DNA of 30,322 bases, from IMG/VR virus record IMGVR_UViG_3300042380_000102, positions 1 through 30,322 of that record. One strand, written 5' to 3'. The notes under the pieces are model-generated. The model did no database searches, was not told the DNA's origin, and saw only the letters and a program-made list of their open reading frames with translations. The DNA is from a virus. The translations under genes and the position numbers were made by a program. Each line of letters begins with the position of its first letter. Position 1 is the stretch's first letter. Shown here piece by piece: positions 1 through 30,322 of this stretch.

Positions 1-1
1 G

Positions 2-1159
2 CTCGGTGACAACGCCAATGAAATTATTAAGCAGGCTAATAGCGTAGCCAAACCGCCAGATAAAGTTATTGAGGATGAAGCCGCAACAGGTACAGGAGCT
101 GGAGGTGGCGGTGGCGGTGGCGGTGGTGGCTTAGATACTCAGCCTACTCTTCCAAGCGGTATTCAACCGGGCCAACAAGTGTATAGGCCGTATCAACCAC
201 CTGTTAGCCCTCCTGTAAGCGGGGTTCCTGGCGGTGGTGTCCCTGGTGGCCCACAAGGAGGCTTCCCTCTTGGGTATGAACACAGCCGTCCTGCAACTCC
301 GGTACAAACTCCGGTAACAGACGCAAGCTCATCCGAGGTTGTTGGTGGTGAGATGACGCTTAGTGATTATCTGTTTGGCGGGGTGAGCGGTGGTGGCTTA
401 GATACTCAGCCTACTCTTCCAAGTGGTCTTCAGTTTGATCAACAAGGGTACAGACCATATCAACCTCCTGTTAGCCCTCCTGTAAGCGGTGTTCCTGGCG
501 GTGGTGTCCCTGGTGGCCCACAAGGAGGCTTCCCGCAGGGTTATCAATTCTCGACTCCGGCAGCAGCTCCTGCGCCAGTAACAGACGCAAGCTCATCCGA
601 GGTTGTTGGTGGTGAGATGACGCTTAGTGATTATCTGTTTGGCGGGGTGAGCGGTGGTGGTGGCGGTGGTGGTACTAGTACGTTAATTGGTGGCGGTGGT
701 ACCGATACTCTTACTGGCGGTGGCGGTAATGACACTCTTACTGGCGGTGGTGGTGGCGGTGGTGGTACGGACACTGGTACCGGTGGTGGCGGTGGTGGTA
801 CGGACACTGGTACCGGCGGTGGTGGCTTAGATACTGGCCCTGGCGGTGGTGGTACAGATGACGAACTGCTTAGAAGAGCTAATAATCTAGCTGCACGTAA
901 TTTATTCTTAAAGCTTCAGACACAGCGGGCACAGCAGCAAGCGCGGCAGGCTCAGGATTTTGGTTTGATGAGTTTGTTTCCATTGCTTATACCGAAAAAA
1001 GCAGCCGCTGCTCCGCCTCCAGAAATAGAACCCGCAGAGATCAAGTACACGTATGATTGGAGTGATATTTTTGCTAACCCAGAACAAGCTGCGCAGTTTA
1101 CGTCTCCTTATGGCGAACGCCAGTCGTTAGCAGACTTCATTAAATCTTTGGGAGCTTAG
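2..1159 (+). CDS. Gly-rich repeat protein, probable virion component (5' truncated)
   Basis: The frame is open to the left edge, so the true start lies outside the window. A GTG at 179 is in frame, but the coding-like sequence before it argues against it as the start. 385 residues are visible. They contain two copies of a module of about 89 residues (PYQPPVSPPVSGVPGGG, then GEMTLSDYLFGGVSGGG), then a poly-Gly tract with GGGGTDTLT and GGGGNDTLT nonapeptides resembling RTX calcium-binding repeats. After that come a charged helical stretch (about nt 860-960) and a short C-terminal domain ending TSPYGERQSLADFIKSLGA. The gene is the first visible member of a + strand series of virion-type genes, and the next start is 3 nt beyond its stop. 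I do not recognise a family. A structural or ejection role is inferred from composition and neighbours only. Confidence 0.85.
   Translation, partial: LGDNANEIIKQANSVAKPPDKVIEDEAATGTGAGGGGGGGGGGLDTQPTLPSGIQPGQQVYRPYQPPVSPPVSGVPGGGVPGGPQGGFPLGYEHSRPATPVQTPVTDASSSEVVGGEMTLSDYLFGGVSGGGLDTQPTLPSGLQFDQQGYRPYQPPVSPPVSGVPGGGVPGGPQGGFPQGYQFSTPAAAPAPVTDASSSEVVGGEMTLSDYLFGGVSGGGGGGGTSTLIGGGGTDTLTGGGGNDTLTGGGGGGGGTDTGTGGGGGGTDTGTGGGGLDTGPGGGGTDDELLRRANNLAARNLFLKLQTQRAQQQARQAQDFGLMSLFPLLIPKKAAAAPPPEIEPAEIKYTYDWSDIFANPEQAAQFTSPYGERQSLADFIKSLGA
131..656 (+). repeat. Two tandem coding repeats, about 267 bp each
   Basis: The segment beginning TTAGATACTCAGCCTACTC at 131 recurs at 398, a period of 267 bp (89 codons). 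A later landmark, GTAACAGACGCAAGCTCATC, is at 314 and again at 578, a period of 264 bp, so one copy has lost or gained a codon. Several long stretches are identical at the DNA level, including synonymous positions, which points to recent duplication or ongoing conversion. The divergent patch lies just before the GTAACAGACG landmark. Confidence 0.9.
689..742 (+). repeat. Two RTX-like nonapeptide repeats
   Basis: Codons 689-715 and 716-742 read GGGGTDTLT and GGGGNDTLT. Both match the RTX consensus GGxGxDxLx. They are followed by looser GGGG-x-DT units (TDTGT, TDTGT, LDTGP, TDDEL). In RTX proteins such repeats bind calcium and fold as a beta roll. Whether two good repeats plus degenerate ones do so here is uncertain, since poly-Gly linkers can match by chance. 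Confidence 0.55.
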
Positions 1160-1161
1160 GA

Positions 1162-2064
1162 ATGGCTACTTACACCTACGATGATGGAAGCACTCTGACA
1201 ACCGATGATGATACTGGTGATGTTGTTAGCTTTACTGAATTCACAGATACGGGTGAAGTAACCCTTGCAAACACGATTGCTGGGCTTGCTAGGGATTTTG
1301 GTAGAAACGTCCTTAGCCTTTTTAGTGGTGGGGGTGGTGCTGGTGGGGGCGGTAGTAATACAATGAATCCATTACTGCTCCTCGGGCTTACTGGCGCACT
1401 AGCTGCCGCAGGGCAAGGGCAACGCTCTGCTCCTCAAGCGGGCTACCAAGGCACAGTACCCAAGTACACTGCGGTTCGTGAGCGTGTCGATATACCCCAA
1501 GACCCCAACCGTAGGCCCGGTGCAGGTGGGCGTAGGTACTTTAGTGATGTGTCATATGTTGCCCCCGGCACAACCCCTGCAGAAACCCAAGCCGCAATTG
1601 ACGCAGCACGTACAACAGCTAAAACCCAAGCTGCGACTCTCAAACCTGCGCTGTACCCGGTCCCTCAAGTTGAAGCACCTGAGCAAAAAGAAATTACAGA
1701 AGTAATCAAACCTGCACCCGCTTCCGGTGTTGCTCAACTTCTCCCTGTGCCGAAGTACGACGAAAAAGGAAACGTCATTGCTGCTGGCGGGGGCTTAATG
1801 GGTATGGCTAAAGGTCGTTATCTCAACGGCTCAACAGATGGCATGGAAGACAAGATCCCTGCTACGATATCGGGTAAGCAGCCTGCGCGTTTAAGCCATG
1901 GTGAGTTCGTGGTTCCAGCAGATGTGGTTAGCCATCTTGGCAACGGTAATTCCAATGCCGGTGCGCAACGCCTGTACGACATGATGGATCGTATTCGTAA
2001 AGCTCGAACGGGTACGCCTAAACAGGGCAAACAGATCAACCCAAACAAATATCTCCCGAAGTGA
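1162..2064 (+). CDS. Putative phage virion protein with conserved C-terminal motif
   Basis: 300 residues. The N-terminus is Thr/Asp-rich (MATYTYDDGSTLTTDDDTGD). It is followed by a Gly-rich linker, a short hydrophobic stretch (NPLLLLGLTGALAAAG, about residues 69-84), a Pro-rich middle, and a C-terminus with ARLSHGEFVVPADVVSHLG followed by GAQRLYDMMDRIR. From memory, that last block resembles a segment that recurs near the end of phage structural proteins; I cannot run a search. The start follows GGGAG with 7 nt spacing. The gene sits between two other virion-type genes. Function is unknown; a tail or internal-virion role is an inference from position. Confidence 0.8.
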   Translation: MATYTYDDGSTLTTDDDTGDVVSFTEFTDTGEVTLANTIAGLARDFGRNVLSLFSGGGGAGGGGSNTMNPLLLLGLTGALAAAGQGQRSAPQAGYQGTVPKYTAVRERVDIPQDPNRRPGAGGRRYFSDVSYVAPGTTPAETQAAIDAARTTAKTQAATLKPALYPVPQVEAPEQKEITEVIKPAPASGVAQLLPVPKYDEKGNVIAAGGGLMGMAKGRYLNGSTDGMEDKIPATISGKQPARLSHGEFVVPADVVSHLGNGNSNAGAQRLYDMMDRIRKARTGTPKQGKQINPNKYLPK

Positions 2065-2071
2065 GGCTGTC

Positions 2072-2953
2072 ATGTCAAACGAAAATGTCCCTGCTGGTAC
2101 GGTAGCAAGAGAATCTTCCCTCTCTAGTTGGGCGGGAGAACCAGTCACCGGGATGATTGGGCGCGGGCAAGCGCTTTCTCAAACCCCTTACGAAGCCTAT
2201 ACCGGACCACTTACTGCGGGTCCGTCTGGACTGCAGACACAAGCGTTCCAAGGGCTTTCAAGCCTTACGTTGCCGACTGGGACCCAGACTACCTACACCC
2301 CACAGACGTTTACGGCTGAAGCTGCTCAGGGGTACATGAACCCTTATTTGATGTCTGCACTGCAGCCTCAGATTGATGAAGCGCGTAGGCAAGCTGAAAT
2401 CATGCGAACTCAGCAAGCTGGTCGTCTCTCACGTGCTGGTGCGTTTGGTGGCGGTCGGCAAGCCATCATGGAGTCTGAGCTTGGTCGTAACCTAATGCAG
2501 AATCTGGGCAAGATCACTGGCGAAGGGTATAAGAGTGCGTTTGATGTTGCGCAACAGCAGTTTAATACGGAGCAGCAACGCCAAATGCAAGCTGCGCGAC
2601 AGGCTCAACAATATGGGCTTGAAGGTTTAGCTGCGCAGATGGGCGGTGGGGCTACTCAAAGAGATATTGAACAGCAAGGCATAACGTCTGACATTAAACA
2701 GTTTGAAGAAGAGCGCGACTACCCCTACAAGCAAGTGCAGTTCTTGCAGTCACTCTTCCAAGGCATGCCATTGGCCACGACAAATTACCAACAGGCTGAA
2801 GCAAGCGGTCTAGGGCAGTTTGCGTCTGTGTTTACAACTCTTGCTCCATTCTTACAAGCAATGGGTATGTTGCCGAGAAATGCTCCAGCTCCAGCTCCAG
2901 CTCCTGCGCCAACTCCTGCTCCTGCTCCAGCTCCGGCTCCAGCTCCGGGTTAA
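2072..2953 (+). CDS. Putative virion protein with Ala-Pro tail
   Basis: 293 residues. The core (about residues 80-220) is rich in Gln, Ala and Arg with a predicted long helical character (QPQIDEARRQAEIMRTQQAG, then AGAFGGGRQAIMESELGRNL). This resembles internal or ejection-type proteins of podovirus-like phages in general composition. A moderately hydrophobic stretch (LGQFASVFTTLAPFLQAMGM) precedes a C-terminal run of about ten Ala-Pro dipeptides, an extended flexible tail. The start has GAGG 5 nt upstream. It lies 7 nt after the previous stop and 13 nt before the next start, so it is co-transcribed with them. No enzymatic motif is visible and no specific family is claimed. Confidence 0.8.
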   Translation: MSNENVPAGTVARESSLSSWAGEPVTGMIGRGQALSQTPYEAYTGPLTAGPSGLQTQAFQGLSSLTLPTGTQTTYTPQTFTAEAAQGYMNPYLMSALQPQIDEARRQAEIMRTQQAGRLSRAGAFGGGRQAIMESELGRNLMQNLGKITGEGYKSAFDVAQQQFNTEQQRQMQAARQAQQYGLEGLAAQMGGGATQRDIEQQGITSDIKQFEEERDYPYKQVQFLQSLFQGMPLATTNYQQAEASGLGQFASVFTTLAPFLQAMGMLPRNAPAPAPAPAPTPAPAPAPAPAPG

Positions 2954-2966
2954 TTAAGGAATAGCT

Positions 2967-4721
2967 ATGATCGACCAAGCCATTCAATCGCGTCTCGATG
3001 CGTATCGGGGTAACCCCCAGGCGTTGGCTCAGCGTTATCAAATGAGCCAAGATCTTCTAGACCTGTTGGCACTGCAAAAACTTAAGTCTGAAAAAGAAGC
3101 AGCTGCGCGTGAGATGCAGTTGCAGATGGCTCAGCAGCAAGGTCAGCCTCCGACGGTTGCGCAGCAACGTGAGCAAGAGGTCATGAATATGACCAAGCAA
3201 GAGCTTGCGCAGCAGGTAGGCCAAGTTGGTCAGCAGCAATTGCAACAACAGCAAGCAGCACTGCAACGCATGATGGGTGGGCTCGCCGCTGCTCCCGGTG
3301 CGCAAAATGTAATGCCGCCACAAGCGATGGCTGCGGGTGGCATTGTTGCGTTTCAGGAAGGTGGTACCCCTGAAGACATGATGACACGCCCAGGCGAGCG
3401 TGAACTGACTGACGAAGAAAAAGAATACCTTCGCATGTTGGAGGCTGATGAAACGCGTCGGCTTATGGCTCGTTATGCGCGTCCCGAACCGTCTAGTATG
3501 GCTGAACGTGCGCAGCGTCAAAGAGAAGAAAAAGGGTCTATTTACTCCCCAGACTACGGATTAACCCCTTCTGAACGAGCGGCAGCGCAAATGCGCCGTG
3601 GGGAGGGGTTGCCGCAGTTGTTGGAGCGTATGCGTCCGCGTATGCCTTTAGGAACGCAAGTTTCTGAAGCGGCGGGGCAAGCTGCTCAAACATTGCGTGC
3701 CGCCACAGAGAGTCTAGGTCGAACACCAGAAACCGGTGAAATGTCTTACTTCAAACCCGCACAAAGTGCTCCTGCGGGTGCAGCGCAAGCTGGCGTCGGT
3801 ATACAAGCCACGCCCGAAGACCGTGGTGGCGGTGAGGCACCTGCTCCTCGTGAAGCACCTCCAGTTGCGGCGCAACCTACGGCTGCACCTGCTGCCGCTC
3901 AGCCTGCTGGGCTTGATGCACTTCGCACTGCGCTAGCTGAAAAACGTCGCACCTTTGAAGAGATTTACAACGAAGTTAAGGCGCAGTACCCCAACTTGCC
4001 GGAAGAAGAAGTACGCAAAATGGTAGCCAACGTGACGGCTGCTAGAGAACGCGCAACACGACTTCAGCAAGGCCCAGGACTTATGGAGCTTTTGATTGCT
4101 GCAGCTCAAGGTATGGCTGGCAAGCGCCGGGGTCGTGAGTTTGAAGGTAGTGCTGCTGCGCTCAGTCAGTTAACTGCGTCCCGTCGTGCCGAGGCTGAGA
4201 AAGCTGAAGAGATCGCACGTCAGCGTGAAGAAGGGCTTATCAACCTGCTGCAGCGTCAGCGTGAAGCTCAGTTTGGCGCAGCCCAAGGTCGTATGACGGA
4301 AGAGCAACGTGCAGAAACTGCACGGATTGGGGATGCGGTTAGGTTAGCCGGGGTCGATGCTCAAGCTGCAGCTAATGAAGAATCCCGCCTTTACCGCGCT
4401 ATGGCAGCTGCTAACGCCGACTACACCAAAAGAGAAAACGGTTATAGAAACGCGGTTCAGAGTAAAGTTGAACAAGAACAAAAAGCGCGGGCACGGATTG
4501 AAAAGCTCAAAGCTGAGGATATGGATGTTAAGCTTAAGAAACCCGGTGCAGAGGCTAAATATGACACCGCTCTTTCTATAGAGTTGCAAGAAATTGATCG
4601 GGCGTTTGGGCCTATCCTGCGGCGGTATCAGAAAGACCTTGGGTACGAAATGCCGCAGGCACGTACCCCCACTGCCGCTCCAGTTAACACGCAAGGGTTC
4701 CTTCTCAAAAACGTTCGCTAG
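2967..4721 (+). CDS. Putative coiled-coil virion protein
   Basis: 584 residues, dominated by Gln, Ala, Glu and Arg. Residues about 1-120 are strongly helical and Gln-rich (QLQMAQQQGQPPTVAQQREQ). They are followed by AMAAGGIVAFQEGGTPED, an acidic hinge, a Pro/Ala-rich linker around residues 270-320, and a second long coiled coil (about 330-530). No catalytic motif is seen. Length and composition fit an internal or ejection protein, or a scaffold-like protein next to the giant protein downstream. The start follows AAGGA with 7 nt spacing (AAGGAATAGCTATG). The stop is 15 nt before the next start. Specific function is unknown. Confidence 0.8.
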   Translation: MIDQAIQSRLDAYRGNPQALAQRYQMSQDLLDLLALQKLKSEKEAAAREMQLQMAQQQGQPPTVAQQREQEVMNMTKQELAQQVGQVGQQQLQQQQAALQRMMGGLAAAPGAQNVMPPQAMAAGGIVAFQEGGTPEDMMTRPGERELTDEEKEYLRMLEADETRRLMARYARPEPSSMAERAQRQREEKGSIYSPDYGLTPSERAAAQMRRGEGLPQLLERMRPRMPLGTQVSEAAGQAAQTLRAATESLGRTPETGEMSYFKPAQSAPAGAAQAGVGIQATPEDRGGGEAPAPREAPPVAAQPTAAPAAAQPAGLDALRTALAEKRRTFEEIYNEVKAQYPNLPEEEVRKMVANVTAARERATRLQQGPGLMELLIAAAQGMAGKRRGREFEGSAAALSQLTASRRAEAEKAEEIARQREEGLINLLQRQREAQFGAAQGRMTEEQRAETARIGDAVRLAGVDAQAAANEESRLYRAMAAANADYTKRENGYRNAVQSKVEQEQKARARIEKLKAEDMDVKLKKPGAEAKYDTALSIELQEIDRAFGPILRRYQKDLGYEMPQARTPTAAPVNTQGFLLKNVR

Positions 4722-4736
4722 CCTTAAGGTTTCATC

Positions 4737-7700
4737 ATGCCGATCTACACTGTCGAAGGCCCAGATAAGCGTACGTACGAGATCGAAGGCCCAGAGGGCG
4801 CAACTCTTGATCAGCTTGTAGCCGTCATCCAACAGCAAGGGCCTTCTTTCCAAGCGCCTAAGCCGACTGTCGGTGGCTACATTAAAGAAGCTTTGAAAGG
4901 TGTACCGGCGGGGGCGATTGGGTTGCTCGAAACGGCTGCAGTGGGGGCTAGTTCCCTGCTACCTGAAGAGGCTGAGAAAGTCGCCCGCGAGAAGATCCAA
5001 GAAATCGCCGGTGCTGCGCGTAAACCTTTTGAAGCTGCACCAGGGTACGAAGAAACCATACCGCGTAAGGCGGGCGAAGCTGTTGGGTCAACGGGGCCTT
5101 TCTTTGCGGCAGCTCCGTTAGGCTTGGCGGGTCGTGCAGCGATTGGCGCACTTGCATCTGGGGCTGGTGCTGGTGAAGCTCGATTACGCGCTGAAGCAGC
5201 GCAGGCTACCCCCGAGGAACGCGCACAAGCAACTGGGCTTGGTACAGTTGTCGGTATTAGTGAACTACTGGCTCCGTTTGGAGTTGGTAATGTTGTTGGG
5301 CGTGTAAAACGTGCGGCGCTAGCTGGGGGTATTGAAGGCGCTCAGGAAGCCGCTGCTGAAATTGCACAAAATGCGATTGCTCGTGGTGTATATGATCCGA
5401 GCCAGAACATCATCGTTGGTGCTGGAGAAGCGGGTGCGTATGGTGCGGGTGTAGGTGCATTTGTACAAGCCATTCTTGATATGGCGTTACCCGGTCGCGC
5501 TCGCGGCGCTGCTCCGGCGCCAACCCCTGCAGTTTCCCCCACCCCTACACCAGAAGAAGCCGCTACACCTCAGCTAAGCCTGTTTACACCTGAGCAAGCT
5601 CCCGCAATGGAGGCGCCGCCAGAAGTTGTCGAGCGGCAAGAGGCTGAACAAAAAGAAGCCCAGCAGGCTGCGTCTAAGCAGCGCTTGGATGAGCTGCGCA
5701 ATGAATTTGATACGTTGCAGCGTGAAAACGAACGCCTTAAAGCGACGGGTACTGAAGAAGCTCGGGCCGAAGCTGAAAAGATCGCACCTGCACTCAAAGA
5801 TCTACAGACACAGATTAAAGAGACGCAGAAAGAGCTACCAGCGGAAGAACGCGGTCGGCCTGCTGCCCCTGAAGAACAACTCGAATTAGCGTTTGATGAC
5901 CGCATACGCATCCAAGATCTTGTACAGCTTGGCATCCCGATGGAAGGCGGTACACCCGTGCAGGTTGGTGTGCGTGGGTGGCTTCGTGATAATGTTCTAG
6001 GTAAAACGCCAGAGCAGGTTCGTGGGTTAGTTAAGCGCCAGCCAGACCTTGTCAAGGGTGAAGGGCTTCGTGCTCGGGTGATACGTCAGATTGTTACGCC
6101 AGAACCTGCGGCGTATGAGGAGCCACGCCGTGAGCCAAGTGTATCTGGAACTCCCGAGCAAGGAACTCTTGACCTTGGAGGAGTTGAGCCAAGCGTGGAC
6201 GTTCCTAGCGAACCTGCCCGAGTGCGAGGTCGCGCCCGCGAGCGCGTGGTACCCCCCACAGAACCTACAACGGTTGAGCCCACTAGACTGGCGGATATTG
6301 AACCGGATGTTGGAGTTGGAGCTGGAGAACAAGCAGAGCCAACCCCTGCAGTAACGCCCCCGCCTGAGCTTCGTGAAGGTACAAAGAAAGTCCTTGGCGA
6401 TCTGTGGGAAGACTATAAACCCGAGAACGCTCCGACCCTTGATAAGCTGCCAGACTACGTGCAGTCGCAGTGGTTTAATCGTGTATCGGAGTCTATGAAG
6501 CCCGGTGCACGTGGTCTGAGTCTGACTGATACCGAGAAAGTATTTGATAAGGCGCTTGAAAACGTAGGCTACGAGTTGTACAACGCTCGTATGGAGCCTT
6601 CGAAAGATGCCACTCCAGGGCAGTTGTTCCGCACAGACCGAAACGGAAAAGTAGCGCAGGGTATCTATGAGCAGCTAACGCCTGAGGCTCGTGCAGTTGC
6701 GGATGACTACGCGAATAAATACGAAAAAATTGATCGTAAAGATGATCAAATTATTAGAAAAAAAGAAGAAGCCGAAGAAAAACAACGTAAAGCAATAGAA
6801 GCACAGCAACGCAAAGAAGAACGTGAGGCTGCGCAAGAGCGTGAACGTGAATCTAAAAAAGCGGCTAAGCAGGCAGAAGGAAAACGCGGTAAAGCGGTGG
6901 CAGTGCCTGAAGTTGAAGAAGACGTTGAACTTCGTAAAGGCGAACAAGAATTAGTTAGTTTGGTCGAAAAAGCACCCACACGCAAAGAGCGTCGCAAACC
7001 GCTACAACGTGCAGCAGCACCAACTCCTGCACCTGCACCTGCACCCGAAGCCAAAGCTGAGCCGACGCCCGGAGTTTCGTTTATCCAAGGTACGCCTGAA
7101 CAGGTCAAGCAGGCAGAGGCCCACGCTAAAGATCTTGGCGGGAAGGTTGTTGCTCTTGAAGGTGACTACGGTCTCGTTCAGGGGTATTTAAAAGTAAGCG
7201 GGATACCCGCTTATAGCGTTACGTTTGGTAACAATAGATCTAATAACGACATCGACTTTTACACTGGTAAAGGAGTTCCTGCGGATGTCAAAGCTCGTTT
7301 GTCTGCCATAAAGAAGCAGCTTGAAGAAGAGGCTACCGCTAAGCACACCAAAGATCCGTTCATTAAATTTGATGCGGATGGCGTGGCGCTATCTGATGAC
7401 ATACCGGCTGAATACGAGAACATCATCCGCGAGTGGAAGAAGCTGTTAAAGCTTGATGTGCCGATCTACGTCTCTACTATTGAAGACGTACTAAAAAACA
7501 AAGACAACTTCACGGGGCCCCATCGTGCCGTAGGTAGCGGCACTCTTAATCCGTCCGAGGCTGGTTCAACGCGGCAGATGGCGGACGGTAGCCATTACAT
7601 CCTGTTTGAGAAAAGCCCTAAGAAAACTCAGACACTAGAAATACTTGCACATGAGCTTGGGCATGTGCATCAGAAAGTATTTTTTGACAAAGCATCGCGT

Positions 7701-10700
7701 GAAGAAAAAGACGCACTGCATGAAGCACATACAAAGTGGCTAAAGTCCCTCAAAGGTAAAACCGCCCGTGACCTTGTGCAGAGCATGCGGGGCCGCGCAA
7801 CCCAGCGCTTCGTAGAAGGCGATCTCAGCATCCCTGCTGATAAGTTGAACAACTATTGGCGGCTGTTCAGTGAGTGGTACGCAGATCAAACAGCCCGTTG
7901 GGCACTCTCAGCCGACAAGCCGGTAACGATTGTTGAAAAGTTTTTTGCACGTCTCGGGGCTGCACTTCGTAAGTTCTACAACGGACTAAAGGCAAAGGAT
8001 TACCTCCCGAACGAGACGTTCGCCAACTACATCGAGGCTGTTATCGCTCGGCCTGCGGCAGTGAATTTTGCGCCAGACAAAGTTGGTGCAGACGAAGCTG
8101 CGTCACCGATGACCACGCGGGTAAGCTCTGAAGAGCTTGCTGAGTTTGACAAGGGTGCTAATCCCATACCGGGTGGCACAAGCCGCCAGCTTGCGCAAGA
8201 AGCTATCGATAACGTCACAAAGTTCCGCACCATTGTCGCTGACAAAGCCGCAACGGTCAGTGATGCAATCGCTAAAGACTTCAACAAAGGCGCTGAAAGC
8301 GCGATCAAAGATAAGGCCACCGAGGCGGTGTATCGGCAAGCTGAGTCTTCAGACCAGCTTCTACCGGCTGTTTTCCGCTTAGGTGTTGTGCGGCTGGACC
8401 CCAAGACGAAACTCTGGAAGGCAGAATCGGTCAAAGGTATTAAATCTGTACAAGAAATCTTCCAAAACGATATCGCTGAGTGGGGTAAATCCAAAGACAT
8501 GTCGTTTAATGAGGCTTACAACTACGGAAACGAGTTGCTGGCTGCTGCGCGAGAGAATGAGTTCCGCAGGCTGAACAAGACGCAAGAGAAGGGCCGCCTC
8601 TTTCCGGTCAGCATGTCCGATGCGGACATAGATCGTTTGTACGCTGAGTACAAAAAAGACAAGGGCATCCAAACTATCAAAGAGAGCATGGACAAGCTCC
8701 GCTTTGCAAACATCGACAACCTCGTGCGTACTGGTCGTATAACGAAAGAAATGGGCGATGACTGGAAGGCTGCCACCGACTACGTGCCGTTTGATCGTGT
8801 CGAGGATATGGATGCGACCTTCCGTACGCAACGTCGTGTGGGGCGTGGTATCTCGCAACTGGGCACCACGCCAGAACTGGTCAACGCCGCAGCAACCAAG
8901 CGCCCGCCGAAGAATGTATTCGACAACTACATCAACCTCATCGGATGGATGACTCAGCAGACTGTGCGCCAGGACGCTACCCTGCGTACACTTCGCGCTT
9001 TAGAAGACATTGGGCAAGCCAAATACGTCGGGCGCCGTAAACCTGCTGAAGGTGAGAAGTCCGTTAAGGTTTATATAAATGGCGAGGAAGGATTTTTCCT
9101 TACACCTTCTACGTACCATGTGGCGGCGTTTAATACGATGGCTGCACCGACGCTCGGTGTTGTCAAACTGATGAGTCAGTTCTCTCGGGTTCTGCGAACC
9201 GCTATCACAGCGGTGCCTACTTTCACAGCCGCGCAGCTACCCCAGGATATCCAACGTGCCATCATCGCCTCGGGTGTACGCAGCCCAGTTGCGCTAACCG
9301 CCAAAGTCTTAGGTAATTTCAAAGAGTTTGGTAAGGCTGCGGCGTTAGGTAAGCTGGACGATATCACGGGCGATCTACCTGAGTTTGGTGTGCTGGGTGG
9401 GGTTGACTTCCATGTATCGAACCCATCGGAGTCGTTCCTACAGTCGCTCGGGGTTAAAGAACGTACAGCGTTTAAGTCGTCCAAGTTTGGTGAACTACTG
9501 CACCGCCTGCAGGGTATAGCGCTGGCCTCTGATATCGCAGTGCGTAAGGCGATCTACGATCAGACATTAGAAGAGACCCAAGGCGATAAGCTCCTTGCCT
9601 TGCAGCGGGCGCGTGAGATCATCAACTTCCGTCGATACGGTATGGGCGATAAGCTTGGGCTTATCCACTTGGCTACACAAACTGTGCCGTTCTACAACGC
9701 ATACCTGCAAGGTATGGATGTGCTGTATCGAAGCTTGACGGGGAGAGAAGCTCCGTCTGGTCTTGCACGTAACGCAGCCTTGAAGCTCTACTGGACCAAC
9801 ATCGGCTACCTCATGGGGGCTACGGTGCTCTACTCGCTGATGATGGCGGGTGATGATGAGTACGACAACATGGACCCACGTGAGCGCGACAAGACGTGGG
9901 TAATCGGAAACGGAATCGGTATTCCCGTGCCGTCTGAGATTGGTATGATCTTTAAAGCCATTCCTGAGCGTGTGCTGGATTACTACCGCAAAAAAGGCAC
10001 CTCAGATGAGATCGCAGCCACTGAAGCTGTTATTAGCTGGACCAAGGCTGCAGCCAACGAATACTTCGGGCGTACGGTACCTGTGCCGGTTGCGGTTAAG
10101 CCACTGCTTGAGAACTTCGTTAACTACTCGTTCTTCACGGGGCGTTCGTTGGAAGGTATCTTCCAACAGCAGTTGTTGCCAAGCGAGCGTGTAACTTCGC
10201 GTACCTCAGAACTTGCTAAAGAGATTGCCCAGTTCACTGCACAAACGGCTGGAGTTGAGTTATCCCCCATCCAGATTGATAACGTGCTGCGGGGCTATCT
10301 GGGCACCACTGGTGCGTTGACGCTTGCGGTTGCGGATCAACTCATCAAACCCGGCAAGACCGATACGCCTCTGCATCAGATGGTAGGTTTGACTCCGTTT
10401 GCGTACGATCCGGTTGGCACACGTCGCATCAATGAGTTCTACGATCTGCGTGAAAAAGTTGTACAGACGCAGATGTCGCTCAACCAGATGATGAAGAGCA
10501 GCCCGGAACGTGCAGCAGCATTTGCAGATAAGAACGCCAACATCTTAGCTGCCTATAAGATGGTCAACAGCACGCTCAACGAACTTGAGAAGACTCGTGC
10601 CTACAAGCAGTTCTTAGATACAGAAGCGGCTGCGCAGTCGATGGATTCTGCCGAGCGTCTAAAGATGAAGCAGGATGTGCAGAAGTACGAGCAAGAGCTT

Positions 10701-10742
10701 GTTGATTGGGTACGAACCGCCAAGAAGCAGTTGGGTATCTAA
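4737..10742 (+). CDS. Giant 2001-aa internal/ejection-type protein with metallopeptidase motif
   Basis: One uninterrupted 2001-residue frame. In order: a small N-terminal module (MPIYTVEGPDKRTYEIEG) of a type seen at the start of phage internal proteins; glycine/alanine-rich hydrophobic stretches (about 52-66, 105-140, 165-185); a coiled coil (about 297-375); Pro-rich linkers; a highly charged Lys/Glu helix (about 660-725); and a domain with AHELGHVHQ (H972, E973, H976). SEWYAD follows about 70 residues later, with E1046 a plausible third zinc ligand. The C-terminal third (about 1480-1760) has hydrophobic amphipathic segments such as TQTVPFYNAYLQGM and IGYLMGATVLYSLMMAG, reminiscent of the large polyvalent proteins of phages. 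Probable role: a DNA-ejection or host-modifying protein carried in the virion. Protease activity is inferred from the motif only. Confidence 0.8.
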   Translation: MPIYTVEGPDKRTYEIEGPEGATLDQLVAVIQQQGPSFQAPKPTVGGYIKEALKGVPAGAIGLLETAAVGASSLLPEEAEKVAREKIQEIAGAARKPFEAAPGYEETIPRKAGEAVGSTGPFFAAAPLGLAGRAAIGALASGAGAGEARLRAEAAQATPEERAQATGLGTVVGISELLAPFGVGNVVGRVKRAALAGGIEGAQEAAAEIAQNAIARGVYDPSQNIIVGAGEAGAYGAGVGAFVQAILDMALPGRARGAAPAPTPAVSPTPTPEEAATPQLSLFTPEQAPAMEAPPEVVERQEAEQKEAQQAASKQRLDELRNEFDTLQRENERLKATGTEEARAEAEKIAPALKDLQTQIKETQKELPAEERGRPAAPEEQLELAFDDRIRIQDLVQLGIPMEGGTPVQVGVRGWLRDNVLGKTPEQVRGLVKRQPDLVKGEGLRARVIRQIVTPEPAAYEEPRREPSVSGTPEQGTLDLGGVEPSVDVPSEPARVRGRARERVVPPTEPTTVEPTRLADIEPDVGVGAGEQAEPTPAVTPPPELREGTKKVLGDLWEDYKPENAPTLDKLPDYVQSQWFNRVSESMKPGARGLSLTDTEKVFDKALENVGYELYNARMEPSKDATPGQLFRTDRNGKVAQGIYEQLTPEARAVADDYANKYEKIDRKDDQIIRKKEEAEEKQRKAIEAQQRKEEREAAQERERESKKAAKQAEGKRGKAVAVPEVEEDVELRKGEQELVSLVEKAPTRKERRKPLQRAAAPTPAPAPAPEAKAEPTPGVSFIQGTPEQVKQAEAHAKDLGGKVVALEGDYGLVQGYLKVSGIPAYSVTFGNNRSNNDIDFYTGKGVPADVKARLSAIKKQLEEEATAKHTKDPFIKFDADGVALSDDIPAEYENIIREWKKLLKLDVPIYVSTIEDVLKNKDNFTGPHRAVGSGTLNPSEAGSTRQMADGSHYILFEKSPKKTQTLEILAHELGHVHQKVFFDKASREEKDALHEAHTKWLKSLKGKTARDLVQSMRGRATQRFVEGDLSIPADKLNNYWRLFSEWYADQTARWALSADKPVTIVEKFFARLGAALRKFYNGLKAKDYLPNETFANYIEAVIARPAAVNFAPDKVGADEAASPMTTRVSSEELAEFDKGANPIPGGTSRQLAQEAIDNVTKFRTIVADKAATVSDAIAKDFNKGAESAIKDKATEAVYRQAESSDQLLPAVFRLGVVRLDPKTKLWKAESVKGIKSVQEIFQNDIAEWGKSKDMSFNEAYNYGNELLAAARENEFRRLNKTQEKGRLFPVSMSDADIDRLYAEYKKDKGIQTIKESMDKLRFANIDNLVRTGRITKEMGDDWKAATDYVPFDRVEDMDATFRTQRRVGRGISQLGTTPELVNAAATKRPPKNVFDNYINLIGWMTQQTVRQDATLRTLRALEDIGQAKYVGRRKPAEGEKSVKVYINGEEGFFLTPSTYHVAAFNTMAAPTLGVVKLMSQFSRVLRTAITAVPTFTAAQLPQDIQRAIIASGVRSPVALTAKVLGNFKEFGKAAALGKLDDITGDLPEFGVLGGVDFHVSNPSESFLQSLGVKERTAFKSSKFGELLHRLQGIALASDIAVRKAIYDQTLEETQGDKLLALQRAREIINFRRYGMGDKLGLIHLATQTVPFYNAYLQGMDVLYRSLTGREAPSGLARNAALKLYWTNIGYLMGATVLYSLMMAGDDEYDNMDPRERDKTWVIGNGIGIPVPSEIGMIFKAIPERVLDYYRKKGTSDEIAATEAVISWTKAAANEYFGRTVPVPVAVKPLLENFVNYSFFTGRSLEGIFQQQLLPSERVTSRTSELAKEIAQFTAQTAGVELSPIQIDNVLRGYLGTTGALTLAVADQLIKPGKTDTPLHQMVGLTPFAYDPVGTRRINEFYDLREKVVQTQMSLNQMMKSSPERAAAFADKNANILAAYKMVNSTLNELEKTRAYKQFLDTEAAAQSMDSAERLKMKQDVQKYEQELVDWVRTAKKQLGI

Positions 10743-10969
10743 GCAAGGCGCCAGACACGCACACCGTAGTAGCCGAACTCGCATCGGTTATTAGCCACTA
10801 ATCCGTATTGGAAGAACTTAGCAGCAGGCTCAAGTTTTTTGAGCACGTTTGGGGCAGTCTCAGGGGTCTTAATGAAGAACGACTGCCCCACTGCTAAGTC
10901 TTCCCAGGGTATCCAAAACTCAGCCCCGTGCAGGTTGATCATCCTCACGCCTGGAGGCAACGGCTTCAT
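10739..10969 (-). CDS. Small hypothetical protein at operon end
   Basis: 76 residues from an ATG at 10969, preceded by GGAAAG. The frame stays open further upstream, but that part overlaps the end of the primase-helicase gene and reads as out-of-frame shadow (Arg/Ser-rich). Residues such as MINLHGAEFWIPWEDLAVGQ and a C-terminal NNRCEFGYYGVRVWRLA look like a compact beta-rich domain. It is the last gene of the - strand operon. Its TAG overlaps the TAA of the convergent giant gene by 4 nt. Function unknown. Confidence 0.7.
   Translation of the reverse strand: MKPLPPGVRMINLHGAEFWIPWEDLAVGQSFFIKTPETAPNVLKKLEPAAKFFQYGLVANNRCEFGYYGVRVWRLA
10828..10889. other. Two inverted repeats beyond the convergent stop codons
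   Basis: Two potential hairpins lie 86-147 nt past the stop of the giant + strand gene, inside the small convergent gene. GCTCAA/TTGAGC has a 5-nt loop (10828-10844). GGGGCAGTC/GACTGCCCC is a 9-bp perfect repeat with a 21-nt loop (10851-10859 and 10881-10889). Neither has a clean U-run after it on the + strand, so these are not classical terminators. They could still slow or end + strand transcripts. Confidence 0.35.
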
Positions 10970-13820
10970 CTTTCCGTTCAACAGTGAAACTATCCGCCGA
11001 TAGCCCGATGGCATCCGTGTCGAAACAGAACGCTCGCGTGACGCTAGATTTGAATCCCGAGATCGCCCCGCTGCTGATCCTTTTTGAGACCGACGTGCCC
11101 TCATTTTTGAGATACCCCAACGCTACGTACTCTTTCAAGGCTTGCCGTGTATCAACCTGCCGCCCAACTAAATACTCCTTAAACTCTGACGCAGGTATCC
11201 ACAACTCCTTCGCATCCGGCTCGAACCGCATCATGAGTGAGTGACGTGGCACCTGCAACGGAACAGGCGGTAAATTGTTCAGCCCATTCTTGTTGATCAC
11301 CAATACGTTAGACAAGTTTGTGTTGATGTAATAGCTCAAAGCATCAATAGATAGCGTCTTGAAGTCAGAGGCAGGATGAATGATCTCGGTACGGATCGAG
11401 TCAATCTGCTCCAACGCAAACTTATACACTGGTGCCACCGGGATCTTATGTAAGCCCATCGAATAAGAGATCAAGCCACCCGTAATGATGCAAGCCAGGA
11501 CTGTTGAGTAGAACCGATCAGACTGATCCAACTGCAAGTCAACGTCGAGCTTCTGCCGTGTCTGCGTTAAGAGGCTAGTTACCTCCTGCATGTTATTCAT
11601 GATGTAGCGCATATACACGGGGCCTGCCACACCGTAATTGGTGTTCAGGGCGCTGAAGACTTCGTCCGATTGTGCTTTTGAAATGTTGCCTGGGCGTTGC
11701 ACACGGATCTCAATCAGTCGGCGCAACTCCCCATCAGCCGTAGACTTCAGACGCTGCAGCTTATCGTACAGCGAAGAATTACTGGACATGATGAGGAAGG
11801 TGCACCACGAGGATGTGTTGACCCGAAGCTTGTTGCTTTGAGACTCCATGCGGTGCCGCCCACGACCCTGTGGTACGTCGTATATGAGTTCAGACAGCGC
11901 TTCATCTGTCAGGTTAGTAACCTCGTCCATCGTGGCGGCTATCGTATTGAGCATACCAAGGTAGTGCATCTTGGCTACGTTAGTGTCGTTCTTACGCATG
12001 AGCAAGCCGCTGGGGTGCCCGAAGATGCTGTTGACGACCATCTGTGCAGTGGTCTTGCCTGTACCCGACTTATTACTCGACAGGTTGATAGCTGCGCCCT
12101 TCACCTCGATACCACCCATTAGCTTGAGTAGCGGCGCCCCAAATCCCGCAAACACTGCGAACGCATGCGCTTCCATAGCGGGTTGAGCATAGAAGTTCAC
12201 CATGTTTGACCACGCCTCAAGCGTACCTTTCTGTACGAGCAGGGGTACCACCTCACGCACAGCGGTCGATGCGGGTGCAAGATTAGTTGTAGTTGCTGTG
12301 ACTTCCAGTTCGCCGATCACAAACCCACGCAGGTCTGCGGTCCACCCCATCTGATTACGCGTCCGATTGGCGCTGCCTTGCTGTTGCAGGCGCTTAAACG
12401 CTGATGCAAAGTAAGCCATAAGTTCTTCTACCTTTTTGTTAAGCACTGCTACACCATGCTTCAGTAGCAAGTCACGTAGCTTGTCCTTTGTGAGCAGAGC
12501 CGAGACTGGCACCGTTATACGCCGGATGCCGTCATGCGGTGAATGAATGTTCAACCCGACAAGTTCACCATCGCCTGAACCGTTATCGTCGTAGTCATAA
12601 AACCGTGACGTTAGGTATAGGTCGTATGGGTAAACTTCTATCTCAATCGGATCGCCATCTTTATCGCGGGCTCGCAGATATACCCCACCGTTCGTCGGTC
12701 GGAAGTATGGGTTTGGGTAGACAGGTATGCTGACTTTGACCGTCTGTACAGGGGTGTCATCCTCCGGTGCGTTTAACGGCGACTCAACGATGTACTCGCC
12801 GTCCGTGGTAGGGGCTTCATCTATCTTGCGCCCCAGCAGGATGGGGCTTGTAACTTTGTGTGCGCACCCATCACAAGCCGTTGGGTTGTTCTGTCGATAC
12901 CACACGCATGTCATGGGTCCGACAGTTTTCTCAGCTTTCTCAATGGTGTCCTCAGGCGTGTAGCCTGGGTGCTCCCGCGACAGCGTGTGTATGCTTTCTT
13001 CACCATCGGTGCAACGCCATGCAATAGACAGTGCAGCCCGCCACAGCGGCTCAGGTAGGGATGCCGCCTCTTTTACTGCATGCGCAATTTGAGCACACCC
13101 CGTCCCCTTGAGGCTTCGCCGAACTAACCTTGCGAAGGATGCTGGCGGAAAGTTTTTATCTCCATGCGATTGTGTGAACTCGTCAACCCCAAACTGCTTG
13201 GCCTCTGATATATCAAACGTCGGAGGAGGCAGCGCAGCCTCAATCACATCCACATCAACAGGTTCCGCCCACGTCAAAACTTTTACTTCACGCGGTGGGA
13301 TGTCTTTGTAGTTGTAAGACTGTGGGCAACGCAGGATACGAGCAGGGTCTGCAGTGACGGTTGTATCGATGTGCAAGCCCTGGGTAAGACATAGCTGCTT
13401 GAACCGGATCGCAAGCTTTCGCCACTGCGCAGTGGGTATAGGATCGATCAACGGCCAGTAGGCATGTATGCCACGCCCGGAGGAGACAATCAGCGGTGTT
13501 GGTAGCTCAAGCGGTATGCAGAACCCAGCCAGCGTTTCGATGGCATCGTCTTGCGTTGGGTAAGGTTTGCCTTCACCACAATCGATATCAACGAAGAACG
13601 CCCGTAGTTCCCGAGCATTGTCCGCAGACCGCGTTGTATCTTCGTTGAACGACGCTAATGCAAAGTACGCATTCGTACCTGCACGTACAAGTTCCTCTTT
13701 GCGCTCCTCAATCTCATCAAGTGTGTGGTGAAATGTTTGTTTGACCGCGTTGTCTGAGATCCCAACAACACAATAGGGACCAGAGGGCGGCAATACGGCT
13801 TCATAGAATTGTTTATTCAC
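10920..13820 (-). CDS. Primase-helicase (AEP-type primase fused to P-loop/DUF927-like ATPase)
   Basis: 966 residues from a GTG at 13820, after a weak GGGG signal. The frame is open to a TTG at 13919, but that extension is unlike protein. The N-terminal half has the archaeo-eukaryotic primase signature: a DxD pair (AFFVDIDCGEGK, D78 and D80) and SSGRGIHAYW (H119). A cysteine cluster follows (WYRQNNPTACDGCAHKV). The C-terminal half holds a Walker A (NKSGTGKTTAQM, about nt 12045-12072) and a hydrophobic strand ending TMDEVTNLTDEALSELIYD, typical of DUF927-like helicase modules. It should prime and unwind DNA for the phage family A polymerase encoded upstream in the same operon. Domain identity is firm for the motifs; the DUF927 naming is from memory of the family. 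Confidence 0.85.
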   Translation of the reverse strand: MNKQFYEAVLPPSGPYCVVGISDNAVKQTFHHTLDEIEERKEELVRAGTNAYFALASFNEDTTRSADNARELRAFFVDIDCGEGKPYPTQDDAIETLAGFCIPLELPTPLIVSSGRGIHAYWPLIDPIPTAQWRKLAIRFKQLCLTQGLHIDTTVTADPARILRCPQSYNYKDIPPREVKVLTWAEPVDVDVIEAALPPPTFDISEAKQFGVDEFTQSHGDKNFPPASFARLVRRSLKGTGCAQIAHAVKEAASLPEPLWRAALSIAWRCTDGEESIHTLSREHPGYTPEDTIEKAEKTVGPMTCVWYRQNNPTACDGCAHKVTSPILLGRKIDEAPTTDGEYIVESPLNAPEDDTPVQTVKVSIPVYPNPYFRPTNGGVYLRARDKDGDPIEIEVYPYDLYLTSRFYDYDDNGSGDGELVGLNIHSPHDGIRRITVPVSALLTKDKLRDLLLKHGVAVLNKKVEELMAYFASAFKRLQQQGSANRTRNQMGWTADLRGFVIGELEVTATTTNLAPASTAVREVVPLLVQKGTLEAWSNMVNFYAQPAMEAHAFAVFAGFGAPLLKLMGGIEVKGAAINLSSNKSGTGKTTAQMVVNSIFGHPSGLLMRKNDTNVAKMHYLGMLNTIAATMDEVTNLTDEALSELIYDVPQGRGRHRMESQSNKLRVNTSSWCTFLIMSSNSSLYDKLQRLKSTADGELRRLIEIRVQRPGNISKAQSDEVFSALNTNYGVAGPVYMRYIMNNMQEVTSLLTQTRQKLDVDLQLDQSDRFYSTVLACIITGGLISYSMGLHKIPVAPVYKFALEQIDSIRTEIIHPASDFKTLSIDALSYYINTNLSNVLVINKNGLNNLPPVPLQVPRHSLMMRFEPDAKELWIPASEFKEYLVGRQVDTRQALKEYVALGYLKNEGTSVSKRISSGAISGFKSSVTRAFCFDTDAIGLSADSFTVERKDEAVASRREDDQPARG

Positions 13821-13921
13821 AATGCCCCACGGTATATGGCACACGGGAAGGGATCGGGGGCAGCAGCCCGTGGTCTGCTGTGTCAGGGAGGGATCAGCCC
13901 CCTCAAGCCCCGGGGTCAAGA
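13821..13921 (-). other. Structured 101-nt leader before the primase gene
   Basis: Non-coding if the primase starts at the GTG. On the - strand it contains CAGCAG-8 nt-CTGCTG (13861-13880) nested inside GGGGG/CCCCC arms (13856-13860 with 13898-13902), plus a CCCCGGGG palindrome near 13912. This is the largest non-coding gap in the operon apart from the one at 17068-17234. No U-run follows, so it is not an obvious terminator. Confidence 0.4.
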
Positions 13922-14203
13922 CTATACGGCTACTTCATCGGGCTTTGCAAGCCCCGCCGCCTCATCACGGTACTTGTTTAACAGGTCCATGATTTTGACT
14001 TCCATCTTTTTGGTAGGGCGGAAGCGACCTGTAAACCATGAGTACACAGAATGACGAGATACGCCGATGTCGTCTGCCACCCGCGCAGCGGGTATGTTGT
14101 GCTCAATACAAAACAATCCTAACTGCACACCGAGACTCTTAGGATCTGCGGCTCGAATCGCTTTATACGTAACATATGAGTAGCCCCTTGCGTCATTCAT
14201 CAT
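13922..14203 (-). CDS. Helix-turn-helix DNA-binding protein
   Basis: 93 residues (92 if the second Met is used). Residues about 24-59 (from LGVQLGLFCIEHNIPAARVA through GVSRHSVYSWFTG) form an XRE-like helix-turn-helix, with DDIGVSRHSVYSW as turn and recognition helix. The start overlaps the stop of the upstream ssDNA-binding-like gene. Placement between that gene and the primase suggests a regulator of this operon, or a replication-associated DNA-binding protein. The target site is unknown. Confidence 0.75.
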   Translation of the reverse strand: MMNDARGYSYVTYKAIRAADPKSLGVQLGLFCIEHNIPAARVADDIGVSRHSVYSWFTGRFRPTKKMEVKIMDLLNKYRDEAAGLAKPDEVAV

Positions 14204-15044
14204 CAGACCCCCACTGCGCTAGCACGGCGTCCACATCACGAGGCTTAGCCGCTTCAGGTTTCTTGGTATCGCGCTTGACGGGCGCAGGCTCTTCAGTCTC
14301 TTCAGCTTGCGGTGTAGGTAGCGTTCCCTGTGCAGGGGCAGCGTTGAACTTAGTTTCAATCGCACGCTTGGCATCCTCAGACTGACCTTGTGCTTTGGAG
14401 AGGTCGTACTCCTCACGGGTCAACGGACGCACAGCGCGGAACTTTAGCATAGGCACTGACTCACCCGTATCAAAGCGAGCTTCAGTCACAACACCACTCA
14501 TTGGGATGCCGTGCCCCGACAAGAAACTTGCGTAGGCTTTGAACGGCAGCTTCTCGCCTTCTTGCTTACCGAAGTACGACTTACTGGGCAGACGCAGACG
14601 ATACACGTTGCCGCCCATATCACCTTCAAGCACAACTGCAGTGTTTAAGAAGAAACGGCATGCACGTGAATTGCCTTGGCCAGAACCTTCGATGTTTTGC
14701 GGGCAAGTTGCACAAGATGCGGACTGTGGGCTCTTGATAGAAGGGTCCGGGGCCTTAGAGTCTGCTGAGAAACAATCCGGCACAGAGGCTTGACCCTTGA
14801 CGTACTTAGCTGCATAAAACGTCCGCGATACGCTGGGTGCTGCGTTAACCACCACGAAGTTCATAGCACGGTCTTCGTTCTTAGCGATCTCTTCGCCGCC
14901 CACGATCATGCGCCACACACCACCATCGATGGATATAGACTTACCCTGCGAACCCCCAGCGAGACGCTTGGTGAAGTCGTCCTCTTGGTTACGAAGATAG
15001 TCGGGGAGGGCTGAACCAGATTTGAACAGAGTCATTTCAGACAT
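14193..15044 (-). CDS. Probable single-stranded DNA-binding protein
   Basis: 283 residues, with a strong AAGGAG 7 nt before the ATG. The middle has a cysteine cluster (C91, C111, C114, C129, including ASCATCPQN) that could bind zinc, inside a beta-rich core. The tail is Pro/Glu/Lys-rich and ends in an acidic tip with an aromatic residue (VLAQWGSDDE). A flexible linker plus acidic C-terminal tip is the hallmark of phage and bacterial ssDNA-binding proteins. The operon context (primase-helicase, polymerase, nucleases) fits. There is no detectable classical SSB signature, so the role is a reasoned inference. An alternative is a recombination mediator. Confidence 0.6.
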   Translation of the reverse strand: MSEMTLFKSGSALPDYLRNQEDDFTKRLAGGSQGKSISIDGGVWRMIVGGEEIAKNEDRAMNFVVVNAAPSVSRTFYAAKYVKGQASVPDCFSADSKAPDPSIKSPQSASCATCPQNIEGSGQGNSRACRFFLNTAVVLEGDMGGNVYRLRLPSKSYFGKQEGEKLPFKAYASFLSGHGIPMSGVVTEARFDTGESVPMLKFRAVRPLTREEYDLSKAQGQSEDAKRAIETKFNAAPAQGTLPTPQAEETEEPAPVKRDTKKPEAAKPRDVDAVLAQWGSDDE

Positions 15045-15073
15045 TGCATAGCTCCTTAGCTAGGGTTGGGGTA

Positions 15074-15463
15074 CTACTTGGTTGCACGGCGAATGGTGAT
15101 CGCATACCGTGAGTCGGTGTTAAGTCCCTGAGGTAAAACTCCGGGGTTCTCGGTCAGGAACTGCTTCATGTTGGATTGGTGAACGCGTTGCTCCAGAAGC
15201 TGGATCGCGTCGTGTTGCTTGATGAACGAATACATCGAATCCCAGTCGTTGGTCCAGTACCGGGTTTTGACTGAACGAGAAAAGGAACCGTACGGTGTCT
15301 TGCCACCATCTTGATTTGTAGTTTTGCAGATCTCCAGTAGAGCCTGCTCGATGACATCCATCTGCTCCTTGATCTCGTTGACCTTCGCGTCGTACTCCCG
15401 CGTTAGAGCATCCTTGGCGTCGCGCATCTTGATGTACGTCGAAACCAGCTTTGTGGCGTCCAT
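15074..15463 (-). CDS. Conserved phage coiled-coil protein
   Basis: 129 residues, preceded by AAAGGAG. The N-terminal half is a long charged helix (MRDAKDALTREYDAKVNEIK, then EQMDVIEQALLEI). It is followed by a small domain (TPYGSFSRSVKTRYWTNDWD) and an alpha/beta end (YAITIRRATK). From memory, similar proteins are common beside phage ssDNA-binding and recombination genes and are sometimes loosely called Gam-like; I do not claim that activity. It is the first gene after a candidate promoter, so it may lead the transcript for the ssDNA-binding, HTH and primase genes. Confidence 0.75.
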   Translation of the reverse strand: MDATKLVSTYIKMRDAKDALTREYDAKVNEIKEQMDVIEQALLEICKTTNQDGGKTPYGSFSRSVKTRYWTNDWDSMYSFIKQHDAIQLLEQRVHQSNMKQFLTENPGVLPQGLNTDSRYAITIRRATK

Positions 15464-15492
15464 TATTTTCTCCTTTGTTAAGTGAGTCTGTC

Positions 15493-15520
15493 ATTTTACA
15501 CAGTCCATTACATAAGTCAA
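15493..15520 (-). promoter_or_regulatory. Candidate sigma70-type promoter
   Basis: On the - strand, TTGACT (15515-15520) and TAAAAT (15493-15498) are separated by 16 nt. They sit about 30 nt before the ATG of the coiled-coil gene and overlap the end of the helicase gene. Each hexamer matches consensus at 5 of 6 positions. It would drive the coiled-coil, ssDNA-binding, HTH and primase genes. Confidence 0.45.
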
Positions 15521-17067
15521 GCTATTTCCTCCTCATACAGCTGAACCAGGGCTTGGTGCATGTCAAGCTTTCCATCCAGCAACGCATAGATGCGTTTCTC
15601 CACGGGGCTCCCTTGTAGGCGTACGACAGTAACCGAATTACGTTGTCCGGCTCGGTGTGCGCGGGCGTTGCCTTGTAAGTAGAGTTCTGCTGACGTAACG
15701 GGTCCCCACCACACGACAGTGTCTGCACGGGTTAGCGTGATGCCATGTGCTGCCGCCTGCGGGATGATCAATATGACCTTGGGGGCCTGCTCAGTTTGAA
15801 ACTGTTTGATGTACTGCGCACGGATGCTTGCCGCTGTGCCACCATGGATCGATACGGTGGATACGCCCTCTTTAGCGAGGTCGTTCTCTAAGCGCTCTAG
15901 CACGTGCCTGAATGGTACGAAGACAATAACTTTGTGTGTGGTGCCATGCACCACATCGAGCAACTCATCAAAACGGTTACGCACGTCGAACTCAACCACA
16001 TCTCGCTCTGTGGTGTACACCGCGCCTTGCGCAATTTGTAACAATTTATTCAGCATGCTGGCTGCATTAACGGCGGTGATCTGCTCCCCAGCAGCCGTGG
16101 CAACCATCTGCTTACGAATCGCTTCGTAATACTTGTGCTGTTGTTTCGTCAGTGGCACCTCACGGGTTACATACAGCATATCAGGCAGATCTAAGCACTC
16201 TTCCTTCGTGAACCGAATGGCAGGCTGTAGCACACGATGAACTGTCTCTGACGCAGAAGCTTTGGGTGCCCACTTAAACTGCGTGACCTTACGCATGACC
16301 TGATCACGGAACGCACCAAAGAAGCGAGGTACCCCTTGAGGGTTCACAAGCTTTGCGAGGCCATAGGCATCGGTGGGGGCTTGCGCCGCAGGTGTCCCCG
16401 TCATGAGCCATAAACGCGTGTGTGGGTGCACGATGTGCGCCAAGGCTTTCCATCGATCCGTGGATACGCTTTTGACGGCGGTAGCTTCATCGACGACGAT
16501 CAGATCGTAGGCTTGATCAAACAACTCATCACGCACGACCTTAACGCCGTCGAAGTTGATGATGGTAAAGTCGTACTGCGCACGGATCACGTCTTTACGT
16601 TTCTCACGCGCCCCAACGGCGAGCCCCACACTGCGGTGCATAACCGTTTTGAAAAGATCTGATCGCCATGCAGTGTCCATGATTGACACCGGACACACGA
16701 TGAGCACACGCTTGATCTGCCCCACTTGCATTAGGTAGTCCGCAGCCCAAGCTGCAGCACTGGTCTTGCCTGTACCTGCTTCGCTCAAACAGAAACAGCG
16801 TGGGTTCGACGCCAAGAACGCAGCCGTGGTGCGCTGATGCTCAAACGGTGTGTACACACCGGGCCACTTGTATCGCCCTAGGATCGGGTTCGGCACATCC
16901 TTGATGCGCAAGTTACGCAGGATGCGGGTCTCGTCGTAACCCCAGTGTACGAGGACTTCTCCTAGCTCCCCTTCTTTCTTAAGGAGCTTGCTCTTTGGTA
17001 TGAGGTTGATGATCTGGTCCGCCTTCTTTGTGCGGATGAGTAGTGCTTTGTTGTCGATGATCTGCAC
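15517..17067 (-). CDS. SNF2-type superfamily 2 DNA helicase
   Basis: 516 residues from a GTG at 17067, which has GGAG 5 nt upstream. The frame extends to a GTG at 17149-17151, but that stretch runs through a terminator hairpin and is not protein-like. Motifs in order: Walker A SEAGTGKTS (GTGKT 98-102), DEAT box in YDLIVVDEATAVKS (193-196), MTGTPAAQ (motif III), and motif VI LYLQGNARAHRAGQRNS (QxxxRxHRxGQ). This is the layout of SNF2/RapA-like ATPases often found in phage replication operons, where they act as DNA translocases. No nuclease domain is attached. Placement is downstream of the polymerase and nuclease genes but behind a terminator, so its expression may be separately controlled. 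Confidence 0.92.
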   Translation of the reverse strand: MQIIDNKALLIRTKKADQIINLIPKSKLLKKEGELGEVLVHWGYDETRILRNLRIKDVPNPILGRYKWPGVYTPFEHQRTTAAFLASNPRCFCLSEAGTGKTSAAAWAADYLMQVGQIKRVLIVCPVSIMDTAWRSDLFKTVMHRSVGLAVGAREKRKDVIRAQYDFTIINFDGVKVVRDELFDQAYDLIVVDEATAVKSVSTDRWKALAHIVHPHTRLWLMTGTPAAQAPTDAYGLAKLVNPQGVPRFFGAFRDQVMRKVTQFKWAPKASASETVHRVLQPAIRFTKEECLDLPDMLYVTREVPLTKQQHKYYEAIRKQMVATAAGEQITAVNAASMLNKLLQIAQGAVYTTERDVVEFDVRNRFDELLDVVHGTTHKVIVFVPFRHVLERLENDLAKEGVSTVSIHGGTAASIRAQYIKQFQTEQAPKVILIIPQAAAHGITLTRADTVVWWGPVTSAELYLQGNARAHRAGQRNSVTVVRLQGSPVEKRIYALLDGKLDMHQALVQLYEEEIA

Positions 17068-17088
17068 ACGTTCTCCAAATGTTAAATA

Positions 17089-17112
17089 GCCGAGGTGCGG
17101 TCTGCACTCGGC
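17089..17112 (-). other. Hairpin in the helicase 5' region
   Basis: GCCGAGGTGC and GCACTCGGC form a 9-bp stem with one bulged base and a 5-nt loop, on either strand. It lies between the terminator and the helicase start. A T-rich stretch follows on the - strand, so it could act as a second weak terminator or as a structure controlling access to the helicase ribosome-binding site. Confidence 0.4.
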
Positions 17113-17123
17113 GTTTGTTCTCC

Positions 17124-17156
17124 AAAAAAGCGAGGTGGTATTGGGTACCACCTCGC
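17124..17156 (-). terminator. Rho-independent terminator upstream of the helicase gene
   Basis: On the - strand a perfect 11-bp stem (GCGAGGTGGTA with TACCACCTCGC, loop of 5 nt, 17130-17156) is followed directly by six T (17124-17129). This is a canonical intrinsic terminator for transcripts arriving from the polymerase, nuclease and HNH genes. It lies 57 nt before the helicase GTG, so helicase expression needs readthrough or its own promoter. Confidence 0.85.
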
Positions 17157-17205
17157 AAGCATCACCACAAAGGAGAACCCAGGGAGGAGAATACCTGGGA
17201 CCCCA

Positions 17206-17234
17206 AAAGTACGCTTGCGTTATGCGCTTGTCAA
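17206..17234 (-). promoter_or_regulatory. Weak candidate promoter ahead of the terminator
   Basis: A perfect TTGACA (17229-17234) and a poor -10, TACTTT (17206-17211), are spaced 17 nt apart on the - strand, directly after the HNH stop codon. If used, the transcript would meet the terminator at 17124-17156 within about 80 nt, a promoter-leader-terminator layout. Confidence 0.3.
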
Positions 17235-17486
17235 CTACTTCATGCCTGCACTGCGGGTACGTGCAAAACTTCGATTCGTGCCTTTTGCTACTGCCTTCAG
17301 ATTGCCACGCGTAGTAGCTCCGCCCTTGGCGAGCGGCGTCTTATGGTCAACATCCTTACCATCACCCTTACGCACCGCGCCTTCCTTAGTCAGCATGCGA
17401 CGCGCTTTGTTGCGCTCAGCGCGTTTGCGTTTCTGCTCTGGGGTGCCTTGGTAGTTGTCGTACTCAACTCGGTAGTTGCGTGTCAT
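17235..17486 (-). CDS. Small HNH family protein
   Basis: 83 residues. A very basic N-terminal half (GTPEQKRKRAERNKARRML) precedes GKDVDHKTPLAKGG, then GNLKAVAKGTNRSF, which together give the DH...N...N pattern of compact HNH nucleases. Proteins with this architecture recur in phage replication regions; the family memory is mine, not a search. AGGTGA lies just before the ATG. The start is only 3 nt past the stop of the Cas4-like nuclease gene, so the two are co-translated. It ends just before the terminator. Likely a DNA nickase or endonuclease. Confidence 0.8.
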   Translation of the reverse strand: MTRNYRVEYDNYQGTPEQKRKRAERNKARRMLTKEGAVRKGDGKDVDHKTPLAKGGATTRGNLKAVAKGTNRSFARTRSAGMK

Positions 17487-17489
17487 ATG

Positions 17490-18143
17490 TCACCTGTGTT
17501 CACAGACATCCTCAGTCACCGGGCAGAACTTACACAACGGGCTTGGGCGGGCGTTCCATACATCGTTAGCAAGCGTCTCTTCGATCTGCGCTGCATGCCC
17601 TGACCACTGAGATAATATGTCCGGTAGCTGATCACGTTTATAGGTTGCCTGTATAACATCCCCAGGCACGATAAAAAATAACATTCCCTTGACGCGCTGC
17701 ACGTTCGGGTAATGCGCCATCACCATAGCGGCCATCAACTCAAGCTGAGAAGTATCTGCGAACCGACTGCTTTTACCAGTCTTCCAGTCACCCACCCAAG
17801 CCGTTGCATCATTGACGATTATCAGATCGGGTATACCTCGAAACCACACATCTTTAGCTGAGAACGTGCAAGGGCTGAAGTCTTTGCGCATACCCATCCG
17901 CTGCTCACACAAACGTTCCCCCGGCATATCCTTGATGCGCTGCAAAGCCGGTTCGTGTTGCTGCAAGCTTTCCGGTAGGGGGGTGCCGTCCATCAAAAAC
18001 TTTTCAAAGGCCCCATGCACCCAATTGCCGTACGTCGTTGCCTCAGTTGGAGCCTGTTTGAACCGTTTGAGAATTCGAACTTGTTGGTAACGTCGTGGGC
18101 AGCCTTGGAAATCTTTGATCGATGAGTGGGAGTGTATGAGCAT
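17490..18143 (-). CDS. Cas4/RecB-like PD-(D/E)XK nuclease with probable Fe-S cluster
   Basis: 217 residues. Catalytic pattern: H43 (YGNWVHGAFE), D106 in GIPDLIIV, D119-W-K121 in VGDWKTGKS, and Q133 in TSQLELMA, the order expected for RecB/Cas4-type exonucleases. Cysteines C15 (FQGCPRRY), C204, C207 and C214 (PLCKFCPVTEDVCEH) match the one-plus-three spacing that holds a 4Fe-4S cluster in Cas4 and AddB. It would process DNA ends in phage replication or recombination. No CRISPR genes are present. Its ribosome-binding site is weak. It lies 15 nt after the polymerase stop. Confidence 0.88.
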   Translation of the reverse strand: MLIHSHSSIKDFQGCPRRYQQVRILKRFKQAPTEATTYGNWVHGAFEKFLMDGTPLPESLQQHEPALQRIKDMPGERLCEQRMGMRKDFSPCTFSAKDVWFRGIPDLIIVNDATAWVGDWKTGKSSRFADTSQLELMAAMVMAHYPNVQRVKGMLFFIVPGDVIQATYKRDQLPDILSQWSGHAAQIEETLANDVWNARPSPLCKFCPVTEDVCEHR

Positions 18144-18158
18144 GACTTTATTATTTAA

Positions 18159-20891
18159 TTAGCAATCCCCGTATGATGCACCCCACCCAGACTCACACGC
18201 AAGCGGAAGTGTCGGTGCCCAGATCGGACGCCATGACATGCACTCTTCCACGTACCGAATGGCTTCCTCACGCTCTGCTTCGGGAGCCACACATGCGACA
18301 GCATCATGCACCGTGAGCACCACCTTGTACCGCCGTGAGATACGCAACATCTGTTCAGCCACGATACATCGAGCGATTGCCTGAGTGAAGTTTTCGACGC
18401 ATTTGCCCCCGTAGACATCAACTGTAAGACCTCGTGAGTCATACACCCACCGTGCGTTGCCATCCTTAACTTCTTGCCGCAGGTTGGGGTACTGGATATG
18501 TAACCCGCTTGGAAGCGTAAGCCCCACCCCCGGCACAACTTGCACTATCCCATGCACATCCACTGCGAACGGCATCTGAGCAGCCAGCATAGCGAGTGAT
18601 GTATCAGCCTTCTTCCACAGCTCCGGTATGCGGGCATATGTACGCCGATAGGTCTCTACTATGCGTTTGGCTTCCGCTTCATCGACCTCTACACCTGCGC
18701 CGGTTTTGAGAAAGAGTTTTAATTTGTTATGGCCGACGCCGTAGCCACAATTTGAGACGAGTCTGCCTGACACCGTAAAACGATGGCGGGGTCCGGCATT
18801 GAGTAAGTCCCATACACGCCTTTTGGCTTGCATGATGGGGCGTTCCACCTCGCCACTATCTCCTCGTCGGTCATTTTGGAGATTAGCTGTCGCAGTGTGG
18901 AGTCGGCGTAGCGCACTTCTGGGTGTCGTGCCTTGAACTCGTGAAAGCGAATCACATGTTTCGTTGCTCTTGTATGTGACTTGTTCTCCCTGCCTGTGGC
19001 CCACACTAAATTCCCCGGTTCGTAATGCCCGTTCGTGTTTATCCGATCCAACTCCAGTTCTTTGTGTAGGCCCAAGTTCTGCATTATCCAAAGGCCCGCT
19101 TCTTTCACCGACGAAAAGCGAAACTCTATCCCCCTGCCCCCGTAATGCTTCCAATTCATATGGTTCGGGTTTGTGCAGCGCTGTTTCATGTCGGTAACTC
19201 GTTTGTCCAACCAAGCCGGTAGCGTTCTCGGTTGGCTGCATTTTTGGCAACCTTTCGTCAAACCCCGTCGAGCGTTCGTTAGGTTCAACCATTTCTCGGT
19301 CATGCAGGTCGTGCATTTCACTCGGATGTGCACGAGGTTCTTCACTCCTAACCGATGAACTTCGGTCGAGATTATTTCCACCATGCCGAAGCGGTACCCC
19401 ACCATCTCCGGTGTGAGCGATACTAAGACTTTTTTCGGCGGCAACGTCGAATCGGCACGTACTTCCGTCTTGTAAATACACGATATGGTCTGGGGTTGCG
19501 GTGAGCGAATCATAAATTAGTACCTCCTGTTCACCTTGGTAAATTGGGCCTTCATGAGATACCCATTCTATCCCATCCCATACCCGCATACTAGTGGTTA
19601 CTTTCTCGATAGGTACTAGCCCGACATCTGTCAGTACAAGTTCGCCCTCAGCGATACACCCAAGAACCGTCGTTTTCCCAATGAACCTCTGGGCAGGTGT
19701 AATCTGATCCGGCGCCACCCCATAGATGTGCGAAGCCATGATGCGATACACATCCTGCTTATTCTCAAACGCATCCAGAAGATCCTGCTGACCAGCCAAC
19801 CAAGCCAACGTACGCGCTTCGATCTGCGAGGAGTCACAGTCGATGATGATGTAACCCGGCGGGGCTTTGATGGCTTTCTTGATCTTGCCTGCCTGTGAGC
19901 CCCGTGACGGTAGATTTTGCAGATTAACGGAATCTTGCCCGGACCAACGCCCAGAGTGTGCCCCGTAATACCGCAGTGGGATTGGGAACTTGCCCCGGTA
20001 TGACATATCGATGAACCGCTCAGTGCGGGTTTCTTCAAGCGTAGACTTCACGCCAAGCCGCGCCGCAACAATCGCTTGCACCTCAAGGTTCTCGTGCTCA
20101 AGAAGATCTTTGAACGCTTCGTCCGTCTTCGCAAATGCGTACGTCTCTTTGCCTGTCGTTGGGCTTATTTTTGTCGGCGGCTCCACCCCACGCTCACGTA
20201 GCATCTCAGCCAACTGCGGATTACTCATCAGCCGGGACTTATCTTCGGTACTTAGCTTGCTGAGTAGCGCTTCCTTCTGTGCTTTAACAGATAGCAAGTG
20301 GTCTTGTAAGTGCTCACGATCAAGCTCAAGCACAGGGTCTATGAACATCCGCAACGTCAGATCGATAAGCCGCAACTCACGCAGGGAGAAGGTCTCCATG
20401 TAACGTGTAAACAACGTATGCGTCAGATTCACATCGTTTATGCAGTAGGCGCCGTAACGCGCCAACTCTTCAGGCGTGAAGTCCTCATAACGCTTACCCA
20501 AGGCTGCGATTACCTCATCACCTTTCTGACCAACCCCCGCTCTCTCAGCCTGAGACTTGAGACTGTGGCTCTTCTCATGTGGGTACAAAGCGCGGGACAT
20601 ACCCATGATGTCAACCCATGCCTTGGGGTCCACGCCGTAGTGCCACTTGAGGATGGCGCCGTCAAACATCGTGTTCTGAGCAACGACAAGGCTTTGACTC
20701 CATACGATGCTCTTCAGAGCCTCCTCAACCTGCGGGCGTGGGTACCAGCGGGTCTCACCATTATTTACTTTGATGGCTACGCCGATGGTTTGAAACTTCG
20801 GATCACGGATGTAATGTTCAGTGGTAATTTTTGACAGCGAATACTCGCGGTCGTAGTAAGTTTCAAGATCCAACACCACTACATCCGTCAT
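18159..20891 (-). CDS. Family A DNA polymerase with in-frame intein
   Basis: 910-residue precursor, about 607 residues after removal of the intein (412-714). A 3'-5' exonuclease domain is complete: VLDLETYYD (D8, E10), QNTMFDG, and YCINDVNLT. Polymerase motif A is IIIDCDSSQIEAR. Motif B is split: QRFIGKTTVLG, then after the intein CGYGVGHNK, giving R-x3-K-x4-G-x2-YG when joined. Motif C is TVHDAVACV, with Ala where HDE is usual. There is no 5' nuclease domain, as is usual for phage enzymes. The start overlaps the VRR-NUC stop (ATGA), with GAGG upstream. It is the replicative polymerase of the operon. Activity should need protein splicing, since the intein sits inside the O-helix. Confidence 0.95.
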   Translation of the reverse strand: MTDVVVLDLETYYDREYSLSKITTEHYIRDPKFQTIGVAIKVNNGETRWYPRPQVEEALKSIVWSQSLVVAQNTMFDGAILKWHYGVDPKAWVDIMGMSRALYPHEKSHSLKSQAERAGVGQKGDEVIAALGKRYEDFTPEELARYGAYCINDVNLTHTLFTRYMETFSLRELRLIDLTLRMFIDPVLELDREHLQDHLLSVKAQKEALLSKLSTEDKSRLMSNPQLAEMLRERGVEPPTKISPTTGKETYAFAKTDEAFKDLLEHENLEVQAIVAARLGVKSTLEETRTERFIDMSYRGKFPIPLRYYGAHSGRWSGQDSVNLQNLPSRGSQAGKIKKAIKAPPGYIIIDCDSSQIEARTLAWLAGQQDLLDAFENKQDVYRIMASHIYGVAPDQITPAQRFIGKTTVLGCIAEGELVLTDVGLVPIEKVTTSMRVWDGIEWVSHEGPIYQGEQEVLIYDSLTATPDHIVYLQDGSTCRFDVAAEKSLSIAHTGDGGVPLRHGGNNLDRSSSVRSEEPRAHPSEMHDLHDREMVEPNERSTGFDERLPKMQPTENATGLVGQTSYRHETALHKPEPYELEALRGQGDRVSLFVGERSGPLDNAELGPTQRTGVGSDKHERALRTGEFSVGHRQGEQVTYKSNETCDSLSRVQGTTPRSALRRLHTATANLQNDRRGDSGEVERPIMQAKRRVWDLLNAGPRHRFTVSGRLVSNCGYGVGHNKLKLFLKTGAGVEVDEAEAKRIVETYRRTYARIPELWKKADTSLAMLAAQMPFAVDVHGIVQVVPGVGLTLPSGLHIQYPNLRQEVKDGNARWVYDSRGLTVDVYGGKCVENFTQAIARCIVAEQMLRISRRYKVVLTVHDAVACVAPEAEREEAIRYVEECMSWRPIWAPTLPLACESGWGASYGDC
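18719..19513 (-). CDS. Out-of-frame HNH endonuclease nested in the intein
   Basis: 264 residues read in a different frame of the same strand as the polymerase. It starts at an ATG with AGGAGG 9 nt upstream. Residues 67-92 carry a four-cysteine zinc-finger pattern (CTTC, then CQKC). Residues 101-173 form a recognisable phage-type HNH domain: DMKQRCTNPNHMNWKHYGG, then LELDRINTNGHYEPGN and LVWATGREN. The usual first His of the HNH is Arg or Asp-like here (LDRIN), as in many phage HNH proteins. The last residues (about 254-264) and the TAA come from polymerase codons downstream of the splice site. Likely a homing endonuclease for the intein; target unknown. Confidence 0.88.
   Translation of the reverse strand: MIRSPQPQTISCIYKTEVRADSTLPPKKVLVSLTPEMVGYRFGMVEIISTEVHRLGVKNLVHIRVKCTTCMTEKWLNLTNARRGLTKGCQKCSQPRTLPAWLDKRVTDMKQRCTNPNHMNWKHYGGRGIEFRFSSVKEAGLWIMQNLGLHKELELDRINTNGHYEPGNLVWATGRENKSHTRATKHVIRFHEFKARHPEVRYADSTLRQLISKMTDEEIVARWNAPSCKPKGVYGTYSMPDPAIVLRCQADSSQIVATASAITN
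18750..19658 (-). other. Intein in the polymerase O-helix
   Basis: Polymerase residues 412-714 (303 residues). Block A begins at C412 (CIAEGELVLTDVGLVPIEKV). Block B is LTATPDHIVY with T466-x2-H469. Block F is VWDLLNAGPRHRFTV (D695, H703). Block G is GRLVSN followed by C715, with the essential N714. The penultimate residue is Ser713 rather than His. The ends fit a class 1 cis-splicing intein. The stretch between blocks B and F (about 480-690) has no in-frame endonuclease domain. It is very polar and charged, because that DNA is also read out of frame as an HNH gene. Confidence 0.92.
19522..19528 (-). promoter_or_regulatory. Strong internal ribosome-binding site for the nested HNH gene
   Basis: AGGAGGT on the - strand, 8 nt before the ATG at 19513. 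In the polymerase frame the same bases encode Gln-Glu-Val of the intein segment YQGEQEVLIYDS between blocks A and B. It is one of the best matches to the Shine-Dalgarno consensus in the window. Confidence 0.8.
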
Positions 20892-21178
20892 TTCCGAGCC
20901 TCCTCAAACCATTTGTCGAGCAACTCAACGGAGTTCTCATCGACCACCATAGCCACACCCCCTGCTTTATGTATGGCCTCCAGTTCCCGGCGCTGAAGCG
21001 CCGTCGGCGTATTGCCCTTGGCTTTGCATTCGATAGCGATGAACTTGCCATCCATGCAACCGATGATGTCGGGTATGCCCACGCGACCATAGCCGTTTGC
21101 TGGGGGTGAGAAGTGATACACCCCGTGCTTGTCCAGCGTTTTCTTTACTTGGGCTTTAACGCGCCCCTCGGGAGTCAT
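20888..21178 (-). CDS. VRR-NUC domain nuclease
   Basis: 96 residues from an ATG at 21178, which overlaps the previous stop (TGATG) and has GGAG 5 nt upstream. Upstream GTG codons at 21181-21184 are less likely starts. The whole chain is one VRR-NUC domain of the PD-(D/E)XK superfamily: GRVGIPDIIG (D37), then FIAIECKAKG (E50, K52), and Q62 in TALQRRELEAI. Stand-alone VRR-NUC proteins are common in phages and are thought to act as structure-specific nucleases or Holliday junction resolvases. It is followed by the polymerase gene with an ATGA overlap, indicating coupled translation. Confidence 0.92.
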   Translation of the reverse strand: MTPEGRVKAQVKKTLDKHGVYHFSPPANGYGRVGIPDIIGCMDGKFIAIECKAKGNTPTALQRRELEAIHKAGGVAMVVDENSVELLDKWFEEARK

Positions 21179-21489
21179 CACCACTCCCCCCCAAAAGATT
21201 TTTCAAATTCCTCCAGCTTCTGCTTGTAGTGCCAATACTTGGCGGAGTCTAGGCTGTCCTTCTTGCCTTGCCGCATAGCGTACTTAATCATGTTGCCCTT
21301 GAGGAACCCGATGAACTCCAACGGTTCCAGCAGTGCTTGCATGACTTCCCAAGGTTGGGGGTCCATATCTTTGTAGTGACTGCCGCCAACTTGGTGGGCA
21401 TCCGCTGGTTGCTTTTCATCTTCGCCGCGCATGATGTCCTCGATGGTCAGTCTGTCGTGAATATATTCGTGCAAAGTTTTTTCTACCAT
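21178..21489 (-). CDS. DUF3310 family protein
   Basis: 103 residues. VGGSHYK (34-40), DPQPWEVM (43-50) and FLKGNMIKYAMRQGKKDS (62-79) with a following YWHYKQKLEE are the recognisable conserved parts of DUF3310. This small phage protein family often lies near nucleotide metabolism or replication genes; its activity is not established. AGGAG precedes the ATG. The stop overlaps the start of VRR-NUC. Confidence 0.88.
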   Translation of the reverse strand: MVEKTLHEYIHDRLTIEDIMRGEDEKQPADAHQVGGSHYKDMDPQPWEVMQALLEPLEFIGFLKGNMIKYAMRQGKKDSLDSAKYWHYKQKLEEFEKSFGGEW

Positions 21490-21632
21490 TTGGCTTCTCC
21501 TACTTCAGTCATCATATCCACGAACGTGGGGGTAACTCGTTCGTATATGGGGGGATTGTGGTGTGGTACGTACGGGTTGAACATTTTGGGGAACGGCCAC
21601 ATACCGAGTGGATCGCTTGGATCGGTTTGTTT
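21483..21632 (-). other. Better-coding alternative frame at the end of the zinc-ribbon gene
   Basis: In the +1 frame relative to the zinc-ribbon/winged-helix gene, this stretch reads QTDPSDPLGMWPFPKMFN, then a Pro/Tyr-rich stretch and TFVDMMTEVGEAKW. It looks more protein-like than the annotated frame, and its stop overlaps the DUF3310 start. This suggests the real protein may switch frame near 21630. Confidence 0.45.
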
Positions 21633-21948
21633 GCGTCGTCGCCCAGCGCTGGTCCGTACCGTTGAGGATGCGCCACGTGAAGCCCTCGGCTTCAAGTTTT
21701 CTGAGTGCTTTTCCAATGGTAATTTTTCCTACTAAAAAATGGTTGGACAACTCGGTGATTGTTGGCGGTGTCTTACGTGTGCTTAGGTACTCACGCACTT
21801 TTTCGTATGCAGTCACAACTTCCTCTTCTTGGTCAATTACAACTTCTCGTGTTCTGAACGTCTTATCACAGGGTTTGCACTTGTAATAGCGTAAGGCTCC
21901 TTTCTTTGTTCGATTGCGTGTTTCAGTCTTGCATGTTGGACAGATCAC
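21505..21948 (-). CDS. Zinc-ribbon plus winged-helix protein
   Basis: 147 residues as written. An N-terminal zinc ribbon (C3, C6 in MICPTCKTE; C24, C27 in YYKCKPCDK) precedes a winged-helix-like domain at about 45-100 (YEKVREYLSTRKTPPTITEL, then HFLVGKITIGKALRKLEAEG, then FTWRILNGTDQRWA). This suggests a DNA-binding regulator, possibly of the phage operons. The last 40 residues are low-quality protein sequence. From about nt 21632 another frame looks more genuine, so the C-terminus is doubtful. The start overlaps the previous stop (ATGA). Confidence 0.75.
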   Translation of the reverse strand: MICPTCKTETRNRTKKGALRYYKCKPCDKTFRTREVVIDQEEEVVTAYEKVREYLSTRKTPPTITELSNHFLVGKITIGKALRKLEAEGFTWRILNGTDQRWATTQTNRSKRSTRYVAVPQNVQPVRTTPQSPHIRTSYPHVRGYDD

Positions 21949-22145
21949 TTCATATCTTCCTTACCCGCTTTGAACCCAGCATCCCAAGCCTTAGCCCAGG
22001 CTATGCACCATATGTCATATGAGCCGTCTAGTGGGAACTTAAAATCTTCTTTGCCCTTCATAAGAGCTTTCACATCTTTACGTTTAATCCAAGCTTCCCA
22101 GGCTTTGTCACGTGCTGGGTTGCTGATCGCAATGTCGTCAAACAT
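21945..22145 (-). CDS. Small hypothetical phage protein
   Basis: 66 residues, with AAGGAG before the ATG. It overlaps the upstream and downstream genes by a few bases. It is Trp-rich and helical (DKAWEAWIKRKDVKALMKG, then IWCIAWAKAWDAGFKAGKE). The C-terminal AWDAGFKAGKED resembles the Trp/Gly end of other small phage ORFs. No function is known. Confidence 0.75.
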   Translation of the reverse strand: MFDDIAISNPARDKAWEAWIKRKDVKALMKGKEDFKFPLDGSYDIWCIAWAKAWDAGFKAGKEDMK

Positions 22146-22347
22146 CGTTCTTCTCCTTCAGCTTGTCTTTGTGATTGTTTATTTGCGTGACACCAGACCT
22201 TGATGCGGGCCACATAAATTGGCGTTGATCAATGGTCATGTCATTACTGAAACGCAGTGCGTTAATGAGCGCCGGAGACATTGCCGTGTACTGCTTCGGG
22301 TTCGGTTCATCAGGGCAGATTGTGAGGGTGAACGGTAATTTAGCCAT
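22138..22347 (-). CDS. Small hypothetical phage protein
   Basis: 69 residues (MAKLPFTLTICPDEPNPKQY, then AMSPALINALRFSNDMTIDQ), with AAGGAG before the ATG. It overlaps both neighbours (8 nt with the gene after it and 8 nt with the gene before it in transcription order). I see no recognisable domain. Confidence 0.75.
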   Translation of the reverse strand: MAKLPFTLTICPDEPNPKQYTAMSPALINALRFSNDMTIDQRQFMWPASRSGVTQINNHKDKLKEKNDV

Positions 22348-22714
22348 GATTCTTCTCCTTGAGTTTTACTTCGATCAGATCAAACAATTTACGGGTGTAA
22401 CCTTTAATGGGTGTCTCACCCCATGGCCCAATAATTTCTTTGATCTCCTCATCCGTCAGCCCTTGCCATGCTTTGAAAGCAGGATGTGGCTGCACTACTA
22501 GACGCGCTGACGCATCCAACTTAACCCCAGGTTCCTCCGGCGTAGTGTAGTTCGGTTGCCCACCAGCATAAGTCTTGACCCAAGGTTTTTCTGCTTGCTC
22601 GATTGCAGCGCGGAGAGCTTCTCTCGCAGCGTAATAGCGTGGGGCGCTGGCCTCCACCGAAGGTGCAACCGTATCCATGACTTCGAGCACTTGTTTCATT
22701 GCGTCAATGCTCAT
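22340..22714 (-). CDS. Hypothetical phage protein
   Basis: 124 residues. An N-terminal helix (MSIDAMKQVLEVMDTVAPSV, then YYAAREALRAAIEQAEKPW) precedes a linker and a C-terminal LTDEEIKEIIGPWG segment with KLFDLIEVKLKEK. The N-terminal ALRAAIEQAEKP element is of a kind that recurs in small phage proteins. It begins in an ATGA overlap with the previous gene. Function unknown. Confidence 0.75.
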   Translation of the reverse strand: MSIDAMKQVLEVMDTVAPSVEASAPRYYAAREALRAAIEQAEKPWVKTYAGGQPNYTTPEEPGVKLDASARLVVQPHPAFKAWQGLTDEEIKEIIGPWGETPIKGYTRKLFDLIEVKLKEKNHG

Positions 22715-23001
22715 TTTTGCACCCGTTCGTAAGTCATCTCAAAGATGTCAGGCTTGCAGGGATAGTGCTCCCCCTTCACGCCGGTGATAATCCAGTCGCC
22801 GGGGGTAACTTCGTGCCAGCCCTCAAGCGTAGCGATGGCTGGCTTTCTTATGCAGCCAAAAATGTTGATGCTTTCTGGGTCACCGGGTGCCCATCGCACT
22901 TTTCCCCATACATCAAACCAGCACATGAGTACGTGCGGGTGGTCTCCATCCTTGAACCACTGCGTGGCCTCAATGACCACGGGCTTCTTTCTGAATTTCA
23001 T
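22711..23001 (-). CDS. Conserved small phage protein (PGDWIITGVKGE type)
   Basis: 96 residues. It opens with MKFRKKPVVIEATQW and contains TPGDWIITGVKGEHYPCKPD followed by IFEMTYERV. This combination is very familiar from many unrelated tailed phages, so the gene is real, but the family has no established function. It is linked by ATGA overlap to the gene below and by 4 nt to the gene above. Confidence 0.85.
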   Translation of the reverse strand: MKFRKKPVVIEATQWFKDGDHPHVLMCWFDVWGKVRWAPGDPESINIFGCIRKPAIATLEGWHEVTPGDWIITGVKGEHYPCKPDIFEMTYERVQK

Positions 23002-23228
23002 TTGTCTCTCGCTTTCAGCATGGCGTCTGCCACCGCGTATGCAGACGCTGCTTTTTGTTTTGGGTCAAACGCGCTGGGGCAGAGAGGACTCGCCAGCAAT
23101 CCCTGCATTGCTTTAGCTGCGAAGTAATCGCGCAAATCCATCTGCAACCTTAGCTCTGCTAATTCTTTGATTCGCGCATCCGCCGCTCGAATCCACAGTT
23201 CACCGTCAATCTCTTTGGCTGGAATCAT
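22998..23228 (-). CDS. Small hypothetical phage protein
   Basis: 76 residues from the ATG at 23228, which overlaps the upstream stop (ATGA) and follows GGGGAGAG. An 11-residue upstream extension (MCCCNQSKGRE) is not protein-like and is dropped. Sequence features: MIPAKEIDGELWIRAADARI, then LRDYFAAKAMQGLLASP, ending AVADAMLKARDK. DYFAAKAMQGLLA resembles a motif common in small phage ORFs. Function unknown. Confidence 0.75.
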   Translation of the reverse strand: MIPAKEIDGELWIRAADARIKELAELRLQMDLRDYFAAKAMQGLLASPLCPSAFDPKQKAASAYAVADAMLKARDK

Positions 23229-23530
23229 TTCTCTCCCCTTGCTCTGATTGCAGCAGCACAATCAAGTGCCACGCCTAGCACAACGTTTGATGGTTTGTTT
23301 GCGATCTCATCGCACACCTTCGCACACGCTTCACGCTCGGCCAGCACCAGCACCTTGATTTGTGAATCCAGCGCCGCCAGCACTGCCTTGGCGGTGTCGT
23401 CTATGGACATATCTGGATTAACCCAAACACCCGTACGCGTGATGCGCATGACCTCTATGTTGTCATTGCATGTGGTGTGGTGAAAATGAATTGTGTCGGG
23501 CAGCATGGGTTGTTTGACGATGTTGTTCAT
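23225..23530 (-). CDS. Small phage protein with EREACAKVCDE motif
   Basis: 101 residues, with AAGGAG upstream. The C-terminal part, AEREACAKVCDEIA, then DCAAAIRARGEK, is a motif shared with the next gene and with many phage ORFs. The two cysteines spaced by three residues and the AIRAR end are the conserved core. No function is established. Stop and start overlap the neighbours by ATGA. Confidence 0.8.
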   Translation of the reverse strand: MNNIVKQPMLPDTIHFHHTTCNDNIEVMRITRTGVWVNPDMSIDDTAKAVLAALDSQIKVLVLAEREACAKVCDEIANKPSNVVLGVALDCAAAIRARGEK

Positions 23531-23736
23531 GTTTTGCTCCTTGCTCGGATGGCTACGCCGATTGAATACACATCCTCACGACCATTGGGCCAGTCATCAC
23601 ACACCTTTGCACACTCCTCCCTCTCGATACCAACACCCGCTTGCCAACCCTCCCACGCCCAGAACGCAGGTGAGTCGGCTTTATACGGGTTGTTGGGGGA
23701 GCGAGTGCCCGTGCTCCACCACTGTTCGAACTTCAT
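23527..23736 (-). CDS. Small phage protein with EREECAKVCDD motif
   Basis: 69 residues. The N-terminus MKFEQWWSTGTRSPNNPY is followed by AFWAWEGWQAGVGIEREECA and the KVCDD...AIRARSKT end. It shares this C-terminal motif with the adjacent 101-residue gene, so the two are probably related by duplication or by exchange of a mobile module. Overlaps both neighbours by 4 nt. Confidence 0.8.
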   Translation of the reverse strand: MKFEQWWSTGTRSPNNPYKADSPAFWAWEGWQAGVGIEREECAKVCDDWPNGREDVYSIGVAIRARSKT

Positions 23737-23954
23737 GACGCTTTCGCCATCCAGCGGATATCTGCATCTACGTAATCATCTCTATAAGTTTTAGCGCGAC
23801 CGTCGTACACACCCACCAAATTGTCTAAGAGCTTTGCATCGGGCGACGTGGTTGCTACAAATTTCTTGTTGACAAAGTACACCCAGACCAAACGCGGAGT
23901 ACGTTTAATTTTGTTCTGAATGCGGTCAACCACAGAGTCAAATTCGATTTCCAT
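23733..23954 (-). CDS. Small hypothetical phage protein
   Basis: 73 residues from the ATG at 23954 (MEIEFDSVVDRIQNKIKRTP, then LVWVYFVNKKFVATTSPD). The frame stays open upstream for 37 codons, but that part overlaps the previous gene and is not protein-like. CAGGAC lies upstream. Alpha/beta composition, no recognised family. Confidence 0.7.
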   Translation of the reverse strand: MEIEFDSVVDRIQNKIKRTPRLVWVYFVNKKFVATTSPDAKLLDNLVGVYDGRAKTYRDDYVDADIRWMAKAS

Positions 23955-23955
23955 A

Positions 23956-24132
23956 TCAATGTCCTGTTTCTTTGGGAAATTGCACAACAATCTGTTTATC
24001 AACCAATCGAGTCTCGGCCACAATCTGTGCACACAAGTCTCGCGCAGCCATCGGCTCGTTAACAATTAGCGCCTGCTTCAACTCTCTTAACAACTGCTCC
24101 ATCTTCAACAAACCTTCGACATAGTCAATCAT
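23956..24132 (-). CDS. Small hypothetical phage protein
   Basis: 58 residues from the ATG at 24132, preceded by GAGAGGAAG and overlapping the upstream stop. It is almost all helix (MIDYVEGLLKMEQLLRELKQ, then MAARDLCAQIVAETRLVDK). No family recognised. A longer start at 24159 lies within the previous gene and is less likely. Confidence 0.65.
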   Translation of the reverse strand: MIDYVEGLLKMEQLLRELKQALIVNEPMAARDLCAQIVAETRLVDKQIVVQFPKETGH

Positions 24133-24811
24133 CTGCTTCCTCTCTTTCTTGGGGTTCATAGTCGTTGGGCATCTGTTGCCACAACCTGTAGTTCCTACAA
24201 AAGTTCATACGCTGCTGGGCTGAATACCCTCTCAGAGGCCCTGCTTGTTTGTTATTCATTAGCTCAAGTAGCTTATGTCGAAACTGCCCTGCGTCGAAGT
24301 CAAGCCACGAAGCGTAGACATCCAAACCAGACACATTCGTATCAAACAGGAACCGCATGGCTGTGAATGCGTCCACATCCATACCTCTGACAACACGCTT
24401 CTTACCTGTTTCTTCAACGATAGGAGGGATGCAAGCATCCAAAACCGCTGTCGAAACAACCGAAGCAAGCAACGAGCGGTAAGCACGGGTTTGCTCATGG
24501 AGCCATACTTGGTCTTGCGCCCACTTTTCTGTTAAGAACTTAGCGAGATCCTGCAAGACCCGGTCTGAACGCCGCCTAGAAGCTGCAGATTCGTACTCAT
24601 CCAGTATCTCAACTACTTGCTCCCGAGTAGGTAGTTTGCGTTTGAATTTTTTACTTTTGGGTAGTTTTGCTGGCAAGACTGGCTTGGCCCACTTTAAGAC
24701 GGACTCCCCAGGTAGAGGACTAGTTTTCGCAGTTCGCAAAACGACCTCAGAGGGCGACAGTCTCGGCTTTTTATCCGCGCCTGGGGATTTTTTGGATTGA
24801 GAGTCTGTCAT
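24125..24811 (-). CDS. Hypothetical phage protein, basic N-terminus
   Basis: 228 residues from the ATG at 24811, which overlaps the upstream stop (ATGA). A disordered basic and Pro-rich region (about 1-60) precedes a helical domain (QVVEILDEYESAASRRRSDR, then LASVVSTAVLDACIPPIVEE) and a C-terminal segment with GPLRGYSAQQRMNFCRNYRL. No enzymatic motif is visible. Function unknown. Confidence 0.75.
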   Translation of the reverse strand: MTDSQSKKSPGADKKPRLSPSEVVLRTAKTSPLPGESVLKWAKPVLPAKLPKSKKFKRKLPTREQVVEILDEYESAASRRRSDRVLQDLAKFLTEKWAQDQVWLHEQTRAYRSLLASVVSTAVLDACIPPIVEETGKKRVVRGMDVDAFTAMRFLFDTNVSGLDVYASWLDFDAGQFRHKLLELMNNKQAGPLRGYSAQQRMNFCRNYRLWQQMPNDYEPQEREEADD

Positions 24812-25167
24812 GAGCGAAGTCCAAATGCCCAATTCCTAAACCGTGCCCAGAGCGACGGCTTTTCAGGTTGCTCCATGAGCACTAATGTTCCCGCAGGGGG
24901 TTCGGATTTAAGCGTAAGCGACCCAAGACCATCCGGCGGCGTGGGGGGCACCGCCAATGACGTGATCCCCGGCGAAGGAATGATAGTAGCCGCTCTCGCG
25001 GCCTCGTCTCTTAATTGTTTCTGTGCTGCGTAGACCAGAGACGGATGGGCGTCATATCGCTTGACTGCCTCTTGCACCGACATGCCCTTGCGCAGGGCGC
25101 GTAATACCTTGGCTTTCTTTGTCATGCGCTTGATGCGGCGGCGCATGTAGGTTTCAGATTGTTGCAT
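24808..25167 (-). CDS. Small basic protein with possible HTH
   Basis: 119 residues, with AAGGAG 5 nt before the ATG. Residues about 5-55 are very basic and helical (RRRIKRMTKKAKVLRALRKG, then MSVQEAVKRYDAHPSLVYAA). The spacing GMSVQEAVKRYDAHPSLVYA looks like a resolvase-type helix-turn-helix. A Pro-rich linker and a short Trp/Arg-rich end (WARFRNWAFGLRS) follow. A DNA-binding role is inferred from composition only. Confidence 0.7.
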   Translation of the reverse strand: MQQSETYMRRRIKRMTKKAKVLRALRKGMSVQEAVKRYDAHPSLVYAAQKQLRDEAARAATIIPSPGITSLAVPPTPPDGLGSLTLKSEPPAGTLVLMEQPEKPSLWARFRNWAFGLRS

Positions 25168-25176
25168 GATTTCTCC

Positions 25177-25509
25177 TTACACGTGGTTAGGTTTAAGTGG
25201 TAAAAACGAAACAAGGTTGAGATCTGGGTCCGTCATGAACCACAGTATCTTGTCCGGTGGTGGGTTCGGAACACGTTGTATGTGTTCACCCAGGTAGGCT
25301 ACGTCCACAATGCGCTTCAGCCACTCGGGCTGTTCGCCAAGCTTGCCGTGCCCGATAGTCTCGACACCCTTTTTGTAAGTGCGAATCTCGAACTCACTGT
25401 AGCGCTCCATGTAACGATGTGAGTAATCAGGAATGCCGTCTTGAAACATAATCGTTTGCTCCATGAGAATCTCTAAACTTTTTGCCGCTTCAAGCAGCTT
25501 CCGCTTCAT
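25177..25509 (-). CDS. Hypothetical phage protein
   Basis: 110 residues from the ATG at 25509. Downstream starts at 25464 and 25449 (the latter with GGAG) and an upstream pair near 25524 are possible, so the N-terminus is uncertain. The reading after the overlap (LLEAAKSLEILMEQ, then MFQDGIPDYSHRYMERYSEF) is protein-like. No family recognised. It overlaps the end of the DUF3150-like gene by about 20 nt. Confidence 0.65.
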   Translation of the reverse strand: MKRKLLEAAKSLEILMEQTIMFQDGIPDYSHRYMERYSEFEIRTYKKGVETIGHGKLGEQPEWLKRIVDVAYLGEHIQRVPNPPPDKILWFMTDPDLNLVSFLPLKPNHV

Positions 25510-26395
25510 CCTCAGACTCATCATCCAGCCCCCAGTCACGTGCTTTGATTAGTGCATCAACCTTGCGGCGCAACACCTCACGGGTATCGTCCTCAGTCTT
25601 CAGCGCATCCGTCGTTACGCCGTCAATCGCACCCAGCAACTCCCGACGCATGCGGGTAAGTTCAGGATCGTTCGATACGTTAAAGTGCTCAAGCAACTGA
25701 CAAAGCTCATGTGCGTTACCCAGCAGGCTGTCGTAGATCTTGCCGCGCTTGCCTTCTTCACGTGGGGCTAGCTGCTTCTGGATGCGAGTCAACACGCCGT
25801 AGATCTTTTCCCAGGAGTCACGGTTCGCACGGTCAAGCATGTCTTTCATGCGTTTCTCATAGTCAGACACAAGCTGGCGCTGGGTTTCGCTTTCGATATC
25901 TAGTCTGAAGTCTCCCGACGTGGGCATGGGTGTGTATGTCAGGTAGAACCCGAAGCGGCGCCGTACCTGCGAGCGAGTCAGATACTCACTGCGATCAAAC
26001 AGGTTACCCAACTGGAACGCAGCCGCAGCTACCAGTGTGTCGTACTTGTCGAGGAACTTATCGACCAGCGCCCAAAACTCACGCTCCATTTCATACATGA
26101 TGTCCTGATGCGTTTGAAGGAGCGTAGCGGGTAAGAGCCGCACTCCGCTGTCTAACCAGGGCTTGGTGTATTTGTAATTAGCTTGGCGAAGCCCCGCCTG
26201 AAACTTCGTGATGTCCTCAAGCTCCGTGCACTCCGCGAACAAACTCTTATACACCGACGCCGCACGTTTGCTACGTGCCCCCTTGGCGGCTGTAACTTCG
26301 TCACGGGTGTTCTTATCCTGCACACGTCCCGAGTACGTGCTGATGCTCAAGTCAACGAGCAATGACGAACGAGCGATACCTGACATTGTGTTCAT
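25490..26395 (-). CDS. DUF3150-like protein
   Basis: 301 residues. The N-terminal part SSLLVDLSISTYSGRVQDK and the pattern around TKPWLDSGVRLLPATLLQTH resemble DUF3150, a family found in phages and plasmids near MoxR/VWA genes; I identify it from memory, not by search. A long helical middle (REFWALVDKFLDKYDTLVAA, then YEKRMKDMLDRANRDSWEKI) and an acidic C-terminus (DDESEDEAEAA) follow. AAAGGAA lies before the ATG, downstream of the 15-bp palindrome. Together with the ATPase and metallopeptidase/VWA genes it probably forms a functional unit. Biochemical role unknown. Confidence 0.7.
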   Translation of the reverse strand: MNTMSGIARSSLLVDLSISTYSGRVQDKNTRDEVTAAKGARSKRAASVYKSLFAECTELEDITKFQAGLRQANYKYTKPWLDSGVRLLPATLLQTHQDIMYEMEREFWALVDKFLDKYDTLVAAAAFQLGNLFDRSEYLTRSQVRRRFGFYLTYTPMPTSGDFRLDIESETQRQLVSDYEKRMKDMLDRANRDSWEKIYGVLTRIQKQLAPREEGKRGKIYDSLLGNAHELCQLLEHFNVSNDPELTRMRRELLGAIDGVTTDALKTEDDTREVLRRKVDALIKARDWGLDDESEDEAEAA

Positions 26396-26411
26396 GATGA
26401 TTCCTTTGTGG

Positions 26412-26426
26412 TTTTAACGGTTAAAA
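26412..26426 (-). promoter_or_regulatory. 15-bp palindrome upstream of the DUF3150-like gene
   Basis: TTTTAACGGTTAAAA is a perfect odd palindrome (7-1-7; extends to 17 bp here with G and C flanks). It lies 16 nt upstream of the ATG at 26395, directly before the ribosome-binding site. The same site with the same leader occurs before the MoxR gene. Candidate operator. Confidence 0.6.
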
Positions 26427-26675
26427 CTATTTGTTGTTATGCAGTGCAGTGAACGTCACAAGCGCGTCGTACTCAACATCAGACATGGGCTTGCACATTA
26501 TCAGGTCAGTCATCTTCGGTGTATTGATTTTTTCTATCGATCCCCCCTTACCGTTATCAAGATCCCTAACCCACTCTCTAACTATCGACTCCGAACCATC
26601 GAGCGCAATCACAACCCGCTCCAACTGTTCAGCGGTCAACAACAAGTTCTCACCCAAAGACACGACGAATCTCAT
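26427..26675 (-). CDS. Small hypothetical protein
   Basis: 82 residues with GAGGAG upstream. Reads MRFVVSLGENLLLTAEQLER, then VVIALDGSESIVREWVRDLD, ending CKPMSDVEYDALVTFTALHN. It sits between the metallopeptidase/VWA gene and the DUF3150-like gene, so it may belong to the same module. No known family. Confidence 0.75.
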   Translation of the reverse strand: MRFVVSLGENLLLTAEQLERVVIALDGSESIVREWVRDLDNGKGGSIEKINTPKMTDLIMCKPMSDVEYDALVTFTALHNNK

Positions 26676-26678
26676 GGC

Positions 26679-27848
26679 TTACTCCTCAATGTTTAATGTC
26701 ACACCGTACGGTGCACGGTTCTTACCCAACACAGCCCACAGCGTGGGCCAGTCCGACCTACCCCACTCGTTACCCACATCACCATCCGTCAGCACGACGA
26801 CAGCCTGGGGGCTCATGCGCTTCTCACGCAGATAGTCAAACACCACATCCACGCGTGTCCCCCCGCCACCTGTCGGCTTCACGTTTGCAACTGCGAACTG
26901 TCCGTTCTCAAACACCTGATCACCCGACACTGCCGTGTCCCAATACAGCACACGCACACGCTCAGGGTTTACCTGCTCGATCACACCAGCAAGCTCACTG
27001 ACGAACCGAGTCATGATGCCGGTACCGAAGCACGACCCTGATGTGTCGATAGCCACGACAAGCTCACCCATGCGATAGCCAACCATGCTAGGCATCAGCA
27101 CGTCGTTACTTATGTACCGTCGGTTCACTTTGCGCCACGAGGACTCCTCACGCCCACCGCATAGCTCCTGTATGAAGTCCCGCAGTGCTTCACGCCAGTT
27201 CACTTTCGGGTTGAGCAACGCATCGATAACACCTGGGGTCTTACCCGCCCCATCACGTGAGCGTTGTTGCCTGACGATCTCACCTTGGCGCAGTAACCGC
27301 CCCACCTCATCGACAAGGGCTTGACTCTCACTACTGCTTCGCCCCTCGGCACCACTGGTGTCATGCTCATCGAACCCCTGACCATCACCACTACCGTTAC
27401 CACCTTTATCCGGCGGAGGGTTCTGCTTGAGGTCTTCGTAAATCTTCCCCACTGACCAGCCCCGGTACTTGTCATCGGGCGGGATGCCAACCTCGGGCAT
27501 GCGAATAAACCCCTCACCCGCATCGGTATCGACGAGCGATAAATTTACGAACAAATCAGCGGCCACATTCGCAAGCTTGCGATCCTCTTCGAACAGATGA
27601 CGCCATACATCCAGCTGTGTGTAGGCTACGTGGGTAGCCTCGTGCAGAATTACGAAGCGTAGTTCCTCATCCGTCAGCTTCGCTACGAACTTCTCCCCGT
27701 AGATCTTATTGACACCGTCCGTGCATGCGGTGGGTATGTCGTCTCGCACCTCAGTGCGCCCCATCGCAACAACTGGCCCCATCACACACCACATCTTGTG
27801 GTGCATGATCTTCACGTGTTGGCGTCGTATACGTTCTAACTGATTCAT
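26679..27848 (-). CDS. Metallopeptidase/VWA-like protein (DUF2201 type)
   Basis: 389 residues from the ATG at 27848, which has CAGGAG upstream and overlaps the previous stop (ATGA). An upstream extension of 35 residues lies in the previous gene and is dropped. The N-terminal domain holds RFVILHEATHVAYTQ, an HExxH zinc site (H69, E70, H73). A Gly/Asp-rich linker (about 145-180) leads to a von Willebrand factor A-like domain with the MIDAS motif VVAIDTSGSC (D268, S270, S272) and VVVLTDGDVG. This two-domain layout is that of DUF2201 proteins, which pair with MoxR AAA+ ATPases. It is probably the partner of the MoxR gene just upstream; substrate unknown. Confidence 0.88.
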   Translation of the reverse strand: MNQLERIRRQHVKIMHHKMWCVMGPVVAMGRTEVRDDIPTACTDGVNKIYGEKFVAKLTDEELRFVILHEATHVAYTQLDVWRHLFEEDRKLANVAADLFVNLSLVDTDAGEGFIRMPEVGIPPDDKYRGWSVGKIYEDLKQNPPPDKGGNGSGDGQGFDEHDTSGAEGRSSSESQALVDEVGRLLRQGEIVRQQRSRDGAGKTPGVIDALLNPKVNWREALRDFIQELCGGREESSWRKVNRRYISNDVLMPSMVGYRMGELVVAIDTSGSCFGTGIMTRFVSELAGVIEQVNPERVRVLYWDTAVSGDQVFENGQFAVANVKPTGGGGTRVDVVFDYLREKRMSPQAVVVLTDGDVGNEWGRSDWPTLWAVLGKNRAPYGVTLNIEE

Positions 27849-28036
27849 GCTTCGCTCCTGAGTTTCCTGCGGTTGGTTAAGTCTTTTATCGCTTGCTTCT
27901 GCATGCGCTCCTCGACCGAGGAGAGTGTGTATCGCTTCATGGGTGGCACCCATGCGTACCCGATCCTGCCGGGGTGCCAGTCTTTACGTAGGCGCACCAC
28001 TGTGCGCCCGTCCTCTGTTCGTTCGGTCACTAGCAT
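27845..28036 (-). CDS. Small hypothetical protein
   Basis: 63 residues, with GAGGA before the ATG. Sequence: MLVTERTEDGRTVVRLRKDW, then HPGRIGYAWVPPMKRYTLSS. Basic with a Pro/Trp centre. It lies between the ATPase and metallopeptidase/VWA genes with a 7-nt gap and a 4-nt overlap, so it is co-translated with them. Function unknown. Confidence 0.7.
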   Translation of the reverse strand: MLVTERTEDGRTVVRLRKDWHPGRIGYAWVPPMKRYTLSSVEERMQKQAIKDLTNRRKLRSEA

Positions 28037-28043
28037 GGTGTCC

Positions 28044-29096
28044 TCACTTGACGTACTTGGAGTGCTTGGCGCTCAGTTCCGTAAACGCACGGCACGTGGC
28101 GATGATGGGCAGCTTGCTCTTGGCGGCACACAGCGTGGCTACGAACAGATGGATGGCTTCGAATGATTCCCAACGCTCGACGTACTTGCAGAACGCAGTC
28201 AGGTTCTGTGCGTTGGCTTTGGTCGCCAGCTTGAACGCCATCAGGAAATACGCACCCACGTCCTTGGGTATGTCGGCACCCTGTGGGTTAGACTCGATGA
28301 GAGCCAGTGGTGTGAGTCTGTCGTCCAGTAGCACCGATGCTTCGAGCAGTCTCGCCGCAGGCTCACCGATGGTACCCGCCAACGCAGGCAGTATGTCGCC
28401 CAGCCGCACCCTAGCCCTGACGATATGTGAGGCCCGCTCAAGTGAGCGTGGTGTGCAGTAAGACCGCACGTTACCTGTAAGAGGATTGAACACATGCGGG
28501 TTTTTGGGATTGGTCAGCGCGTCATACCGCTCGAATATCTCAGGGTTGTCATACGCAAACTTTATAACTGCTGGGTCAATATCGTTCTCGACAGCCCACT
28601 CGATCCATTCATCAGACGTGGGGTTTGCCACATCCAGCACCGTCATGCGGTTGTAACCCTGGGCGGGGATCTTGTCGCCCACGCCATCGGTCTGCAGGTT
28701 ACCGTTTGCCACGATGATGCTCGCAGGATGCGCTTGGATGTCGCCTAGCCGCTTCTCGTGAATCAGTGGCCACAGCATATTCATGACAGGCCCCGGCGCT
28801 TTAGAAAACTCATCGATGAATATGAGCACAGGCCGGTCAGACCCCCGGCTCAATCCGAATCTAGCGTTCGGCGCGTAGTTAGTCACCATCCGTTCACGAT
28901 CCACGACAGGCATGGCCACGTCGCCCAGGTCAAGCTGGGAGGCATCGATCAGTGAGTGTGTGTAGTCAGGGAATGCACGGGCTAGATCTTTGAACATCGC
29001 AGACTTGCCGATACCCGGCTGCCCCTGCAGGAAGAACGTGTTGGTCGAACCCAGGACACGGATGTATTCGAAAGCTTGTTTGAGAGTGACTTGCAT
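28044..29096 (-). CDS. MoxR-like AAA+ ATPase
   Basis: 350 residues. Walker A is LQGQPGIGKSAMF (25-32 for GQPGIGKS), Walker B LIFIDEFSKAP (91-97), sensor 1 ASIIVANGN (N131), and an arginine in GYNRMTVLDV after it. These place it with the MoxR/CobS family of AAA+ ATPases. Members of that family usually work with a VWA-domain partner, which is encoded two genes downstream. The ATG follows AAAGGAA, with the 15-bp palindrome further upstream. Likely remodels or activates a protein target; a cobalt-chelation role is not implied. Confidence 0.9.
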   Translation of the reverse strand: MQVTLKQAFEYIRVLGSTNTFFLQGQPGIGKSAMFKDLARAFPDYTHSLIDASQLDLGDVAMPVVDRERMVTNYAPNARFGLSRGSDRPVLIFIDEFSKAPGPVMNMLWPLIHEKRLGDIQAHPASIIVANGNLQTDGVGDKIPAQGYNRMTVLDVANPTSDEWIEWAVENDIDPAVIKFAYDNPEIFERYDALTNPKNPHVFNPLTGNVRSYCTPRSLERASHIVRARVRLGDILPALAGTIGEPAARLLEASVLLDDRLTPLALIESNPQGADIPKDVGAYFLMAFKLATKANAQNLTAFCKYVERWESFEAIHLFVATLCAAKSKLPIIATCRAFTELSAKHSKYVK

Positions 29097-29112
29097 GATG
29101 GTTCCTTTGTGG

Positions 29113-29127
29113 TTTTAACGGTTAAAA
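29113..29127 (-). promoter_or_regulatory. 15-bp palindrome upstream of the MoxR-like gene
   Basis: TTTTAACGGTTAAAA again. From the ATG through the palindrome, 34 nt match the DUF3150-like leader with a single mismatch (29094-29127 against 26393-26426). Confidence 0.6.
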
Positions 29128-29889
29128 TTACAGAGAGAAAACTTCAGTGTCGTACGTCTCGTTCATACCGGCAGTGGCTGCTTTCACCATCTTCTGATAC
29201 GCGCTACGTACAGTCGATTCTTCATAGACCCGCTCCCAACGATTCGTAAGCGGGTTCATCTTCAGGGATTTCCAGTTGAACTTGAAATACGCCACAAACT
29301 TAGGCCACTGATCAGCTACGCTAGGATCGGTTAGCGCTTCGCTCAGTCGCATGGTGTCCACGACCACGGGGCGGTCTGACTCGGTGGCATTCAGATACAG
29401 CACAGGAAACAGCGCATCAAACCCTGAAGTCTTTAACCCTTCGCGGAACTCCTGGGTACGTGCCTTATCTTTTCGCCTACCTCTAAACGAGCGTAGCTCC
29501 TTGGGGGTGTACGTACCATTCTCATCTGGCGCTAGCTCCATCCCATCGTAGTAACGCCACTGACCCAGGGCCAGCTGACTTATACCCTTGTGCCGCGCAC
29601 TGTGCAGCCAACCTACCGCCATACCTGCGCTATACAAGGCATAGTTCATAGCCTCCTTCGTCGTGGGCTGTGGCCCCCACCCATCGCAGTCCAGAACTAC
29701 CCGCCCGTCGGGGTAAGCTCGCAGTATCTCTGTGCGCCACCGTATAACGGCAGCGTATGTGCCTCGGTTGGTAACTCGGTTCTCGTTCTTGCGTCTGCGT
29801 TTGGCATCCAGTGGTGCGTCGCCCTTGTGCGCACCCCGCAAATACTTGTGCTTATCTATGTGGGCTAAGAGGTTCTCGTACGGACTCAT
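29128..29889 (-). CDS. Hypothetical phage protein
   Basis: 253 residues from the ATG at 29889, 5 nt after AAGGAG; a GTG at 29895 lies too close to that signal. It is rich in basic and aromatic residues (AHKGDAPLDAKRRRKNENRV, then DGRVVLDCDGWGPQPTTKEA). A central AVGWLHSARHKGISQLALGQ and a C-terminal MRLSEALTDPSVADQWPKFV are visible. No recognised catalytic motif. It is the first gene of the palindrome-bearing set, followed by the MoxR gene. Confidence 0.75.
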   Translation of the reverse strand: MSPYENLLAHIDKHKYLRGAHKGDAPLDAKRRRKNENRVTNRGTYAAVIRWRTEILRAYPDGRVVLDCDGWGPQPTTKEAMNYALYSAGMAVGWLHSARHKGISQLALGQWRYYDGMELAPDENGTYTPKELRSFRGRRKDKARTQEFREGLKTSGFDALFPVLYLNATESDRPVVVDTMRLSEALTDPSVADQWPKFVAYFKFNWKSLKMNPLTNRWERVYEESTVRSAYQKMVKAATAGMNETYDTEVFSL

Positions 29890-29914
29890 GGTCACTCCTT
29901 GTGATGTGGGTTAA

Positions 29915-29929
29915 ATTTAACGGTTAAAA
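29915..29929 (-). promoter_or_regulatory. Third palindrome copy, one mismatch
   Basis: ATTTAACGGTTAAAA keeps the 13-bp core TTTAACGGTTAAA of the other two sites and differs at the outermost base. An extra half-like TTAAATTTAA lies beside it (29911-29920). It sits before the 253-residue gene and overlaps the stop of the zinc-ribbon gene. Confidence 0.55.
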
Positions 29930-30127
29930 TGATGATGTGAACTTAGGGTTGAGCCCACGCAGCAGGCTCGTGTCGCTTACGTGGATGTAGTTAGATTTGT
30001 TAAGTGGCACGATGGTGTGTTGCACTTGTCGCGCAGTGCGCTCCCCGCATGGTTTGCATGTGAGATACCCTGCTTCTCGACGAGCTAGCGAGAATTTGGT
30101 TTGACATAAACGGCATGTAGGTTTCAT
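29924..30127 (-). CDS. Small zinc-ribbon protein
   Basis: 67 residues. A CxxC pair (C5, C8 in MKPTCRLCQTKF) and a second (C24, C27 in YLTCKPCGERTA) form a likely zinc ribbon. They are followed by VQHTIVPLNKSNYIHVSD and a short end (LLRGLNPKF). From memory, this HT-VP-KSNY layout is frequent in phages, with no known function. Starts in an ATGA overlap. Confidence 0.8.
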   Translation of the reverse strand: MKPTCRLCQTKFSLARREAGYLTCKPCGERTARQVQHTIVPLNKSNYIHVSDTSLLRGLNPKFTSSF

Positions 30128-30321
30128 TGCATTTCTCCTTGTATCGGCAGGTTCATCGTGGCTACAGGCAACACAACACCGTCCACGTACACGTTGATCT
30201 CCAACATGTTGTTGCGAACGGAAACACAGACCTCGTAGTGGTTAGCTACACCGGGGGGTGGCTTGATAGCTAGCCCTTTCTTATCTGCGGTTTTGATGAT
30301 TGACCAGTTGTTGAGTTTCAT
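30124..30321 (-). CDS. Small hypothetical protein at the window edge
   Basis: 65 residues. The ATG is at 30319-30321, one base from the window end, so the ribosome-binding site cannot be seen and a more upstream start is possible. Reads MKLNNWSIIKTADKKGLAIK, then a beta-rich end (VSVRNNMLEINVYVDGVVLP). No recognised family. Confidence 0.65.
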   Translation of the reverse strand: MKLNNWSIIKTADKKGLAIKPPPGVANHYEVCVSVRNNMLEINVYVDGVVLPVATMNLPIQGEMQ

Positions 30322-30322
30322 C

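Follow-up and report, generated by a model that had tools for sequence, protein, structure and literature searches.

We propose that the intein in the family-A DNA polymerase of this virus is a mobile element whose homing nuclease is overprinted in another reading frame, instead of being fused in frame, so that one mRNA would give two products. We put the probability of this reading at roughly 85%. (The window is the whole stretch of DNA that we analyzed, 30,322 nucleotides of the IMG/VR record IMGVR_UViG_3300042380_000102; all of the features described here are on its minus strand.) Translation from the polymerase ATG would yield a precursor that contains the beginning of the polymerase, a minimal HINT intein with a long disordered loop, and the remainder of the polymerase, and the intein would then splice out and rejoin the polymerase. 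Ribosomes that start internally, at an AGGAGG-ATG just ahead of the codons for block B of the intein, would make a free zinc-finger/HNH nuclease by reading that mRNA in a frame offset by one base. The nuclease would cut polA alleles that lack the intein, and the element would be copied into them. Selection maintains the amino acids of the HNH protein in the middle of the overlap, the amino acids of the intein at its ends, and the absence of host-frame stops across the middle.

The polymerase ORF (18159–20891, 910 amino acids) matches DNA_pol_A in Pfam (4.7e-32) and phrog_17. Its residues 412–714 are an intein of 303 amino acids (18750–19658), which lies between Gly411 and the Cys of ..KTTVLG|CGYGVG, as supported by alignment with relatives, by empty sites in close relatives, and by structural matches. 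In the alignment, the intein starts with CIAEGELVLTDVGLVPI and finishes with VWDLLNAGPRHRFTVSGRLVSN, which is followed by Cys; its block B is TATPDH. The motif pattern is C1...TATPDH...VWDLLNAGP..RF..VSN|C, with all of the splicing blocks present, and the residues expected of a class 1 intein (C1, T55xxH58, and N303 followed by Cys) are invariant or nearly so across 47 sequences. An AlphaFold model from these 47 sequences gives a confident HINT mini-intein that is formed by residues 1–83 and 272–303, with a disordered linker of about 190 residues joining the two parts. The N-terminal part (19410–19658) contains Cys1 and TATPDH and has a pLDDT of ~97 over residues 1–80; C1, T55, and H58 are invariant. 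The C-terminal part (18750–18845, VWDLLNAGP..RFTVSGRLVSN) has a pLDDT of 83–97; D284 and G289 are invariant and N303 nearly so. Among solved structures, Foldseek matched the two ends of the model to the NpuDnaE intein (4kl5, E = 2e-4, probability 1.00), and other mini-inteins were also among the best matches. Pfam does not recognize the window's intein, which is recognized only by PHROG_26005 (function unknown) and by weak matches to inteins in the PDB. The penultimate residue is Ser (VSN) rather than the usual His, and Ser is also found in some relatives. Given the intact catalytic residues and the modeled fold, the intein probably excises itself and joins the two halves of the polymerase.

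Between the two parts of the splicing domain, the host frame is an open spacer (residues 84–271, 18846–19409). Neither Pfam nor the PHROGs identify an endonuclease domain in the spacer, and AlphaFold leaves it largely unstructured (pLDDT of ~38–57 over most of it, with no secondary structure). It is this stretch that encodes the HNH domains in the other frame. The window's intein does not have the in-frame endonuclease domain of a canonical intein with a fused homing endonuclease. The original prediction, which was made from the sequence alone, was right in its coordinates (18719–19658) and in its description (splicing blocks intact, no endonuclease in frame).

The nested ORF (18719–19513) encodes 264 amino acids in the +1 frame, starting with the ATG at 19513, and is offset from the polymerase frame by one base. 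It extends 31 nt beyond the 3' end of the intein, and its stop codon (TAA) is drawn from the codons of the polymerase's C-extein. As predicted, the product is a zinc-finger/HNH protein on the same strand: it matches HNH families in the PHROGs (2.9e-22 for phrog_374 and 3.2e-19 for phrog_3377). The zinc-finger cysteines (C67, C70, C89, and C92; 19238–19315) are invariant in 42 relatives. The HNH core (residues 107–182, 18968–19195) reads KQRCTNP..YGGRGI..LDRINTNGHYEPGN..EN..H, and it is supported by the PHROG matches, by the pLDDT, and by its invariant residues (D156, R157, Y164, G167, and N168 among 42 aligned sequences; Asn177 is nearly invariant). The AlphaFold model from 42 sequences is confident over residues 31–225 (the pLDDT is 84–98 for most of residues 31–230), and the two tails, whose codons coincide with the conserved blocks of the intein, are loose. 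Foldseek found no solved structure with significant resemblance to this model, a search of PDB sequences with the HNH profile gave no match, and a search of plasmids gave only distant matches. By our own reading of the correspondence, the position of the first classical His of the HNH motif reads Arg (DRI) in all 42 aligned sequences. Because of this family-wide substitution, cleavage is assumed from membership in the family.

The same overlap was sought in relatives, as had been suggested, and we identified 87 distinct elements that keep the HNH frame open. All 87 are nested out of frame: 79 are at +1, 8 are at +2, and none are in frame. (The count covers the loci that had been retrieved by that stage and relied on profiles for both ends of the intein and for the HNH protein; an element was included if a single ORF held both intein ends and an HNH ORF overlapped it.) A second retrieval with an intein profile, which favors full-length relatives and re-finds some contigs of the first set, gave 78 complete elements, all of them at +1. 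The elements are found in cultivated phages (of Gardnerella, Streptococcus, and Shewanella, as well as APSE and Salmonella Jerseyvirus), in contigs or prophages from bacterial genomes of several phyla, and in viral contigs. They sit at several sites in genes for family-A polymerases and also in genes for SF2 or SNF2-type helicases; two polymerases (L207 and L215) contain two such elements each. The closest relatives without the intein (L002–L004, 75–79% identical) have the empty site TVLG|CGYGVG intact, and the insertion site is uninterrupted in 55 relatives.

Some relatives have lost the nuclease. There is a nonsense codon in the HNH gene of L084 and an internal in-frame deletion in L091 and L178, and in each case the host frame is kept open. 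Two Ruminococcus phages (NatCom_29429 and NatCom_23091; L088 and L089) have HNH-less mini-inteins of 140 amino acids at the same polymerase site. The original prediction proposed that the overlap would tie retention of the nuclease to retention of polymerase codons. This holds for frame-shifting indels and for host-frame stops, but not otherwise, as the losses in several relatives left the host frame open. In other relatives, the intein is split and an HNH gene separates its halves (L064, L070, L221, and loci within L204–L213, including L204, L209, and L211).

In a tree of the HNH proteins, the +2 elements group in a single clade. Those at +1 fall into a main clade, which includes the window's element and sites in both polymerases and helicases, and a second group, which sits among free-standing HNH genes and is found at the GGK|C site of polymerases and in SNF2 helicases. 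It is likely that HNH genes were captured into inteins at least three times, with deep branches of the tree being weakly supported. The out-of-frame state is ancient and shared and does not reflect a recent indel. We rejected the idea that the main clade includes free-standing genes: each of its rows labeled 'free' is either a duplicate, a truncated locus, or, in the case of L190, a locus whose host frame is broken.

These patterns are what we would expect if the nuclease cuts and the element homes: the protein belongs to an HNH family, relatives have empty sites, and related elements recur in other genes. One alternative is that there are two separate parts, with an intein that moves alone or is immobile and a nested HNH gene that uses the intein as a safe landing site while its product cuts elsewhere. 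HNH clades became nested in inteins more than once, which implies that an HNH gene and an intein can combine afresh, and HNH-less inteins do exist. On the other hand, the overlap starts a constant 145 nt from the Cys1 codon of the intein in 42 elements of the main clade, so the pair appears to travel as a unit, and we consider separate parts unlikely, if worth keeping in mind.

Another alternative is that the HNH protein, though real, does something other than homing (it might be a regulator, a splicing helper, or a packaging factor) and that the intein is fixed. Some HNH proteins do act in phage packaging, and the Arg at the first His position, with cleavage being a prediction, leaves room for such a role. 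However, the patchy presence of the element with empty sites in close relatives, the related elements in different genes and sites, and the loss of the HNH gene with retention of the intein all fit a homing cycle, and we find a fixed intein with a non-homing HNH protein rather improbable.

How would the nuclease be translated? In the window, the Shine-Dalgarno sequence AGGAGGT (19522–19528) has 9 nt between AGGAGG and the ATG of the HNH gene; the original prediction had described an upstream AGGAGG. Of the 42 elements whose start is at the window's position, every one uses ATG; a Shine-Dalgarno match of 5 nt or longer lies at the usual distance in 40 of them, as compared to 6.7% of 1142 out-of-frame ATGs in exteins. 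Part of this signal may derive from the conserved intein residues that are encoded at this position, for which just two relatives without the HNH gene can serve as a control. The start site, together with the pattern of selection described below, suggests that the nuclease is translated from this internal start, and its expression would then be independent of splicing, an uncoupling that overprinting allows. Alternatively, the HNH protein might be made without internal initiation, by programmed ribosomal frameshifting, as a fusion to the N-terminal part of the intein. The two frames do overlap on one mRNA, and frameshifting is common in phages. This seems very unlikely because the window's HNH frame is closed by a TAA one codon upstream of the ATG (19517–19519), because the HNH frame of most relatives becomes open no more than a few codons from the start, and because the Shine-Dalgarno sequence is strongly enriched there.

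Both frames of the overlap stay open, as predicted, and the host frame does so beyond chance. If the HNH protein is held fixed and its synonymous codons are redrawn with the polymerase's own codon usage, then 12.7 host-frame stops are expected in the window copy; none are seen, and none of 400 draws was free of stops. By the same calculation, 76 of the +1 elements have no host-frame stops (974 expected) and seven of the +2 elements have none (34 expected). At +1, all of the host-frame stops are avoidable without changing the nuclease, because each of them needs a T at the third position of an HNH codon. In the +1 elements, the third position before AA, AG, or GA is T in 0 of 1535 HNH codons ending in T or C, as compared to 49% elsewhere. 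In the +2 elements, Met never precedes a codon that starts with A. The synonymous avoidability of stops would explain the dominance of +1.

We also estimated constraint in both frames, which had been proposed as a check. From pooled independent pairs, omega in the overlap was 0.23 for the HNH frame (95% bootstrap interval of 0.21–0.25), or purifying, and 1.27 for the host frame (1.12–1.41); these are simple counting estimates, and synonymous distances are saturated in some pairs. In the flanking exteins, omega was 0.25 in the real frame and 1.15 in a phantom +1 frame. Thus, in the middle of the overlap, the HNH frame acts like a gene and the host frame acts like an empty frame that is merely free of stops. 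As the amino acids of the host frame are essentially unconstrained there, we view it as a stop-free spacer and not as a second working protein. The roles are reversed at the ends of the overlap, over the intein blocks (the first 30 and the last ~25 HNH codons), where the host frame is constrained (omega of 0.39 and 0.34) and the HNH frame is relaxed (0.61 and 0.54). Within the intein, constraint is confined to the two ends. In close pairs (3–12% different), omega for the HNH frame was below 0.4 in every case; the host-frame values ranged from 0.06 to 2.0, with scatter because the counts are small. All of these omega values are for the family and not for the window copy itself, whose nearest HNH relative is only ~51% identical.

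A last alternative, that recent indels threw a normal in-frame endonuclease out of frame and that the HNH frame is a decaying relic, is almost certainly wrong even though in-frame fusion is the textbook arrangement, because no element among the 87 is in frame, the HNH frame is under purifying selection, 40 of 42 elements have their own Shine-Dalgarno sequence and ATG, the host frame is stop-free in the face of 974 expected stops, and the +2 members are one clade while the +1 members are deep and widespread. Recurrence, avoidance of stops, and constraint on the HNH frame also rule out a recent frameshift or a sequencing error for the element family. More broadly, stop codons in the HNH frame of homologs, a lack of constraint in that frame, and a mere indel were each tested as objections to the original prediction, and none of them succeeded.

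Beyond the window, we lean slightly towards the view that these elements make up a large class of mobile inteins, as yet undescribed, whose nuclease is always overprinted and never fused. Such a class would have several origins and a stop-free spacer in the host frame; +1 would be favored, unlike +2, because stops can be avoided synonymously; and loss of the nuclease would lead to mini-inteins or split inteins. The elements also serve as dozens of natural replicates for measuring constraint on each frame of a long overlapping gene pair. Relatives whose intein is split or lacks the HNH gene make it possible to test the sequence of events by which inteins evolved. And many public annotations of polymerases hide a second, unannotated nuclease gene.

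The original prediction knew of no described example of this arrangement. We found no paper in the open-access literature that describes an HNH gene overprinted in an intein, but related cases exist (the ShiLan domain and the annotation of a nested HNH gene in phage APSE-1), and priority is uncertain. The ShiLan domain is an insertion that contains an out-of-frame HNH gene and leaves the host gene open, and its homing is inferred; a similar insertion is present in Pacc40 (Arsenault, Gosselin and Gogarten, 2025, PMC11855218). Its authors report no intein splicing domain and no Shine-Dalgarno sequence, and in their proposal the protein retains the insertion and initiation is leaderless (PMC11855218). 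For overlapping frames, they cite 10.1101/2025.01.02.630785 ('Actinobacteriophage Inteins: ... Non-Canonical Architecture') and Gorbalenya 1998 ('Non-canonical inteins'). The window's element shares the out-of-frame HNH gene and works partly like a ShiLan domain, yet it is not one, as it has a HINT intein and a strong Shine-Dalgarno sequence, and its family is found in polymerases and helicases.

The P45 DNA polymerase of phage APSE-1 (NC_000935; L093) has the same architecture as the window's element: it bears an intein, and an HNH gene (APSE-1_46) is annotated inside it in the +1 frame. It differs in its insertion site and in its HNH clade, and the HNH gene is annotated only from an inner ATG; we found no paper that interprets this overlap. 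In the Jerseyvirus polymerases (Salmonella phages such as vB_SenS-Ent3), the intein is annotated in the record and the HNH ORF in another frame is not. Unlike in the window, this HNH gene is in the +2 frame and belongs to a separate clade. The Ruminococcus phage mini-inteins share the window's intein family and polymerase site, but at 140 amino acids they have no HNH region.

In fractured genes, which Dassa et al. reportedly described in 2009, an endonuclease gene separates the two halves of a split intein. The split-intein relatives have this form, whereas the window's intein is in one piece and all but 31 nt of the HNH ORF falls within it. Canonical inteins such as PI-SceI resemble the window's in having a HINT domain and an endonuclease gene between its N-terminal and C-terminal parts, but their endonuclease is in frame and is spliced out within the intein, while the window's would be a separate product of another frame. 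Overprinting would add a third option for an intein's homing nuclease, which can otherwise be fused in frame or encoded by a free-standing gene that separates the split halves.

The final codons and the stop of the nested HNH reading frame are encoded by polymerase extein codons (window 18719-18749, minus strand). The C-terminal tail of the HNH protein thus varies with the site of insertion.

Among the relatives, two loci have a polymerase gene with two inteins, each with an overprinted HNH frame: L207 (3712-4491 and 5023-5919) and L215 (2954-3817 and 4178-4963). In L215, the registers of the two HNH frames differ (one is +2 and the other is +1). In another relative (L184, 2502-4886), the host gene of the overprinted HNH-intein has no Pfam match. 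Nine loci (L064, L070, L204, L205, L209, L211-L213, and L221) have split inteins, whose halves are separated by an HNH gene. These occupy a different polymerase site from the window intein, and their HNH genes form one clade.

Within the window, an 83-aa ORF (17235-17486, minus strand; HNH-like pattern DVDHKTPLAKGGATTRGNL, phrog_4590) is a second HNH-like gene of the ordinary free-standing type. An exonuclease gene adjoins it. The window also encodes a 424-aa protein (26679-27953, minus strand) that matches phrog_1314 (5.7e-78; annotated as HNH endonuclease) and a 2001-aa protein (4737-10742, plus strand) that contains LPD38, a large polyvalent protein domain.

In phage APSE-1 (L093, NC_000935), a nested HNH gene within P45 is annotated in RefSeq (2919-3341), but the HNH family's reading frame reaches a GTG upstream of it, at 2691. 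The Jerseyvirus polymerase intein region (L097, L100, and related records) has matches in 264 phage records, 163 of which cover most of it. Both of the records that we read contain a +2-frame HNH ORF, and omega between the two HNH copies compared was 0.12, which indicates purifying selection.
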